Below, piece by piece: positions 1 through 64,000 of a stretch of DNA of 64,000 nucleotides. The notes under the pieces are model-generated. The model saw nothing but the letters and a program-made list of their open reading frames with translations. It searched no databases and was not told where the DNA came from. The DNA is taken from contig JABFRQ010000003.1 of assembly GCA_013141075.1 (NCBI GenBank), forward strand, positions 62,001 to 126,000. The letters run 5' to 3'. Source of the DNA: Methylotenera sp. (GTDB lineage Bacteria > Pseudomonadota > Gammaproteobacteria > Burkholderiales > Methylophilaceae). The position numbers and the translations under genes were made by a program. Position 1 is the stretch's first letter; the number at the start of each line of letters is the position of its first letter.

Positions 1-259
1 TGCTACCGTCAATCTCAACAATCAGCGCACATTCATGACAATAAAAATCAACAATGTAATTGCCAATCACACGTTGCCTATCAAAATCCAATCCGTTAAG
101 TTGCTTGTTTTTAACTGCATTCCAAAACAGCACCTCACTTAAATTGCCTGCTTTACGAAGCTCACGCGCTCTTTCTTTTAGGGCGGGGTTATAGGGTAGG
201 TCGTTTAACTTCGCAACTACCCCGTCACTTCGTGCCACCCCTTCATTTTGAAGGGGAAT
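1..259 (-). mobile_element. DUF559-type nuclease domain inserted in frame in the RM gene, with one palindrome arm at its entry
   Basis: On the minus strand the RM frame reads ...LGLSFTPEK, then IPLQNEGVARSDGVVA (the repeat arm), then LPYNPALKERARELRKAG and a DUF559 core: FDRQRVIGNYIVDFYC followed by VEIDGS. DUF559 belongs to the Vsr/PD-(D/E)XK nuclease group; the D of YIVDFYC and the ExD of VEIDG are candidate metal ligands. From memory of the RM family, FTPEK should be followed within a few residues by a conserved 'TFAPID..DYIYAVLH' block, so the nuclease looks inserted. There is no stop in the visible part. The far end and any second arm lie outside the window. Element status is inferred. 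Confidence 0.6.
213..259 (-). repeat. 47-bp repeat arm, copy 2
   Basis: These 47 bases are identical to 1017-1063 and in the same orientation. The unit contains its own small hairpin (CCCCTTC...GAAGGGG). On the minus strand it is translated in the same frame as copy 1, giving IPLQNEGVARSDGVVA. It sits exactly at the junction between the RM domain and the DUF559 domain. Confidence 0.9.
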
Positions 260-1016
260 TTTTTCAGGAGTAAAACTTAGCCCCAAGCCCTGTGCAATGG
301 CGCCCACAATTTGCATATTAAGGTTGGGCGTGCGGGTGGTTTCGGCGAGTAAGTCGGTGGAGTTAGGGTAAAGATAAAGTGGCGCAACATATGCCTTAGA
401 AAACATAGTTCCTAAAACGTGAGACTCTACCAAGTTACTGCTAATAAAAATATTTGTATAATCACCTAATGTAAAGCCACGCTCAAAAATTAGAGTTGAA
501 TTTTCATTGCTGAAAAAATGTTGCATGACTTCATTTCTAGGCCTACCCATAATGCCATTGCTTTTTCCAGTATAAATTGAATACTTAAAGTCAAATGGCC
601 TGTAGCTGATTTTTGCTATTATGGGCTTATTATTAGCGACATCTACAATAGCCTTTTGCAGCTTATCTTTTTTATCTATTTCTATTTTATGTTTAGATAA
701 AATATCGCTTAAAGGCATTGTTAATAAATCATTGAGCAAGTTACGCGCTTCATTTTCAGTTTGCTGAATCGCGCATTCGTCAAACTCAGTTGTTAATCCT
801 GCGTTGTACAAAGGAAATAGCTCGCTTAGCACAAACCCATTTTCATAAGTCTTTTCCAAATCAAAATCTTTGACCGTAAAGAAATAATCAGGCGCTTTCA
901 CTTCCAACCGTTGCCATGGCAAACTCGCAATCGCACCCGCATTTAAAGCCTCATATTTGGCTTCGCGCTTGCCATATAAGCTGTGGTGAAATACTTTGGC
1001 TAATTGTTTGCCACCT

Positions 1017-1117
1017 GCAACTACCCCGTCACTTCGTGCCACCCCTTCATTTTGAAGGGGAATCACTGCTTTAAATTCCCCTTCTTTAGAAGGGGTGGCG
1101 CGTAGCGACGGGGTAGC
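1017..1117 (-). repeat. ~100-bp nested palindromic element inserted in frame in the RM gene
   Basis: The left arm (1017-1063) is an exact copy of 213-259. The right arm (1074-1117) is an imperfect inverted copy (CCCCTTC-tttA-GAAGGGG core, then ...GACGGGGTAGC). Each arm folds on itself, and the arms also pair with each other. On the minus strand it is translated as TPSLRATPSKEGEF and then IPLQNEGVARSDGVVA, between INLFVKT and KQLAKVF, which should be nearly adjacent in relatives. This resembles Rickettsia-type palindromic elements that insert inside ORFs without breaking them, but the family is not identified. Confidence 0.8.
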
Positions 1118-3054
1118 AGTTTTAACAAACAAGTTAATGCTCACGCCTTGCATAATATCAAACACGTTTTCATCTTTGCTGCCATCGGGCGCGGTTTCTT
1201 TCTTTTTAGCGTTGCCGTGCAGGTCTAAAATGTAAATTTCATCAAAACTTTCTAACAAGTTTTTACGCATTTGGCGGTGAATTAAGCCATCAATAAAGCT
1301 GTTGTTGCTAATGTAAGCCAGCACGCCTTCGCCATTTTTATCAATAAAGTGTTGCCCAAAGCGGATGAATTTTATGTAATCGTCTGAGAGCGGTTGTATG
1401 TTGCGCTCGTTCAAATCTTTTTTGTAATCCACCAGCAGATTTTGAATCCAATCACTTTTGTTGCTGCTGCTCACGCTATAAGGCGGGTTGCCCATCACCA
1501 CCATCACAGGCGCATCGCGCTTAATGCGGTTGGCTTCGTTGGCCTCTGCGCTTAAATAGTTAAACAGCGGCAAATCGGGCGCGTCGTCGTTTTCTAAACT
1601 ATTAGTGAGGTAAATGCGCAGGCGGTCTGCCGCGCTGTCGTTTACGTAGCCTGTTTCTGTTAGCAGCATATCCAGCTTTAAGTGTGCCATGGCGTAGCTA
1701 GTCATCAGCAGCTCAAAGCCGTTAAGCCGTGGAATCAAATGCTCTTTTACATATTGCGGCCACATGCCTTGCATATTGCTAAACTGTTTGCCGTAAATGT
1801 GGCGCACCACTTGCGCTAAAAATGTGCCTGTGCCCGTGGCTGGGTCTAGTATTTGTACTTTGTGAATCTCTTTAGCTAATGTTTCTGTTTTGCCTTTTTG
1901 CCTGCGCCTTGCACTTCTACTTTAACAGTAGTTTTGCTGGTGTCGCCCAAGCCTTGCGGTAAATTAAACTTGATTTTTAAAATGTCATCTACCGCGCGCA
2001 CTATAAAATTTACCACGGGTTCTGGCGTGTACCAAACGCCACGGGCTTTGCGTAGTTTTGGGTCGTATTCGGCTAAAAATGTTTCGTAAAAATGCACCAC
2101 TGGGTCTTGCTGGCGCGTGGCGCGGCCAAAGTTTTGCATAATGCTGGCAACATCGGTGGCCAAAAATATTTGCACTAGTTCTTCAACTATCCAAAGTAGG
2201 CGTTTGCCATCGGTATCGTCTAAGTTGTAGCCCGCCACGGTGCGAAATAGCTGCCGCAAAAATGGGTTGCTTTGCGGTATAAGCCTTGCCGCTTCTTCAC
2301 GGCTAAAATTTTGTAAAGTTGGGTCGTGGTAACGCGCGGCAAACATGCCGTAAGCAATGGTTTGTGCGTAAATGTCGGCAAATGCGGCATTGCTAATGTC
2401 GTGTATGAGCACGGTTTTAAAGGCTTCATACTGGTTTTTAAGTTCGCTTTGTGTGTTGTTTGCATCGTCTTCATCAAGCGCTTTGTGAATCACATCGGCC
2501 ATCAATTTAGCTTTGGCGGCCATCATTTGCGCGAGTTTTACGGGCGATTTTATGCTTTGCGTAATTTGAATGGCAAAATTTTGAATAAGGTTGGTAAATG
2601 CATCAAAATTTTGCGGATTGGCAAACACTTTGCCATTGCTTATTTCACCAATATTACAGCTAGCAACAAGCTGACCTTGCTTGTAAAAGTGAAACTGCAA
2701 ATAGTCGGTAATAATCAGGTTGCCCAAGGCGGCTTTGTAGCGATTAAACTGCGCTTGGTGGATTTTTGCGCCTAGCTCAACGCCTACGTCTTTGGCCTCA
2801 ATATAACCTACGGGAATCTCTTTACGGCTTAAAATATAATCTGGCGCGCCGCAATCAATGCGCTTGGGTTCGTTGGTTACATCAACATCAGGCAGCAAGG
2901 TTTGCAGTAGTTGCTGCAAATCACCACGGTAGCTGTGCTCGGTGGCATTGCCCGCTTGGTAACGTTGATTAACAATATTGATGTAGTCGTTGGGTGTCAT
3001 TTTAATAATTTATTGATTTTTTAGACCCTGAAATTACGCCTATAATATCACCTT

Positions 3055-4086
3055 ATGGATAAACGCATACCCGTCACACTTCTTACTGGCTTCTTAGGCA
3101 GTGGCAAAACCACGCTACTCAATCACTTGCTTAATCGCCCTGAGATGCGCGACACTGCCATTATCATTAACGAGCTTGGCGATGCGGGTTTAGACCAAAT
3201 TTTTGCCAATAGCAATTTAGCGCAAAATATTGAAAACGAGCACATTGCCGACAACACGGTGTTGCTTAGCTCGGGCTGTTTATGTTGCACGCTTAAAAAT
3301 GAGCTGGCAGACACTATGCGCGATTTGTTTTTTAAGCGCGCTTTGCAGGCGATTCCACAATTTAACCGTTTAATCATAGAAACCACAGGCATGGCTGACC
3401 CTGGGCCGATTTTGGCTAATTTGATGAATGAGCCTGTGATTGAATCAGTCTATAGGCTAGATGCGGTAGTGGTGACAATAGATAGCGTTTACGGCTTGCA
3501 GCAACTCGCAGAAAATGCTGAAGCGCTAAAACAAGCCGCCGTGGCTGATGTTTTGGTGCTGACCAAAACTGACTTAGCCAGCGCAGAGCAAATTGATGCG
3601 CTGAAAGAAAAACTGATTAGCATTAACGCTGGCGCTACCCAGCACAAAATCGCCCACGGTGAACTAGACCCTGCTTTTGTGATTGATGTTGGGCTATTTG
3701 ATGCCACTAGCAAACAGGCAGAACCACAACGCTGGCTACGTGCGCCATTAAAAGCGGCGCAACCAAAAGGCACGCTGCCCAGCAAAGCGCACGATGACGA
3801 CATTACAAGCTTTACTGTTGTGATGCCAAGCCCGCTTAACTGGGCGCAATTGAAACCGCACTTGCTTGGGTTTTGCCAAAAATATGGCAAAAATTTATTG
3901 CGACTAAAAGGCATTATTCATGCGGCTGACCAAAGCGCGCCCTTGGCTATTCACGCGGTGCATTTTACGCCCTACCCACCTACGCTGCTAGAAGGCTGGA
4001 CTGAAGAAAACCCAACCAACCGCATTGTGATTATTGGTAAAGGGTTAGATGAGCTGGAGATTAGAAAAGCGCTGATGCAGTTTTAA
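3055..4086 (+). CDS. COG0523/CobW-family GTPase (putative metal chaperone)
   Basis: This is a 343-residue G3E-type P-loop GTPase. Visible features are Walker A GFLGSGKTT near residue 12, the metal-binding GCLCCT motif (CxCC) near residue 75, an ETTG switch region, and a base-recognition motif LTKTD near residue 165. A CobW C-terminal domain follows (VMPSPLNW... to RIVIIGKGLD). Family members insert or traffic zinc, cobalt or other metals in the cytoplasm, powered by GTP. The metal cannot be told from sequence; no zinc-rich His stretch is present. The gene is divergent from the RM gene by 54 bp (with a TATAAT near 3041) and faces the metal cluster at 4124-5989, so a role in metal homeostasis is plausible but inferred. 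Confidence 0.88.
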   Translation: MDKRIPVTLLTGFLGSGKTTLLNHLLNRPEMRDTAIIINELGDAGLDQIFANSNLAQNIENEHIADNTVLLSSGCLCCTLKNELADTMRDLFFKRALQAIPQFNRLIIETTGMADPGPILANLMNEPVIESVYRLDAVVVTIDSVYGLQQLAENAEALKQAAVADVLVLTKTDLASAEQIDALKEKLISINAGATQHKIAHGELDPAFVIDVGLFDATSKQAEPQRWLRAPLKAAQPKGTLPSKAHDDDITSFTVVMPSPLNWAQLKPHLLGFCQKYGKNLLRLKGIIHAADQSAPLAIHAVHFTPYPPTLLEGWTEENPTNRIVIIGKGLDELEIRKALMQF

Positions 4087-4123
4087 TGCCACCACATTGA
4101 ATTCAGCGCCTTTACTTAAGCGG

Positions 4124-4525
4124 CTAAATCAACAATGGCGCAACAAAAGCAAAAAAGCCGCCTATGCTAAAAATTGCAACCGATAGCCAATAAACTAACA
4201 AAGCATTTTTGCGCGTTTTGCTGCACACCGCCGCTAGCTGGGCATCTGCGGGGCAAGGCGCATTACGCGCTTGCCACTGCAAATAGCCCGCGATTACTAG
4301 CATTGCGCCAGCCAAACCAAATACTAATGGCTTGTGTTCGCTAATCCATATCAATTGTGGAAAATTGCTCACCAAGCTAGTGAGTGTTGCGGCAGAGCCA
4401 ATTGCCACTAACGTGGCTGGCAAGGCGCAGCAAATAAGTGTTGAGCCGCTGGTAAATAGCGATAACACATTGGCGCGTTTAGCGGTTTTAATGGCTGAAA
4501 AATCAGCATCTACTTGAGTAGTCAT
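4124..4525 (-). CDS. MerT/MerC-like small membrane metal transporter
   Basis: This 133-residue protein has about four hydrophobic segments. The first holds a vicinal cysteine pair (LICCALP), the hallmark of mercuric-type MerT/MerC transporters. A second cysteine pair lies in a loop (CPADAQLAAVC). It starts in a TAATG overlap with the upstream MerP-like gene, so translation is probably coupled and the pair likely works as a relay: the periplasmic metallochaperone hands metal to the inner-membrane transporter. No MerA reductase or MerR regulator is visible, so mercury specificity is unproven; copper or another soft metal is equally possible. Confidence 0.7.
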   Translation of the reverse strand: MTTQVDADFSAIKTAKRANVLSLFTSGSTLICCALPATLVAIGSAATLTSLVSNFPQLIWISEHKPLVFGLAGAMLVIAGYLQWQARNAPCPADAQLAAVCSKTRKNALLVYWLSVAIFSIGGFFAFVAPLLI

Positions 4526-4869
4526 TATTTAGCCTCTTGTTTTGTTTCAAACTGCGCTTTAATTTGTGCTACTGATAACTCGCTCATTTCGATAGAGGTC
4601 AGGTCATAGCCCGCATCTTTAATCAAACTTTTCACAGTTTCGTTCGGTAAACTTTGTCCTTCTTTAAGCTCCACTGCAACGATGCGCTGTTTTAAGTTGA
4701 CATACACGTCTTGCGTTTGTGGTTGCGCACGCATTTTTTTTGCAATACCTTGTGCACAAAAGGCACACACCATGCCGTTCACATTGGCTTTGATTGTTTG
4801 CGTGGCGGCAAGCGCCACATTGCTTAATAAAGTGAGTGAAACAAGAAGGGTTAATAGTAATTTATTCAT
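4525..4869 (-). CDS. Periplasmic heavy-metal-associated (MerP-like) protein
   Basis: This is a 114-residue protein with a clear Sec signal peptide (MNKLLLTLLVSLTLLSNVALA) followed by a single HMA ferredoxin-like domain. The metal site is GMVCAFCAQGI (CxxC), and the domain ends with the usual beta-strand 'LKDAGYDLT'-like region (here IKDAGYDL). The protein should bind a soft metal ion in the periplasm. A ~25-residue tail beyond the HMA fold is extra. It lies third in a four-gene minus-strand cluster and overlaps the MerT-like gene by one base. Confidence 0.8.
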   Translation of the reverse strand: MNKLLLTLLVSLTLLSNVALAATQTIKANVNGMVCAFCAQGIAKKMRAQPQTQDVYVNLKQRIVAVELKEGQSLPNETVKSLIKDAGYDLTSIEMSELSVAQIKAQFETKQEAK

Positions 4870-4879
4870 GGTAATACTC

Positions 4880-5551
4880 CTAAAATATATACATAAAGTT
4901 AAAACGCGGTTGGCTAAAGTTATTCACGCCCGCTTCAACAAAAAAGTTTTTGTTAATTAAACGCAACATGGGCGTAATTTCAGTTTTGTCTGACAAGCCA
5001 TTCATATGGCGCGCTTCTACAATCAGCCAAGGCTGGGTTTGGTCGTAATCAGCTTCGTAAAAAGAAAACCCTGCACGCACACTGCTGTAATCATGGTTAA
5101 TATCTGAAGCTCGATAAAATCGATGCGTTGTGGCAAAGTAAATGCGTGTAGTTTCATAATCAAACTGCACACCAGGGGTGATCATTGTTTTATTAAAATC
5201 ACGGCTACTCCCAAGCTGTGTATCTTCAGCTTGCAATGCACCTATGCCGCCCATAAACCACAAATTTGCTTGCGAATTAGGCAGATTCCAGCGCTTTAAC
5301 AATCGTGTATAAGTGATTTCTTCTAAAGTGCGTGTTTTAGTTTTATCGTCAGAACGCATATAAGTCGCACTAACGCCTAAAGCATCACGCGGGGTAATGG
5401 CGTAGTTAATAAACAGCTCACGCCAGTTATTATTAAAATCACCCATCGCCATATAAGAGTCTTTGAAACCCATAGGGCCAGCGAGGGCGAATTGACTGCC
5501 AAGTAAACATGCCCAAAAAAATAGGAATGCTTTTAGTTGCTTGATAAACAT
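4880..5551 (-). CDS. Exported beta-barrel-like protein of unknown function, metal cluster
   Basis: This gene is not recognised by name. The ATG at 5551 is preferred over the ORF-track start at 5602 because a Shine-Dalgarno AAGGGA lies just upstream and the resulting protein begins with a good signal peptide (MFIKQLKAFLFFWACLLGSQFALA). The mature ~200 residues show alternating, aromatic-rich strands and end in ...FNFMYIF; a C-terminal aromatic is typical of outer-membrane barrels. No domain is identified. It lies 10 bp from the MerP-like gene and 57 bp from the upstream Cys/His gene, so it is likely part of a metal-tolerance operon. Confidence 0.65.
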   Translation of the reverse strand: MFIKQLKAFLFFWACLLGSQFALAGPMGFKDSYMAMGDFNNNWRELFINYAITPRDALGVSATYMRSDDKTKTRTLEEITYTRLLKRWNLPNSQANLWFMGGIGALQAEDTQLGSSRDFNKTMITPGVQFDYETTRIYFATTHRFYRASDINHDYSSVRAGFSFYEADYDQTQPWLIVEARHMNGLSDKTEITPMLRLINKNFFVEAGVNNFSQPRFNFMYIF

Positions 5552-5608
5552 AGAAAATCCCTTCATAAAAGTAGTGCCACACCCAAAATTTGGGCGTGAC
5601 AAGGCTGT

Positions 5609-5989
5609 TTAGGAAAGGTGTATGGGTGGGCGCTGAGAGTTTTCTAAGGTGATAGACGTGTAAGTTTGGTTCAACAAACTCGCCGTTTGAGCGCTTACTT
5701 GCAAACTTAAAGGCATAATATTGCTCGGTAGTGCCGTAATTGCACATAAGCTCGCACACAGGGCTGTACAACTAGTTTGGCAGCTACTCGGCTTATCAGG
5801 AATATTTTCCTTGGCATCTAACATGTTTTTAGTGTGCTGATGACACGGCATTATTTGAGTTTTTTCTTGCTGACTGACTTCCACTTGCATCATGCCGTTG
5901 CAAATACTCATATTTACCGCAGCAAAGCTTTGCAATGGCATTAACACCAAAAGCCAACAGGCACATAATCTTGAAAAACGTTTAAACAT
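5609..5989 (-). CDS. Exported Cys/His-rich small protein (DUF2946/CopL-like)
   Basis: This 126-residue protein has a signal peptide (ending ...LMPLQSFAA), then an MPCHQH motif and several cysteines (SCQTSCTALCASLC). It ends in RPPIHLS, which resembles the RPP ending common in DUF2946/CopL-type secreted proteins near copper genes. The arrangement suggests metal binding or sensing in the periplasm. It is the first gene of the four-gene minus-strand cluster (5989 down to 4124). The family assignment is by resemblance only. Confidence 0.6.
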   Translation of the reverse strand: MFKRFSRLCACWLLVLMPLQSFAAVNMSICNGMMQVEVSQQEKTQIMPCHQHTKNMLDAKENIPDKPSSCQTSCTALCASLCAITALPSNIMPLSLQVSAQTASLLNQTYTSITLENSQRPPIHLS

Positions 5990-6041
5990 GAGCGTTAAGA
6001 TATCTTAACAAGTACATAAGTTCAAGCATTTAACGACTAAT

Positions 6042-6986
6042 TTAGTATGCATTTTTATAATTCGCCCCAAAAAACTCCATCATCATAAAGTCTTCTAAAC
6101 CCGCGTTATCTTCAAGGCGTGCAGATTGAACAACGGTACGGCCTAGGCGTTGCGATTCCCAATTAAAATCACCTTGATAATGTTTGCGAATTAGCACGAT
6201 CATTTTTTTAATCATTACTAAACGCACATCTTGGCCAGTGGCGGCTTCTACTTCAAATGATTCGCGCCTTGCATTGCTGTAGTCATTGGTCCAACCTTTA
6301 AAAGAAAATGCTGCGTGCCTGCCACTTAAACTGGTAATTTCAAAAATACCGTTAGTGCCATTTTTAAAGTTATTTTTAATGCGCTCATCTCTAACTTGCT
6401 CTGCACTTGGGCCAATTTCTCGCGCCGCTGCTTCGGCATTTTGGCGGGCGGCATCAGCTTCAAACGCATTGCGCTTGGCTTGCTGTTGCTTAACGTATGA
6501 AGCCATATCAGTTGGCGCGCTTTCAGTGGTGGGCGTTTCTTTAGGCGGCTGAGGTGCTGGTTCAGGTTTGGGTATAGGCGCATCTGGCACAGAAAATACT
6601 GGTGGCTCAGCCTTTGGTTTTACGGCAATCACTTTAGGCGCTTTGGGCTGAGTCTTTAGTTTTGGCTCAGGCTTGGTTTGTGGCGGCTCATTGGGCATTG
6701 CTGCAGGTGGCGTAACAACTGGTTTAGGCGCTAAACTCACCTCTATTGTTTGTCGTGGCGCTGATGCATTGTCAAACAAAATAGGCGTTATGAATGCCAA
6801 AATAAGCGCATGCAGCAATATTGAAATAATAAATGCAATCAGCGTGTTGCGACTAATATTGATGCGAATTTGCTTGTCGGCACGTGGTGCTTTTAAAAGC
6901 ACTTCGGTTAGTTGCATAGGCACTTGTTCAAGCGGCTCTGTGTTAGGTGAAACAGTGGGTGGAAATTGGTCGGGATTATGCAGCAT
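6042..6986 (-). CDS. TonB-like single-pass protein with proline-rich spacer
   Basis: This is a 314-residue protein. A cytoplasmic N-terminus of ~45 residues is followed by one transmembrane helix (LIAFIISILLHALILAFI), then a Pro/Lys-rich stretch (~80-165) as in TonB periplasmic spacers. A charged helix and a C-terminal ~110-residue domain follow (FEITSLSGRHAAFSF..., ending FFGANYKNAY). The overall plan matches energy-transducing TonB-type proteins, but the C-terminal domain lacks an obvious TonB YP motif. It may be a TonB paralogue or an envelope protein of another type. No exbB/exbD genes lie next to it. Confidence 0.55.
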   Translation of the reverse strand: MLHNPDQFPPTVSPNTEPLEQVPMQLTEVLLKAPRADKQIRINISRNTLIAFIISILLHALILAFITPILFDNASAPRQTIEVSLAPKPVVTPPAAMPNEPPQTKPEPKLKTQPKAPKVIAVKPKAEPPVFSVPDAPIPKPEPAPQPPKETPTTESAPTDMASYVKQQQAKRNAFEADAARQNAEAAAREIGPSAEQVRDERIKNNFKNGTNGIFEITSLSGRHAAFSFKGWTNDYSNARRESFEVEAATGQDVRLVMIKKMIVLIRKHYQGDFNWESQRLGRTVVQSARLEDNAGLEDFMMMEFFGANYKNAY

Positions 6987-7099
6987 TGGTATAAAGAGTT
7001 TTATTGTTGGCCGAAGTTCAAGCGAGTAACTAGCTTAGTCAAAAGTTGTTCCTGCCTAATTAAGCATTTGCGCCCAATAATCATGCTTAACAAGTTTAC

Positions 7100-9037
7100 T
7101 TAACTATTTTTTGGCTGTGCGTTTTGAATGGCAAACTTTTCAAACGCTTCAACGGAAAGCGGCATGCTTAAAAAATAACCTTGCGCAGCCTCGCAACCAC
7201 GGGCTTTTAAGAACTCAAGTTGCGTTTCATTTTCCAAGCCTTCTGCACACACAGTTTTATTTAGATGATGTGCTAAATCGATAATAACAGAAACAATTTC
7301 ATTGTTTGCTGAAGGCTTATCAATTTCGGCTAAAAATGATCGGTCAATTTTTAGCACATCAAAAGGTAATTTTGCTAAATAACTCAAGCTGGAATAACCA
7401 GTACCAAAATCATCAATCGCAATGCGCATGCCTTGTTTACGTAAGTGTTGCAGCGAAGTATTCACATGGCCTGGCACATCTAGCAGCAAGCTTTCAGTAA
7501 TTTCAAGCACAATGTCCGAAGGATGTACTCCAGTTTCTTGCAGCAATGCTAAGAAATTTGCAGTAAAAGCTTGGCGCATAAGCTCTGCGCTAGAAACATT
7601 AAGCGCAATTCTGCTTGGCGCGATACCTTGTGCTTGCCAGGTTTTATATTGCATACACGCCATTTTTCTAACGTATTCACCTAATTGCTCAATTAAGTCG
7701 GATTCTTCCGCAATTGGAATAAATTCTATTGGCGGAATTACGCCTTTGCTAGGATGCTGCCACCGAACCAAAACTTCTGCGCCAATAATTTTGCCATTTC
7801 GCAAATTAATTTGTGGTTGATACACTAAAAATAATTCATTGCTGTTTAAGGCTTTGCGCAAGTCACGTTCTAGCGCTAAGCGAGAAATTGCCTGCGTGTT
7901 CATGTTCGCCTCATGGAACATAAACCTTTCAACCCCGCCCGCTTTAACGCGTGCCATTGCGGTATCTGCATTTTGAATCAATAAATCTACCGTGAGGCCA
8001 TCTTCAGGATAAACGCTAATGCCAATGTTGGAATTTAAAAAGTATTGGTGTTCATCATAGCTAAATTGATGTGATAGAAATTCAATCAACTTCTCCGCCA
8101 CCTTGCTAACACCCGACGTGCCCGTAACGTTTGGCAAAATAACCACAAATTCATCATTACCAAAACGAGAGACTAAATCTGGCTCGCGCAGGTTAATCTG
8201 CAGCCGTTGACCCACTTGTTTTAGAATAGCATCACCACCTGCGTAGCCTGTAGCGTCATTGACCTTTTTAAAACCATCTAAGCTAATATATAAAACTGCA
8301 ATTTTAAATTTGTAGCGTTGCGCGCGTGAAATTTCAAAAGATAAGCGCTCGCGGCAGGCACGGCGGTTAGGCAATAATGTAACTTCGTCAAAATTTTCTT
8401 GATAATAAAGGCTTTTTTCACGTAATACCAAAGTCAGCGCTACACTTAAGCGGTCTGCAATGTAACGGCTTATTCGGCGCGTATCACCTACTAACTGCAC
8501 ATTTTCTTCAAAGCCTAAATACAGCACCGCAGATAATTGCGCATCACGAAAAAGCGGCAACATCAATATGCGTTTAGCGCCCAAACCCAAAAGCGGCGCA
8601 ATAGAAGCATACGTTTCATTAGGCTCAACTAAGTATCCATTGGCATGCTCATTAAGAATTTTTTTAAGGGATTTGTCTAGCCCTGTAGCAAGGTGGTGGC
8701 GCTTACCGTCTTGCGTGGCAGCCAAGGTGCTTGAAGGGTCTGCTGGATCTTTATCTAGCTGCGCAACTGCAATGACATTACACGGAATAAAAGACGGCAC
8801 ATGTGAAAACAGCAAACCCACCACATGCTCAAAACTCGCGTTGGATAGTATTGCACAATCAATTTCGTCCATCACTGCTAGAATTTTTGCATAGTGTTCT
8901 AGCTCAAGCCTATTAGAATCTTGCAAATGGCTTGATAACTTAGAGTACGCGCCATCTTTAGATAACTTGGTTATATAAAAATATACCGCCGATACAGTCG
9001 CAAGAATAAGCAATAAAATGAGAATGAACACTGTCAT
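7100..9037 (-). CDS. GAF-GGDEF-EAL c-di-GMP signalling protein
   Basis: This 645-residue protein begins with a membrane helix (residues 2-22), followed by a GAF-like sensor region (~45-205), a GGDEF domain (~215-375) and an EAL domain (~390-635). The GGDEF signature reads RFGNDEF (GNDEF), so the second glycine is Asn and cyclase activity may be weak. The EAL domain has EVL in place of EAL but keeps the other catalytic motifs: NVS, ITES, DDFGTGYSSL, KIDRSF and AEGLE. It therefore probably acts as a membrane-bound c-di-GMP phosphodiesterase, with the GGDEF possibly a GTP sensor. It is transcribed away from the export locus at 9138, with a shared AT-rich upstream region. Functional linkage to that locus is only positional. 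Confidence 0.88.
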   Translation of the reverse strand: MTVFILILLLILATVSAVYFYITKLSKDGAYSKLSSHLQDSNRLELEHYAKILAVMDEIDCAILSNASFEHVVGLLFSHVPSFIPCNVIAVAQLDKDPADPSSTLAATQDGKRHHLATGLDKSLKKILNEHANGYLVEPNETYASIAPLLGLGAKRILMLPLFRDAQLSAVLYLGFEENVQLVGDTRRISRYIADRLSVALTLVLREKSLYYQENFDEVTLLPNRRACRERLSFEISRAQRYKFKIAVLYISLDGFKKVNDATGYAGGDAILKQVGQRLQINLREPDLVSRFGNDEFVVILPNVTGTSGVSKVAEKLIEFLSHQFSYDEHQYFLNSNIGISVYPEDGLTVDLLIQNADTAMARVKAGGVERFMFHEANMNTQAISRLALERDLRKALNSNELFLVYQPQINLRNGKIIGAEVLVRWQHPSKGVIPPIEFIPIAEESDLIEQLGEYVRKMACMQYKTWQAQGIAPSRIALNVSSAELMRQAFTANFLALLQETGVHPSDIVLEITESLLLDVPGHVNTSLQHLRKQGMRIAIDDFGTGYSSLSYLAKLPFDVLKIDRSFLAEIDKPSANNEIVSVIIDLAHHLNKTVCAEGLENETQLEFLKARGCEAAQGYFLSMPLSVEAFEKFAIQNAQPKNS

Positions 9038-9203
9038 CTAGCAATAGTCTTAAATTTAAAATTATGGATATTATTCATTAGCATAAGAAAAAGGTCTATC
9101 TTTACTTTAGCTTTAAATTTTTAGCTTCAATTTTTAGTTGATTCCAAGGGCTTATCTATATACGATAAGAGTACAAAGCATTGCAAATGATAACAAACTA
9201 AAA

Positions 9204-10640
9204 ATGTCCACCCATTTAGGCAACATTAACACAATGACAACAGCCGCTGTTGAAAACACCCAGTTAAATACCAAGATAAATGCAGAGTCTATACTCGAAT
9301 TTCAAGCCACTTTACTTTCACATGGCCATTTTGATGAAGCCACTACCGCACTAGCTACAGAACTAGCGCTAAAGCTGAACTTAGAACGCGTTTCTATTGG
9401 TATTAGCGAACATGGTCAAATGCAAGTAAAAGCGATTTCGCATAGTGCAGAAGTTGAATCTAAGCACGAGGTGAATCGCAGAATAGCGGCAGCGATGGAT
9501 GAAGCGGCTGAACAATCTGCTCTTATTGTTTATCCTGAAATGGCTGGCAGCCAACCGCGCCTCATGTTGGCACACGTAGCATTGGTGCGGGGCTCAGGCA
9601 ATCAGGTATCTACAATACCACTGGTGAATAATGGGGCAATTTTTGGCGCAATCACGCATGAGCGCAATGCCAGTAAGCTGTATCAGCCTGATGAAATTGA
9701 TGCTTTTAAACATATAGCCGCGCTGCTCGGGCCAGTTTTGTATCTAAAATGGAATGGTGAGCGGCCTTGGTATGCGCGTGTTAAGCAAGATTTTTCTGCA
9801 TGGTTCAACCGCCACTTTTCAATGACGGATGTTGGCTTCAAATTAGCCATGTACGCACTTACCGCGGGCTTGCTTGCTTTGCTGTTTATTCCTGTGCAAT
9901 ACAATATTAGCGCGCCTGCGCGGCTTGAAGGCTCAATTCAACGTGCGCTAGTAGCGCCCGAAAATGGCTATTTGCAGCATGCTTACGTACGTCCAGGTGA
10001 TAAAGTCAAAGCGCACCAAGTGTTAGCTGAGCTGGCAGATGAAGACTTGCTATTAGAAATTCGCCGCTGGCAAAGTGAGCTAGCGCAACATGAAAACACT
10101 TATAGCGCTGCATTGGCACAATCAGACCGCGTACAAATGGTGGTGAATGAATCAAAAGCTGAAGAAGCCAAAACGCAACTCGCGCTGGCAGAAGCTAAAC
10201 TTTCACGCGCACGTATTGTTGCGCCATTTGACGGTGTGATAATAAAAGGTGATTTAAAACAATTGCTTGGCGCGCCTGTGCAGCGCGGAGATACCCTACT
10301 CACCATTGCGCCTGCTGACTCTTTTCGGCTAATGATTGAAGTGGATGAGCGCGATATTTCTGAAGTTAAGCTTAATCAAGCAGGCAAACTTGCGCTGGTT
10401 TCATTGCCTGGCGAAACCTTAGCCTTTAAAGTGCTGCGCATTACACCCGCTGCGGTTAGCAAAGAGGAGCGTAACTTTTTTGAGGTTGAAGGTGCAATTA
10501 AGACTGCTGACCTTGCCACGCTACGCCCAGGTTTAGAAGGCATCGCAAAAATTAAAGCAGGGCAACATGCTTTAATTTGGTCGCTCACGCATCGTTTAAT
10601 TGATTGGGCAAGCATCACTTTTTGGAAATGGGGTCTGTAG
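9204..10640 (+). CDS. GAF domain plus HlyD-type membrane adaptor
   Basis: The ORF is open from a TTG at 9138, but ATG 9204 (MSTHLGN...) is the likelier start. An N-terminal cytoplasmic GAF-like domain (~40-200) precedes a transmembrane helix (LAMYALTAGLLALLFIPV). A periplasmic HlyD/biotinyl-lipoyl part follows: APARLEGSI...GYLQHAYVRPGDKV, a short coiled coil, and the second lipoyl half APFDGVII. HlyD adaptors bridge inner-membrane exporters to the outer membrane; a cytoplasmic GAF sensor on one is unusual. Its 3' end overlaps the M50 gene, so the two are co-translated. It is the first gene of a six-gene plus-strand locus. Confidence 0.8.
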   Translation: MSTHLGNINTMTTAAVENTQLNTKINAESILEFQATLLSHGHFDEATTALATELALKLNLERVSIGISEHGQMQVKAISHSAEVESKHEVNRRIAAAMDEAAEQSALIVYPEMAGSQPRLMLAHVALVRGSGNQVSTIPLVNNGAIFGAITHERNASKLYQPDEIDAFKHIAALLGPVLYLKWNGERPWYARVKQDFSAWFNRHFSMTDVGFKLAMYALTAGLLALLFIPVQYNISAPARLEGSIQRALVAPENGYLQHAYVRPGDKVKAHQVLAELADEDLLLEIRRWQSELAQHENTYSAALAQSDRVQMVVNESKAEEAKTQLALAEAKLSRARIVAPFDGVIIKGDLKQLLGAPVQRGDTLLTIAPADSFRLMIEVDERDISEVKLNQAGKLALVSLPGETLAFKVLRITPAAVSKEERNFFEVEGAIKTADLATLRPGLEGIAKIKAGQHALIWSLTHRLIDWASITFWKWGL

Positions 10641-12790
10641 TCGTGCGCGAATCGCTATTTAGCCCACTTTGGCACCGTTACTCTAAACAACGTCCACAAC
10701 TTAGAACGCACGTTACTGTGCAACCGCAGCGCTACCGTGACCAAACTTGGTATTTGCTCATTAACGATACTAACGGTAAGAATTTTAGAATCAACGAAGT
10801 TGCCTACCAATTTATTGGTCGTTGCGATGGGCATTTTTCAGTGCAAGAAGTGTGGAATAGCATGTTGGAATCGCTTGGTGACGACACGCCTACACAAGAT
10901 GAATTGATTCGTCTGCTTGGCGAGCTAGATCAGCGCGATTTGATTCGCTATGAAGTTATGCCAGATGTGCCAGGTATGTTTCGCCGCAAACAAGAAAAAA
11001 TTAAGCGCGAGCGCATGGCATTCATTAACCCGCTGGCTTTCAAGCTTTCGCTGTGGGATCCGAGCAAGTTTCTCGATAAAACCAAGTGGTTACAAAAACT
11101 CATTTTCAACCCGATTACATTCGCGCTGTGGCTGCTTATCGTGTTGAGTGCAATATTGGCCGCAGCCTCACATTGGGATGCACTGCGCCAGCATGCTAGC
11201 AATTATTTAACTACGCCGCTTTACTTATTTTTGGCATGGTTGAGCTTTCCGTTTATTAAAGCTTTGCATGAGCTTGGTCACGCACTAGCTGTGCGCCATT
11301 GGGATGGTCAAGTACGCGAAACTGGCGTTACTTTTTTTGTGTTTACCCCAGCGCCTTATGTGGATGCATCTGCATCCAGCGCATTCCGCAGCCAAACTCA
11401 GCGTATGACCGTAAGCGCCATGGGCATGATGGTGGAATTGCTGCTGGCCGCAATTGCACTTGTATTATGGCTAAGCACGCAATCTGGCGTGGTGCATGCG
11501 TTGGCGTTTGTCACCATGTTTATTTGTAGTGTGACCTCGCTATTATTCAACGGTAACCCGTTGTTGCGTTTTGACGCCTATTATATTCTGTGTGATGCCT
11601 TTGACCTGCCCAACTTAGCCATTCGTAGCCGCATGTATTGGGCCAACTTACTCAGGCGCTTAGTATTGGGTGCAAAAAACATTGTGCCAATGTCGTTTGC
11701 CATAGGCGAACGCAAATGGTTAATGGCCTACGCGCCTTTATCTATGGCGTATGGCTTGTTGATTATGGGGTATATTATATTTTGGGTAGGCTCAAAATCT
11801 TTCATTATCGGCTTACTCGTTGCGCTATTTGCACTGTTAACCATGCTGATTAAGCCATTACTCGGCACCATTAAAAACATCATTTCTACCACCGCTATCG
11901 GCACCTCAAGAAGCCGCGCAAAACTGGTGATTACTGCCATATTAGGCTTAGGCTTTGCCTTACTATTTTTGGTGCCAGTGCCGTTTAATACCATGGCGCA
12001 AGGTGTAGTTTGGCTGCCCGAGCAAGCCCGTATTAGGCCGATGACAGAGGGTTTTATCCAAGAATTTCGTGTGGCGCATGGCGCGCAAATTGAGCCGAAT
12101 CAAGTCATTTTACTGCTATCCGACCCTGATTTAATCGCCAGGCGCGACAACCTTAACAGTCAACTTGCTGGCATGCAGGTGGAGCAATATCATTTACTAT
12201 CGCAAGACATTGCCCGCGCAACTGGCATGGGTGAGAAAATTGAAAAAGTAAGCGCCGAATTAAAGCGGGTTAATGAGCAAATTGGTGAGCTTGAAGTGCG
12301 TAGCCAAGTGCAAGGTAAATTGGTGATGCCGCATCAAAATGACATGCTAGGCACTTTTGTAAAACAAGGCGCTGTGCTCGCTTATGTACTCAATAGCAAC
12401 ATTACAAAAGTGCGTGCTGCCATACCAGAGCCTGCTGCTGCGCTGGTGCACGAAAATTTAACAGGCGTGCAAGTCAGAACGGCCGACCACGCAAACCAAA
12501 TATTAACTGCCACATTATCAGCAGACACCCCCGCCGTAACCCGCACCCTGCCTAGCCCCGCGATGGGCGACCATGGTGGCGGCCGCTACGCCACCGACCC
12601 TAGTGATAAAAATGGTTTAACTACCACTGAACCCTTAGTACTCATTGACCTTAACTTGCCCACCACCACCTTAGAGCGCGTAGGTGCGCGCGTTAGCGTA
12701 CGTTTTGACCACGGTAACGCGCCTATTGCCACGCAAGTGTATCGCCATTTGCGGCAGCTTTTTCTGCGCTACTTTAACCCTTCAGATTAA
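10628..12790 (+). CDS. PqqD-like / M50 metalloprotease / HlyD fusion membrane protein
   Basis: A PqqD-like winged-helix region (~30-110 of the 728-residue ORF, which opens at TTG 10604) is followed by several transmembrane helices. These include HELGHALAVRHW (HExxH zinc site, residue ~222) and NPLLRFDAYY (residue ~320, the usual third-ligand Asp region of M50 site-2-type proteases). After further helices comes a periplasmic HlyD-like hairpin (RPMTEGFIQEFRVAHG... VQGKLVMP). The protein may process or thread a substrate at the inner membrane while its adaptor arm reaches the periplasm. PqqD-like domains usually bind leader peptides, which could serve substrate recognition. The start is uncertain (TTG 10604, ATG 10628 or a GTG soon after). 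M50 identity is strong; the role is inferred. Confidence 0.82.
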   Translation: MGSVVVRESLFSPLWHRYSKQRPQLRTHVTVQPQRYRDQTWYLLINDTNGKNFRINEVAYQFIGRCDGHFSVQEVWNSMLESLGDDTPTQDELIRLLGELDQRDLIRYEVMPDVPGMFRRKQEKIKRERMAFINPLAFKLSLWDPSKFLDKTKWLQKLIFNPITFALWLLIVLSAILAAASHWDALRQHASNYLTTPLYLFLAWLSFPFIKALHELGHALAVRHWDGQVRETGVTFFVFTPAPYVDASASSAFRSQTQRMTVSAMGMMVELLLAAIALVLWLSTQSGVVHALAFVTMFICSVTSLLFNGNPLLRFDAYYILCDAFDLPNLAIRSRMYWANLLRRLVLGAKNIVPMSFAIGERKWLMAYAPLSMAYGLLIMGYIIFWVGSKSFIIGLLVALFALLTMLIKPLLGTIKNIISTTAIGTSRSRAKLVITAILGLGFALLFLVPVPFNTMAQGVVWLPEQARIRPMTEGFIQEFRVAHGAQIEPNQVILLLSDPDLIARRDNLNSQLAGMQVEQYHLLSQDIARATGMGEKIEKVSAELKRVNEQIGELEVRSQVQGKLVMPHQNDMLGTFVKQGAVLAYVLNSNITKVRAAIPEPAAALVHENLTGVQVRTADHANQILTATLSADTPAVTRTLPSPAMGDHGGGRYATDPSDKNGLTTTEPLVLIDLNLPTTTLERVGARVSVRFDHGNAPIATQVYRHLRQLFLRYFNPSD

Positions 12791-12814
12791 AAAATTCAGC
12801 TGGGAAAAACTCGC

Positions 12815-14782
12815 GTGAAAGGCTTAAACACTCCTTCCCCTGGCGTTTTACATGGTCATTACCCTGAAAAAAGTACTGTCCATGAAACCTTTTTTACCGC
12901 ACTTAAACGCAAGCTAATCACTCCTTTTGCCACGCTTGGCACAATGAGCGCTAAGCCATATCAGCGGTTTATTAAGCAAGTTAATGCCCACGAACCTGCA
13001 TTCAAAAACCTTTCTGAAGCCAGAATAAAAGCGCGTTTGCGCGAGTTACAGCCTTTACTTTCTATGCACGGCATGACAAATACACTGTTAGCCGAAGTAT
13101 TTGCAATTATTAAAAAAACCTGTGCGCGCAAACTAGGCCACACGCCTTATGACACGCAGCTTATCGCCGCGCGCATTATGCTCGATGGTAAATTGGCTGA
13201 AATGGCCACGGGTGAAGGTAAAACGCTAGCAGCAGGCATTTGCGTTGCCGCAGCTGCGCTAGCGGGCATTCCAGTGCATTTAATTACCTCAAATGATTAC
13301 TTGGTGATGCGCGATTCTGCCACCTTACGCCCGCTATTCAACGCGCTGGGGCTAACTGTAGGCGCGGTGGTGCAAGGCCAAGCAGTAGATGCACGCCAAC
13401 AAGCCTATGCTTGTGATATTACTTATGTGACCGCAAAAGAGTTGGTATTTGACTATTTACGTGATCGTACGCTTTACGGCAAAACAAAATCCGCCCTGCA
13501 TAATAGCGTGGCGCAACTGGCTGGCCATGTACCAAACTCCTTGCTACGCGGGCTTTGCATGGCCATCATTGATGAGGCCGACAGCATTTTGATTGATGAA
13601 GCGCGCGTGCCTCTGATACTCTCGCAAAGCATATTGCAAGAGGCGCAAGTGGATTACCACAGCAAAGTGATGGCACTCGCCACCTCACTTAATTTGCAAG
13701 AAGATTTTGTGCTGAACCAGCGTAATTTATCGGTCGATTTGACAGAACATGGTTGGCAAAAGCTGCAAACGCTCACAAAATCGCTAGGCCAACTTCAATA
13801 CAATAAAATGCATTTAGAAGAAACGATTTGCCAAGCCTTAGCAGCGCTACATCTCTATAAAAAAGACAAACATTATTTGGTACGCGATGACGCTGTGCAT
13901 ATTATTGACGAAATTACAGGCCGCATTGCGCCTGGCAGAATATGGTCGCGCGGCTTGCACCAACTCATTGAATTAAAAGAACATTGCAAGCCAAGTGGCG
14001 AAATGGTCACGGCCGCACAAATCACTTATCAGCGCTTTTTTCCACGCTATTTACGCCTTGGCGGCATGAGCGGTACACTAAGAGAGTCATGCGCTGAATT
14101 ATTTGGCGTATTTGGCTTAAAAATAGTGAAAGTGCCGCTCAGAAAACCCAGTCAACGTATCACGCTGCCCACGCGCATTTATCGTAATCGTCAAGATTTA
14201 TGGGCGGCCGTGACTAAGCGTGTATTAGAAATGGACAAAAATGGGCGCGCTGTTTTAATTGGCACCGATTCAGTAGCAGATTCTGAAGTGTTATCGCAAC
14301 ATCTACAAAATGCGGGCTTGGCGTACGAGGTGTTGAATGCTCGTCAAGATGCACGAGAAGCCAACATTATTGCGCACGCAGGCCAGCCAAACCACATTAC
14401 GGTTTCTACCAACATGGCTGGCAGGGGCACAGATATTAGCTTAGGCAAAGGCGTGGCTGCGCTAGGCGGCATACATTTAATAAGCTGCCAACATAACGTA
14501 TCGCGGCGCATTGATAGACAATTGCTAGGCCGCTGCGCAAGGCAGGGCAACCCTGGTAGCACAGAAACTTTAACTGCAATGGACAAGCCCTTGATTGCTC
14601 ATTTTTTTCCAAAATGGGTCGCAAAGTTGGCTGGCGAACAAGGATTATCAAGCCCGCAATGGTTGGTGATGCTCATTTTACGCTGGCCACAATGGCGAGA
14701 AGAAGCGCATCAACGTGCACAACGCCATGCCATGATGATGCATGACGCACGCATAGAGCGCGACGCTTTTTTACCAGAATAG
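12815..14782 (+). CDS. Short SecA-like preprotein translocase ATPase
   Basis: This protein has 655 residues with a GTG start behind GGGAAAA. It carries the SecA DEAD motor: MATGEGKTLAAG (Walker A, ~130), IIDEADSILIDEAR (Walker B, ~254), a reduced preprotein-crosslinking region containing IIDEITGRIAPGR, NMAGRGTDISLG (~532) and RRIDRQLLGRCARQG. It ends ~90 residues later, so the helical wing/scaffold region and the zinc-binding C-tail of housekeeping SecA (~900 residues) are missing. It is therefore an accessory SecA, not the main one. Its position between the M50-HlyD gene and the adaptor/giant-protein pair suggests it powers export of the giant protein. No dedicated SecY is present; it may use the housekeeping channel. 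Confidence 0.88.
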   Translation: MKGLNTPSPGVLHGHYPEKSTVHETFFTALKRKLITPFATLGTMSAKPYQRFIKQVNAHEPAFKNLSEARIKARLRELQPLLSMHGMTNTLLAEVFAIIKKTCARKLGHTPYDTQLIAARIMLDGKLAEMATGEGKTLAAGICVAAAALAGIPVHLITSNDYLVMRDSATLRPLFNALGLTVGAVVQGQAVDARQQAYACDITYVTAKELVFDYLRDRTLYGKTKSALHNSVAQLAGHVPNSLLRGLCMAIIDEADSILIDEARVPLILSQSILQEAQVDYHSKVMALATSLNLQEDFVLNQRNLSVDLTEHGWQKLQTLTKSLGQLQYNKMHLEETICQALAALHLYKKDKHYLVRDDAVHIIDEITGRIAPGRIWSRGLHQLIELKEHCKPSGEMVTAAQITYQRFFPRYLRLGGMSGTLRESCAELFGVFGLKIVKVPLRKPSQRITLPTRIYRNRQDLWAAVTKRVLEMDKNGRAVLIGTDSVADSEVLSQHLQNAGLAYEVLNARQDAREANIIAHAGQPNHITVSTNMAGRGTDISLGKGVAALGGIHLISCQHNVSRRIDRQLLGRCARQGNPGSTETLTAMDKPLIAHFFPKWVAKLAGEQGLSSPQWLVMLILRWPQWREEAHQRAQRHAMMMHDARIERDAFLPE

Positions 14783-14843
14783 CCATTAAATCAACGGTGA
14801 TTATTTTCAATAATTTACGTTTGGCATATAAATTGCTTATATT

Positions 14844-14871
14844 CAGTTAAAAATAACCCAATTTTTAACTG
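14844..14871. other. AT-rich perfect stem-loop downstream of the secA-like gene
   Basis: CAGTTAAAAA and TTTTTAACTG form perfect 10-bp arms around an 8-base loop, 61 bp after the secA-like stop. It may be a weak terminator or mRNA 3' end stabiliser; no T-run follows. Confidence 0.4.
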
Positions 14872-14916
14872 ATTACTGACTAACCAAAATCATCGTTAGC
14901 GCCTTATATCTGCTTA

Positions 14917-14952
14917 TTACACAGGCACTTAAGTTGTCTATATAATAGACAA
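14917..14952 (+). promoter_or_regulatory. Putative promoter with palindromic operator for the adaptor/giant-protein transcript
   Basis: TTGTCTATATAATAGACAA (14934-14952) is a near-perfect palindrome, and its centre contains a consensus TATAAT -10 box (14941-14946). A weak -35 (TTACAC, 14917-14922) sits 18 bp upstream. A repressor bound here would cover the -10. The site lies in the 259-bp gap before the adaptor gene, so a separate regulated transcript for adaptor, giant protein and GGDEF is likely. Confidence 0.45.
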
Positions 14953-15041
14953 AAATATGATTTTAAAAAAGTAGTCGCGAGGAGTTTAAAATAATTTACT
15001 TCAAGAACATTACCATTTTCTATCGCTTACGCGCTATAGAT

Positions 15042-15875
15042 TTGAGAGTCACCCATTTACAAGCAAAATGCCTAGTTGCATTGGCATTGTTATTACCCGC
15101 TACTTACAGCCTAGCGGCTCAACCTTTAGGTTGCTTAATTGAGCCTGAGCGTGTGGCTGAAGTGGGCAGCCAAGTGATTGGCGTGGTTGAATCAGTTAAA
15201 GTTGAGCGCGGCGATATTGTGCGTAAAGGGCAAATACTGGCTGTATTGCGCTCAGATGTTGAGCGTGCATCGGTAGAAGTTGCCAATACACGTAGCCAAA
15301 CTGAGGCTGAAATTCGCTCTGCCGAGGCAAATCTCAGGCTAGCACGCATTACGCAAAAACGCCAAGAAGACCTTGTAACTAAGCATTTTATTTCACAGCA
15401 AGCGCTAGATAAATCAAGCGCAGATACGGCAATTGCAGAGCAAAAACTAGCGCTTAGCAAAGAGCAATTACGCACGTCGGGCAGCGAATTAGCATTGGCG
15501 CGCGCCCAGCTTGGGCAACGTACGATTCGTTCGCCGATTGATGGCATTATTACCGACCGCTATGTGTGGCCAGGTGAGCGCGTTGAAGAAAAAGCACTAT
15601 TTCGCGTGGCAAAAATTAACCCTTTACGCGTTGAAATGCTGGTTTCGGCTTCATCTTACGGCACTATTAGCAAAGGCATGCAGCTTAGCGTTGTGCCGCA
15701 ACTACCTAATTTTCAGGCGCTTGATGCCACGGTGGTCTTAGTAGACAAACTGATTGACGGCGCGAGTAATACTTTTCGCGTGCGTGCTGAAATCAAAAAT
15801 CCTGACTCAGCGATTCCCTCTGGCCTGCGTTGCAAAGTTGAGCTGCCTGAGCCAGCCCTTGCATCTAATAAATAA
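15042..15875 (+). CDS. Periplasmic adaptor (HlyD/RND membrane-fusion type)
   Basis: This is a 277-residue protein from TTG 15042. A signal peptide (VALALLLPATYSLA) is followed by a lipoyl half (VGSQVIGVVESVKVERGDIV), a coiled-coil hairpin (~70-150), the second lipoyl half (TIRSPIDGIITDRYVWPGE) and beta-barrel segments. It is the classic adaptor fold that links inner-membrane export machinery with outer-membrane ducts. A strong Shine-Dalgarno (GAGGAG, 14979-14984) lies ~58 bases upstream of the TTG, and the frame is open through it, with only ATA 14991 or ATT 14994 at the right spacing. The true start may thus be non-canonical. The stop codon lies inside the hairpin that covers the start of the giant gene. 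Confidence 0.82.
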   Translation: MRVTHLQAKCLVALALLLPATYSLAAQPLGCLIEPERVAEVGSQVIGVVESVKVERGDIVRKGQILAVLRSDVERASVEVANTRSQTEAEIRSAEANLRLARITQKRQEDLVTKHFISQQALDKSSADTAIAEQKLALSKEQLRTSGSELALARAQLGQRTIRSPIDGIITDRYVWPGERVEEKALFRVAKINPLRVEMLVSASSYGTISKGMQLSVVPQLPNFQALDATVVLVDKLIDGASNTFRVRAEIKNPDSAIPSGLRCKVELPEPALASNK

Positions 15876-15911
15876 CTTCATCATCACGTAAACCGCCCGA
15901 TGATGAAGTTA
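15873..15911 (+). promoter_or_regulatory. 13-bp hairpin burying the start codon of the giant gene
   Basis: TAACTTCATCATC (15873-15885) and GATGATGAAGTTA (15899-15911) pair perfectly around a 13-base loop. The right arm contains the ATGATG start of the 2068-codon gene; the left arm begins with the TAA stop of the adaptor gene. No T-run follows, so it is not a terminator. A ribosome finishing the adaptor would melt the stem, suggesting strict translational coupling (inferred). Confidence 0.65.
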
Positions 15912-18900
15912 AGGCCAACATCCGCCAGACAACGCCCTGAGTTTGAAGAACTCGAAGCCAGAATTCTTTATTCTGCCGACGCTGGCGCCCTGCTTCACCC
16001 CGATGCGTTTAACCTAAGCGCTGAAGTGCGCGTGCTTGACCTAAGTAGCGTTAGCCCAGTCCAAACTAGCAGTGCCCAAATTACGACAGTCACATCAGAA
16101 ATCGTGTTTGTGGATACGCGCGTGAGTAATTATCAGCAATTGGTCGATGATATTACTGCGCAAAATAGCGCAAATCGCCATATTGAAGTAAATCTGCTTG
16201 ATAGTAACAAAGATGGTATTGCGCAAATTGCTGACGCGCTGGCAGGCCGCACCGACATTAGCGCGATGCACTTAATTGCTGAAGGCAATGTGGCCGAACT
16301 ATGGCTTGGCAATAGCTTTATCACGCAAGATTCAATGGCGAACACCTATGCCAAAGCTTTACAACAAATAGGCTTAAGCCTTACTGCAGATGCAGATATT
16401 TTGGTATATGGCTGTAATTTTGGGCAAGGCAGCGCGGGTGAAACCGCAGTTGCAACGCTGGCCAATTTAACTGGTGCCGATGTTGCCGCCAGTAATGACC
16501 GCACGAGCAACGCCGCCAACTTTGGCAACTGGTCGCTAGAAGTGAATTACGGAACCATTAGCACAGATGTAGTTGTTTCTGCTTACGGGCAACAAAATTG
16601 GTTTGGCGCGCTTTCTACTTTCACCGTCACCAACACCAACGATGCTGGGGCAGGCTCATTAAGACAAGCGATTATTGACGCCAACGGCAATGCAGGGGCA
16701 GATAACATCTACTTTGCGATTGCTGGTACGGGCATACATACCATCACGCTAGCTTCTAGCCTTGATAGCATTTTAGATACAGTCAACATTGACGCCACCA
16801 CTGACGATAGCTTTGCAGCAAATGGCAATAGGCCAGCAATTGTGTTAAATGGTGGTGGCACAATGTTAGATGGCTTTGAGCTTTATAGTGGTTCTGACGG
16901 CAGTACGATTCGAGGCTTTGTAATACAAAACTTCACTCAAGATGGCATTGATATTGCTGGAACATCAGGCATCACCATAGCTGGCAACTGGATAGGCTTA
17001 AATACGGCTGGCACTGGCGCTGCGGGTAGCGCAAATGGCGTTAATATTTGGGATGCTAACAACAATATTATTGGTGGCACGACAGCGGCTGACCGCAATG
17101 TTATTTCTGGTAACACCTTAGGCATTTACATTGGAAATAGTTTAAGTAACACGAGTGCTGGCAACCAAGTGCAGGGCAACTATATTGGCACCAACTCTGA
17201 TGGAACAGCATCAATATCCAACACTCATGGTGTTTATATACAATCTGCAAACAATACTGTTGGTGGGCTTTTATCAGGTGCTAGAAACATCATTTCAGGC
17301 AATACTGGTCACGGCATTGTAATGCAAGGTATTGATGCGCATAACAACTTAGTGCAAGGCAACTACATTGGTACAGATGTCACCGGCACGCTAGACATCA
17401 GCGGCACGACTGCAACATTGGGACAGTCTGGTGTTGATGTAATTGACGGCGCTTCATACAATTTAATTGGCGGCACCACTGTTGCAGCGCGCAATATTAT
17501 TTCTGGTAACAATTGGTTTGGCGTTGAGATGGTGCAGGTAGGCACTAACAACAACCTAGTGCAAGGCAACTATATTGGTACAGACGTCACAGGCACAGTA
17601 GCACTGGGCAACTCAGAAGGTGGTGCTTCTTTTTGGAATGGTGCAGCCAACAACACCATAGGCGGCAGCGTGGCTGGTGCGCGCAACATTATTTCAGGTA
17701 ACTTAAACAAAGGCGTACTGATTGGTGGCACCACAACGCCAACGGGCAATAATATTAAAGGCAACTATATTGGTACCGATGTAACAGGTACTGTAGCGCT
17801 AGCCAATGCAACTTATGGGGTTTATATTCAAAGTGGTAATGGCAATACCATTGGCGGCACCAACGCACTTGAAAGAAACATAATTTCTGGCAATGCAGAT
17901 AGCGGAGTTTACATCACGGGTTTTGACTCAATAAGCAATGTAGTTTTAGGTAATTATATTGGCACTGATGCTAGTGGAACAGTCGCCATAAGCAATGGCG
18001 GCTATGGCGTGCATATTGATAACGGCGCTAGCAACAACGTAATTGGTGATGGCGTAGCTGGTGCGCGTAGTATTGTATCGGGCAATGCTGATATTGGCAT
18101 TTATGTAGCTGATGCTAGCACTAACGGCAACAAGATTTTGGGCAATTATGTCGGGCTAAACGCAGCTGGCAATGCTGCGATATCGAATGGCTCGTTCGGT
18201 ATTGCCGTTGATTTCCAAGCTCAAAACACCCAAATAGGCGGCTCAGCAGCTGGCGAAGGTAATGTAATATCTGGCAATACAGGCACCAATGGCAGCCTTT
18301 CACGTGGCGGCATTTATTTGTATGCCGAATCTACTGTCGTACAAGGCAATATTATTGGCTTAAGCTCAGACAAATCAACCATTATCGCCAACGGTGGCGT
18401 ACCAGATATTGGTGGTTATAGTGCGGGTATTTTTATTTCTACCGCGCTTGGAAGTACACTCATTGGTGGAGATTCAGTTGGTCAGGGCAACACCATTGCA
18501 GGCAATATTGGTGACGGTATTGGCAATTTTGGCTCTGATGTAGCAATTTTAGGTAATAATATTTACAGCAACACAGCACTAGGAATTGATCTAAATGTTG
18601 ATGGCGTTTCGTTGAATGATCCATCAGCCGCCTTGGATGGAGACGCAGGGCCAAATAACCTGCAAAACTTCCCGCTACTCTATAATGCAATTGTTAATGG
18701 CGGCACACTGACTCTTACAGGTGAAATTCGCAGCGCGGCCAATACCACGTATCGACTAGAGTTTTTCCGCAGCCCATTAGGTACTGAAGACCCCACAGGC
18801 TATGGCGAAGGCAAAGATTATTTATCTTTTCTAGACGTCACCACAGACGCGACTGGCTTTGCCTCAATCAATACTTTCACCTCTAATATTTGGGGGGTCG

Positions 18901-21900
18901 TTGCAACTGATCGTATTAGCGCAACTGCTACTGAAATTGTAGCGGGCAATAATAGAAGTACATCAGAGTTCTCGCAAAATATAATCGTAGTCGAAAACTT
19001 TGCGCCAGGCATCACCGCTCAAAATGTAGTTGGGGTGAATGAAGATACGCTACTCGCATTTACTGGCATTAACACAATTAACGTTACAGATACTGACGGC
19101 AACCTTGCCAGCGCCAATTTCAACGTTAGCAGCGGCATATTAAATGTTAGCCTCACGGATGGTGCAGCTATCTCTATTGGTGCTAACAACAGTAGTAATT
19201 TAACGCTCACTGGCACGCAAATGCAAATTCAAGCCGCGGTGGCAACTCTGACTTATCAAGGCAATCTCAACTTCAATGGTAGCGATGTACTCTATATCAC
19301 TGCAACTGACAGTCTAGGCGCCAGTGCTACTGCAAACACGACAATCAATGTCGCGCCAATCAACGATGCGCCCATCTTAAGCAATCTACTTAACACCCCA
19401 ATTTTTATTGAAAACGGCGCACCTGTAGTATTAGATGCCAATATAACAATTAGCGATATTGAATTAGATGCGCTCAATGGCGGCTTGGGCAATTATGCTG
19501 GGGCACACGCATTCTTATTACGTAATGGTGGCCCAAATGCAGAAGATGTATTTTCTGCCACTGGCAACTTAAGCCCAATTACGCAAGGTGGCATTTTAAC
19601 TTTATCTGGTGTAGATATTGGCTTAATCACCCTGAACAGCAATGGTACTTTAACGTTAGTATTTAACAGCAATGCCACTACCGCAAGAGTGAATGAAACG
19701 CTACATTCATTAGCCTACGCTAATACCAGCGAGGCTCCGCCAGCCTCTGTGCAAATTGCCTGGGTTTTCTCAGATGACAACACAGGCAGTCAGGGTTTAG
19801 GTGGCTTACAGGCGACGTCAGCAATTACTAACGTCGCCATCACGCCTGTGAATGATGCGCCGACCACCACGCCTGTGACCTTGGCGCCGATTGCCGAAGA
19901 CAGCGGCGCGCGCCTCATTACCCAAGCCGAGTTGTTGGCCAATGCGGCGGATGTAGATACGCCGTTAGCCAGTTTGACGGCTTCAGGTCTCAGCATCAGT
20001 GCGGGGACTGGCTCACTGGTCGATAACGGCAATGGCACTTGGACGTATACGCCTGCCTTGAATGATGATACTGCGGTGAGCTTTACTTATACCGTGAGTG
20101 ATGGCAGCCTCACGGCAGCAGGCTCAGCGGCTTTAGACATCACGCCTGTGAATGATGCGCCGACCACCACGCCTGTGACCTTGGCGCCGATTGCCGAAGA
20201 CAGCGGCGCGCGCCTCATTACCCAAGCCGAGTTGTTGGCCAATGCGGCGGATGTAGATACGCCGTTGGCCAGTTTGACGGCTTCAGGTCTCAGCATCAGT
20301 GCGGGGACTGGCTCACTGGTCGATAACGGCAATGGCACTTGGACGTATACGCCTGCCTTGAATGATGATACTGCGGTGAGCTTTACTTATACCGTGAGTG
20401 ATGGCAGCCTCACGGCAGCAGGCTCAGCGGCTTTAGACATCACGCCTGTGAATGATGCGCCGACCACCACGCCTGTGACCTTGGCGCCGATTGCCGAAGA
20501 CAGCGGCGCGCGCCTCATTACCCAAGCCGAGTTGTTGGCCAATGCGGCGGATATTGATTCACCATTAGCAAGCTTAACGGCCACAGGCTTGAGTATTAGT
20601 GCAGGTGCTGGCTCACTCGTAGATAACTTAAACGGCACTTGGACTTATACGCCTGCCTTGAATGATGATACTGCGGTGAGCTTTACTTATACCGTGAGTG
20701 ATGGCAGCCTCACGGCAGCAGGCTCAGCGGCTTTAGACATCACGCCTGTGAATGATGCGCCGACCACCACGCCTGTGACCTTGGCGCCGATTGCCGAAGA
20801 CAGCGGCGCGCGCCTCATTACCCAAGCCGAGTTGTTGGCCAATGCGGCGGATATTGATTCACCATTAGCAAGCTTAACGGCCACAGGCTTGAGTATTAGT
20901 GCAGGTGCTGGCTCACTCGTAGATAACTTAAACGGCACTTGGACTTATACGCCAGCTTTGAATGATGATACCGCGGTAAGTTTTAGTTATATTATTTCAG
21001 ACGCAACAACAGCAATAAGTGGGGCAGCCAATTTAAACATTACTGCGGTCAATGATGCACCGACCACAACACCTGTGACTTTAGCGGCCATTATTGAAAA
21101 TAGTGGGCCACGCCTCATTACGCAGGCACAATTGCTGGCTAATACTGCTGATGTAGATAGCCCCAACCTAACTGCTACAGGCTTGAGCATTAGCAATGGC
21201 GCAGGCAGCTTAGCCAATAATGGTGATGGCACTTGGACATACACGCCCACCACTGATGACAACGCCGCGGTGTCATTTATTTACTTTGTTACCGATGGTA
21301 ATTTAACGGCGGCCACTTCTGCCAATATGGATATTACTCCTTTAGATTTGCCAGTAACGCCTACGCCACCAGCGCCAGTTCCTACACCTACGCCACCAGC
21401 GCCAGTTCCTACACCTACCCCACCAGCGCCAGTTCCGACACCTACACCACCAGCGGTAGTTCCTACACCACCAGCTGTGGTAACACCTGTAACTCCAGCC
21501 GACCCCTTGGTGAATGGCAACAACGATGCGGTTTTTACAAGCACTAGAGAAACCATCAATAATAACGTGCAACGCACCAATGTGTTTAGCTCAGCAAACT
21601 TAGATAGCTCTTTAATCAGATTTACCAACCAATTGATAACACCATTTGGCAATATTTCTACTGCATTGCAAGTGTTAGAAACCATTGATTTGCCAGCTTT
21701 TACCAACACTAACTTAACTGGCAATTTAAGCGCTTTGGTCAATAGCATCACGCAAAATACCAATATTCAAGTTGAAACCATTAAGTTTTTTGAACCCAAT
21801 CTGCCGCAGAATCAAAAAATTGCCCAACTCATTATTGAGCATAAAACTGCGCTCTCTAGCGTGGCGGTTACAGTTGGCTTGGTCACTTGGGCGGTTCAAC

Positions 21901-22106
21901 TGGGCGCTTTATTCACCTCGGTTCTAGCCACAGTACCAGCTTGGAAAAACTTAGACCCAATTGCTATTTTAGGCAAAGACGATGAAGATGACGCCCAGTG
22001 GGATGTATCTGACGATGAAGACGAAGAAATTGAAGAGAACGCTGAAGAATCTGCTGCAGATATGTGGTCAGGCAAAAATAGGGCAAACTTAAACCGTAAT
22101 ATTTAA
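15900..22106 (+). CDS. Giant LEPR-like/DUF4347 surface protein with beta-helix and cadherin-like repeats
   Basis: This gene encodes 2068 residues with no normal Sec signal. The N-terminus carries FEELEARILYSADA, resembling the LEPR-XLL motif of very large exported proteins. A DUF4347 domain follows (~67-237), beginning EIVFVDTRV and including ILVYGCNFG. Next comes a parallel beta-helix region (~240-930) with many NxxGGT..ARNIISGN / GNYIGT repeats, then cadherin/Ig-like modules, including four almost identical 100-residue repeats and a divergent fifth (~1313-1811). A Pro/Thr linker follows (~1814-1866). Near the C-terminus there is a hydrophobic helix (VAVTVGLVTWAVQLGALFTS) and a strongly acidic tail (DDEDEEIEENAEES). 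The protein probably sits at the cell surface or spans the envelope, anchored at its C-terminus. It is likely the substrate of the upstream SecA-like/M50/adaptor genes. Confidence 0.85.
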   Translation: MMKLRPTSARQRPEFEELEARILYSADAGALLHPDAFNLSAEVRVLDLSSVSPVQTSSAQITTVTSEIVFVDTRVSNYQQLVDDITAQNSANRHIEVNLLDSNKDGIAQIADALAGRTDISAMHLIAEGNVAELWLGNSFITQDSMANTYAKALQQIGLSLTADADILVYGCNFGQGSAGETAVATLANLTGADVAASNDRTSNAANFGNWSLEVNYGTISTDVVVSAYGQQNWFGALSTFTVTNTNDAGAGSLRQAIIDANGNAGADNIYFAIAGTGIHTITLASSLDSILDTVNIDATTDDSFAANGNRPAIVLNGGGTMLDGFELYSGSDGSTIRGFVIQNFTQDGIDIAGTSGITIAGNWIGLNTAGTGAAGSANGVNIWDANNNIIGGTTAADRNVISGNTLGIYIGNSLSNTSAGNQVQGNYIGTNSDGTASISNTHGVYIQSANNTVGGLLSGARNIISGNTGHGIVMQGIDAHNNLVQGNYIGTDVTGTLDISGTTATLGQSGVDVIDGASYNLIGGTTVAARNIISGNNWFGVEMVQVGTNNNLVQGNYIGTDVTGTVALGNSEGGASFWNGAANNTIGGSVAGARNIISGNLNKGVLIGGTTTPTGNNIKGNYIGTDVTGTVALANATYGVYIQSGNGNTIGGTNALERNIISGNADSGVYITGFDSISNVVLGNYIGTDASGTVAISNGGYGVHIDNGASNNVIGDGVAGARSIVSGNADIGIYVADASTNGNKILGNYVGLNAAGNAAISNGSFGIAVDFQAQNTQIGGSAAGEGNVISGNTGTNGSLSRGGIYLYAESTVVQGNIIGLSSDKSTIIANGGVPDIGGYSAGIFISTALGSTLIGGDSVGQGNTIAGNIGDGIGNFGSDVAILGNNIYSNTALGIDLNVDGVSLNDPSAALDGDAGPNNLQNFPLLYNAIVNGGTLTLTGEIRSAANTTYRLEFFRSPLGTEDPTGYGEGKDYLSFLDVTTDATGFASINTFTSNIWGVVATDRISATATEIVAGNNRSTSEFSQNIIVVENFAPGITAQNVVGVNEDTLLAFTGINTINVTDTDGNLASANFNVSSGILNVSLTDGAAISIGANNSSNLTLTGTQMQIQAAVATLTYQGNLNFNGSDVLYITATDSLGASATANTTINVAPINDAPILSNLLNTPIFIENGAPVVLDANITISDIELDALNGGLGNYAGAHAFLLRNGGPNAEDVFSATGNLSPITQGGILTLSGVDIGLITLNSNGTLTLVFNSNATTARVNETLHSLAYANTSEAPPASVQIAWVFSDDNTGSQGLGGLQATSAITNVAITPVNDAPTTTPVTLAPIAEDSGARLITQAELLANAADVDTPLASLTASGLSISAGTGSLVDNGNGTWTYTPALNDDTAVSFTYTVSDGSLTAAGSAALDITPVNDAPTTTPVTLAPIAEDSGARLITQAELLANAADVDTPLASLTASGLSISAGTGSLVDNGNGTWTYTPALNDDTAVSFTYTVSDGSLTAAGSAALDITPVNDAPTTTPVTLAPIAEDSGARLITQAELLANAADIDSPLASLTATGLSISAGAGSLVDNLNGTWTYTPALNDDTAVSFTYTVSDGSLTAAGSAALDITPVNDAPTTTPVTLAPIAEDSGARLITQAELLANAADIDSPLASLTATGLSISAGAGSLVDNLNGTWTYTPALNDDTAVSFSYIISDATTAISGAANLNITAVNDAPTTTPVTLAAIIENSGPRLITQAQLLANTADVDSPNLTATGLSISNGAGSLANNGDGTWTYTPTTDDNAAVSFIYFVTDGNLTAATSANMDITPLDLPVTPTPPAPVPTPTPPAPVPTPTPPAPVPTPTPPAVVPTPPAVVTPVTPADPLVNGNNDAVFTSTRETINNNVQRTNVFSSANLDSSLIRFTNQLITPFGNISTALQVLETIDLPAFTNTNLTGNLSALVNSITQNTNIQVETIKFFEPNLPQNQKIAQLIIEHKTALSSVAVTVGLVTWAVQLGALFTSVLATVPAWKNLDPIAILGKDDEDDAQWDVSDDEDEEIEENAEESAADMWSGKNRANLNRNI
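19839..21038 (+). repeat. Four tandem 300-bp repeats in the giant gene
   Basis: Units at 19839-20138, 20139-20438, 20439-20738 and 20739-21038 encode cadherin-like modules starting ITPVNDAPTTTPV. Units 1 and 2 differ by about one base. Units 3 and 4 share a different second half. The first ~110 bases are identical in all four and noticeably GC-richer than the rest of the gene. A fifth divergent unit follows to ~21332. Confidence 0.92.
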
Positions 22107-22133
22107 CGCAACATTAACACCATGTGATGCAAT

Positions 22134-23660
22134 ATGACCTTGCCAAAAATAAATCTTAGCCCAGCCCTACGCACCAGCATTGGCCTTATCGCGCTTATTA
22201 TTGGCTGGCTAATGCTCATGGATTTATTGCTAGGCCTTTGGCCAAATGAAAAAGCTATGCTCAAAGAGCTGCGCCAACGCACTAGCGAAAATTTGACCAT
22301 TCAATCTGCCGTGCTTTTACAATCTGGCGACACAATCGCGCTTAAAAAAACGCTTGAAGAAGCTGTGCGCCGTGACCCGCAAATTTATTCAATCGCCATA
22401 CGCAAAAATCAAGATAAAATTTTGATGCAAGCGGGCAACCACAACCTTTATTGGAAACCAACCTCCGCCACGCAATCAACTTTAGACTACGTGCGCGTTG
22501 AGCTAAAAGCCAACCAGCAACACTGGGGCGATCTTGAAATCGCGTTTCATTCATCGTCTCCACAAACAATTTTAGATTGGTTTAAACAGCCAATTGTCAT
22601 GGGTTTCTTGCTTCTTTTATTTGGCGGCACTGCGTTATATACCTTATATTTACGCCGAATATTCATTTATCTAGACCCATCATCCGTCATTCCAGACCGT
22701 GTATCAGCCGCATTTGATAACTTTAGTGAAGGCGTAATGATGGTCGATAGAAGCGGCCGCGTTATTTTAGCAAACAAGACTTTACGCAATTGGGTAGAAG
22801 AAAAAAATAATCAACTATTCGGAAAATCCAGCAAAGATTTACCTTGGCTAAAAGCAGCGTTGCGTGAAGACCCAAAAAACTACCCGTGGATTAAAGCCAT
22901 GGACTCGCAATTAGCCATCAATGGCTGGCAGCTTGAGTTTCACAAATCCAATGGCGAAACCATTAAAGCCGTGCTTAACTGCTCGCCAATTCAAGATGCC
23001 GCAAAAAACGTGCGCGGCTGTTTAGTGACTTTTGACAACGTCACTGAAATGGACCGCATGAATAAAGAGCTCACGCTCACTATGGAGAAACTCAGTAAAT
23101 CGCAAGAAGAAATCGAAATTCAAAATACCGAGCTACGCAATTTAGCCTCGCGCGACCCGCTCACCAGCTGCTTAAACAGAAGAGCTTTCTTTGAAGATGC
23201 AGAAAGCATTTTTGCCAGCTACGTGCTTGAAAAACGACCACTGGCCTGCATCATGACCGATATTGACCATTTCAAATCATTCAATGATTTATACGGACAT
23301 GCAGTGGGCGATAAAGTGCTAGTCGCTTTCTCAAGAACTTTGCTTTTTGTGCTGCGTAATGAAGATTTACTATGTCGCTACGGTGGTGAAGAGTTTTGCA
23401 TTTTACTACCCGATGCCACGCCAGAAGTTGCACTAAGTATTGCAGAGCGCTTACGCAGCGAGGTTGAAACGCGCGCAGGCTCATCGGTAAGGAACACGCA
23501 AGACTTAAAAATCACCTCTAGCTTTGGCGTTGCATCACTCACTGCTGGCGCTAATAATCTAGCGGAAATGATAGACCAAGCAGATAAAGCACTATATGCC
23601 GCCAAAAAAGCTGGGCGTAACTGTGTAAAAGTGTGGGGTGAGTTTGCGGCTGAAAACTAG
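22134..23660 (+). CDS. Membrane PAS-GGDEF diguanylate cyclase
   Basis: This is a 508-residue protein. One N-terminal transmembrane helix (SIGLIALIIGWLMLMDLLLG) and a second near residue 155-175 enclose a small periplasmic sensor. A PAS domain (~195-310), a coiled-coil linker and a GGDEF domain (~345-500) follow. The active-site motif is RYGGEEF (~415), fully intact, so it should make c-di-GMP. It starts 28 bp after the giant gene and is probably the last gene of the export operon, suggesting that c-di-GMP or an envelope signal tunes the surface protein. Start choice (22134) fits the membrane topology. Confidence 0.9.
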   Translation: MTLPKINLSPALRTSIGLIALIIGWLMLMDLLLGLWPNEKAMLKELRQRTSENLTIQSAVLLQSGDTIALKKTLEEAVRRDPQIYSIAIRKNQDKILMQAGNHNLYWKPTSATQSTLDYVRVELKANQQHWGDLEIAFHSSSPQTILDWFKQPIVMGFLLLLFGGTALYTLYLRRIFIYLDPSSVIPDRVSAAFDNFSEGVMMVDRSGRVILANKTLRNWVEEKNNQLFGKSSKDLPWLKAALREDPKNYPWIKAMDSQLAINGWQLEFHKSNGETIKAVLNCSPIQDAAKNVRGCLVTFDNVTEMDRMNKELTLTMEKLSKSQEEIEIQNTELRNLASRDPLTSCLNRRAFFEDAESIFASYVLEKRPLACIMTDIDHFKSFNDLYGHAVGDKVLVAFSRTLLFVLRNEDLLCRYGGEEFCILLPDATPEVALSIAERLRSEVETRAGSSVRNTQDLKITSSFGVASLTAGANNLAEMIDQADKALYAAKKAGRNCVKVWGEFAAEN

Positions 23661-23694
23661 CCAGATTAGCTAAGTAGGCTAATTTGAGGATTAC

Positions 23695-26600
23695 TCACAA
23701 ATCAGCCCAAACTTTTTCAAGCCGCTTTATCGAGACAGGGAACGGCGTTTTAAGTTCTTGTGCAAATAGCGACACACGCAACTCTTCAATCAACCAGCGA
23801 TAATCAAGCAGGTCTTGCGGAATATCCAAATGCGCAAGCCTTAGCGCGCTAATTTTAGCTTGCCATTTATCCCACAACACGCCCACGCTGGCGGCATTTT
23901 TACCATCTCTATCTGGGTTGGCGGGCTGCTTTTCTATGCGTAGCCTTAACGCTTTTAAGTAGCGTGGAATATTTTGCAAGTATTCCCACGGCGTTTGGCT
24001 GAAGCAGTTTTTATAGACTAACTGACCGATTTGTTGTTCGCAATCGCGCTTTAAGCGATTCACCGTTGCGGGCATTTTGCTTTGTTGCGCTACTAGCAAA
24101 CTGTATTCAGTTGCAATTGCTTGTGCTTGCCGCGCGATGGCTTGGCTCACCGCTGGTAGCCGCGTTCTAGCGCGCGCTTTGAGCTTCATAAAGTCTGCAT
24201 TGGTACGCGGCAAATCATCGTCACCAATAAATGCACGGTCGGCGATGGCTAGCAATAAATCCTCACGCAAATCTTCGGGCGACATCACGCCTCGCAAAGC
24301 TAGCGCGTATTGATTAAAATTTGGCAAGCTTTTTTCAAGCTGCTTCATTTGCTCTTTCAACTCAAAGCGCATTAAACGACACACGCCTTTGCGGTGGCTT
24401 TGCTCTGCTTCACGCTCAGTATCAAATAATTTAACTGAAATACTATCTTCATCGTCTTCCAGCGCGGGGTAACCTGTTACTTTCAAACCGTCACGCTCAA
24501 AGCTTAAAGTTTGTGGTAAATCGCCAAAATCCCACTGTTTTAGACCCGTTTTTTCGATGTCTGGAGAAGTGTTTCTAAAGGTAAGTTGTGCTGCTGAGCC
24601 TAATTGTTTTTTGAGCGCCTGCCAATCGCGCCCCATTGCTAGCTCTCGGCCAGCATCATCTACCACACTAAAGTTCATCAGCAGGTGCGCGGGGGTTGGT
24701 TCTGTCCAATCTTCTACTGATATTTTCAGCGTAGTCACACGCTGTATGTGCGCAGCCAACACCTGTTTAATCGCGCCCTCACCAATTTTTGTTTGCTCTA
24801 AAAAGTGAGTTACGAACTCAGGTACTGGTACACACACACGCCTAAAAGTCTTAGGCAACGCCTTAATTAAGTAGGTTAATTTTTCGCGCAACATGCCTGG
24901 CACCAGCCATTCTGTTGGTGCGGGGTCAAGTTGATTTAACAAAGCCAGAGGAATAGTCGCCGTTACGCCATCTAACACATGGTTAGGTTCAAAGCGATAT
25001 TTCAGCGTAATCTCCACCCCACCCAACACCATTTTTTCAGGAAACTGCACCGCAGTAATCGCATCCGCCCCATGGCGCATTAAGTCGTCACGCGTTAAAT
25101 ATAACAATGTATGATTCAGCTTTTCTGCACCTTCGCGCCATTTTTCAAATGTTGCTGCTTGATAAATATCGGCAGGAATTTTGCTATCATAAAACGCAAA
25201 TAATTGATGCTCGTCTATTAACACATCTTGCCGACGCGCTTTATGTTCCAACTCCTCAATTTCGGCGATTAAGCGTTCATTTGCGGTGAAAAATGCTGCT
25301 TTGGTATCGAACTCCCCATTAGCAAGCGCCTCACGAATAAATATTTCACGCGATTCTTGCGCGTTAATTGGCCCGTAATGTACACGGCGCTTGGGGATAA
25401 TGGTTAGACCATAAAGTGAAACGCGCTCCCAAGCGTTGACCATGCCCATTTTTCTATCCCAGCGCGGGTCTGTGTATTGGCTTTCGGTTAAACCGCGAGC
25501 GAGCGGCTCAATCCAATCAGGTTCAATTTTCGCCACACAACGAGCATATAACTTACTGGTATCCACCAACTCTGCTGCAATCACCCATTTCGGGCGAGTC
25601 TTTTTAAGCGTTGAGCCAGGTGCCACGAAAAATCGAATACCGCGCGCACCTGCATAACTATCGTTATCGCCATCTTTAAAGCCGATATTACCTAGCAGGC
25701 CCGCTAATAATGCTTTATGAATTTGCTCAAAGTTCGCATCTTTTTCGTTAAGCTTAAATTCCATTTCATCGGTAATTTGCTTAATCTGCCCATGCAGTTC
25801 ACGCCATTCTTTTAAACGCAAAAAAGATAGAAAATTGCTATGGCATTGATTCAGCAAGTCTTTATTGGTTTTTTTAGTTTTAAGCGCATTATCAAAAAAA
25901 TCCCAAAGCTTGAGATAACTCATAAAGTCTGAACCTTCGCCTGCAAACTTCGCATGCGCATTATCCGCCGCTTCGCGCTTATCCATTGGGCGCTCGCGCG
26001 GGTCTTGTATGCTAAGCACGCTGGCGATAATCAAAATTTCTTTTAGGCAGCCCTCACGTTTTGCAGCCAAAATCATGCGACCTACTCGCGGATCTAGCGG
26101 CAATTTGGCAAGTTGTAAGCCAGTTTCGGTAATTTGGCGCTTCACGTCTACCGCGCCCAGCTCTTGCAGTAGCTGGTAACCATCAGTAATTAAGCGCGAT
26201 GAAGGCGCTTCAATAAATGGAAAATCCGCAATATCGCCAAGCCGCAAAGCTGCCATGCGCAAAATAACGCTGGCAAGTGAGCTGCGTAAAATTTCAGGCT
26301 CGGTAAATTCTGGGCGACCGTCAAAATCTTGTTCTGAATATAATCGCACGCAAATACCGTTAGATACACGCCCACAACGCCCCGCTCGCTGCTTGGCGGC
26401 GGCTTGCGAAATCTTTTCAATCTGCAATTGCTCAACTTTGGCACGTGTGCTGTAGCGGTTCATGCGCGCCAAGCCTGCATCTATCACATATTTAATGCCA
26501 GGCACGGTGAGCGAGGTTTCTGCCACATTGGTCGCCAAAACGATGCGTCGTGAGCTGTGTGGCTTGAATATTTTTTGCTGATCTTCAATTGAAAGCCGCG

Positions 26601-27777
26601 CAAATAATGGCAATACTTCAATATGTTTTAACTTCGCCGAACGCCCTTGATATTTACGCAAATGGTCAGCAACATCGCGAATTTCGCGCTCACCTGGCAA
26701 AAACACCAAAATGTCGCCATCGCCTTGTCGCAGCAAATCATCTGCCGCGTCCATAATTGCTTCTTCTATCGCCTCTTCTTCATCATCTTCTTCTAGCCAA
26801 CGGGCTTCGGTCTTGGCTTTGCGTGCTATTCCAAAGATGGTTTCATCTTCTAAATCAAACTGTGTATTTTCAGCCTCAGCACTTTCTTTGGCACGAAAAC
26901 CTGCTTTACCAAGCGGACGATAACGAATTTCAACAGGGTAAGTACGGCCTGAAACCTCAATCACTGGCGCAGCTTTAATAACCCCAACACTAGTTTGCGA
27001 TGAAAAATGGCTGGAGAAGCGCTCTGCATCAATAGTAGCAGAAGTCACAATCACTTTTAAATCTGGCCGCTTGGGCAATAATTGCTTTAAATAGCCTAGC
27101 AGAAAATCAATATTCAAGCTGCGCTCGTGCGCTTCGTCAATAATAATGGTGTCGTATGCATTAAGGAATTTATCGCCTTGCGTTTCAGCCAACAAAATAC
27201 CATCTGTCATTAGCTTAACGTAGCTGCCATCGGTAATTTTGTCGTTAAAACGCACCTTGTAACCGACCACTTCACCCAGCGGCGAATTAAGCTCTTGCGC
27301 AATACGACTTGCCACAGAACGCGCAGCAATGCGGCGCGGCTGGGTATGGCCGATTAAACCTGAAACGCCACGACCAAGCTCTAAACAAATTTTCGGCAAT
27401 TGCGTGGTTTTGCCAGAACCTGTTTCACCACACACAATAACAACCTGATTTTTTTGAATGGCCAACGAAATTTCATCGCGGCGGCTAGAGACAGGCAGCT
27501 CAAGCGGATATTCTGGTTTAGGTAAGTTGGCTAATCTAGCTGCAAACTTTTGCTGTGAAGCGCGTACTTTTTGCGCAATTTCAGCCAGCAAGCGCTGCGC
27601 CTTTAATTCAGACTTCTCGTCTTTGAGCTTTTGACAATCAGCTACATCGCGCAACTTACGGCGCAATGCAAAACGATCCGCCAACATGCAGCTTTGCATT
27701 GCCAGCTCTAAATTAACATGATTTTGGCTAGCAGGCTTATTGCTTGCGCTATGGCTCTGGGGTTGCTTGGTATTCAT
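23695..27777 (-). CDS. hrpA: ATP-dependent RNA helicase HrpA
   Basis: This is a DEAH-box helicase of ~1360 residues. ATG 27777 (MNTKQPQ) is preferred over the upstream in-frame ATG at 27819. Motifs run in HrpA order: VCGETGSGKTTQLPK (Walker A), IIDEAHERSLN (DEAH), SATID (motif III) and QRAGRCGR (motif VI). They are followed by the helicase-associated/OB region and the long C-terminal DUF3418-type part typical of bacterial HrpA (~1300 residues). HrpA unwinds RNA and helps mRNA processing and rescue of stalled ribosomes. It is convergent with the GGDEF gene and divergent from ppx. Confidence 0.95.
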   Translation of the reverse strand: MNTKQPQSHSASNKPASQNHVNLELAMQSCMLADRFALRRKLRDVADCQKLKDEKSELKAQRLLAEIAQKVRASQQKFAARLANLPKPEYPLELPVSSRRDEISLAIQKNQVVIVCGETGSGKTTQLPKICLELGRGVSGLIGHTQPRRIAARSVASRIAQELNSPLGEVVGYKVRFNDKITDGSYVKLMTDGILLAETQGDKFLNAYDTIIIDEAHERSLNIDFLLGYLKQLLPKRPDLKVIVTSATIDAERFSSHFSSQTSVGVIKAAPVIEVSGRTYPVEIRYRPLGKAGFRAKESAEAENTQFDLEDETIFGIARKAKTEARWLEEDDEEEAIEEAIMDAADDLLRQGDGDILVFLPGEREIRDVADHLRKYQGRSAKLKHIEVLPLFARLSIEDQQKIFKPHSSRRIVLATNVAETSLTVPGIKYVIDAGLARMNRYSTRAKVEQLQIEKISQAAAKQRAGRCGRVSNGICVRLYSEQDFDGRPEFTEPEILRSSLASVILRMAALRLGDIADFPFIEAPSSRLITDGYQLLQELGAVDVKRQITETGLQLAKLPLDPRVGRMILAAKREGCLKEILIIASVLSIQDPRERPMDKREAADNAHAKFAGEGSDFMSYLKLWDFFDNALKTKKTNKDLLNQCHSNFLSFLRLKEWRELHGQIKQITDEMEFKLNEKDANFEQIHKALLAGLLGNIGFKDGDNDSYAGARGIRFFVAPGSTLKKTRPKWVIAAELVDTSKLYARCVAKIEPDWIEPLARGLTESQYTDPRWDRKMGMVNAWERVSLYGLTIIPKRRVHYGPINAQESREIFIREALANGEFDTKAAFFTANERLIAEIEELEHKARRQDVLIDEHQLFAFYDSKIPADIYQAATFEKWREGAEKLNHTLLYLTRDDLMRHGADAITAVQFPEKMVLGGVEITLKYRFEPNHVLDGVTATIPLALLNQLDPAPTEWLVPGMLREKLTYLIKALPKTFRRVCVPVPEFVTHFLEQTKIGEGAIKQVLAAHIQRVTTLKISVEDWTEPTPAHLLMNFSVVDDAGRELAMGRDWQALKKQLGSAAQLTFRNTSPDIEKTGLKQWDFGDLPQTLSFERDGLKVTGYPALEDDEDSISVKLFDTEREAEQSHRKGVCRLMRFELKEQMKQLEKSLPNFNQYALALRGVMSPEDLREDLLLAIADRAFIGDDDLPRTNADFMKLKARARTRLPAVSQAIARQAQAIATEYSLLVAQQSKMPATVNRLKRDCEQQIGQLVYKNCFSQTPWEYLQNIPRYLKALRLRIEKQPANPDRDGKNAASVGVLWDKWQAKISALRLAHLDIPQDLLDYRWLIEELRVSLFAQELKTPFPVSIKRLEKVWADL

Positions 27778-27910
27778 AAGGTGCGATTTTATCACGCTAG
27801 CTGCATACGCCTTACGCAACCGTCAAATATTCATTTTAATATTGTTTTGTCATTAAAAATTCAAACTATAATGACAAATAAACAGTATTATTGTTTTAAT
27901 CAATTGCAAA

Positions 27911-29446
27911 ATGCGTACTGAACTTATGGAAAACAACACAAATAACATGCCTGTAGACAAATCACTGCTCGCTGCAATTGACTTAGGCTCTAATAGCTTT
28001 AGGTTAGAAATTGGCCGCTTAGATAGCGGCCATATTGAGCGTGTAGAATACCTAAAAGAAGCGGTGCGTCAAGGTGGTGATTTGGATGAAGACCACAATT
28101 TAAGTGGCGATGCCATTGAGCGCGGCTTGCGCTGCTTAGCAAGATTTGGCGAGCGCCTGCAAGGTTTTGATGTCTCGCACGTGCGCGCTGTGGCTACTCA
28201 AACACTGCGTGAAGCCAACAACCGTGATGTATTTATTAAGTTAGCTAAAAAAACATTAGGCTTTGATGTAGAAGTTATTTCAGGCGCTGAAGAAGCGCGC
28301 CTAATTTACCAAGGTGTGAGCCGCTTTTTACCGCAGTCTAACGAAAAACGTTTGGTCATTGATATTGGCGGCCGCTCTACCGAATTTATTTTAGGTCAAG
28401 GCTTTACCTCGCACCACACCGCCTCATTACATGTGGGCTCGGTAGCATGGTCGCAAAAGCATTTTGGTACGGGTGAGCTCACTGAAAAAGCATTTACACG
28501 CGCTGAAATTGCCGCTGAATCTATTTTTGATACACTAGGCCATCAATATAGCAATAAGTATTGGGATATCGCCTATGGTGCATCTGGCACGGTAGGCGCC
28601 ATTGCCGATGTATTAGTGCAATATGGCAGACCCGTAAACACCATCACAAAAGAAGGCTTATTGTGGCTACGCGAGGAATTGTTACGTGCAAAACATACCG
28701 ATAAATTACGGTTATTGGGCTTAAAAGAAGACCGAAAACCAGTGATTGCAGGCGGCTTAGCCATTATGATGGGGGTATTTGATGCGCTAAATATTGAAAC
28801 CTTACATGTTGCCAGCGGCGCCCCTCAGGCATGGCTTGTTATATGACATGCTGGCAAAAGAAAATGACATGGTAGATTTACGCAACGCCTCAGTGCAGCG
28901 GCTAGCGCGTAAGTTTGATGTTGACGAAACACACGCAAAAACAGTGGCTGAAGTTGCAGAAAAGCTCTTTGAAAAAGTTAGCGTTGATATTCAATTTGCC
29001 GATGGCGAGCAACAAGCGCATACGCGTAAATTACGTTGGGCAGGCATACTACATGAAATTGGCTGTATGGTTTCGCCAATTGATGCGCATATTCATGGTG
29101 CGTATATATTAGAACACACTGAGCCAGCAGGTTTTTCGCAAAGTGAACTGCACTGTTTGAGTTTGCTTATTTTGGGTCATAGAGCAAAATTAAAGCGCTT
29201 GAGGCAGATTTTTCTGACCGTGTTTTTGTGATGCAATTACTCTGTTTACGTTTAGCAGTTATTTTCTGCCATGCTCGCCAAATGCCCAACCTACGCGGGT
29301 TTCAGCTACATTATATTAACAATGCCATTAAGCTTACGTTACCCAAATATTGGCCTGAAAAATATCCCCAATCGTATTATTTACTTGAAGAAGAAACGCT
29401 GGCTTGGCAAAAAATAAACTGGCTGTTTAAAGTAGAAGTTTTGTAG
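27911..29446 (+). pseudogene. ppx: Exopolyphosphatase / GppA-type phosphatase, broken by two single-base indels
   Basis: The first frame (311 codons) shows the Ppx/GppA actin-like fold: AAIDLGSNSFRLEIG, VIDIGGRSTEFI and a glycine-rich phosphate loop. It leaves frame at CCCC (28821-28824). Removing one C restores the conserved ASGALRHGLLYDM motif. A second shift lies near 29192 (AAA; one more A restores HRAKLKALEADF). The third segment then runs to the stop at 29446. Corrected length is ~511 residues, normal for the family, with the C-terminal HD-like domain (GILHEIG, HGAYI). Both lesions are in homopolymers, so a sequencing error is as likely as true decay. The enzyme removes phosphates from polyphosphate ends and pairs with ppk nearby. 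Confidence 0.85.
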
Positions 29447-29459
29447 CGTTGTAACAAAT

Positions 29460-29488
29460 TTGTCACAAAAAGTTCATTTGCAATGTCA
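29460..29488 (+). promoter_or_regulatory. Putative PhoB box upstream of the Lys/Ala-rich gene
   Basis: TTGTCACAAAAAGTTCAT resembles the 18-bp Pho box (two CTGTCAT halves, spacer 4): 5/7 and 4/7 matches. A further TGTCA follows at 29484, giving a near 11-bp periodic array. It precedes the gene at 29534 by ~50 bp and lies within a polyphosphate gene neighbourhood. This is a motif match by eye only. Confidence 0.35.
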
Positions 29489-29533
29489 ATTAAACGGTAT
29501 AAACTATTTACACTGTTTATTTAGGATTTAATT

Positions 29534-30004
29534 ATGTCAAAAATCAATCAATTACAAGCTGCAGCGCTCAATGCGCCAGTAGTAAAATCTGAACCTGTAA
29601 GCAAAGCCCCTGCAACTGCCAAACCAGCAACCACCAAGTCTGTGGCCACAAAGACTGTAGCCACAAAAGTAGTAATTGCCAAAGCGACTACAATAAAACC
29701 AACTGCAGCTAAGCCTGTTGCTGCGAAGCCTACAACTTCTGCAAGCAAAACAAAAGCAGTTAAAGTAGTGAAAGAAAAAGCGCCAAAACTGAAAATGGAA
29801 CGTGATAGCTTTACCATGCCTAAAGCTGAATATGCGCAATTTTATGTGTTAAAAGATCGCTTGGCTAAATTAGGTCAGCCTGCGAAAAAAAGTGAATTGT
29901 TACGCGCTGGTATTATGCAGCTCACAGCTATGACTGACACGGCTTTGAAAGCCGCCATGAGCAAAGTGCCGACCATTAAAACTGGTAGACCAAAAAAGAA
30001 ATAG
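29534..30004 (+). CDS. Lys/Ala/Thr-rich protein with conserved C-terminal domain (possible DNA-binding protein)
   Basis: This is a 156-residue protein. Residues ~20-85 are low-complexity Ala/Lys/Thr/Pro/Val (histone H1-like). The C-terminal ~70 residues form a compact conserved-looking domain (RDSFTMPKAEYAQF... KKSELLRAGI), ending in the AT-hook-like GRPKKK. KKSELLRAG resembles the helix of a ribbon-helix-helix fold. I recall similar proteins in other betaproteobacteria but no assigned function. It could be a nucleoid or phosphate-responsive regulator; the surrounding ppx, sixA and ppk and the upstream Pho-like box hint at polyphosphate metabolism. Confidence 0.65.
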   Translation: MSKINQLQAAALNAPVVKSEPVSKAPATAKPATTKSVATKTVATKVVIAKATTIKPTAAKPVAAKPTTSASKTKAVKVVKEKAPKLKMERDSFTMPKAEYAQFYVLKDRLAKLGQPAKKSELLRAGIMQLTAMTDTALKAAMSKVPTIKTGRPKKK

Positions 30005-30012
30005 TACAGATT

Positions 30013-30519
30013 TTAGTTTGGTAAATAGTCTGGGTGTTGCACCGCAAATAAATAAGTTTGCGCTGCAACGGCAGATACTCCAGCAACATTTCTTTGGCGC
30101 AACCACCAAACTGCGCCTTTTTTCACCACGCAAGCACTCTCTTGCATGCCTAGTATTTTCGCGATTAACAACCCTAAATTTGGCTGATGGCCAATAATCA
30201 AAAAGGTTTTGCTATTGTCAGTATCGGTCAGTTTTTTGACCATCGCTTCTACAGTACTATCAACACTTAAAAACTCAACCACTTTTATTTCATGCTGAAT
30301 TTTATCGGCATTTAGCTTTTGCAACGCTACCGCGGTTTGTAAACATCGTCGGGCGGGGCTACAATAAATCACTGTATTTTTAGGCAAATACTGATGAAGC
30401 CATCGAGCCATTTTAGCGGCATCTTTTCGCCCACGTTTGGTTAATGCGCGGTCAATATCGTTACCATTTACACTTAGAATTTCCGCATCGGCATGTCGCC
30501 AAAGAATTAAATTTGCCAT
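30013..30519 (-). CDS. sixA: Phosphohistidine phosphatase SixA-like
   Basis: This 168-residue histidine phosphatase superfamily member has the catalytic RHG-type motif at the N-terminus (LILWRHADAE), a second Arg region YCSPARRCLQTA, and the later catalytic His in LIIGHQPNLG. SixA removes phosphate from phosphohistidine, for example on phosphorelay proteins, in the cytoplasm. It is convergent with the Lys/Ala-rich gene and lies downstream of ppk, on the same strand, with a dispersed stem-loop repeat in between. The symbol follows family resemblance; the substrate is unproven. Confidence 0.82.
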   Translation of the reverse strand: MANLILWRHADAEILSVNGNDIDRALTKRGRKDAAKMARWLHQYLPKNTVIYCSPARRCLQTAVALQKLNADKIQHEIKVVEFLSVDSTVEAMVKKLTDTDNSKTFLIIGHQPNLGLLIAKILGMQESACVVKKGAVWWLRQRNVAGVSAVAAQTYLFAVQHPDYLPN

Positions 30520-30580
30520 GATGATATAAAATTTTCCTATGTCATTTACGGCTGATTTAACATAGCTAAACGCACAAAAA

Positions 30581-30650
30581 TTCTCTCGAGAGAAAAATGC
30601 TGCCCTGCAAGCCTTTATTTACAAGGCTCACTGAGCATCACTAAAGAGTG
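30581..30650 (-). repeat. Dispersed 3'-end stem-loop repeat, copy A
   Basis: Read on the minus strand, this copy shares the layout CACTC...GAGCC-loop-GGCTTGCAGGGCAG-ATTTTTCTCTCGAG with copies at 43623 and 50587. It starts ~26 bp after the ppk stop, in ppk orientation. TTCTCTCGAGAGAA at its end is itself a perfect palindrome. It may act as a terminator or 3' mRNA stabiliser. Confidence 0.8.
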
Positions 30651-30675
30651 TAGGTGTAATTCAACAAAAATAGCA

Positions 30676-32775
30676 TCAAGAATCATACTTTTCCATCAAC
30701 AAAAGTTGTGCGCTCATCGGCTGATTTTTCTCAGCTGTTTTCGATTTCAAGTTTGGCAATGACTGTGCAATTGGGCTGTAAGTACCATCCGCATTTAGCA
30801 ACCAAGCATCTTTATTGTCATCCAAATACATTTGGCAGCATTCATGCAAAATACGCGCGCGGTTATCCGCATCCACAATCGGCCAAGCGATTTCTACGCG
30901 GCGCATCATGTTGCGGTTCATCCAATCTGCGCTTGAAAGCCACATATTTTCTACATTTGCAATTTTAAAATAGAAAATGCGTGAATGTTCTAATAAGCGC
31001 CCGATGATTGACCTTACGCGAATGCGCCCTTCCAAGCCTGGCGCATCAATTGGCAATATGCATGCACCTCGTAAAATTAAATCTACTTCAACGCCTGCAC
31101 GCCCTGCTTTTACTAAGGCAACCGTTAAGGCTTCGTCAGTCAGTGCATTCATTTTTAAAATAATTTTGGCTGGCTGGCCTGCCTTAGCGGCTAGCTCTGC
31201 GCTTTTAATTTTGGCGAGCATTTGCCTGTGTAAATTGAATGGCGCTACTAATAACTTTTGCATGCGCGGCAATTTCACTTGGCTGGCAATGTGCCTAAAT
31301 AAGTGTTCCATGTCGCGCGTAATTTGAACATCTGCCGTGAGCATGCTCACATCGGTATAAAGCCGCGCGGTTCTTGGGTTGTAGTTGCCTGTAGAAACAT
31401 GGCCGTAATACTTCAAACCTGCGCTTCCATTGACACCAGCTTTTTCGCGACGCATCACCAACAGCATTTTTGCGTGCGTTTTTAAGCCAACAATACCATA
31501 CACCACTTGCGCGCCTACAGACTCCAAATCTTCCGCCCAGTTGATATTGGCTTCTTCATCAAACCGCGCTTTTAGCTCAACCACCGCCATCACTTCTTTG
31601 CCGCGCCGCACCGCTTCTTGCAGTAATTTCAGCATGCGCGGGTCTGAGCCTGTACGATAAATCGTCTGCTGAATAGACAATACATCAGGGTCGTTCACAG
31701 CTTCACGTAAAAAGTCGATAACAGATTCAAAGCTTTCATACGGCTGGTGAATTAAAATATCACGTTGTTTTAATTGCGTAAAAAATGATTGATTTGGCAC
31801 TAACTGCGCACTAATTTTTGGCTCATAAGGTTTAAATTTTAAATGGCTGCCTTCGGCTAAATCTGCCAATTGCATCAGCCGCGCTAAATTCACCAAACCA
31901 TTTACGCGATACAAAGATTGTTTAGGTAAATCAAACTGTTGCAATAAAAATTGGGCGAGCTTTTCGTCACACCCGTGCGACACTTCTAATCGAACAGCAT
32001 CACCAAAATTGCGCTGCACTAGCCCTTTACGCAAGGCTGTTCGTAAGTTTTTTACATCCTCTTCATCCACAGCTAAGTCTGAATGACGTGTAACTCTGAA
32101 TTGCGAAAAGTTAAGCACTTCACGCCCAGTAAACAAGCTGGCCAAATGTGCGCGAATCACGCTAGAGAGTGAAACGAATTTTTGCTTTTTATCGCTCAAA
32201 CTCTTAGGCAGTTTAATTAAACGCGGCAGCGCTCTTGGCACACGGACAATGGCAATATTATTGCTGCGGCCAAATGCGTCATTACCACTAAGTGAAACAA
32301 TAAAATTGAGCGATTTATTAGCCACTTGTGGAAAAGGATGTGAAGGATCAAGCGCTACAGGCACTAATAATGGGCGTACGTCTGATTCAAAATACCGCGC
32401 CACCCAGCGCCGCTGCTCAGGCGTGCGGTCGCCATGAGAAACTAAATGTACGCCTTGCTTGGCTAGCGCTGGCATGAGTTCATCATTAAATATTTGGTAT
32501 TGCTTATCAACTAAAATATGTGCGACTTCTGCAATAAGTTGATAACTTTGTACGCTTGCGTCGCCTTGGCTGTCATCGTCACGCATGGCGTCTACATGCG
32601 GCGCGGCGCGGACTTCAAAAAACTCATCTAAGTTTGAAGAAACAATACAAAGAAAGCGCAAGCGCTCTAGCAATGGATAATCAGGATTTTGTGCAAGACT
32701 AAGCACGCGCTCGTTAAACGCTAAAATGCTGGTGTCACGATTAAGCAACTTTAAAGGCGGGTAATGTAAACGCAT
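30676..32775 (-). CDS. ppk: Polyphosphate kinase 1
   Basis: This is a PPK1 enzyme of ~700 residues. It starts with MRLHYPPLKLLNRD (ATG 32775; another ATG lies 8 codons upstream). The family features SSNLDEFFEVR, FARFDEEANI-like (KARFDEEANI) and the autophosphorylated His in GLKTHAKMLL are present, with a second catalytic His in LEHSRIFYF. PPK1 reversibly polymerises the ATP gamma-phosphate into polyphosphate, usually near the membrane. The leader contains TTTTCAT and TTGTCAC stretches that loosely resemble Pho-box halves. It lies in a ppx/sixA/ppk neighbourhood. Confidence 0.96.
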   Translation of the reverse strand: MRLHYPPLKLLNRDTSILAFNERVLSLAQNPDYPLLERLRFLCIVSSNLDEFFEVRAAPHVDAMRDDDSQGDASVQSYQLIAEVAHILVDKQYQIFNDELMPALAKQGVHLVSHGDRTPEQRRWVARYFESDVRPLLVPVALDPSHPFPQVANKSLNFIVSLSGNDAFGRSNNIAIVRVPRALPRLIKLPKSLSDKKQKFVSLSSVIRAHLASLFTGREVLNFSQFRVTRHSDLAVDEEDVKNLRTALRKGLVQRNFGDAVRLEVSHGCDEKLAQFLLQQFDLPKQSLYRVNGLVNLARLMQLADLAEGSHLKFKPYEPKISAQLVPNQSFFTQLKQRDILIHQPYESFESVIDFLREAVNDPDVLSIQQTIYRTGSDPRMLKLLQEAVRRGKEVMAVVELKARFDEEANINWAEDLESVGAQVVYGIVGLKTHAKMLLVMRREKAGVNGSAGLKYYGHVSTGNYNPRTARLYTDVSMLTADVQITRDMEHLFRHIASQVKLPRMQKLLVAPFNLHRQMLAKIKSAELAAKAGQPAKIILKMNALTDEALTVALVKAGRAGVEVDLILRGACILPIDAPGLEGRIRVRSIIGRLLEHSRIFYFKIANVENMWLSSADWMNRNMMRRVEIAWPIVDADNRARILHECCQMYLDDNKDAWLLNADGTYSPIAQSLPNLKSKTAEKNQPMSAQLLLMEKYDS

Positions 32776-32916
32776 AGAATCTTCTAGTTTTTTATGCATT
32801 GAATATAGACGCCAATTGTGACAAATTGATGATGTTATGATGAAAAATATTTAAACGCTTGCAAATTTAGCTTAAGTTTTTGAATCAAACTTGATAATAG
32901 CACCTTTCATATTAGT

Positions 32917-32945
32917 GACATATTACTGAAATTTCAATGTCACAA
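32917..32945. promoter_or_regulatory. Nested palindrome at the original start of the 33014 gene
   Basis: GTGACAT (left) and ATGTCAC (right) are perfect inverted arms around TATTAC plus the inner palindrome TGAAATTTCA. The right arm overlaps an ATG (32937) that probably was the native start codon of the downstream gene. This is a candidate operator; its binding protein is unknown. Confidence 0.4.
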
Positions 32946-32948
32946 CCT

Positions 32949-33014
32949 CAGCTTACATTTTAGAGAGCGGCAAGTATGAAAAGCGCAGCTTACATTTTAG
33001 AGAGCGGCAAGTAT
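32949..33014 (+). repeat. 38-bp tandem duplication (29-bp perfect core) at a gene start
   Basis: AGCTTACATTTTAGAGAGCG...GCAAGTAT occurs at 32949-32976 and again at 32987-33014, i.e. 38 bp apart. Because 38 is not a multiple of three, any reading from the upstream ATG is broken. Confidence 0.9.
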
Positions 33015-33457
33015 TGTTGCTGGTAAATGGTATTAGAAATATAGATGAATTAGAAAAATTTTTCAAAAAAGAACTGTTGGCAGAAACCATTCAAAAACTT
33101 GAATTGGGCGGTTATATTCAACAGCCGCGAGGCGTTCGTACCGAAAAGGTAGCTTCAGCCACCGCTTTATCATTCTTTAATGCAGACAATGCGTTACCAA
33201 TTAACCCTGCAAAAATGGCCGCAGTTAAAGCTATTTTAGTTGAAGCAACCGATGATTACCTTGGCATAATGGGGCGTAGTTTGAAAGATCGCATTGCCGC
33301 TTGTGCGAATGAAGGTGATTTAAGAAATTGCATCTCAAGCTGGCACATGGCCATGCGAGAATCTAAGTTAGGCCGTGAATCTGCCAGCTTTTTAATGGAA
33401 CAAATTCACCAAACGCTAGAAAACAAAATATTAGACGCCGATACGCATACCCATTAA
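33014..33457 (+). CDS. Small protein of unknown function with damaged 5' end
   Basis: The intact frame runs from TTG 33014 (147 residues: LLLVNGIRNIDEL..., ending DADTHTH). LLLVNG.R...EL resembles the winged-helix opening of small betaproteobacterial regulator-like proteins; residues ~55-145 form a helical domain with SLKDRIAAC. Upstream, ATG 32937 reads MSQPQLTF and then hits a stop. With three instead of four T's and without the 38-bp duplication it would continue TFRERQVLLLVNG, which looks native. So the first ~13 codons are lost through a tandem duplication and a T-run change; TTG 33014 could still give a slightly short protein. Function unknown. Confidence 0.6.
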   Translation: MLLVNGIRNIDELEKFFKKELLAETIQKLELGGYIQQPRGVRTEKVASATALSFFNADNALPINPAKMAAVKAILVEATDDYLGIMGRSLKDRIAACANEGDLRNCISSWHMAMRESKLGRESASFLMEQIHQTLENKILDADTHTH

Positions 33458-33480
33458 ATGTTGGCTACTTAAGGTTTAGG

Positions 33481-34257
33481 CTAAGGCTTAATGATTTGCT
33501 GCAATAGCAAGCCTGCCGCAGCAAAGCCAAATGACGCGGTTACGCACACGCTAGAGCCGTAACCTGCGCAGTTTAGGCCAGTTACTGCAGCATTATCAGC
33601 CTCGCAAGCGGCTTCAGGCATAATCACCTCTTCATCTGAATACACACAAGTCACGCCTAATTTGGCTGGCTTTGCTGTGCTAGCTTTCGCAAATCCGTAG
33701 TCCCGACGCAATAAATTGCGCACTTTTGCCAACAATTTATCATGGCTCACCAAGCTTAAATCTGCCTGCTTAATGCGCGTTGCGTCTAAGCGCCCACCCG
33801 CCGCACCAGTCATCACTAAAGGAATATTTTTTAACTTGCAAAATGCCGCAATCGCGGCTTTAGCTTTGGTGTCATCTACACAATCAATCACGCCATCAAA
33901 CGGCTGATTGAGCATCTCGCTCACGTTTTCAACCGTCACAAAATCTTCAATTTCAATGAGTTTTGCGAATGGGTTAATCAATTTGATGCGCTCAGCCATA
34001 GCCGCTACTTTAGCCTTACCAAATGCACCATCCACCGCGTGCAATTGCCGATTCACGTTTGATTCCGCAATATTATCTAAATCTATTAAAGTAATTGTAC
34101 CCACCGCATTGCGCGCCACCGCCTCAGCCGCCCAAGAACCCACACCACCAATGCCGATTACGCAAATATGCGCGGCTTGTAATTTGACTAAACCGTCAAC
34201 GCCATAAAGCCGTGAAACGCCGCCAAAACGGCGCGAAAAATCTAATTCATCACTCAT
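33481..34257 (-). CDS. tcdA: tRNA threonylcarbamoyladenosine dehydratase TcdA (CsdL)
   Basis: This is a 258-residue ThiF/MoeB/HesA-type E1-like enzyme. The nucleotide-binding GIGGVGSWAAEA, the DLD/NVNRQ motif (SNVNRQLHA) and VIDCVDDTKAKAA are typical of TcdA, which uses ATP to cyclise t6A37 of ANN-decoding tRNAs to ct6A. A C-terminal hydrophobic stretch (FGFAAAGLLLQQII) fits membrane-associated TcdA. It overlaps acpS by 4 bp and is likely the last gene of the long minus-strand core cluster. Confidence 0.92.
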   Translation of the reverse strand: MSDELDFSRRFGGVSRLYGVDGLVKLQAAHICVIGIGGVGSWAAEAVARNAVGTITLIDLDNIAESNVNRQLHAVDGAFGKAKVAAMAERIKLINPFAKLIEIEDFVTVENVSEMLNQPFDGVIDCVDDTKAKAAIAAFCKLKNIPLVMTGAAGGRLDATRIKQADLSLVSHDKLLAKVRNLLRRDYGFAKASTAKPAKLGVTCVYSDEEVIMPEAACEADNAAVTGLNCAGYGSSVCVTASFGFAAAGLLLQQIIKP

Positions 34258-34631
34258 ATTTCTAATACTACAAAGGCCGCTGCTAAATTTTTCTCATCGC
34301 TAATGCTGATATGCGTTTGCGTAATGTTTTTGCTTTGCATAAAAGCTAGCAACTCAGGTGCTAACACCAATATTGGCTTACCTAAATCATCGTGCGAAAC
34401 TGCAATGTTTTCTAGCAACACGGGGGCGCGTAGGCCTGTGCCCATGGCTTTAGAAAATGCTTCTTTTGCGGCAAAACGTTTAGCTAAAAAACGTGCTTTA
34501 ATTTTTGATTGTGCATAGCTGGCCAATTCGCTTTCAGCCAAAATGCGCTTGGCGAAATCATCACCAAATTTTGCGATAGAGGCCTCAATGCGTGTGACTT
34601 CTACGATATCTGTGCCAATGCCGTAAATCAT
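34254..34631 (-). CDS. acpS: Holo-[acyl-carrier-protein] synthase
   Basis: This 125-residue protein is of standard AcpS length. It begins MIYGIGTDIVEV, with the magnesium-binding Asp, and has RFLAKRFAAKEAFSKA, the second catalytic signature with its Glu. AcpS transfers 4'-phosphopantetheine from CoA to acyl carrier protein, activating it for fatty acid synthesis. It sits between pdxJ (with a repeat in the gap) and tcdA (4-bp overlap), the usual proteobacterial pdxJ-acpS order. Confidence 0.97.
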   Translation of the reverse strand: MIYGIGTDIVEVTRIEASIAKFGDDFAKRILAESELASYAQSKIKARFLAKRFAAKEAFSKAMGTGLRAPVLLENIAVSHDDLGKPILVLAPELLAFMQSKNITQTHISISDEKNLAAAFVVLEI

Positions 34632-34637
34632 TTTTAG

Positions 34638-34708
34638 CTGTCATGCCGAACTTGTTTCGGCATCTTATTAAAGTGAATGAGAGATTCCGTCCTACGACGG
34701 AATGACAG
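34638..34708. repeat. 71-bp intergenic palindromic repeat (CTGTCAT...ATGACAG ends)
   Basis: The element begins CTGTCATGCCGAA and ends CGGAATGACAG. It contains two internal hairpins (CCGAA-cttg-TTTCGG and TTCCGTC-cta-cGACGGAA). It resembles the common mobile intergenic palindromes of proteobacteria and fills the pdxJ-acpS gap. No second copy was found in this window. Confidence 0.7.
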
Positions 34709-34731
34709 TGTGATAGTTGGCAAAAGTCTAA

Positions 34732-35460
34732 TTAACTGCATGCAGCTTCTTTTACTAGCGCTTTCATCTCGCGCACGGCATTATCCCAGCCCACAAATAA
34801 TGCATGCGCAACAATGGCATGACCGATGTTAAGTTCATCAACACCTTCAATTGAGGCGATTTCATGCACGTTATGGTAATGCAGGCCGTGGCCAGCATTC
34901 ACGACCAAGCCTAGCTTTAAGCCGTGTGCAACAGCATCTTTAATGCGCTGCAATTCACGTGCCCTATCTGCTGGGTTTTCGGCATCGGCAAACGTGCCTG
35001 TGTGTAGCTCTATGACTGGTGCGCCTGTTTTTTTTGCGGCATCAATTTGCGCCACATCTGGGCCTATAAAAAGCGATACGCGTATGCCTGCATCACTTAA
35101 CTTTTGTACGGCTTTTTGCACGTTGGCAAAGTTACCCACAACATCTAGACCACCTTCAGTGGTGCGCTCTTCGCGCCGCTCTGGCACTAGGCAAACGTCT
35201 TGTGGCGCGACTTCTAAGGCAATGGCGACCATTTCATCGGTTACCGCGCATTCAAGGTTCATGCGGGTTTGTAGTAGTCCACGCAGGGCGAACACATCGG
35301 CATCTTGCATGTGACGGCGGTCTTCACGTAGGTGCAGCGTAATGCTGTCTGCGCCAGATTGCTCAGCCCGTAAAGCCGCTTGCACTACGCTTGGGTATTT
35401 TGTGCCACGTGCTTGACGGATGGTTGCGACGTGGTCGATATTGACACCTAATTTAATCAT
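34732..35460 (-). CDS. pdxJ: Pyridoxine 5'-phosphate synthase
   Basis: This is a 242-residue TIM-barrel enzyme. Its [20 protein letters not shown] start is the PdxJ signature. The catalytic motifs [15 protein letters not shown] and [13 protein letters not shown] are intact. PdxJ condenses 1-deoxyxylulose 5-phosphate with 3-amino-2-oxopropyl phosphate to pyridoxine 5'-phosphate in the DXP-dependent vitamin B6 pathway. It follows recO by 9 bp in the core cluster. Confidence 0.98.
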
Positions 35461-35469
35461 TTTTATTGC

Positions 35470-36210
35470 CTATAAGCCTTGTAAATCTATTAAAAGTTGC
35501 CGCGTGTGCAACGGTTTATCACCCAAATAGTGCGCCAATAAATAGCGCATTAACTGTTTACTTTGTTGCTGCGTTTGTGGGTTACTGTAGTCGTCATTCA
35601 CCATATCAAGCATGGTTTTACCGAGCAATTGTACGCCATGTTTGGTACGATTTGGGGCGTTACCTAGCATGGTAGCGCCGTGTTCAGCCTCGTAACGATA
35701 GGTTTGAGCTTCTATAATAGGTGTTTCAACAACATCTTTATGTAGCGGAATTGCATAGCCTAACTCTTGCAATAATTTGAGCTCAAAGCGGCGCAAGGTG
35801 GTGGCTAAATCTTGGTCACTAGCCAATACTTTTAAAGTGGCGCTATAGTATTCAAATAAGGCTTCATGCGGGTCTTCACGTGGTAATAGGCGTAGCAATA
35901 ACTCGTTTAGGTAAAAGCCACACATCAGAGCTTCACCCTTTAACAATAACAAACCACCGCCCCAATCTAAACTGTGTAAGGTTTTGAGTTCTAGCTTGCC
36001 AGACCAAGTAGCAATTAAAGGCTGAAATGACTGCAGCATGCCACGCATAGCTGACCTTGGTCGCCTAGCGCCCTTTGCGGTAGTAGCTACTCGGCCAAAA
36101 CCATGCGCAAATAATTCAACCACCAAGCTTGTTTCTTTAAATGGGTAGGTATGCAACACATACACGGCTTGATTATCTTGCCGATGCGAATTTACTCCTG
36201 CTACAGCCAT
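35470..36210 (-). CDS. recO: DNA repair protein RecO
   Basis: This 246-residue protein has an N-terminal OB-like fold (QAVYVLHTYPFKETSLVVELF... GARRPRS) followed by a helical region (LLRLLPREDPHEALF). RecO loads RecA onto SSB-covered DNA with RecR in RecF-pathway gap repair. The zinc-cysteine cluster seen in some RecO proteins is absent, as in many proteobacteria. Its ATG overlaps the stop of the upstream 36210-36689 gene (TAATG), suggesting coupling. Confidence 0.95.
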   Translation of the reverse strand: MAVAGVNSHRQDNQAVYVLHTYPFKETSLVVELFAHGFGRVATTAKGARRPRSAMRGMLQSFQPLIATWSGKLELKTLHSLDWGGGLLLLKGEALMCGFYLNELLLRLLPREDPHEALFEYYSATLKVLASDQDLATTLRRFELKLLQELGYAIPLHKDVVETPIIEAQTYRYEAEHGATMLGNAPNRTKHGVQLLGKTMLDMVNDDYSNPQTQQQSKQLMRYLLAHYLGDKPLHTRQLLIDLQGL

Positions 36211-36689
36211 TACTGAATTGGCTCGGCTAAACTTTTTAAGCTCTCGTCATCGGCTTTTATAATCAAGAGTGGCACTAGCATTTCAGTGCCAGAAAATAAA
36301 ATCATTGCGTACTTAACTTCGTCTTCTGTATGTATAGGTGTAAATTTGCCAAAACCGTAACGTGAATTACGCATAAGCTGCCAGGCGCCTTTAGGTTCTG
36401 CAAATTCTGGTTTATCAAAATGGCGTTTAATTTCTTCTGTAGGCAAGCTTTTGAGCGGGTAGTCGCCATTGTCAGCCAGTATCACCCAGCCCATTTCACC
36501 ATTTTTACCAGTGTTTTTTAGCTGGTAAAAATACCAATTCTGGTCTTCTTTTGAGTCGCCTTCATAAAGCAGCTGAAATACATTGTTAATTTCGCCTGTT
36601 TTACGATTGATGGCGCAATAAATGCCTTGGTCGTCCAGCGTAATTGGCTTGCCATAAACTGGAATATTGTAAACATTATTTGGCATCAC
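36210..36689 (-). CDS. Conserved-looking cytosolic protein of unknown function
   Basis: This 159-residue protein is not recognised. It has no signal peptide or membrane segment and is rich in aromatic and acidic residues (EDQNWYFYQLKN, GEMGWVILADNGDYP). It has two Phe/Gly-containing strands that may form a small beta domain. It is placed between era and recO with a one-base overlap into recO and 32 bp after era, so it is co-transcribed with them. The position is unusual because era and recO are normally adjacent. No function is proposed. Confidence 0.6.
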   Translation of the reverse strand: MMPNNVYNIPVYGKPITLDDQGIYCAINRKTGEINNVFQLLYEGDSKEDQNWYFYQLKNTGKNGEMGWVILADNGDYPLKSLPTEEIKRHFDKPEFAEPKGAWQLMRNSRYGFGKFTPIHTEDEVKYAMILFSGTEMLVPLLIIKADDESLKSLAEPIQ

Positions 36690-36721
36690 AATTTACTCCA
36701 AAGTTAGTTTTATAGTCCTAT

Positions 36722-37633
36722 TTAGTATCCAAGACTTTTGAGCGCCCTTTCGTCATCTGCCCAGCCGCCTTTAACTTTTACCCAAGTTTCTAGGTACACT
36801 TTGCTGCCAAACAGTTTTTCCATATCTTGGCGCGCTTCGGTGGATATTTGTTTCATTTTATCGCCATTTTTACCAATGAGCATTGGTTTTTGGCTATCTT
36901 TATCCACAATAATGGCCACAAAAATGCGGCGTAAATTGCCAACCACTTCAAATCTCTCTACTTCTACCGTCACCGCATAAGGCAACTCATCGCCAACCAA
37001 TCTAAAAATCTTTTCGCGCACTAGTTCGGCGGCTAAAAAGCGTTCGTTTTTATCGGTGAGTTCATCTTCAGAATATATCGCAGCTTGCTCGGGCAAGTAT
37101 TTACGTATGGTTTGTAAAAGCTCGTCTAAATTGAGGCTTTTTTTCGCGCTTACAGGCACGATTTCTGCAAAGGGAAATTCCAAGTCAAAATCTTGAATCA
37201 ATGGCAAAATATTGCCTTTATCTCCCATTAAATCTAGTTTATTCACCACTAAAAAAGTTGGCGTTTTTTCTGAAAGTAAGGCCAATACTTTTCGGTCTGC
37301 ATCGCCGAGTTTCATAGGCTCAATCACAAATAATACGACATCAACTTCTGTGAGTACTTGTGTAACGGTTTTGTTCAAACCTTTATTGAGCGCATTCAAA
37401 TGTTTTTGCTGAAAACCTGGGGTGTCGACAAACAAAAATTGCGTATCTTCTGTAGTGTGAATGCCAAGCAAGCGATGCCGTGTAGTTTGCGCTTTACGCG
37501 AAGTAATCGCTAACTTCATGCCTAAAATATGGTTGAGTAGCGTAGATTTTCCTACGTTTGGGCGGCCAACAATAGCGACTGTGCCGCATTTAAATGCAGA
37601 TGGCGCTACTGATTCTGTGTCTTTATCTGTCAT
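36722..37633 (-). CDS. era: GTPase Era
   Basis: This is a 303-residue GTPase: G1 GRPNVGKSTLLN, G3 DTPGFQ, G4 NKLDL, G5 SAKKS. A C-terminal KH domain follows (VDKDSQKPMLIGKNGDKMKQI) that binds the 3' end of 16S rRNA. Era acts in 30S subunit assembly. It has a ~10-residue N-terminal extension. It overlaps rnc by 4 bp (ATGA), the classic rnc-era arrangement. Confidence 0.98.
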   Translation of the reverse strand: MTDKDTESVAPSAFKCGTVAIVGRPNVGKSTLLNHILGMKLAITSRKAQTTRHRLLGIHTTEDTQFLFVDTPGFQQKHLNALNKGLNKTVTQVLTEVDVVLFVIEPMKLGDADRKVLALLSEKTPTFLVVNKLDLMGDKGNILPLIQDFDLEFPFAEIVPVSAKKSLNLDELLQTIRKYLPEQAAIYSEDELTDKNERFLAAELVREKIFRLVGDELPYAVTVEVERFEVVGNLRRIFVAIIVDKDSQKPMLIGKNGDKMKQISTEARQDMEKLFGSKVYLETWVKVKGGWADDERALKSLGY

Positions 37634-38322
37634 TTTCTAGTTTTTCCAATATTGATGCTTTCTAAGGCAAGTAAGGCGAGTTGCGCCGCTTGCTGTTCTG
37701 CAATGCGGCGGCTAGAGCCTTCGCCAACAGTGCGTATATCTAATTTTTGTATGAAACATTCCACAATAAATACTTGGGCATGGGCTTCACCGCCAGTGTG
37801 CACTACGGCATATTCTGGTACTGCGATTTTTTTGCCTTGCAGCAACTCTTGCAATAAGGATTTTGGGTCTTTATCGATAATTTTGGGGTCAATGGTGTCC
37901 AGCTTTTTACTGTACAAATTAAGCACAAGCGCTTCAGCAGCGGAAAAACCACCATCTAAATAAGTGGCGCCGATGATGGCTTCTAGTGCATCGGCCAATA
38001 TTGAAGGCCTACGCCAGCCTGCACTTTTAAGTTCACCTTCGCCTAACTTTAGCGCATCACCAATCTCTAGTGAAAAAGCAATTTCGCTAATCGTTGCTTC
38101 TTTCACCAGCTGCGCTCGCAGGCGGCTTAAATCGCCTTCATCTAAGTTAGAAAAACGTTGGTATAACTGATTAGCAATAATAAAATTGAGCGCACCGTCG
38201 CCTAAATACTCTAAACGCTCATTGTTTTGCGCGCTATAGCTACGGTGCGTGAGTGCTTGTGTGAGCAGATTACTATCTACAAACTTGTAAGTCAGGCGTT
38301 TTGCTAAAAGCTGTTGCGTCAT
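37630..38322 (-). CDS. rnc: Ribonuclease III
   Basis: This 230-residue protein has an RNase III catalytic domain with signature NERLEYLGDGALNFIIA and the metal ligands (E..LGD, later DALEAIIGA). A C-terminal double-stranded RNA-binding domain follows (DPKSLLQELLQGKKIAVPEYAV). It processes rRNA precursors and regulatory duplexes. Upstream is the DUF4845 gene (26 bp). Confidence 0.98.
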   Translation of the reverse strand: MTQQLLAKRLTYKFVDSNLLTQALTHRSYSAQNNERLEYLGDGALNFIIANQLYQRFSNLDEGDLSRLRAQLVKEATISEIAFSLEIGDALKLGEGELKSAGWRRPSILADALEAIIGATYLDGGFSAAEALVLNLYSKKLDTIDPKIIDKDPKSLLQELLQGKKIAVPEYAVVHTGGEAHAQVFIVECFIQKLDIRTVGEGSSRRIAEQQAAQLALLALESINIGKTRK

Positions 38323-38348
38323 TGGGTTATGCGTGAATACGGCCTGAT

Positions 38349-38735
38349 TTATTTACCGTTGGTCTCAAAATCAATCTGTGCGCTGATGTTGCCAAATAGC
38401 GGTGTAACCACTTGATATTTAGCAGTAACTTCAGTTTCACCCGCGCTATTTTTATCAATTGAGAGATCAGAGCCTTTGATAACTGTGACATAGTCAGCTT
38501 CTACACGCTTGTTAAATGAAGCGATAATTTCGCCTTTACTCATCGCGCTTAATGAATCTTTATTCATGTTACGCACGATTTTTTTAACTGAAAAAAACTC
38601 TTGATAAGCAGGAAATATTTTCATTGCAAGCAATGCAACAAACACTAGCAAGCCGCCAATAAACAACATGCCAAGCATAGTTGCGCCCACTTGTTTTTTA
38701 GAATTGTAGTGCTGATTTGTTAAAGTATTACGCAT
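38349..38735 (-). CDS. DUF4845 single-pass membrane protein
   Basis: This is a 128-residue protein with one N-terminal helix (GATMLGMLFIGGLLVFVALLAMKI) followed by a ~90-residue periplasmic domain. Its start (QVGATMLGML) resembles pilin-like N-termini, as is usual for DUF4845 proteins found between lepB and rnc in beta- and gammaproteobacteria. Function unknown; the location suggests co-expression with signal peptidase I. Confidence 0.85.
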   Translation of the reverse strand: MRNTLTNQHYNSKKQVGATMLGMLFIGGLLVFVALLAMKIFPAYQEFFSVKKIVRNMNKDSLSAMSKGEIIASFNKRVEADYVTVIKGSDLSIDKNSAGETEVTAKYQVVTPLFGNISAQIDFETNGK

Positions 38736-38760
38736 TATTTTCTCCTATTTTCATAAACAG

Positions 38761-39609
38761 TTAATGTATTGAATTGCCGATTCTAGAAGGTTGATCAAAA
38801 TTCATCCAGATAAAAAACGCTTTACCAACTAAGTTTCTCTCAGGCACAAAACCCCACATGCGACTATCTGAACTGTTATCGCGATTATCACCCATCGCTA
38901 AATAATGTCCAGCGGGAACAACAATCTCGTTGTTGATAGCAAAAGTTTCGCAAATTTCGGCTGTTATTGGCTGTACATCAATTGCAGCCTCAGCGATTTC
39001 GTCAATCAATGATTTGGGGGGCATATCTGGCGGGTTGCAATAAGTTGGCTTATCATCATTTAAAATTTCATGCTGTACATCGCCCAATTTTTCACTTAGC
39101 TGTTTGGTTGATTTAATGTTAAGCTCAGGCTCCACATACTCATAACTGCCTGACTCTTGCACATTTATTTGTTTGCCATTGATAGCGAGTTGCTTATCTT
39201 GATAGCTAATTTTATCGCCTGGCAAGCCAACCACGCGCTTAATATAATCTACAGATGGCGCCGACGGATAATGAAACACAAACACATCGCCACGTTCTGG
39301 GTGATTAGTTTTAAATATAGTATTGTTGAAAATTGGCATCCGAATACCATAAGTAAATTTATTCACCAAAATATAATCTCCAGACAATAACGTAGGCATC
39401 ATAGAGCCTGATGGAATTTTGAAAGGCTCAACAATAAAAGAGCGTACAAAAAATACTACCAAAATCACGGGGAAAAAGCTTTTAGCGTACTCTACCCATA
39501 TTGGCTCTGCTGCACCTACCGCGCGCTTTTTACGCAAAACTAAGCTATCTAACAGCCAAATAATGCCTGTGACTACCAATATTACAATCATGAATAATGC
39601 AAAAATCAT
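38761..39609 (-). CDS. lepB: Signal peptidase I
   Basis: This 282-residue enzyme has N-terminal membrane helices and the catalytic Ser in KIPSGSMMPTLL. The catalytic Lys is in DYIKRVVGLPGD, and the conserved box E is GDNRDNSSDSRMWGFVP. It cleaves Sec and Tat signal peptides on the periplasmic face. An insertion with three cysteines (TYCNPPD, EICETF) between box D and E is longer than in short homologues. It lies 19 bp downstream of lepA, the standard order. Confidence 0.97.
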   Translation of the reverse strand: MIFALFMIVILVVTGIIWLLDSLVLRKKRAVGAAEPIWVEYAKSFFPVILVVFFVRSFIVEPFKIPSGSMMPTLLSGDYILVNKFTYGIRMPIFNNTIFKTNHPERGDVFVFHYPSAPSVDYIKRVVGLPGDKISYQDKQLAINGKQINVQESGSYEYVEPELNIKSTKQLSEKLGDVQHEILNDDKPTYCNPPDMPPKSLIDEIAEAAIDVQPITAEICETFAINNEIVVPAGHYLAMGDNRDNSSDSRMWGFVPERNLVGKAFFIWMNFDQPSRIGNSIH

Positions 39610-39628
39610 TGCTTGTTTTTCCTAAGGT

Positions 39629-41422
39629 CTATTTATCTTCTACACGTAAAATCGCTAAAAACGCTTCTTGTGGAATCTCTACATTACCTACTTGCTTCAT
39701 GCGCTTTTTACCTTCTTTTTGCTTATCTAGCAATTTACGTTTACGTGAAACATCGCCGCCATAACATTTAGCAATTACGTTTTTACGCATCGCTTTTACG
39801 GTTTCACGCGCAATAATAGTGGCGCCAATGCTGGCTTGAATCGCAACATCAAACATTTGACGCGGAATCAGCTCGCGCATTTTTTCTGCAACTTGCCCAC
39901 CACGGTAACGGCTATTGGCGCGGTGCACAATTAAACTCAACGCATCTACGCGCTCACCATTGACCATAATATCAAGCTTTACTAAATCTGCCGCACGAAA
40001 CTCTAAAAACTCGTAATCCATTGATGCATAACCGCGCGACACTGATTTTAATTTATCAAAAAAATCCAGCACCACTTCATTGAGTGGCATTTCATAGCTC
40101 AACATCACTTGTCGACCCAAATACTGCATATTTTTCTGTATACCACGCTTACCGTTACATAAAGTCATCACAGGGCCTACATAGTCTTGCGGCATAAGTA
40201 AGTTAACATTGATAACGGGCTCACGAATTTCTTCGATACGTGACATATCAGGCAGACGTGACGGGTTTTCGATTTGTTGCACTGTGCCGTCTTTTAATAA
40301 AAGCTCGTAGACCACAGTTGGCGCAGTGGTAATTAAATCCATGTCATATTCGCGCTCTAAGCGCTCTTGCACAATTTCCATATGCAGCAAGCCTAGAAAG
40401 CCGCATCTAAAACCAAAGCCTAATGCGGTTGAGTTTTCTGGCTCAAATAGCAAGCTCGCATCATTCAAACTAAGCTTTTCAAGCGCAGTACGCAAGGATT
40501 CAAATTGGTTTGATTCTACAGGATAAAGCCCTGCAAACACTTGCGGCTTTACCTCTTTAAAGCCAGCTAGCGCCTCAGCAGCAGGCTTATTCACCAACGT
40601 TACGGTATCGCCCACTTTCGCGCTGGCAAGCTCTTTAATACCCGCAATAATAAAACCTACCTCGCCTGCTGAAAGCGAAGTTTTTTGCAAGGATTTTGGC
40701 GTAAATACGCCGACTTGTTCACATAAAAATTCAGCGCGCGTTGCCATTAAACGGATTTTATCTTTTGGTTTTAACACACCATCTATCACGCGTACTAACA
40801 TCACCACGCCGACATAATTATCAAACCAGGCGTCAATCACCAATGCCTTGAGAGGGCCGTCGATATTGCCTTGTGGCGGTGGTACTTTTTTTATCACCGC
40901 TTCTAACACATCGCGTACGCCTAAGCCCGTTTTGGCTGAGCATAGCACCGCATCGCTTGCATCTACGCCGATGACATCTTCTATTTCTTGCTTTACACGC
41001 TCTGGGTCAGCCGATGGCAGATCAATTTTATTGAGCACCGCTGTGACTTCTACGCCTAAATCTAAGGCGGTATAACAGTTTGCAACGCTTTGCGCCTCAA
41101 CGCCTTGCGAGGCATCTACCACCAATAGCGCGCCTTCACACGCTGACAGCGAACGCGAAACTTCGTAGCTAAAATCCACATGACCTGGTGTGTCAATCAA
41201 ATTTAAATGGTAAATTTGACCATCATCGGCTTTGTAGTCTAACGCTGCGGTTTGCGCCTTAATAGTAATGCCACGTTCACGCTCAATATCCATTGAATCA
41301 AGAACTTGCGCTTCCATCTCGCGGTCTTCCAGTCCACCACAGAGGTGAATAATGCGGTCGGCCAAGGTGGATTTTCCGTGGTCAATATGAGCAATAATAG
41401 AGAAATTACGAATGTTTTTCAT
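39629..41422 (-). CDS. lepA: Elongation factor 4 (LepA)
   Basis: This is a 597-residue translational GTPase: G1 [18 protein letters not shown] switch [15 protein letters not shown]. Domains II, III and V are followed by the LepA-specific C-terminal domain ([27 protein letters not shown]). LepA binds ribosomes and aids initiation and recovery under stress. It heads the minus-strand lepA-lepB-DUF4845-rnc-era cluster. Confidence 0.99.
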
Positions 41423-41450
41423 TGTTAAATTTTAGGCTTTAAAAACAGAT

Positions 41451-41474
41451 AAGGCGCCACATCGCGCCTTTTTT
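41451..41474 (+). terminator. Possible intrinsic terminator between lepA and the EEP gene
   Basis: AAGGCGC-cacatc-GCGCCTTTTTT forms a GC stem with a T6 tail on the plus strand. No plus-strand gene lies upstream, so it could stop antisense transcripts from within lepA. Orientation makes the function uncertain. Confidence 0.4.
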
Positions 41475-41630
41475 CAGTAGGCGTGATTTTACTACAAAGG
41501 CTTGATTAGTTTGTAATTATTTGTATTAAGCTAACAATAGCAGATTGCATATTGGCATTACATAACTCTAGAATTTCTGTACGATTGTTGTATCATCAAA
41601 CCATACATCCATTTCGGCGAAAAAACTATT

Positions 41631-42398
41631 TTGCATAACACCTTACGCATTGCTACATTCAATATCCATAAGGGGTTTACGCATTTTAATGCCCGATTTT
41701 CTTTGCATCATCAACGCGAGTTACTGCGAAAACTACATGCGGATATTATTTTTTTACAAGAAGTACAAGATGCGCATACCAAACATAGTAAACAATTTGT
41801 GAGTGGCGCTCACTTTGGTAAATTTAACGCTGGCCAAATGGAGTTTTTGGCAGATGAAGTTTGGCAAGATTATGCTTATGGCAAAAATGCGGTGTATCCC
41901 GCTGGGCATCATGGTAATGCTTTGCTTTCAAAATTCCCCATTATTAGCACGCATAATGAAAATATTTCTGCCCATGCAACGGAAGAGCGCGGCATGTTGC
42001 ACAGCGAAATTACCGTCCCTGGCTGGGATGCGCCATTACACGCCTTTTGCGTGCATCTTGGCTTATTTGCACATTGGCGTCGTCAGCAATTAGCCAGCGT
42101 GGCAGATTATATTGAGCAACACGTGCCGCCCAATGCGCCTTTGATTATTGCCGGTGATTTTAATGACTGGAGTGCACGTTCTGGCCAAGTTTTTGCCGCA
42201 CGATTGCACATGCGCGAGGTATTTGAGCATCATGCAGGCAAGCATGCACGGAGTTTTCCGTCGTGGCTGCCGATATTGCGGCTAGACCGTATTTACGTGC
42301 GTGGCTTTGATGTAAAACACGTGGAAGTGCATTCAGGTGCGCATTTTATTAAGGTTTCTGACCACGCTATTTTAACGGCAACACTGACTAAGCTCTAA
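41631..42398 (+). CDS. Endonuclease/exonuclease/phosphatase family protein (YbhP-like)
   Basis: This 255-residue EEP-fold hydrolase starts at TTG 41631 (listed as M; LHNTLRIATFNIHKGF). The family motifs are RIATFNIHKG, FLQEVQD (catalytic Glu), AGDFNDW (Asp/Asn pair) and VSDHAIL (C-terminal Asp-His). No signal peptide is visible. It pairs with a cardiolipin synthase 40 bp downstream, the same pairing as ybhP-clsB in Escherichia coli, so a phospholipid-related role is plausible but unproven. Confidence 0.85.
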   Translation: MHNTLRIATFNIHKGFTHFNARFSLHHQRELLRKLHADIIFLQEVQDAHTKHSKQFVSGAHFGKFNAGQMEFLADEVWQDYAYGKNAVYPAGHHGNALLSKFPIISTHNENISAHATEERGMLHSEITVPGWDAPLHAFCVHLGLFAHWRRQQLASVADYIEQHVPPNAPLIIAGDFNDWSARSGQVFAARLHMREVFEHHAGKHARSFPSWLPILRLDRIYVRGFDVKHVEVHSGAHFIKVSDHAILTATLTKL

Positions 42399-42438
42399 AT
42401 TATCCCAGCTTTAATTAAAAGGCGTAACAAACCAGCTT

Positions 42439-43599
42439 ATGACTCACTTCATTGCAGGCAATCAAATTCAGCTATTACGCAATGGCACTGAGTATTTTCC
42501 TGCGCTAGAGGCTGCTATTCATGGCGCCCTACACAGTATTTATCTGCAAAGTTACATTTACCGCGCCGATACAATTGGAATACGCATTGGCGCTGCGCTC
42601 ATGCAGGCTGCGCAGCGTGGCGTGGCCGTACACGTGCTGCTGGATGGTTTTGGTTGCAAAGACTTACCAAAATCTTATGTAAAAACACTAGAACTTACAG
42701 GCGTGCAAGTGATGTTTTATCGACCCAAAATATCACCATGGTCATTCGAAAAAAGTCGATTACGCCGATTGCATCAAAAAATTGTAGTGATTGACGAAAA
42801 AATAGGCTTTGTTGGCGGCATTAACATTATGGATGATTTTGAGGTGCCTAATGCTGCGCCCAATAATGTGCCGCCGCGCATTGATTATGCGGTAAAAATT
42901 GAAGGTAAATTATTGCCCATTATTGCTGGTCACGTTCAAAAAATTTGGCGCCGTATGGCAATAACGCACTTGCTACCGCCCCCAGCATTAACACATGAAA
43001 AGCCTAGCGTCATTGATTCGCCCAGTATTAAAGCTGCCTTTATTTTGCGCGATAACGTGCTACATAGGCGCGATATTGAAGATGCATATTTAGAAGCCAT
43101 TCATCATGCAAAGGCCGAAATTATTATTGCCAATGCTTACTTCGTACCTGGCAGAAAGTTTCGTAAAGCCTTACTAGATGCGGCTAACAGAGGCGTTACC
43201 GTCAAACTACTATTACAAGGCCGCATGGAATATTTTTTAATGTTCGCCACGCATGCGTTTTATAGCGAGTTTTTAGAAAGCGGCATAGAAATCTACGAAT
43301 ATCGTAAAAGTTACATGCATTGCAAAGTTGCAGTTATTGACCAATATTGGGCAACGGTTGGCTCCTCTAACATTGACCCATTTAGCTTGTTATTGGCGCG
43401 CGAGGCAAATGTGCTGGTAAAAAACACAGCCTTTGCTATTGAACTACGCACCGACTTACTCACCGTTATTCAAGCGGGCGCTATTCAAATATCACCACAA
43501 GCATGGGCGCGCGGCAATATTATTAAGCGCTTTGCCTCGTGGATTACATTTGGATTAGTACGGTGGTTTTTGGGCTTGATTGGGCACTCAAATCAATAG
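42439..43599 (+). CDS. clsB: Cardiolipin synthase B-like phospholipase D family protein
   Basis: This is a 386-residue protein with two HKD motifs: RLHQKIVVIDEKIGFVGG (H-K-D, ~110) and YMHCKVAVIDQYWATVGSSN (~290). Length and layout match ClsB (YbhO), which makes cardiolipin from phosphatidyl donors. It lacks the two N-terminal membrane helices of ClsA. It follows the EEP gene in the same direction; a stem-loop repeat and a bidirectional terminator lie after it. Confidence 0.9.
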   Translation: MTHFIAGNQIQLLRNGTEYFPALEAAIHGALHSIYLQSYIYRADTIGIRIGAALMQAAQRGVAVHVLLDGFGCKDLPKSYVKTLELTGVQVMFYRPKISPWSFEKSRLRRLHQKIVVIDEKIGFVGGINIMDDFEVPNAAPNNVPPRIDYAVKIEGKLLPIIAGHVQKIWRRMAITHLLPPPALTHEKPSVIDSPSIKAAFILRDNVLHRRDIEDAYLEAIHHAKAEIIIANAYFVPGRKFRKALLDAANRGVTVKLLLQGRMEYFLMFATHAFYSEFLESGIEIYEYRKSYMHCKVAVIDQYWATVGSSNIDPFSLLLAREANVLVKNTAFAIELRTDLLTVIQAGAIQISPQAWARGNIIKRFASWITFGLVRWFLGLIGHSNQ

Positions 43600-43622
43600 C
43601 AATTCTAGCCCACATTACGTGA

Positions 43623-43688
43623 CACTCCCAAGCACTGCCCTGTGAGCCTTTATCAGAGCGGCTTGCAGGGCAGCGTTTTTCTCTCGAG
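43623..43688 (+). repeat. Dispersed 3'-end stem-loop repeat, copy B
   Basis: The stem is CTGCCCTGTGAGCC / GGCTTGCAGGGCAG with a TTTATCAGAGC loop, then GTTTTTCTCTCGAG. It lies 24 bp after the clsB stop, in clsB orientation. It matches copies A (30581) and C (50587). Confidence 0.85.
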
Positions 43689-43736
43689 GGTTTATATGTA
43701 ACTTTTTACATGTAGTTTTAAGTGAAAATTTTAGCC

Positions 43737-43766
43737 AAAAAAAACCCGCATTTCTGCGGGATTTTT
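43737..43766. terminator. Bidirectional intrinsic terminator between clsB and mucD
   Basis: CCCGCA-tttc-TGCGGG has an A8 run on its left (T8 tail for minus-strand mucD transcripts) and ATTTTT on its right (for plus-strand clsB transcripts). It sits between two converging genes. Confidence 0.85.
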
Positions 43767-43793
43767 AAACATAAAACACCAACTATGCGTGCA

Positions 43794-45221
43794 CTATTTA
43801 GCTATTTTAATTGGTACATACAAAGTGCTTTCACCACGCAACACTAGCACAGCCACCGTTTTACCCGCCGCCACACCGTTAATTTGCTTGTTAAACAGCT
43901 CTACACTTTGCGTTTCAGAGTTATTTAAACCAAGGATTACATCGCCACGGCGAATGCCTGCTTGGGCGGCCGCGCCTATGCTATCTACCACCAATAAACC
44001 ATTTTTGCCATTGAGCTTTTTCTTTTGCGCTGGCGTGAGCTCTTTGAGCGTTAAGCCAATTTTATTCACCTCAGCTTTTGGCACAGGTTTATTGGGTTGT
44101 GCCACATCTACTGGGTCAGCTGGCATTTCGCCTATGCCCATATTGAGTGTTTTTAGGCTGCCTTTGCGCAAAATTTCTACCGCAACAATTTTGCCAGGTT
44201 TGGTTGCACCTACAGCACGTGGTAAATCGGCTGAGGTTGCAATTTGCTTGCCATCAAACTTCAAGATAACATCGCCAGCTACTAAGCCGCCTTTATCCGC
44301 TGGGCCGTTTTTTTCTACCCCTGCAACTAATGCGCCGTTGGTATTTTTCATGCCGAAAGATTCAGCCAATTCTTTGGTGATTTCTTGAATCGCAATGCCC
44401 AGCCAGCCGCGCGTAATCTTGCCTGTGGCTTTAAGTTGATTAGAAACATCAATCGCCACATCAATCGGAATCGCGAACGACAAGCCCATAGAACCACCAC
44501 TGCGGCTATAAATTTGCGAGTTAATGCCGACAACTTCACCATTTAAGTTATACAAAGGACCGCCCGAGTTGCCTGGGTTGATGGCGACATCGGTTTGAAT
44601 AAATGGCACAAAATTTTCTTGCGGCAACGCACGGCCTTTAGCGCTCACAATACCTGCGGTCATGGTGTTTTCTAGCCCAAATGGCGAGCCGATTGCCGCC
44701 ACCCATTCGCCTACTTTAAGTTTGCTAGGATCGCCTACATTGGCTTTGGGTAAGCCTGTGGCCTCAATTTTAACTAGCGCCACATCGGTACGTTTATCAG
44801 CACCAATGACTTTGGCTTTAAACTCGCGCTTGTCTGCCAGCTTAACAATAACTTCGTCAGCATCGCTAATCACGTGCGCGTTAGTTAAAATGTAGCCATC
44901 GCTACTGATAATAAAGCCTGAACCTAGTGATTGCGATTTGTAATCTGGCTGAGGCGAGCCATTTTGACCTGGTGCGCCTGGCATACCAGGCATATTAGGA
45001 ATGCCAAAACGTTTAAAGAATTCTTGTAACTGCTCATCGCCTTCTAAGCCTGGGAACGGCGACAGGCCTGTATCTGCACGCATAGTTTGCGTTACACTGA
45101 TATTCACTACCTCAGCGCCGTGATTTTCGGCCAGTGTAGTAAAGTCTGGCAGGTCTTTTGCATAAACATTGGTGTTTACCGAAGCCATTAACCCAAAAAC
45201 AGCAATCCAATTTCTTAACAT
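43794..45221 (-). CDS. mucD: DegP/MucD-type periplasmic serine protease
   Basis: This is a 475-residue protein with a signal peptide, then a trypsin-like domain with the triad His (NAHVI, ~113), Asp (RTDVAL, ~143) and Ser (NPGNSGGP, ~219). Two PDZ domains follow (~270-360 and ~385-470). A Pro/Gly/Met-rich loop (PNMPGMPGAPGQNGS) replaces the usual Q-linker. It degrades or refolds damaged envelope proteins. It is the last gene downstream of rpoE-rseA-rseB-rseC and should be sigma-E-controlled, as in Pseudomonas algU-mucABCD. Confidence 0.95.
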   Translation of the reverse strand: MLRNWIAVFGLMASVNTNVYAKDLPDFTTLAENHGAEVVNISVTQTMRADTGLSPFPGLEGDEQLQEFFKRFGIPNMPGMPGAPGQNGSPQPDYKSQSLGSGFIISSDGYILTNAHVISDADEVIVKLADKREFKAKVIGADKRTDVALVKIEATGLPKANVGDPSKLKVGEWVAAIGSPFGLENTMTAGIVSAKGRALPQENFVPFIQTDVAINPGNSGGPLYNLNGEVVGINSQIYSRSGGSMGLSFAIPIDVAIDVSNQLKATGKITRGWLGIAIQEITKELAESFGMKNTNGALVAGVEKNGPADKGGLVAGDVILKFDGKQIATSADLPRAVGATKPGKIVAVEILRKGSLKTLNMGIGEMPADPVDVAQPNKPVPKAEVNKIGLTLKELTPAQKKKLNGKNGLLVVDSIGAAAQAGIRRGDVILGLNNSETQSVELFNKQINGVAAGKTVAVLVLRGESTLYVPIKIAK

Positions 45222-45282
45222 CTATTCACCTCGTATAACGTCAAATAACATCACTTTTAATCACTAAAATTAAGCTTCATCT

Positions 45283-45726
45283 TCATGCGCGCCGCAAAAT
45301 CACTGCTTGATATTTTCCGCTATAAGCAGCGCCTGATTTATTTCGACCAATTAAATGGCCTTTTACCCACATAAAACCTAGCACCAAGCCTAAAACTGCG
45401 CCCACAATCACATAAAACTGATTGCTGAAAAAATAATCTGCCAGCACCGTGCCAACCAACAAGCCAATTAAAGGCACACCATACATATAAAACGCAGAGT
45501 TCAATACCGCGTGTTCATCTATGCCCACTACAACGCTATCACCCACTTTGGCGTTGACGGCATTTTCAGCAGTAAATGCGTGGCTATTATGCCCCAGCAA
45601 TTTACCCCAAGTGGCATTGCCACATCCGCGTTTTTGCCCGCATAGGCCACAGGCGGTGCGGCGCTCTATTTCAAGCGTGGCTTGTGTGCCAGAGCAGTTT
45701 GTAACGATGGCGTATTCTTCAATCAT
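45283..45726 (-). CDS. rseC: RseC/MucC-like membrane regulator
   Basis: This 147-residue protein has an N-terminal cytoplasmic Cys-rich part (NCSGTQATLEI, CGLCGQKRGCG) that may bind an Fe-S cluster or act in redox. Two transmembrane helices follow (MYGVPLIGLLVGTVLADYFF; FYVIVGAVLGLVLGFMWV). RseC proteins modulate sigma-E and SoxR reduction. It lies between rseB and mucD in the expected order. Confidence 0.92.
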   Translation of the reverse strand: MIEEYAIVTNCSGTQATLEIERRTACGLCGQKRGCGNATWGKLLGHNSHAFTAENAVNAKVGDSVVVGIDEHAVLNSAFYMYGVPLIGLLVGTVLADYFFSNQFYVIVGAVLGLVLGFMWVKGHLIGRNKSGAAYSGKYQAVILRRA

Positions 45727-45791
45727 AGCTTTGAAATTATGGTGTTGGTTTGTTACTTTTAAAGAGGAATAATAATATGTAATTATGAATT

Positions 45792-46760
45792 TTATTTGAC
45801 GAACACTACAGCATTAGCAATTTGTGCCACGGTAGCTTCTGGCACTTCACCCAATACAGTAATTTGCAAAAAGCCTGTAACGTTAGAATAAAAGCTCGTA
45901 TTGCCCACTACGCTGCGGCCAACTCTTGGTTTTGCGCCGTTTGCAAGCGGCTCAATGAACAATGAAACCGAAGCTAAGCCATCAGAAAATATCACGTGCG
46001 TCACTGGCAATGCCTTGCCGCGCACAGTGCGCATCATTTGATCTACCTTGCGATATCCTGCTGGCAGCTCTTTTAATACCCAATGTGGGCTTGGGTTATT
46101 GTCTGCCTGCGCGGCAATTTCATCTTCCATCACGTAATTTTTATTGGCATCAATTTTTGGCTTAAACCAATCTAAATCTACCGTGTTGAAAAGATTGACC
46201 TGACTAAAAGCAATGCTATCCATCGTTTCATTGCGATTATTAAACATTACAGATTTCAACACCAAACCATATTCTGTATCTACCCAAAACCTGTAACCGT
46301 AACGTAAATTATCTTTGGGTTCTAACAATAACACTTGTGCTTGACGGTCAGCCACGCGCTCAGTTTCACCTGTACGGACAGAATAACTTGCCTTCACTGC
46401 CACTAAATTGGTGGGTAAAATTGCAGGAAACATATTTTGCCCACGGCGTTTTTCAATGATGATTTTTTCGTTTTTTGGATTGTAAATAGTTAAATTACCA
46501 CCTTGGCTAAACACTTCACGCGGCGCGCCATCTAACACCACATTGCGAGAATATTCTTGCTGGCCGTTAAACATATGTTTGATTTCAACAGATTTAGTAT
46601 GCTGGCCAGACTGGCAAACAAATATGCCTTGGTAGCTCAACACGTGCGCGGCATCCGCCGCCTTTTGCAGCGCCTGCCACGCATCTTCATCAGATGCGGC
46701 CTGCACATTTAAACTCGCACTGGCAAATAAGCAGACTAAAACGAAATACTTAAACATCAT
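45792..46760 (-). CDS. rseB: Sigma-E regulatory protein RseB/MucB
   Basis: This is a 322-residue periplasmic protein with a signal peptide (FVLVCLFASASLNVQA) and the two RseB domains: a LolA/LolB-like N-domain (~25-210) and a C-domain (~220-320) that starts after NNPSPHWVLKELPAGY. RseB binds RseA and protects it from cleavage, and senses mislocalised lipopolysaccharide. It is 11 bp downstream of rseA. Confidence 0.95.
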   Translation of the reverse strand: MMFKYFVLVCLFASASLNVQAASDEDAWQALQKAADAAHVLSYQGIFVCQSGQHTKSVEIKHMFNGQQEYSRNVVLDGAPREVFSQGGNLTIYNPKNEKIIIEKRRGQNMFPAILPTNLVAVKASYSVRTGETERVADRQAQVLLLEPKDNLRYGYRFWVDTEYGLVLKSVMFNNRNETMDSIAFSQVNLFNTVDLDWFKPKIDANKNYVMEDEIAAQADNNPSPHWVLKELPAGYRKVDQMMRTVRGKALPVTHVIFSDGLASVSLFIEPLANGAKPRVGRSVVGNTSFYSNVTGFLQITVLGEVPEATVAQIANAVVFVK

Positions 46761-46771
46761 TTAGCAGCCCA

Positions 46772-47353
46772 TTATTTTGAATAACTCGCGGTTTGAATAT
46801 AGTACGAGCTAGCAGTAGGCGCAGATGCTTGATGCGCCATGAGATACTCTTCAGGTATCGCTTGTTCATTAGCCGTTACTAGCATTGGCACGTCTTGAGG
46901 CGCTAATGCTAGTTGAATCGTGTCCGCGACTTGTAAAGTCGGCGCTTGCGCCACTTGCGTTAATGCGCCATTGTTGCTGAACTGCGTTTGCAACACCATA
47001 TAACTCACCACCATCACCGCCGCAAATGACGCTGCAATTGACCAAGCGGCTGGTAACTTATGTTTAGCACTTGCAATGTGTATTGCAGTCTGTTTATCGC
47101 TTTTTTCAACATCATTTTGATTAAACTGCGCTGCATTAGGCGATAACACCGTTGGCTCAAGCTCAATTTTCTGCATTAAGTTGTGTTTGAAATTTGGGCT
47201 CAAAGCCTCGGTGCCGCGCATGGCATCGCCAATTAAATGATAATGGCTCCATGCTTGTGCCGCACCGCTATTGGCTTGTAGAGCAGCCATTAAATGCGCG
47301 GCGTCTTCTAGCGCAATTTCATCATCAATCAATGCAGATATTTGTTCGTTCAT
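46772..47353 (-). CDS. rseA: Anti-sigma-E factor RseA
   Basis: This 193-residue protein has an N-terminal sigma-binding domain (EQISALIDDEIALEDAAHLM, then WSHYHLIGDAMRG), a single transmembrane helix (AWSIAASFAAVMVVSYMVLQ, ~105-125) and a periplasmic tail. It holds sigma-E at the membrane until proteolysis. It is 39 bp downstream of rpoE. Confidence 0.94.
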   Translation of the reverse strand: MNEQISALIDDEIALEDAAHLMAALQANSGAAQAWSHYHLIGDAMRGTEALSPNFKHNLMQKIELEPTVLSPNAAQFNQNDVEKSDKQTAIHIASAKHKLPAAWSIAASFAAVMVVSYMVLQTQFSNNGALTQVAQAPTLQVADTIQLALAPQDVPMLVTANEQAIPEEYLMAHQASAPTASSYYIQTASYSK

Positions 47354-47392
47354 TTTTGACCCCTAAAACTTCAATTGCAAATTATTATTTTC

Positions 47393-48010
47393 TTACCATC
47401 TTTTATTATCTGGCGTATCTAACAACGGTTTTAATTTGAGCGAAATCGTATCGCGCGCTCTAAAAATACGCGACCTCACTGTGCCAATTGGGCAATTCAT
47501 AATGGTCGCGATTTCTTCGTAACTTAAACCTTCAATTTCACGCAAAGTAATGGCAGTGCGTAACTCTTCAGGTAAGTTGGCTACGGTGTCATTCACCGTT
47601 TGTGCAATTTGCTTGGTCATCATGGCGGATTCTGGCGTGTCGGTGGTACGCAATTCGTTGCCATCTTCAAAGTTTTCAGCATCTTCAATTTCAACATTGG
47701 TGCTGACGCTTGGCCTGCGCCCCATTGAAACCAAGTAATTTTTTGCAGTGTTAATACCTATGCGGTAAAGCCAAGTGTAAAACGCGCTATCGCCCCTAAA
47801 ATTAGGTAATGCACGATAAGCCTTAATAAAGGTTTCTTGCACAATATCTTCAATTTCAGTTTGGTCGCGCACCATGCGTGAGAGTAAGCGCCCTAATTTA
47901 CGCTGATACTTATCAACCAGCATGCCAAATGCCCGCTTGTCGCCGCGCTGTGCGCGCAAAACAAGCTCATGGTCAATCTCGCGATTTCCAGATGAAGGAT
48001 TGTCGGCCAC
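47393..48010 (-). CDS. rpoE: RNA polymerase sigma-E factor
   Basis: This ECF sigma factor has region 2 (YQRKLGRLLSRMV, DIVQETFIKAYRAL, FRGDSAFYTWLYRI) and region 4 (ELRTAITLREIEGLSYEEIA, GTVRSRIFRAR). The ORF track starts at 48226, but the extra ~72 residues are low-complexity and unlike RpoE. GTG 48010 (VADNPSSGNREIDHELVLRA) behind AGGAAA gives ~205 residues, the family's usual length, so it is preferred. It directs envelope-stress transcription; the operon continues rseA-rseB-rseC-mucD. A GGAACT...GTCTTT pair upstream suggests autoregulation. Confidence 0.95.
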   Translation of the reverse strand: MADNPSSGNREIDHELVLRAQRGDKRAFGMLVDKYQRKLGRLLSRMVRDQTEIEDIVQETFIKAYRALPNFRGDSAFYTWLYRIGINTAKNYLVSMGRRPSVSTNVEIEDAENFEDGNELRTTDTPESAMMTKQIAQTVNDTVANLPEELRTAITLREIEGLSYEEIATIMNCPIGTVRSRIFRARDTISLKLKPLLDTPDNKRW

Positions 48011-48145
48011 TACGCTTAGGTTTCCTGTAGGTTTGGTTTGGTGGTTAGTGGAGTCATTATTTTTAATTTCGCTTATATCTAATTCACTGGTACTTTTCTG
48101 ACTATTAGAAGTATAACCTTGCCTAGCGACTTGTACTAAGTCTAC

Positions 48146-48190
48146 CTGTAATAAACCTGGTTGTAATAAGCCTGGTTGCAATAAGCTAGG
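48146..48190 (-). repeat. Three 15-bp tandem repeats in the rpoE leader
   Basis: Units ctgtaataaacctgg, ttgtaataagcctgg and ttgcaataagctagg lie 136-180 bp upstream of the likely GTG start. On the minus strand in frame they read LQPGL-type repeats. They lie in the untranslated leader if the GTG start is right. Confidence 0.75.
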
Positions 48191-48310
48191 CTGCGTAAGC
48201 GATACTATTTTACCAAAATTTAACATTATACTTTCCTCTAAACTTAATATAAAAAACTATATAAAATCATTATTTACTTCAGTTTATATGTGTCATCTAT
48301 TGCCTTTTAT

Positions 48311-48352
48311 AAAGACAGCGCTACACTGGCATTAGTTCCTAGCGTTAGTTCC
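48311..48352 (-). promoter_or_regulatory. Candidate sigma-E type promoter of rpoE
   Basis: On the minus strand GGAACTAA (48339-48332) is followed ~17 bases later by GTCTTT (48316-48311), close to the GAACTT-N16/17-GTCTAA sigma-E pattern. A second GGAACTAA lies 13 bp upstream (48352-48345). The spacing is slightly relaxed; this is inferred. Confidence 0.4.
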
Positions 48353-48408
48353 TAAAAGTTAGCGCCATCAAACATAACGCATAAGTACACTTTAAGAAAA
48401 CAATCACC

Positions 48409-50034
48409 ATGCATCAATTTGACGTCCTCATTATCGGCAGCGGCTTAGCAGGCTTAACCGTTGCGCTACGCACAGCCGAGCACAAAAAAGTGTGTGTCGT
48501 CAGCAAACGTAGCATTAACGATACCGCCAGCGATTGGGCGCAGGGCGGTATTTCAGCGGTACTAAGCGATGATGATTCAATTGAAAACCACGTGCGAGAC
48601 ACCTTAATTGCTGGCGCTGGATTATGCGACGAAGCCGTCACCAAAATGGTGGCAACGCACGCAAAAGAATCTGTTGAATGGCTGATTGCACAAGGCGTAG
48701 GATTCACCCGTGAGCATGACAACACTGGCTACCATTTAACGCGCGAAGGCGGCCACAGCCACCGCCGCATTATTCACGCGGCCGATGCCACAGGGCACGC
48801 GGTACAAATAACGCTATCAGAAAAAGTAAAGCAGCACCCAAACATTACCGTAATGGAAAATCACATTGCAGTGGATTTAATCACCAGTAACAAATTAGCT
48901 AATTATGTCGATGAGCCGACACAGCAAAACACTTGCCTAGGCGCGTATGTGTTGGATAACCACACAGGCAAAGTAATGACTATCGCCGCACAAAACACTA
49001 TTTTAGCCACAGGCGGCGCAGGCAAAGTGTACCTTTACACCACCAACCCTGATGTCAGCACGGGTGATGGTATGGCGATGGCTTGGCGCGCAGGTTGCCG
49101 CATGGCGAATATGGAGTTTGTGCAGTTTCACCCCACTTGTTTATACCACCCACACGCAAAATCATTTTTAATTAGCGAGGCAGTTCGTGGCGAAGGCGGC
49201 TTATTAAAACTGCCAGACGGCACGCGCTTTATGCCAGAACACGACGCGCGCGAAGAACTCGCACCGCGCGATGTAGTCGCCCGCGCAATTGACTTTGAAA
49301 TGAAAAAGCGCGGGCTTGATTGCGTATATTTAGATATTTCAGACAAACCGCTGGCATTCATTAAAGAACATTTCCCCAATATTTACAAACGCTGCTTAGA
49401 GCTAGGCATTGACATCAGCAAACAAGCCATTCCCGTTGTGCCAGCCGCGCACTATGCTTGCGGCGGCGTGATGACAGACGCGCAAGCACGCACCGACATC
49501 GCTAACCTATACGCCGTTGGCGAAACCGCCTGTACAGGCTTGCACGGCGCAAACCGCTTAGCCAGCAACTCATTATTAGAATGTTTAGTATTTGGCCAAG
49601 CCGCAGCAGATGACATCTTAAAACAGCCAATAAAAGCTTCACCGCAACTACCCTATTGGGATGAAAGCCGCGTCACCGATGCCGATGAAGAAGTGCTCAT
49701 CACCCACACGTGGGACGAACTGCGCCGCTTTATGTGGAACTACGTAGGCATTGTGCGCACCGATAAACGCCTAAGCCGCGCCTTGCACCGCATAGAAATG
49801 TTGCGTGATGAAGTTAACGAGTTTTACAGCAACTTTAGAATCAGTAACGATTTAATCGAGCTACGTAATTTGCTACAAGTAGCTGAATTGATTGTAGAAA
49901 GCGCTATTTCACGCAAAGAAAGCCGCGGCTTGCATTACAGCAAAGACCACACAAACTTAGACGCAGAGCCGATTCCTACCGTATTGACGCCGTCTAATTA
50001 TTACAGCTTGCTAGATAAGGGGCATCATCATTAA
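48409..50034 (+). CDS. nadB: L-aspartate oxidase
   Basis: This is a 541-residue flavoprotein: FAD-binding GSGLAGLTVAL (~9), SDWAQGGISAVL, HRRIIHAADATG, ATGGAGKVYLYTTNP, PAAHYACGGVMTD and TGLHGANRLASNSLLE. These are all NadB/SdhA-type signatures, and Ala/Cys residues at the substrate loop fit NadB. It oxidises aspartate to iminoaspartate, the first step of de novo NAD synthesis. It is divergent from rpoE, a conserved proteobacterial arrangement. The C-terminal tail matches the family. Confidence 0.98.
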   Translation: MHQFDVLIIGSGLAGLTVALRTAEHKKVCVVSKRSINDTASDWAQGGISAVLSDDDSIENHVRDTLIAGAGLCDEAVTKMVATHAKESVEWLIAQGVGFTREHDNTGYHLTREGGHSHRRIIHAADATGHAVQITLSEKVKQHPNITVMENHIAVDLITSNKLANYVDEPTQQNTCLGAYVLDNHTGKVMTIAAQNTILATGGAGKVYLYTTNPDVSTGDGMAMAWRAGCRMANMEFVQFHPTCLYHPHAKSFLISEAVRGEGGLLKLPDGTRFMPEHDAREELAPRDVVARAIDFEMKKRGLDCVYLDISDKPLAFIKEHFPNIYKRCLELGIDISKQAIPVVPAAHYACGGVMTDAQARTDIANLYAVGETACTGLHGANRLASNSLLECLVFGQAAADDILKQPIKASPQLPYWDESRVTDADEEVLITHTWDELRRFMWNYVGIVRTDKRLSRALHRIEMLRDEVNEFYSNFRISNDLIELRNLLQVAELIVESAISRKESRGLHYSKDHTNLDAEPIPTVLTPSNYYSLLDKGHHH

Positions 50035-50050
50035 GCAAACAACTGTTTCA

Positions 50051-50545
50051 ATGCCATTAACGCCAATTATTATTTTCGCATTCTTTTTATTTTTCACCAC
50101 ATTAAGCCACGCCGAAGAACGCCTTTATAAAGTTACCTACGTGTACGATGGCGACACTGTAAAGCTACGCCCGCTAGGCTCAAACAACGCAAAAGATGAT
50201 TTCAAACTCCGCCTTACAGAGATTGACGCGCCTGAACGCAACCAAGATTACGGCTTAAAATCGCGCCGTGCGCTGATTAAACTTTGCCAAGGTAAAAACA
50301 TCATCGCCAGCACAGAAATTATCGCCAAAGACAAATACCAGCGCTCATTAGGCAAGCTACTATGCAACCAAGTAGATGCTAGCTTATATTTAACCGAGCG
50401 CGGCTTAGCTTGGAATAACGCAAGGTATTCTAATGATGTGGATATTTACAACGCTGAAATTCATGCCCGCGTGAAAAAAATTGGGCTTTGGGCCGACAAT
50501 TACCCGATTCCACCATGGAATTGGCGAAAAATGCATCAACCTTAA
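50051..50545 (+). CDS. Secreted thermonuclease-like (SNase) nuclease
   Basis: This is a 164-residue protein with a signal peptide (IIIFAFFLFFTTLSHA) and one staphylococcal nuclease domain: YVYDGDTVKLRP, RLTEIDAPERNQDYG (catalytic Asp/Arg/Glu region), AKDKYQRSLGKLLC and WADNYPIPPWNWR. It should be an exported Ca-dependent nuclease. It starts 16 bp after nadB and is probably cotranscribed. A dispersed repeat follows it. Confidence 0.9.
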   Translation: MPLTPIIIFAFFLFFTTLSHAEERLYKVTYVYDGDTVKLRPLGSNNAKDDFKLRLTEIDAPERNQDYGLKSRRALIKLCQGKNIIASTEIIAKDKYQRSLGKLLCNQVDASLYLTERGLAWNNARYSNDVDIYNAEIHARVKKIGLWADNYPIPPWNWRKMHQP

Positions 50546-50586
50546 AGCATCCTAAATTAACACTAAAATACCGCTCATTTCCACCA

Positions 50587-50653
50587 CACTCCCAACTGAT
50601 GCTCTACGAGCCTTGCTGATACTGCCTCGCAGGGCATTAAATTTCTCTCGTAG
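50587..50653 (+). repeat. Dispersed 3'-end stem-loop repeat, copy C
   Basis: CACTCCC...TGCTCTACGAGCC / GCCTCGCAGGGCA...TTTCTCTCGTAG, 41 bp after the SNase stop and in its orientation. The stem pairing is kept by compensatory changes relative to copy B (CGAG/CTCG versus UGAG/CUUG). Confidence 0.8.
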
Positions 50654-50673
50654 CTTAAAAGTGTAATTTTTAG

Positions 50674-50699
50674 GGGTATCCGTATTCCGTGATTGATTT
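50674..50699 (+). repeat. Left terminal inverted repeat of the 5-kb element
   Basis: The 26-bp end starts GGGTATCCGTATTCCG and continues GTGATTGATTT after the CC/TT mismatch. It is preceded directly by ATTTTTAG. Confidence 0.85.
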
Positions 50700-50994
50700 G
50701 GTCGTAAATAACAGGATTGAAAATTTCCAATTTTATGTTGATTTGCAACTCTTAATTTAGTGAGCGTCAGCTTTGGAGTAACCTGATTTTAAAGTCATGG
50801 GGCAAAAATGGGCCCAAAGCCGCCTGTCACCAATTAAGATACTCGTCAGCAACGTGGGACAAACCAGACGTACAGCTTTGCAACGTCAATGAGGACTTTC
50901 AGCACTTAAGAGTCATTCGAGAATCAGGGCTGGTCGGCTGCAACATCCCCTTAGCATGCGTTAAACGGCGAAAACAGTTGTTATAGAAGTTAGC
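50700..50994. other. Non-coding left end of the 5-kb element
   Basis: No ORF, RNA gene or terminator was recognised in these ~295 bases between the left inverted repeat and the stop of the first cargo gene. Confidence 0.5.
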
Positions 50995-52656
50995 TTACAT
51001 TCCAAATATCTTCAAGACGGCATCAGTCAACCCCTGAAGTCCTCGCCCAGTAACTCCTGCAGCACCACCAAAGTTTGGCATTTCTTCATATATATAAAAT
51101 CCTGACTCACCAGAGAAGCCATCATTTAACAATTCTTGCTTGGCTGTGAAATAAGGAAAGAACGTTTCACACCGCGTAGTGGAATATTGAAGGTTAGCAC
51201 TAAAACCGATAGTTGCAGCTTGGCTAATTCGTCTTCCGGTGCCTGCTTTCTCTACGCGAACCCCACGGCAGCCCTTAATAATTATTTTAGCTGGCCCATG
51301 AAAGACTAGATAGCGAAGTTGGAGAGTCAACCAAGCGTGAAGGCTGAAAATCCGCCAGTGCCTAGTAATGTGTATCGGTCTGTTCTTACTATACAAAACA
51401 CCAACGAGACTGCGTGGTTGTAAGACGACAGCTGATCCCTCAGGTAGTGAAAGAATGCCGACTTCGCTCAGAGGATCTTTAGTTCCAGAAATCACAACTG
51501 AGTCATTATTATCAGTACGAATACGAGTTAACGCCACCATTCCCGACACCAAGCTAGTCATGGGGAAAACGTTACTAAGCAGCAATTTGGTATCCATCTT
51601 CCCGCCAATGGTCGAACTCTGAAGATATTCAGAATGAATCAATAGCTCTTGATCGGCGTTGATGTTTAACTCTTTTGAAACCTCTGATATTTTTGTCTGG
51701 GTTAACCCGCCTTCAGCATTTTCAGCAACTTCGTCGATAGCGCCCGATGTTTCTGGCAATAGGCAAATCGGCGGTCTACGCGAAGCAAGTGGTGCAAGAA
51801 TAAAGTAGAAAATAAATTTGATGGCTATTAAGGAAAAAATTAGACCTAGTACCCATTTGACAGCGAACATGAAAGACTTATTCAAATCATCGAGAAATTT
51901 ACGCCAAGGCTCATCTTGTTTTTTAAGCCTATTAATTTCATCATGTATAGGTTTGATAAAACTATCAATCTTAGACTTGGATATCTGAAATGAATGTTTT
52001 GCTGTTTTTTTTGCATTTACGTATTTAGTTTGCTGATTAAGCTCATCAAGTGCAACTTGTCTAGCTGTAAGAAGTATATTGTATTTTTCTATTAAGTTTT
52101 TTAAATCATAGTGTGCTGGCATCGGCCAGACAATAGGTATTGTTGACGCCTCTACAAGCTGAACCTGTTTGGAATGGTTTTGTTTGGCCTTTGCATCCGC
52201 CTCAACATAATTATTTCGAAGCTCTTCACGTTTCTTTGAACCAATAATCAAATCTAATAGTTCTTGAAGATAACTTTTTTCTTGTATCAGAAGTTGCTTT
52301 TCTATCTCTAGTTTCTTCTGCTCCAATAGTCCGCTTCCAACTGGGAACTTGGCAAGCACTTCTATCCCAGACCCTAATTCTTCTAGCTTCTTTTCTATCT
52401 TGCCAATTTCTTGGTCAATGCTATCAATTCTTGACGTGAGTTCATTCTGAGATGCCTTCTTAATCTTTTCAACTCGAGTTGAAGTTTTCTGTTCATTATT
52501 GCTGCGGTATGTATCAAGTTCTTGAATTGCCTGTTCCAATGGCATCCATTTGTTTTTTGGTAAGGCATTTAGAAATCCGTTTGCAAGATAAACTGCCATA
52601 AACATAACAATAGTTACAGCTATCCAACGGACATTTGAATTAATGAATTTGAACAT
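50995..52656 (-). CDS. Two-pass coiled-coil membrane protein with C-terminal beta-rich (possibly AIM24-like) domain
   Basis: This gene encodes 553 residues and is not firmly recognised. An N-terminal membrane helix (WIAVTIVMFMAVYLA) is followed by ~220 residues of charged helices (coiled coil, 35-250). A second helix follows (KWVLGLIFSLIAIKFIFYFIL, ~270-290), then a cytoplasmic beta-rich region with GPAKIIIKGCRGVRVEKAG and GFSGESGFYIYEE. The latter is faintly like AIM24/TRAP-like beta-sandwich proteins. It is the most downstream cargo gene of the 5-kb element. Confidence 0.7.
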   Translation of the reverse strand: MFKFINSNVRWIAVTIVMFMAVYLANGFLNALPKNKWMPLEQAIQELDTYRSNNEQKTSTRVEKIKKASQNELTSRIDSIDQEIGKIEKKLEELGSGIEVLAKFPVGSGLLEQKKLEIEKQLLIQEKSYLQELLDLIIGSKKREELRNNYVEADAKAKQNHSKQVQLVEASTIPIVWPMPAHYDLKNLIEKYNILLTARQVALDELNQQTKYVNAKKTAKHSFQISKSKIDSFIKPIHDEINRLKKQDEPWRKFLDDLNKSFMFAVKWVLGLIFSLIAIKFIFYFILAPLASRRPPICLLPETSGAIDEVAENAEGGLTQTKISEVSKELNINADQELLIHSEYLQSSTIGGKMDTKLLLSNVFPMTSLVSGMVALTRIRTDNNDSVVISGTKDPLSEVGILSLPEGSAVVLQPRSLVGVLYSKNRPIHITRHWRIFSLHAWLTLQLRYLVFHGPAKIIIKGCRGVRVEKAGTGRRISQAATIGFSANLQYSTTRCETFFPYFTAKQELLNDGFSGESGFYIYEEMPNFGGAAGVTGRGLQGLTDAVLKIFGM

Positions 52657-52698
52657 GACGACTAAAATCCTTTTTGTACATTAAGCCGTATTATCAGT

Positions 52699-53106
52699 CT
52701 ATTTTTTCTGCACAATAACTGCCTGTGTTCCATCGAACGGCAAAATGCACCCGCCAGCAATTTTCATCAGGAATTTAACTGTTATTACTTCATCCTGCAT
52801 AAGATCATATCCCCCTTTGGGATCAGCAAAGGTTATATGCAAATCTTGGATGCCTTTATCATCAAGATTCAATGCAGCATCTTCCGCGCTGGCAGAAAGT
52901 ACCTGACCCTTCCAAGTCATCCAGTGATTGATGTAGTTGGCGTTAAAAATGTCAGACTTCTTTTGTTCCACATATTTACTATCACAGCCCACTTCGGCAT
53001 TGATTTCAGCATATGTGGTCAAGCTTTCTGGATATGTTTCGGGGGATTTTTCTGATGAGCAAGCAACTACAAAAACAAAAAGTAGAAACGTCGTTCTCTT
53101 GATCAT
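52699..53106 (-). CDS. Lipoprotein of unknown function
   Basis: ATG 53106 (MIKRTTFLLFVFVVACSS) sits behind AGGAAA; the ORF-track start at 53133 adds nine non-signal residues. The lipobox VVAC predicts Cys lipidation; Ser after Cys suggests the outer membrane. The ~115-residue mature part has two further Cys (VGCDSKY, AGGCIL) that could form a disulfide, and a beta-rich centre (HWMTWKGQVLSA). It lies 42 bp upstream of the membrane coiled-coil gene, likely in the same operon. No family recognised. Confidence 0.7.
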   Translation of the reverse strand: MIKRTTFLLFVFVVACSSEKSPETYPESLTTYAEINAEVGCDSKYVEQKKSDIFNANYINHWMTWKGQVLSASAEDAALNLDDKGIQDLHITFADPKGGYDLMQDEVITVKFLMKIAGGCILPFDGTQAVIVQKK

Positions 53107-53447
53107 GCATTTTCCTAGATTATTGTTTGCCATTAGTGTGCATCATTATTCGTTTACGGTTTCGATTTGATCACAAATTGAGGCTTACTGTACTGAATGT
53201 TACCAAGTAAATCCGTTTGGTATATTTTTTCCATCTTTCATTTGATATCGCTGCTTATTGTAACGCTTATTGCTTATGGTATCGGTCTCAATGATATGGC
53301 CTGTCAAACAGCGTATGACTTCAGAGGGTCGACTGCTGTCTTTGACAGGGAAAGGTTGACCGTCTGCTTTGTGGATAGTCGCCAAACGTCATTAATTGGC
53401 AAATGATTAAGCCAGTCAACTTCAGCTTTGAGACCTATAACTTATAG
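53107..53447. other. Gap between cargo genes
   Basis: These ~340 bases separate the lipoprotein gene from the Sel1 gene. The small ORFs at 53197-53406 (+) and 53200-53385 (-) overlap each other and lack ribosome binding sites or recognisable domains. I see nothing convincing here apart from a probable promoter for the lipoprotein gene. Confidence 0.4.
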
Positions 53448-54800
53448 TTATTTCGTCTCACGCTTATTAGGTTGGATTCTTCTAATGAATTCTTCTAAAT
53501 CGCTTATTTCTTTTTGCAATTGGCTTTTACTATGTCCTTCTTTTTTGAGCTCATACATATGAGTTCGATCAGATTTTACATTATTTAACTTATTAAAAAT
53601 CTCTTCAACAGCATTTTTTAACTCACCGACTCGTTCTGCTAATTGTTGCTTCTTCGCTATTAAGCACTCAATTTCATTCCTACAACTCTGAACATCGCTG
53701 TAAGCACAATCGCGATCGTACTTGTATGATTCAAGATCGCCTATGCTCTGCCCAAAGAACGAGTGATTAGGCAATTTCTTTCCGCCATTACCAAAGATAC
53801 CAAACCAGTTACTGTCTGATTTAGCATACCAAGAATCAATGCAACTTTTATAATGGTTCAAAGAGGCATACGCTAAATCTTTTCTATTGCTTGCATCTAA
53901 AATCTCAATTTCCAAAGCATTTTTGCTAATGAAAATATCTTTCTTTTGACTTAAAAGAGCATCTTTCTGGTCATGTAGTTCTTGTAACTCCTGACTGTAA
54001 TTTCGCGTAAATACTTTGAGTATCTTGTTTTTCTCGGAAACAACTATTGTTAAATGCTCAATTTCATCATTGGATTTAGATTTTAGACGTTCATTTTTAT
54101 TATTGGAGTTGGAAAATTCAGCTTTAAATAAATGTTGAGCAAGCCCACTTATTTGAGCTACCTTCGCCCGCGATTCAATCTCTAATTGACTCATCGAATG
54201 AGTTGCTTCAGCATTAGGTATAACTTTAGAATTGGATGGCGCAAACCGCTTTGCCTTTTCTAAGGCCACAACTGCGTCCTGATGTCCTTGCTGCGCTGCG
54301 GAATTCAAGAAGAGAATTGCGGTAGCAATGTCGCGCTGAACACCAGATCCATAAAGATACATTTTTCCTAGCCGATACATTGCATATGCATCTCCTTGTT
54401 TGGATGCTTTCGTGTACCAGTGAACTGCAGCCGCTTCATCTTTAGATATTCCTCGGCCATTTCGAAATGCATCAGCAAGTGCACATTGGCAATGAATATC
54501 ACCGAGCTCAGCACCCGACTGGAAATATTCAACGCTGGTTGATGAACCTTGTTGCAATGAGGTGTCTCGCTGAAATATGAGACCTAAATGGTATAGAGCC
54601 CCAGGGTGCCAATTTGTAGCCGCAGCCTTGAACCATCTAACCGACTCTGGGACATTTACGGCAACGCCAATGCCGCTTTCGTAGACTAGGCCCAACTCAA
54701 ACTGAGCTGATGCAATACCAGACTCAGCGTCGGCAAGTTGTAGTTCAATAGGAGACCTTTCTGGTTGATTTTGCATTTTTTCGTCTCTTGAATCCATCAA
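53448..54800 (-). CDS. Sel1-repeat protein with C-terminal coiled coil
   Basis: This 450-residue protein has about four to five Sel1-like repeats (~20-190), for example AQFELGLVYESGIGVAVN, CALADAFRNGRGISKD and AMYRLGKMYLYGSGVQRD. A linker and a long charged coiled coil (~230-440) follow. No signal peptide. Sel1 repeats are protein-binding scaffolds. The low GC and AT-rich codons differ from core genes nearby. It is carried by the transposon-like element; role unknown. Confidence 0.8.
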   Translation of the reverse strand: MMDSRDEKMQNQPERSPIELQLADAESGIASAQFELGLVYESGIGVAVNVPESVRWFKAAATNWHPGALYHLGLIFQRDTSLQQGSSTSVEYFQSGAELGDIHCQCALADAFRNGRGISKDEAAAVHWYTKASKQGDAYAMYRLGKMYLYGSGVQRDIATAILFLNSAAQQGHQDAVVALEKAKRFAPSNSKVIPNAEATHSMSQLEIESRAKVAQISGLAQHLFKAEFSNSNNKNERLKSKSNDEIEHLTIVVSEKNKILKVFTRNYSQELQELHDQKDALLSQKKDIFISKNALEIEILDASNRKDLAYASLNHYKSCIDSWYAKSDSNWFGIFGNGGKKLPNHSFFGQSIGDLESYKYDRDCAYSDVQSCRNEIECLIAKKQQLAERVGELKNAVEEIFNKLNNVKSDRTHMYELKKEGHSKSQLQKEISDLEEFIRRIQPNKRETK

Positions 54801-54899
54801 GCTTGTATTATATTGAAACGCGAAAGAATGTATGAGGCGCCATTAGTCTCACAACTTAATTGTTGAGCTGAGTATGAACATTGTGGACTGAAACAGAGT

Positions 54900-55370
54900 T
54901 TAAAGAGATTTGTTGACTAAGGAACGGGGAACATATCTTCTAATCCAAGCTCTCATGCCAGTGTCAATTTGTTGCATTTCAGCTTCAGCTTCAATCAATG
55001 TAGTTTCCCATACTAGTGCAAAGCCAGGTGCTCTAGCATTCATTAATCGAATGGCTTTGTCATAGATGTCTAATGTTCGAAGCTCAGATTTCCCTGTTTT
55101 AGTTTTTAGTGTGGCAACTGTGAATCGTAGGTTCTCATTCTGCAGCTTCAATTTTTCTAGTTCAGAGATCAATGTCTTGTGACCCGTATCGTGCATTAAT
55201 ATATGACCACGTAGTAGCGATGCGTTCTCCATTTTAAGAGATTTGCTACCAAACATGGACTTAATCATCACAAAAAGAGTAAAAATAAGTCCAATGCTTA
55301 AGCCTGCTATGAGCGCAATTAAGGGATTTTCTAATAATAATTGTGCAAATGCTTCCATTCTCGTCTCCAA
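54900..55370 (-). CDS. Small membrane-anchored coiled-coil protein
   Basis: This is a 156-residue protein with one N-terminal helix (LIALIAGLSIGLIFTLFVMI, ~16-35), a coiled coil (~60-100: LISELEKLKLQNENLRF) and a C-terminal helical part (RTLDIYDKAIRLMNARAPG). It is the first cargo gene, ~100 bp upstream of the Sel1 gene. It may form a complex with the other two coiled-coil proteins. No family recognised. Confidence 0.65.
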   Translation of the reverse strand: METRMEAFAQLLLENPLIALIAGLSIGLIFTLFVMIKSMFGSKSLKMENASLLRGHILMHDTGHKTLISELEKLKLQNENLRFTVATLKTKTGKSELRTLDIYDKAIRLMNARAPGFALVWETTLIEAEAEMQQIDTGMRAWIRRYVPRSLVNKSL

Positions 55371-55652
55371 TATTTGAGCTAGGTAGTTTGAACTGTTGTG
55401 AAGCCTAACAGTATTATAGATATGTAGTGTAAGTCGGATAATTGTAATTGAATTTAATAACTATTAAAAATTATTGAATAAATTTATGGGCTTTTTTGAG
55501 TCGACTTCTGCCTAAGCACTTTCTAGTTTGATGAACTTCCGCTTTGGGTCGAAAGTGTCGAACATGAACGCCTGCAATCTGGAAGTCTAATTACTGAGTT
55601 AATTTGCTAAATCAATCATACGATAGGTTTTCGCTTGGCAATTACAAAATCA

Positions 55653-55678
55653 AAATCAATCACAAAATACGGATACCC
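55653..55678 (-). repeat. Right terminal inverted repeat of the 5-kb element
   Basis: On the minus strand it starts GGGTATCCGTATTTTGTGAT. It is followed directly by ATTTTTAG, the same 8-mer that precedes the left end. Confidence 0.85.
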
Positions 55679-55969
55679 ATTTTTAGTAGCTTAATTTCTC
55701 AATTTATTCCTAAAAACACCTTTCAATTCCATCTTTACAAAAACCCTATATTTTCTAACTAAAAATACAAAGCTCGCTTTAATTTCATTCTGCCGTATAA
55801 TGCCAAACACTAATATCTTGCCCCTATGCCAACCAATCTGCATAGCGGTCTATTTACCTTAATCTTCTTGATTCTCAAATCACCTGAATGATTATTACAT
55901 TTGCCTTCCTCGATTGGTGTTGCTTCAAAAGTAATAGGTAGGCTTACACCCAAGCTGGAGCTTTATACT

Positions 55970-57595
55970 TTGACCACTGAATCAATCCTTAACTTTAACG
56001 AGTTAGGCTTAGCCGAACCGATTTTACGCGCCATTAACGACGCAGGTTATACCACCCCAACCCCTATTCAAGCTAAAGCAATACCGCAAGTATTAAGCGG
56101 TGGCGATTTACTCGCTGGCGCACAAACAGGCACGGGTAAAACTGCTGGTTTTACGCTGCCGATTTTGCATATTCTTAGCCAAAAACCTTTAAGTGAAGTC
56201 GCAAAAGGCCGCCCACGCTGCTTAATGCTGACGCCAACGCGTGAACTTGCAGCGCAAATTGAAGAATCTGTTAAAACTTATGGCAAATATTTACCATTAA
56301 CTAGCACCGTAATTTTTGGTGGCGTAAACGCTAACCCACAAATTGCACGCTTGAAAAAACCGCTAGATATTCTAGTCGCCACCCCAGGCCGCCTACTTGA
56401 CCATGCGAATCAAAAAAATGTGGATTTATCTGGCGTTGAGATTTTAGTATTAGATGAAGCTGACAGAATGCTAGACATGGGCTTTATACGCGATATTAAA
56501 AAAATATTAGCCATGCTGCCTAAGCAACGCCAAAACTTATTATTTTCAGCTACATTTTCTGACGAAATTAAAACGCTTGCTGATGGCCTATTGCATAACC
56601 CAGGCTTTGTTGAAGTCGCGCGCCGCAATACCGCCAGCGAGCTCGTTGAGCAAACCGTGCACATGGTCGCGGCAACGCATAAACGTGAGCTAATGAGCTT
56701 CTTAATTAAGCAAAATGATTGGCAACAAGTGCTAATTTTCACCCGCACCAAGCATGGCGCAAACCGTTTGGCTGAAAAGTTAGTGAAAGATGGCATTCAA
56801 GCCGCCGCGATTCATGGCAACAAAAGCCAAGGTGCGCGTACTAAAGCGCTGGCACAATTTAAAGATGGCAGTATGCGCGTGCTAGTAGCCACCGACATTG
56901 CAGCACGTGGTTTAGATATTGACCAACTGCCGCAAGTTGTGAACTTTGAATTGCCAAACGTGCCAGAAGATTATGTACATCGTATTGGTCGTACTGGCCG
57001 CGCAGGCAGTAGCGGTGCGGCGGTTTCATTAGTAGACCGCGAAGAATTGAAGTTTCTGAAAGACATTGAAAAACTCATTAAAAAAGAAATTCCAAAAGTA
57101 CAAGTTGAAGGTTTTACCCCTAACGCAAACCCTGAGCCTGAAGCGCCGCGCGCACCGCGTTCAACTCAGCCACACGGCAGACCACCGCGCGGGCATGGCC
57201 AAGGCCAGCAGCAACGTAAACCGAGAGATGCCAGCGCGGCAGGCGCAAACCCAAATGCTGGCAGAAATACAAGCTCAGATGGACAACGTCAAGGCAGAAG
57301 TCAAGCTGCGCCAAATGCAGAAGGCCGACCTTCACAAAACCGCCAACCTAGACCTGACAATGGTCAACAACCTAGAAATCAACAAAGTCGCCCGCAAGGC
57401 AATCACCGCGCGGATGCACAAGGTGAATCCAGCAAAAATATGTCAGAAGCTGCACGTCACCAAGCCATGCCACAACCCGCTTTATTTGCGCCTAAAAGCA
57501 CATATAACGGCAATCGCGGCAATAGTGGCGGCGGCAGTGCTGGCCGTAGCAATAACCCAAACAGCCCGCACCGTAGCGGCGGTAGAGGCAAATAA
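55970..57595 (+). CDS. rhlE: DEAD-box RNA helicase RhlE-type
   Basis: This is a DEAD-box helicase of ~541 residues from TTG 55970, which follows GGAG by nine bases; the ORF-track start (55901) adds 23 atypical residues. Motifs: Q-motif [59 protein letters not shown] ~150-residue disordered Gln/Asn/Arg/Gly/Pro tail follows. RhlE-type helicases act in ribosome maturation and RNA decay in the cold. It lies just after the 5-kb element, whose insertion may have separated it from an older upstream neighbour. Confidence 0.93.
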
Positions 57596-57690
57596 AAAGA
57601 TTAAATTCATTTTTGTGTTTTAGCAAATGATAAAAATAGATTAAAATTCTAACCATAAAATTTTCAATTAATTAGATTTAGGACATCCCC

Positions 57691-58170
57691 ATGCAAATTG
57701 CAATGAATACTGTAGTAACAATGACTTACGACCTTAAAAACACCAATGGCGAAGTGCTAGAATCTAGCGCAGAACCAGTTGCTTATTTGCACGGCGGTTA
57801 CGATAATATTTTTCCAAAAGTAGAAGAAGCCATGCACGGCAAAAACGTGGGTGATGTGGTCGTGGTAGATTTACAACCTGCTGATGCGTTTGGCGAATAC
57901 GATGAAGAGCTAGTACAAATTGAGCCTGCAAGCGCTTTTCCTGCCAATGAGCTAAAAGTGGGTATGCAATTTGAAGGCGAAGACGAAACGGGCGAAGTAA
58001 TTTTATACTCAGTTACAGAAATCGCCGATGGCAAAGTAGTGGTAGATGGCAACCACCCTTGGGCTGGCGAGCGCGTAATATTTAGCGCAACTGTTACTGC
58101 AGTACGTGCCGCAATACCAGAAGAAATTTCACATCAACACGTACACGGCGCGGGTGGTCATCACCACTAA
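57691..58170 (+). CDS. slyD: FKBP-type peptidyl-prolyl isomerase SlyD
   Basis: This is a 159-residue protein with a split FKBP domain (MTYDLKNTNGEVLESS... YLHGGYDNIFPKVEEAMHGKNVGD) and the inserted IF chaperone domain (~70-120). It ends in the short His-rich metal tail HQHVHGAGGHHH. SlyD catalyses proline isomerisation, chaperones folding and helps nickel delivery. It is preceded by a ribosome site TTAGGA. The His tail is shorter than in enterobacteria. Confidence 0.95.
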   Translation: MQIAMNTVVTMTYDLKNTNGEVLESSAEPVAYLHGGYDNIFPKVEEAMHGKNVGDVVVVDLQPADAFGEYDEELVQIEPASAFPANELKVGMQFEGEDETGEVILYSVTEIADGKVVVDGNHPWAGERVIFSATVTAVRAAIPEEISHQHVHGAGGHHH

Positions 58171-58191
58171 TTAAAGCTTGGGGGTGTTTCA

Positions 58192-59073
58192 ATGAAGTTA
58201 TTGGCGAAAGCCTTAGTGTTTAAAACCTACGTGTTAAAAACATTAGCCTGCGCACTGTTGACATGCTCCCAAATTGCACTTGCCGATGAACTATACAATT
58301 GCGGCAAAAATTATCAAGAGTCACCCTGCAACAATTCAACTGTCACCAAACCTATAGGCAGAAAAACTGCGCCAGCTGTTCTAAAACCTGCAATCTCAAA
58401 CAATGCCGCAAAGCCCGTAATTGTAAAGCCTGCAAATATAAAATTCCGCACGCTAGCCGCAAATGCTAGCTGCAAACAACGTGCTGGAGTCGCCAAAGAA
58501 ATCGCCGCATTGCGTGACGCAGGCAAATCTGAAGTGCAGCAATTAAAGACTTCAGACAGCTCTACTCACGCGTTAATTAAAGATGTTTACGGTCGTCGCG
58601 GCTCATCACTACAAGTGCAGTACAACGTTGAACGTGAGTGCATGCAACTTAAAGAAAGAGACAGACTCACCCAAAAACAAATGGGGGAATCTGCAAGGTT
58701 GCGTAATGGCGGCGTGGTTACCCCAATCAATAGACCCACCAACGAAATACCACTTCAAACTGAAGCTGTCGAACTGCCTGAAAAGCCAGAATTAGCTAAA
58801 AAGTCAGCACACATTGAGCCTGTTGAAGCACAGCAACCTACAACAATAGCGCCAGCCGTAACGCTAGAACCTGTCATACCAGTCACAAAAAAAACAAACC
58901 TTGAAGAAAAACAGCTTGAGCAAGGTGACGAACTTGGTATTTGCCGCTCATTTAAAGCCGGGCTAGAAAATTTAGCGAGCCAAAAACGCAACAGTGGTGA
59001 TGCGTCCCAAATGAAAGACCTAGGTCAGCAACAAGAGCAGCTCACACGTGAAATGCAATTAGCTGGCTGTTAA
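58192..59073 (+). CDS. Exported DUF4124-like protein
   Basis: This 293-residue protein has a signal peptide (TLACALLTCSQIALA) followed by a short DUF4124-like motif (DELYNCGKNYQESPCNNS), a Lys/Pro/Ala linker, a helical region (~95-160) and a proline-rich stretch. It ends with two Cys (LGICRSF, LAGC). DUF4124 proteins are common exported betaproteobacterial proteins of unknown function. It starts 22 bp after slyD, so cotranscription is likely. Confidence 0.75.
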   Translation: MKLLAKALVFKTYVLKTLACALLTCSQIALADELYNCGKNYQESPCNNSTVTKPIGRKTAPAVLKPAISNNAAKPVIVKPANIKFRTLAANASCKQRAGVAKEIAALRDAGKSEVQQLKTSDSSTHALIKDVYGRRGSSLQVQYNVERECMQLKERDRLTQKQMGESARLRNGGVVTPINRPTNEIPLQTEAVELPEKPELAKKSAHIEPVEAQQPTTIAPAVTLEPVIPVTKKTNLEEKQLEQGDELGICRSFKAGLENLASQKRNSGDASQMKDLGQQQEQLTREMQLAGC

Positions 59074-59099
59074 TCTACGGCGACTAGCCTACAAAATCA

Positions 59100-61688
59100 T
59101 TACCCATTGGCCATATTTTTTAACTTATAAATCCATTCTAAAGCTTGTTTTGGCGTTAAGTCATCTGGCTGAAGTAGCTCTAATGAAGCCAGCACTGGGT
59201 GCTCAGCAGGTGATTCCGCCTCAATGCTTTCAGAAAACATATCTGGCTGACTAGTATTTTGTGCAACTTGGTTATTTTCTAATTGCAGTAATTTTCGCTT
59301 AGCAGTTGCGACTACAGACTTCGGAATGCCTGCCAATTGCGCCACTTGCAGACCATAACTTTGATTCGCCGCGCCCTCTTCCACTTTATGCATAAATACA
59401 ATGCTGTTACCGTGCTCTACCGCATCTAAATGCACGTTCGCGGCCTGTTTAAAGTCATCCACAATGCGTGTGAGCTCAAAATAATGCGTGGCGAATAGTG
59501 TATAAGCTCTATTTTTCTCAAGTAACTGCTTTGCCACCGCCCAAGCCAAGCTCAAGCCATCAAAAGTGCTGGTGCCACGGCCGATTTCATCTAACAGCAC
59601 CAAGCTTTTTTCAGTGGCATTATGCAAAATATTGGCGGTTTCGGTCATTTCTACCATAAAGGTAGATCTACCACCCGCCAAGTCATCAGATGCGCCAATA
59701 CGTGTCATAATACGGTCAATTTCGCCGATTTTAGCAGACGTTGCTGGAATATAGCACCCACAATGCGCAAGTAAAACAATGAGTGCGGTTTGTCGCATAA
59801 AGGTAGATTTACCGCCCATATTGGGGCCAGTAATCAGTAATAACTGGCGATACGGGTTTAGCACAACATCATTCGCCACAAATGGCTGCGTAATATTTTC
59901 CACTACTGGGTGACGACCATTCACAATTTGCAAACCTGCTTCTGTTGTAAATTGTGGTGAAACATAATTTAAAGCCTGCGCACGCTCGGCAAAACAACAT
60001 AAAACATCTAGGCTAGCAACCGCGCCGCTATTGGTCTGCAGGGCAGATATAAATGGTAGTAATTGCTCCAAAACATCCGCATATAGCATTTTTTCACGTG
60101 CCAATGCACGGTCATTCGCGCTTAGCACTTTGTCTTCAAACGCTTTCAATTCTGGCGTAATAAAACGCTCTACATTTTTAAGCGTTTGGCGACGCCTATA
60201 CTCCGCAGGCGCACTTTCAGCCTGCGTGCGACTCATCTCAATGTAAAAACCGTGCACACTATTGTATTCAACTTTTAAGTTGGTAATACCCGTGCGCGCC
60301 TTTTCAGCGGCTTCATATTGCAGTAAAAATTCACCATGGTTATTTTGCAGCGCACGCAATTCGTCTAGCTCGGCATCATAGCCATCGGCAATCACGCCGC
60401 CATCGCGCAATACGGTGCTTGGTTCTGGTTTGATTGCGCTAGCGAGTAAACCAACCACGGCGCTGGGTGCGGTTAAACTTGAGCCCAAAGTTTGCAGCAA
60501 GCTAGTTTGCGTGTTTTGTAATTGTATTTGCAATGCTGGCAATTGCTGCAAACTCAGATTCAAGCCAGACAAATCACGTGGGCGTGCAGTTTTAAGCGCA
60601 ATGCGTGCTGTGATGCGCTCAATATCACCAATAGATTTGAGTGATTGATTTAAATTAGAAACAATATCTTTTTGAATCAATTCAGCCACCGCTTCATGGC
60701 GCCTTATCACTAAGTTACGGTCTTGCAGCGGATGGTGCAACCAATGCCGCAAAAGCCGTGCGCCCATGGCGGTTTGCGTGGTATTAAGCATTGAGTAGAG
60801 CGTGGGTGAAGCCTCACCGCGCAGCGTGATGTCAATTTCTAAATTGCGGCGAGTAGCGCCATCTAGCTGAATATATGCGCTAGTGGCTTCAACGCTCAGC
60901 GCGTTAATGTGCGGCAATGCAGTGCGCTGCGTATGTTTTACGTAATCTAGCAACGCGCCAGCTGCGCAAATGGCGGGCTGCAGGCCTGCACAACCAAAAC
61001 CATTTAAGTCGTAAGTATTAAGCTGCTTTGTTAGCGTGTTAAACGCGCTGTCAAAATCAAACTGCCATGAGCTCAAACGCTTTTTGGCGACTTTACTTAA
61101 ACTTAGTGCTGCATGTTGAAAGTCATCCGCCAGCAAAATTTCACTGGGTGCAATGCGCTCAATTTCTTGGTTCAATAGCCCAACGGCAATCTCGCTCAAA
61201 ACAAACGCGCCAGAAGCTAAATTTAGGCGAGCTAAACCAACAATTCCATCTGATTGAAAAATGCTTAATAATTGGTTATCACGTGATTCATCTAACAGCG
61301 CTGTGTCGGTTAACGTTCCAGGCGTAAGAATACGTGTAACAGCACGCTCAACGGGGCCTTTGCTGGCCGCGGGGTCGCCAATTTGCTCACAAATCGCTAC
61401 AGCTTCACCTAGCTTTGCCAGCTTAGCTAAATAACCTTCCGCAGCGTGATACGGTACACCCGCCATTTTAATTGGTGTACCATTACTCACGCCACGATGC
61501 GTGAGCGTGATGCCAAGCAAGCGAGAAGCTTTTTCTGCATCCTCAAAAAATAACTCATAAAAATCGCCCATGCGATAAAACAGCAACATGTCAGGATGCT
61601 GCGCTTTTAAAGCATGGTACTGGCGCATCATCGGCGTATAGCTGGTAGAGCTCGTTGTATTGATTGTTATATCGCTATCTATTTTCAT
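59100..61688 (-). CDS. mutS: DNA mismatch repair protein MutS
   Basis: This 862-residue protein has the mismatch-binding N-domain with the Phe-x-Glu motif ([14 protein letters not shown]). The lever/clamp domains are followed by the ATPase core: [15 protein letters not shown] (Walker A), [17 protein letters not shown] (Walker B/D-loop), then the helix-turn-helix end ([15 protein letters not shown]). Full length for the family. It recognises mismatches and recruits MutL. It is convergent with the DUF4124-like gene. Confidence 0.98.
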
Positions 61689-61975
61689 GTTTTATCGACC
61701 TGTCTATTCATCACATTCTGAATCAGAACAGATGTAAACTTAGCTAAATCATTTGTTATAGCATAAGTCTATTGAAGTTTTTTATTGAAAACTTCACACA
61801 TTTTAACCTTGAAAATTGATATTCTCTAAAAACATTGTATCTAAACTACTTTAGACACAACATTACAATAGTAACAATTTCTGCTTAGCTTAACGTAAAA
61901 TTATTTCTTCAACATTTTGATTTATTGCAGCAATAATAGTTTACAAAGTATTTACTCGCTAAAGATTTTCGTACA
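61689..61975. other. Gap between mutS and the rRNA operon
   Basis: These ~290 bases are AT-rich with no ORF of note. They probably hold the mutS promoter. Nothing else was recognised. Confidence 0.5.
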
Positions 61976-62012
61976 AAAGCAAAAACCCCCACTATTTTCA
62001 TAGAGGGGGTTT
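61976..62012 (-). terminator. rRNA operon terminator
   Basis: On the minus strand AAACCCCC-TCTATGAAAATAG-TGGGGGTTTTTG forms a strong stem (with an inner CTAT/ATAG pair) and a T-rich tail (TTTTTGCTTTTG), just downstream of 5S rRNA. Confidence 0.9.
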
Positions 62013-62043
62013 GCTGACCACCTTTCGGTGATACGAATAAATA

Positions 62044-62158
62044 GCTTGGCAGTGACCTACTTTCGCATGCAAAAAGCATACTATCATTGGCGCTGGTTCG
62101 TTTCACGGCCCTGTTCGAGATGGGAAGGGGTGGGTCCAAACCGCTATGGCCGCCAAGC
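62044..62158 (-). rRNA. rrf: 5S ribosomal RNA
   Basis: The minus strand begins GCTTGGCGGCCATAGCGG, contains the conserved CCATCTCGAACAG..GAAA loop and ends in ...GTCACTGCCAAGC, so the two ends pair as helix I. About 115 nt, normal for 5S. Confidence 0.97.
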
Positions 62159-62481
62159 ATAACTGGTAACTCTTGCGCGCTGTTGAGCTTTCACCCAATT
62201 GCCTATCACAAGCAGAAATGCTGTGCGCTCACTCCTATTTTCATAGAAGTAGCGTCTTAAACTTACATTTTTGCACTTATTGCTAAGTACTTTAATGCAG
62301 TTTTTAACAAACAGAAGAAGTAAAGTGTCACGCATTTTCATGCGCAAAGTAAATGGTTTTCATTGATTACATTGTCTATAAACCATACCGTATTTAAACG
62401 ATATCAGTGCTTTAAAACAAACCATTTCTCTTGTCTTTTTCGTTAACTTAATAACAATCAAGCTCAAGTTTTAAGGTTATA
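62159..62481 (-). other. 23S-5S internal transcribed spacer
   Basis: About 320 bases separate 5S and 23S, long for this spacer. No tRNA fold was found. The ORF 62144-62347 is a shadow. Confidence 0.7.

Positions 62482-64000
<1,519 letters not shown>

Follow-up and report, generated by a model that had tools for sequence, protein, structure and literature searches.

How is a surface-type protein of 2068 residues translated when both possible start codons of its gene are folded into an RNA hairpin that begins at the stop codon of the preceding gene? This is the question raised by a junction in the window (the whole stretch of Methylotenera sp. DNA analysed, 64,000 nucleotides). The features of the junction are as follows.

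15042..15875, + strand: periplasmic adaptor of the HlyD/RND_mfp family, with a TTG start, lacking the C-terminal tail that the nearest orthologs carry
15873..15885, + strand: 5' arm of the hairpin, its first 3 nt being the adaptor TAA stop (from sequence, fold and ribosome-edge scan)
15886..15898, + strand: hairpin loop of 13 nt, without a Shine-Dalgarno (SD) sequence (from sequence and junction comparison)
15899..15911, + strand: 3' arm of the hairpin, holding ATG 15900 and ATG 15903, the two possible giant starts (from sequence, ORF and fold)
15900..22106, + strand: giant of 2068 aa, with DUF4347, cadherin-like/tandem-95 repeats, a C-terminal transmembrane (TM)-like helix and an acidic tail
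15939..16001, + strand: LEPR-XLL domain of the giant, residues 14-34 (NCBIfam NF012209, 19.6 bits vs. a cut-off of 17)

A perfect stem at the start of the giant gene

Read directly from the sequence, positions 15873-15885 (TAACTTCATCATC) are the exact reverse complement of positions 15899-15911 (GATGATGAAGTTA), which gives a 13-bp stem with a 13-nt loop, preceded by an AU-rich stretch (AATAAATAA). The 81-nt junction folded at -20.7 kcal/mol (z about -4.5 to -4.7), with 0 of 200 shuffles being equally stable, and the hairpin alone had a dG of -15.9 kcal/mol. The stem showed a mean pair probability of 0.99 and was kept in contexts of up to 1 kb. According to the folding computation, exposing both giant ATGs on free mRNA would cost ~15 kcal/mol. 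The downstream start is thus held in a stable structure, as in gene pairs coupled through RNA unfolding.

The N-terminal domain of the giant scored above the curated cut-off, placing the protein among the LEPR-XLL giants. Since this domain begins at residue 14 and since ATG 15900/15903 are the only in-frame ATG, GTG or TTG codons between the LEPR-XLL motif and the in-frame stop upstream of it, the true giant start is expected inside the stem, and an alternative start outside it was rejected. SD-type pairing at the giant start was essentially nil (+0.6 kcal/mol). A preliminary description of this DNA had claimed that the giant start is locked in a 13-bp hairpin that includes the adaptor stop, leaving no accessible ribosome site. 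Both claims held: the pairing is perfect, the TAA opens the 5' arm, both ATGs lie in the 3' arm, no usable start falls outside the stem and there is no SD.

The genome background against which we have compared the junction comprised 784 kb, namely the window plus pieces from around it. The background is approximate, its 647 gene starts having been picked mechanically. Of the 647 gene starts, 646 had perfect stems over the start that were 2-9 bp at their longest, and only the giant reached 13 bp. Dinucleotide shuffles of the junction (n = 12,000) yielded stems of at most 11 bp and shuffled random genome positions (n = 18,000) stems of at most 12 bp. By extrapolation, the chance of a 13-bp stem is ~1e-5 per start, i.e., a few hundredths expected per genome. 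This confirmed that the stem is real and statistically unusual for this genome. SD pairing as poor as that of the giant was found in 6.6% of the sampled genes. In total folding energy (-40 to +41) the junction was not extreme, with 9.9% of the starts being equally stable. It is the long perfect stem, not the overall folding energy, that sets the giant start apart.

Three familiar kinds of element were considered for the hairpin and rejected. An Rfam search of 14700-16300 matched no family, which argued against a known RNA family. Neither strand carries a U-tract or T-run at the hairpin and no terminator-like site was called, so that an intrinsic terminator was discarded. A dispersed repeat or REP element was ruled out, the exact sequence AACTTCATCATC occurring in the genome only at the two hairpin arms. 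The same genome does carry many dispersed, mostly intergenic inverted repeats of 24-31 bp, of the family TGTCATTGCGAGCGTAGCG... (L149, L152, L154, L174 and others); these long repeats belong to families different from the hairpin arm.

The ribosome on the adaptor stop codon

The downstream edge of a translating ribosome was taken to lie at P-site +15, and this assumed footprint was used in the ribosome-edge scan. With the adaptor TAA in the A site, the modelled edge fell at 15885, the exact end of the 5' arm, leaving 0 stem pairs. Translation of the adaptor gene would thus reach into the structure, the stem being gone when a ribosome stands on the TAA. Coupling through RNA unfolding is established for other gene pairs, examples being phage f1 VII-IX, MS2 coat-lysis and E. 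coli rpmI-rplT (review PMC12548453), and there, as here, the downstream start is hidden in a structure cleared by the ribosomes of the upstream gene. Unlike in those pairs, whose coupling is established, coupling is predicted here and the opened junction offers no freed binding site to a new ribosome: it has no SD, and the terminating ribosome (3' edge at ~15885) overlaps the 30S site. For both reasons, fresh 30S entry at 15900 is unlikely.

The other known route is termination-reinitiation at overlapping stop and start codons (PMC10666635, PMC6728339), in which one ribosome would serve both genes, as proposed here. In contrast to such pairs, whose stop and start overlap or lie a few nt apart, the window has a spacing of +24 nt with the 13-bp stem in between. 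The two ORFs share one reading frame at a distance of 8 codons, with a single TAA between them. In native gene pairs of E. coli and Haloferax, re-initiation was nearly abolished at ~20 nt (PMC10666635), a limit close to the spacing in the window; other studies found that distances of up to +25 or even +40 were tolerated, frequently at lower efficiency, and structure directly after the upstream stop correlates with poor coupling (review PMC12548453). Inefficient re-initiation is therefore predicted from the 24-nt spacing, the missing SD and the structure after the stop. Hence, the earlier wording "a neat way" was overstated as regards the matching of the two proteins.

We propose the following sequence of events. 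On free mRNA, the hairpin would hide both ATGs of the SD-less giant ORF and translation would be very low. In the model, a ribosome arriving at the adaptor stop covers the entire 5' arm and frees the ATGs. The likely route onward is that the same ribosome moves on over the 24 nt and re-initiates with low efficiency. The net effect would be to damp the giant protein strongly, together with a residual dependence on adaptor translation. Such dependence is mechanically sensible, since the starts are hidden, no SD is available and the ribosome at the TAA clears the stem; on the modelled footprint, translation of the giant probably has to follow that of the adaptor gene.

The likeliest reading in our hands, to which we commit only tentatively, is that the hairpin is a lineage-specific structure sequestering the start codon, with tight repression of the giant and a weak or residual dependence on adaptor translation. 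The preliminary description had made giant synthesis depend on adaptor synthesis, and this was partly supported: the hidden starts and the removal of the stem by a ribosome at the TAA stand, whereas the predicted coupling is weak and the stem is not conserved (see below). As the data stand, the hairpin is one lineage's instance of an already known principle. If the gate works, it would provide a clean natural test of RNA unfolding vs. re-initiation by the same ribosome, because the stem spans exactly the distance from stop to start and no SD recruits a fresh ribosome. If true, it would also mean that a single mutation can place a costly giant protein under the control of a partner gene.

Relatives, the origin of the stem and competing explanations

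Searches with the M50 protein, the adaptor and the giant at the level of family, order and class recovered the gene cluster, and we have compared 29 further junctions where a LEPR-XLL start comes after an adaptor or SecA-like gene. None of the 29 had a perfect stem above 9 bp at any candidate giant start, most stems being 3-6 bp. The stem was absent from the nearest orthologs, G077 and G078 (adaptor 69% identical, none of the compared relatives being closer), whose giant starts do have SD-type sites (-5.6 and -3.8 kcal/mol, respectively). Likewise, G118 (adaptor 54%) had no stem above 9 bp. The 13-bp stem is thus carried by one genome only and lacks the marks of a conserved cis-regulatory RNA, namely retention in orthologs with compensatory changes. 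Its absence from all comparable junctions, nearest orthologs included, argues that it is not ancestral. Conservation in relatives was one of the checks by which the hairpin proposal was to stand or fall, and the result went against it, although the closest adaptor available is only 69% identical.

The adaptor in the window ends in GLRCKVELPEPALASNK, while the nearest orthologs run 32-39 residues further with a Pro-rich GALKLSP tail. The missing tail indicates a rebuilding of the junction within this lineage. Most of the 3' arm is fixed by the codons with which the giant begins (MMKL), making the 5' arm the likelier newcomer, probably acquired during that rebuilding. G077 has a stretch like the 3' arm (ATGAAATTACGC, MKLRP; GTGATGAAATTA, MKLRPDS..), but no 5' arm to pair with it. 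The rebuilding possibly occurred by template switching, which is documented to produce perfect stems in a single step (PMC8794818). The hairpins described there resemble this one in being a perfect reverse-complement pair, lineage-restricted and placed beside a rearranged end; here the event is inferred. A search of the genome contigs for adaptors retrieved only distant ones, at most 36% identical.

These data also feed the strongest competing explanation, a serious possibility in our view, that the stem arose recently through a template-switch (or chance) mutation and regulates little or nothing, a mutation in which the reverse complement of the start region was copied just upstream, beside the rearranged adaptor end. 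Its restriction to one genome, the lost adaptor tail, the one-step origin of perfect stems and a 3' arm fixed by coding are all compatible with such an accident. However, a 13-bp stem with a dG of about -16 on an SD-less start is expected to affect translation whether or not it was selected, and this one runs exactly from stop to start.

The conserved adjacency of adaptor and giant speaks for the sequestering reading, as does a gene layout seen in relatives. In eight relatives of the locus, the stop of the preceding gene and the giant start overlap, by -1 or -4 nt in seven (L074, L075, L076, L096, L110, L111, L195) and over a longer stretch in one (L199), and these match the arrangement of termination-reinitiation pairs. 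It is a hint, though no proof, that the giant has repeatedly been linked to the gene ahead of it. A stricter version of our proposal, that of an SD-less "one-ribosome" gate in which a stop-to-start hairpin of footprint length, gained by one template switch, replaced the stop/start overlap of some relatives, so that only a ribosome fresh from the adaptor gene could translate the giant, seems to us quite improbable.

It is unlikely that the hairpin is a switch relieved otherwise than by adaptor translation, i.e., by a small RNA, an RNA-binding protein, or a cleavage that separates the mRNAs and protects the adaptor 3' end. A stable stem at a cistron border would suit such a switch, and the AU-rich AATAAATAA ahead of it could bind Hfq or S1. 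Against this, the loop has no GGA for CsrA-type binding on inspection of the sequence, no Rfam family, U-tract or terminator call was obtained, and nothing is conserved in the relatives.

Read-through of the adaptor TAA, promoted by the stem and yielding an adaptor-giant fusion, is very improbable: the shared frame, the single TAA, the 24-nt distance and the structure directly at the stop would permit it, but one pair in three would share a frame by chance, nothing in relatives corresponds to the linker LHHHVNRP, the relatives have separate starts and TAA is generally the least leaky stop. Equally hard to credit is a palindrome acting as a DNA-level operator or transcription terminator: its dyad symmetry would suit such a role, but it sits at the junction of co-directed ORFs, with an arm sequence found nowhere else in the genome and no T-run or terminator-like site on either strand.

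G077 has two adaptor-giant junctions (L145, L147). Just upstream of the giant start, both copies contain, in another frame, MKLRPDSLRSR followed by a stop. This peptide resembles the N-terminus of the giant in the window and may be the relic of a start, or else a small ORF upstream.

The gene cluster and the giant protein

The region upstream of the adaptor contains the following features.

9138..10640, + strand: HlyD-type protein with an N-terminal extension, same gene cluster
10604..12790, + strand: M50 peptidase-like/PqqD/HlyD membrane protein, same gene cluster
12815..14782, + strand: SecA-like ATPase, same gene cluster
14918..14946, + strand: best promoter-like site (TACACA-17-TATAAT) in the 259-nt gap before the adaptor

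Between 14700 and 16100, we have observed 6 promoter-like sites for 1.9 expected. The 259-nt gap (14783-15041) holds a cluster of such sites, as well as a 12-bp inverted repeat at 14843-14872. The adjacency of adaptor and giant is conserved, even apart from the SecA-like gene (G077, G078). This adjacency and the promoter-like cluster ahead of the adaptor make a single unit plausible, and the two genes may form a transcription unit with its own promoter. In G077/G078, the M50/SecA-like genes are on contigs other than those of the adaptor-giant pair (L067/L068 vs. L146/L147).

The set composed of the HlyD-like protein, the M50/PqqD/HlyD fusion, the SecA-like ATPase, the adaptor and the LEPR-XLL giant (9138-22106 in the window) is a recurrent cluster with a patchy distribution across the order. 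At an E value of 1e-30, the M50 protein was detected in 66 of 399 genomes of the order, a count that includes weaker, probably different relatives. The SecA-like ATPase (655 aa) scored well below the cut-offs for full-length SecA. Judging from gene content, the cluster looks like a dedicated system for the export or anchoring of giant proteins. In the literature naming LEPR-XLL or DUF4347, no title or abstract dealt with such a locus, and no functional study was found.

That the giant is the substrate of the adaptor is unproven. The preliminary description had further held that the hairpin avoids making an unexportable protein, which is a guess. The term "unexportable" is likewise unproven, and the giant ends in a conserved membrane helix and acidic tail. 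Specifically, the TM-like helix is followed by PAWKNLDPIAIL and then by the acidic tail, an arrangement common to two relatives. This C-terminal end suggests a membrane anchor or a sorting tag, not a freely secreted substrate. The LEPR-XLL giants encoded next to the M50/SecA-like/HlyD cluster (21850-22106 in the window; L072, L076) share a TM-like helix, PAW[KR]xLDP..[IV]L and an acidic tail, and this shared helix/PAW[KR]xLDP/acidic tail is a candidate anchor or sorting signal.
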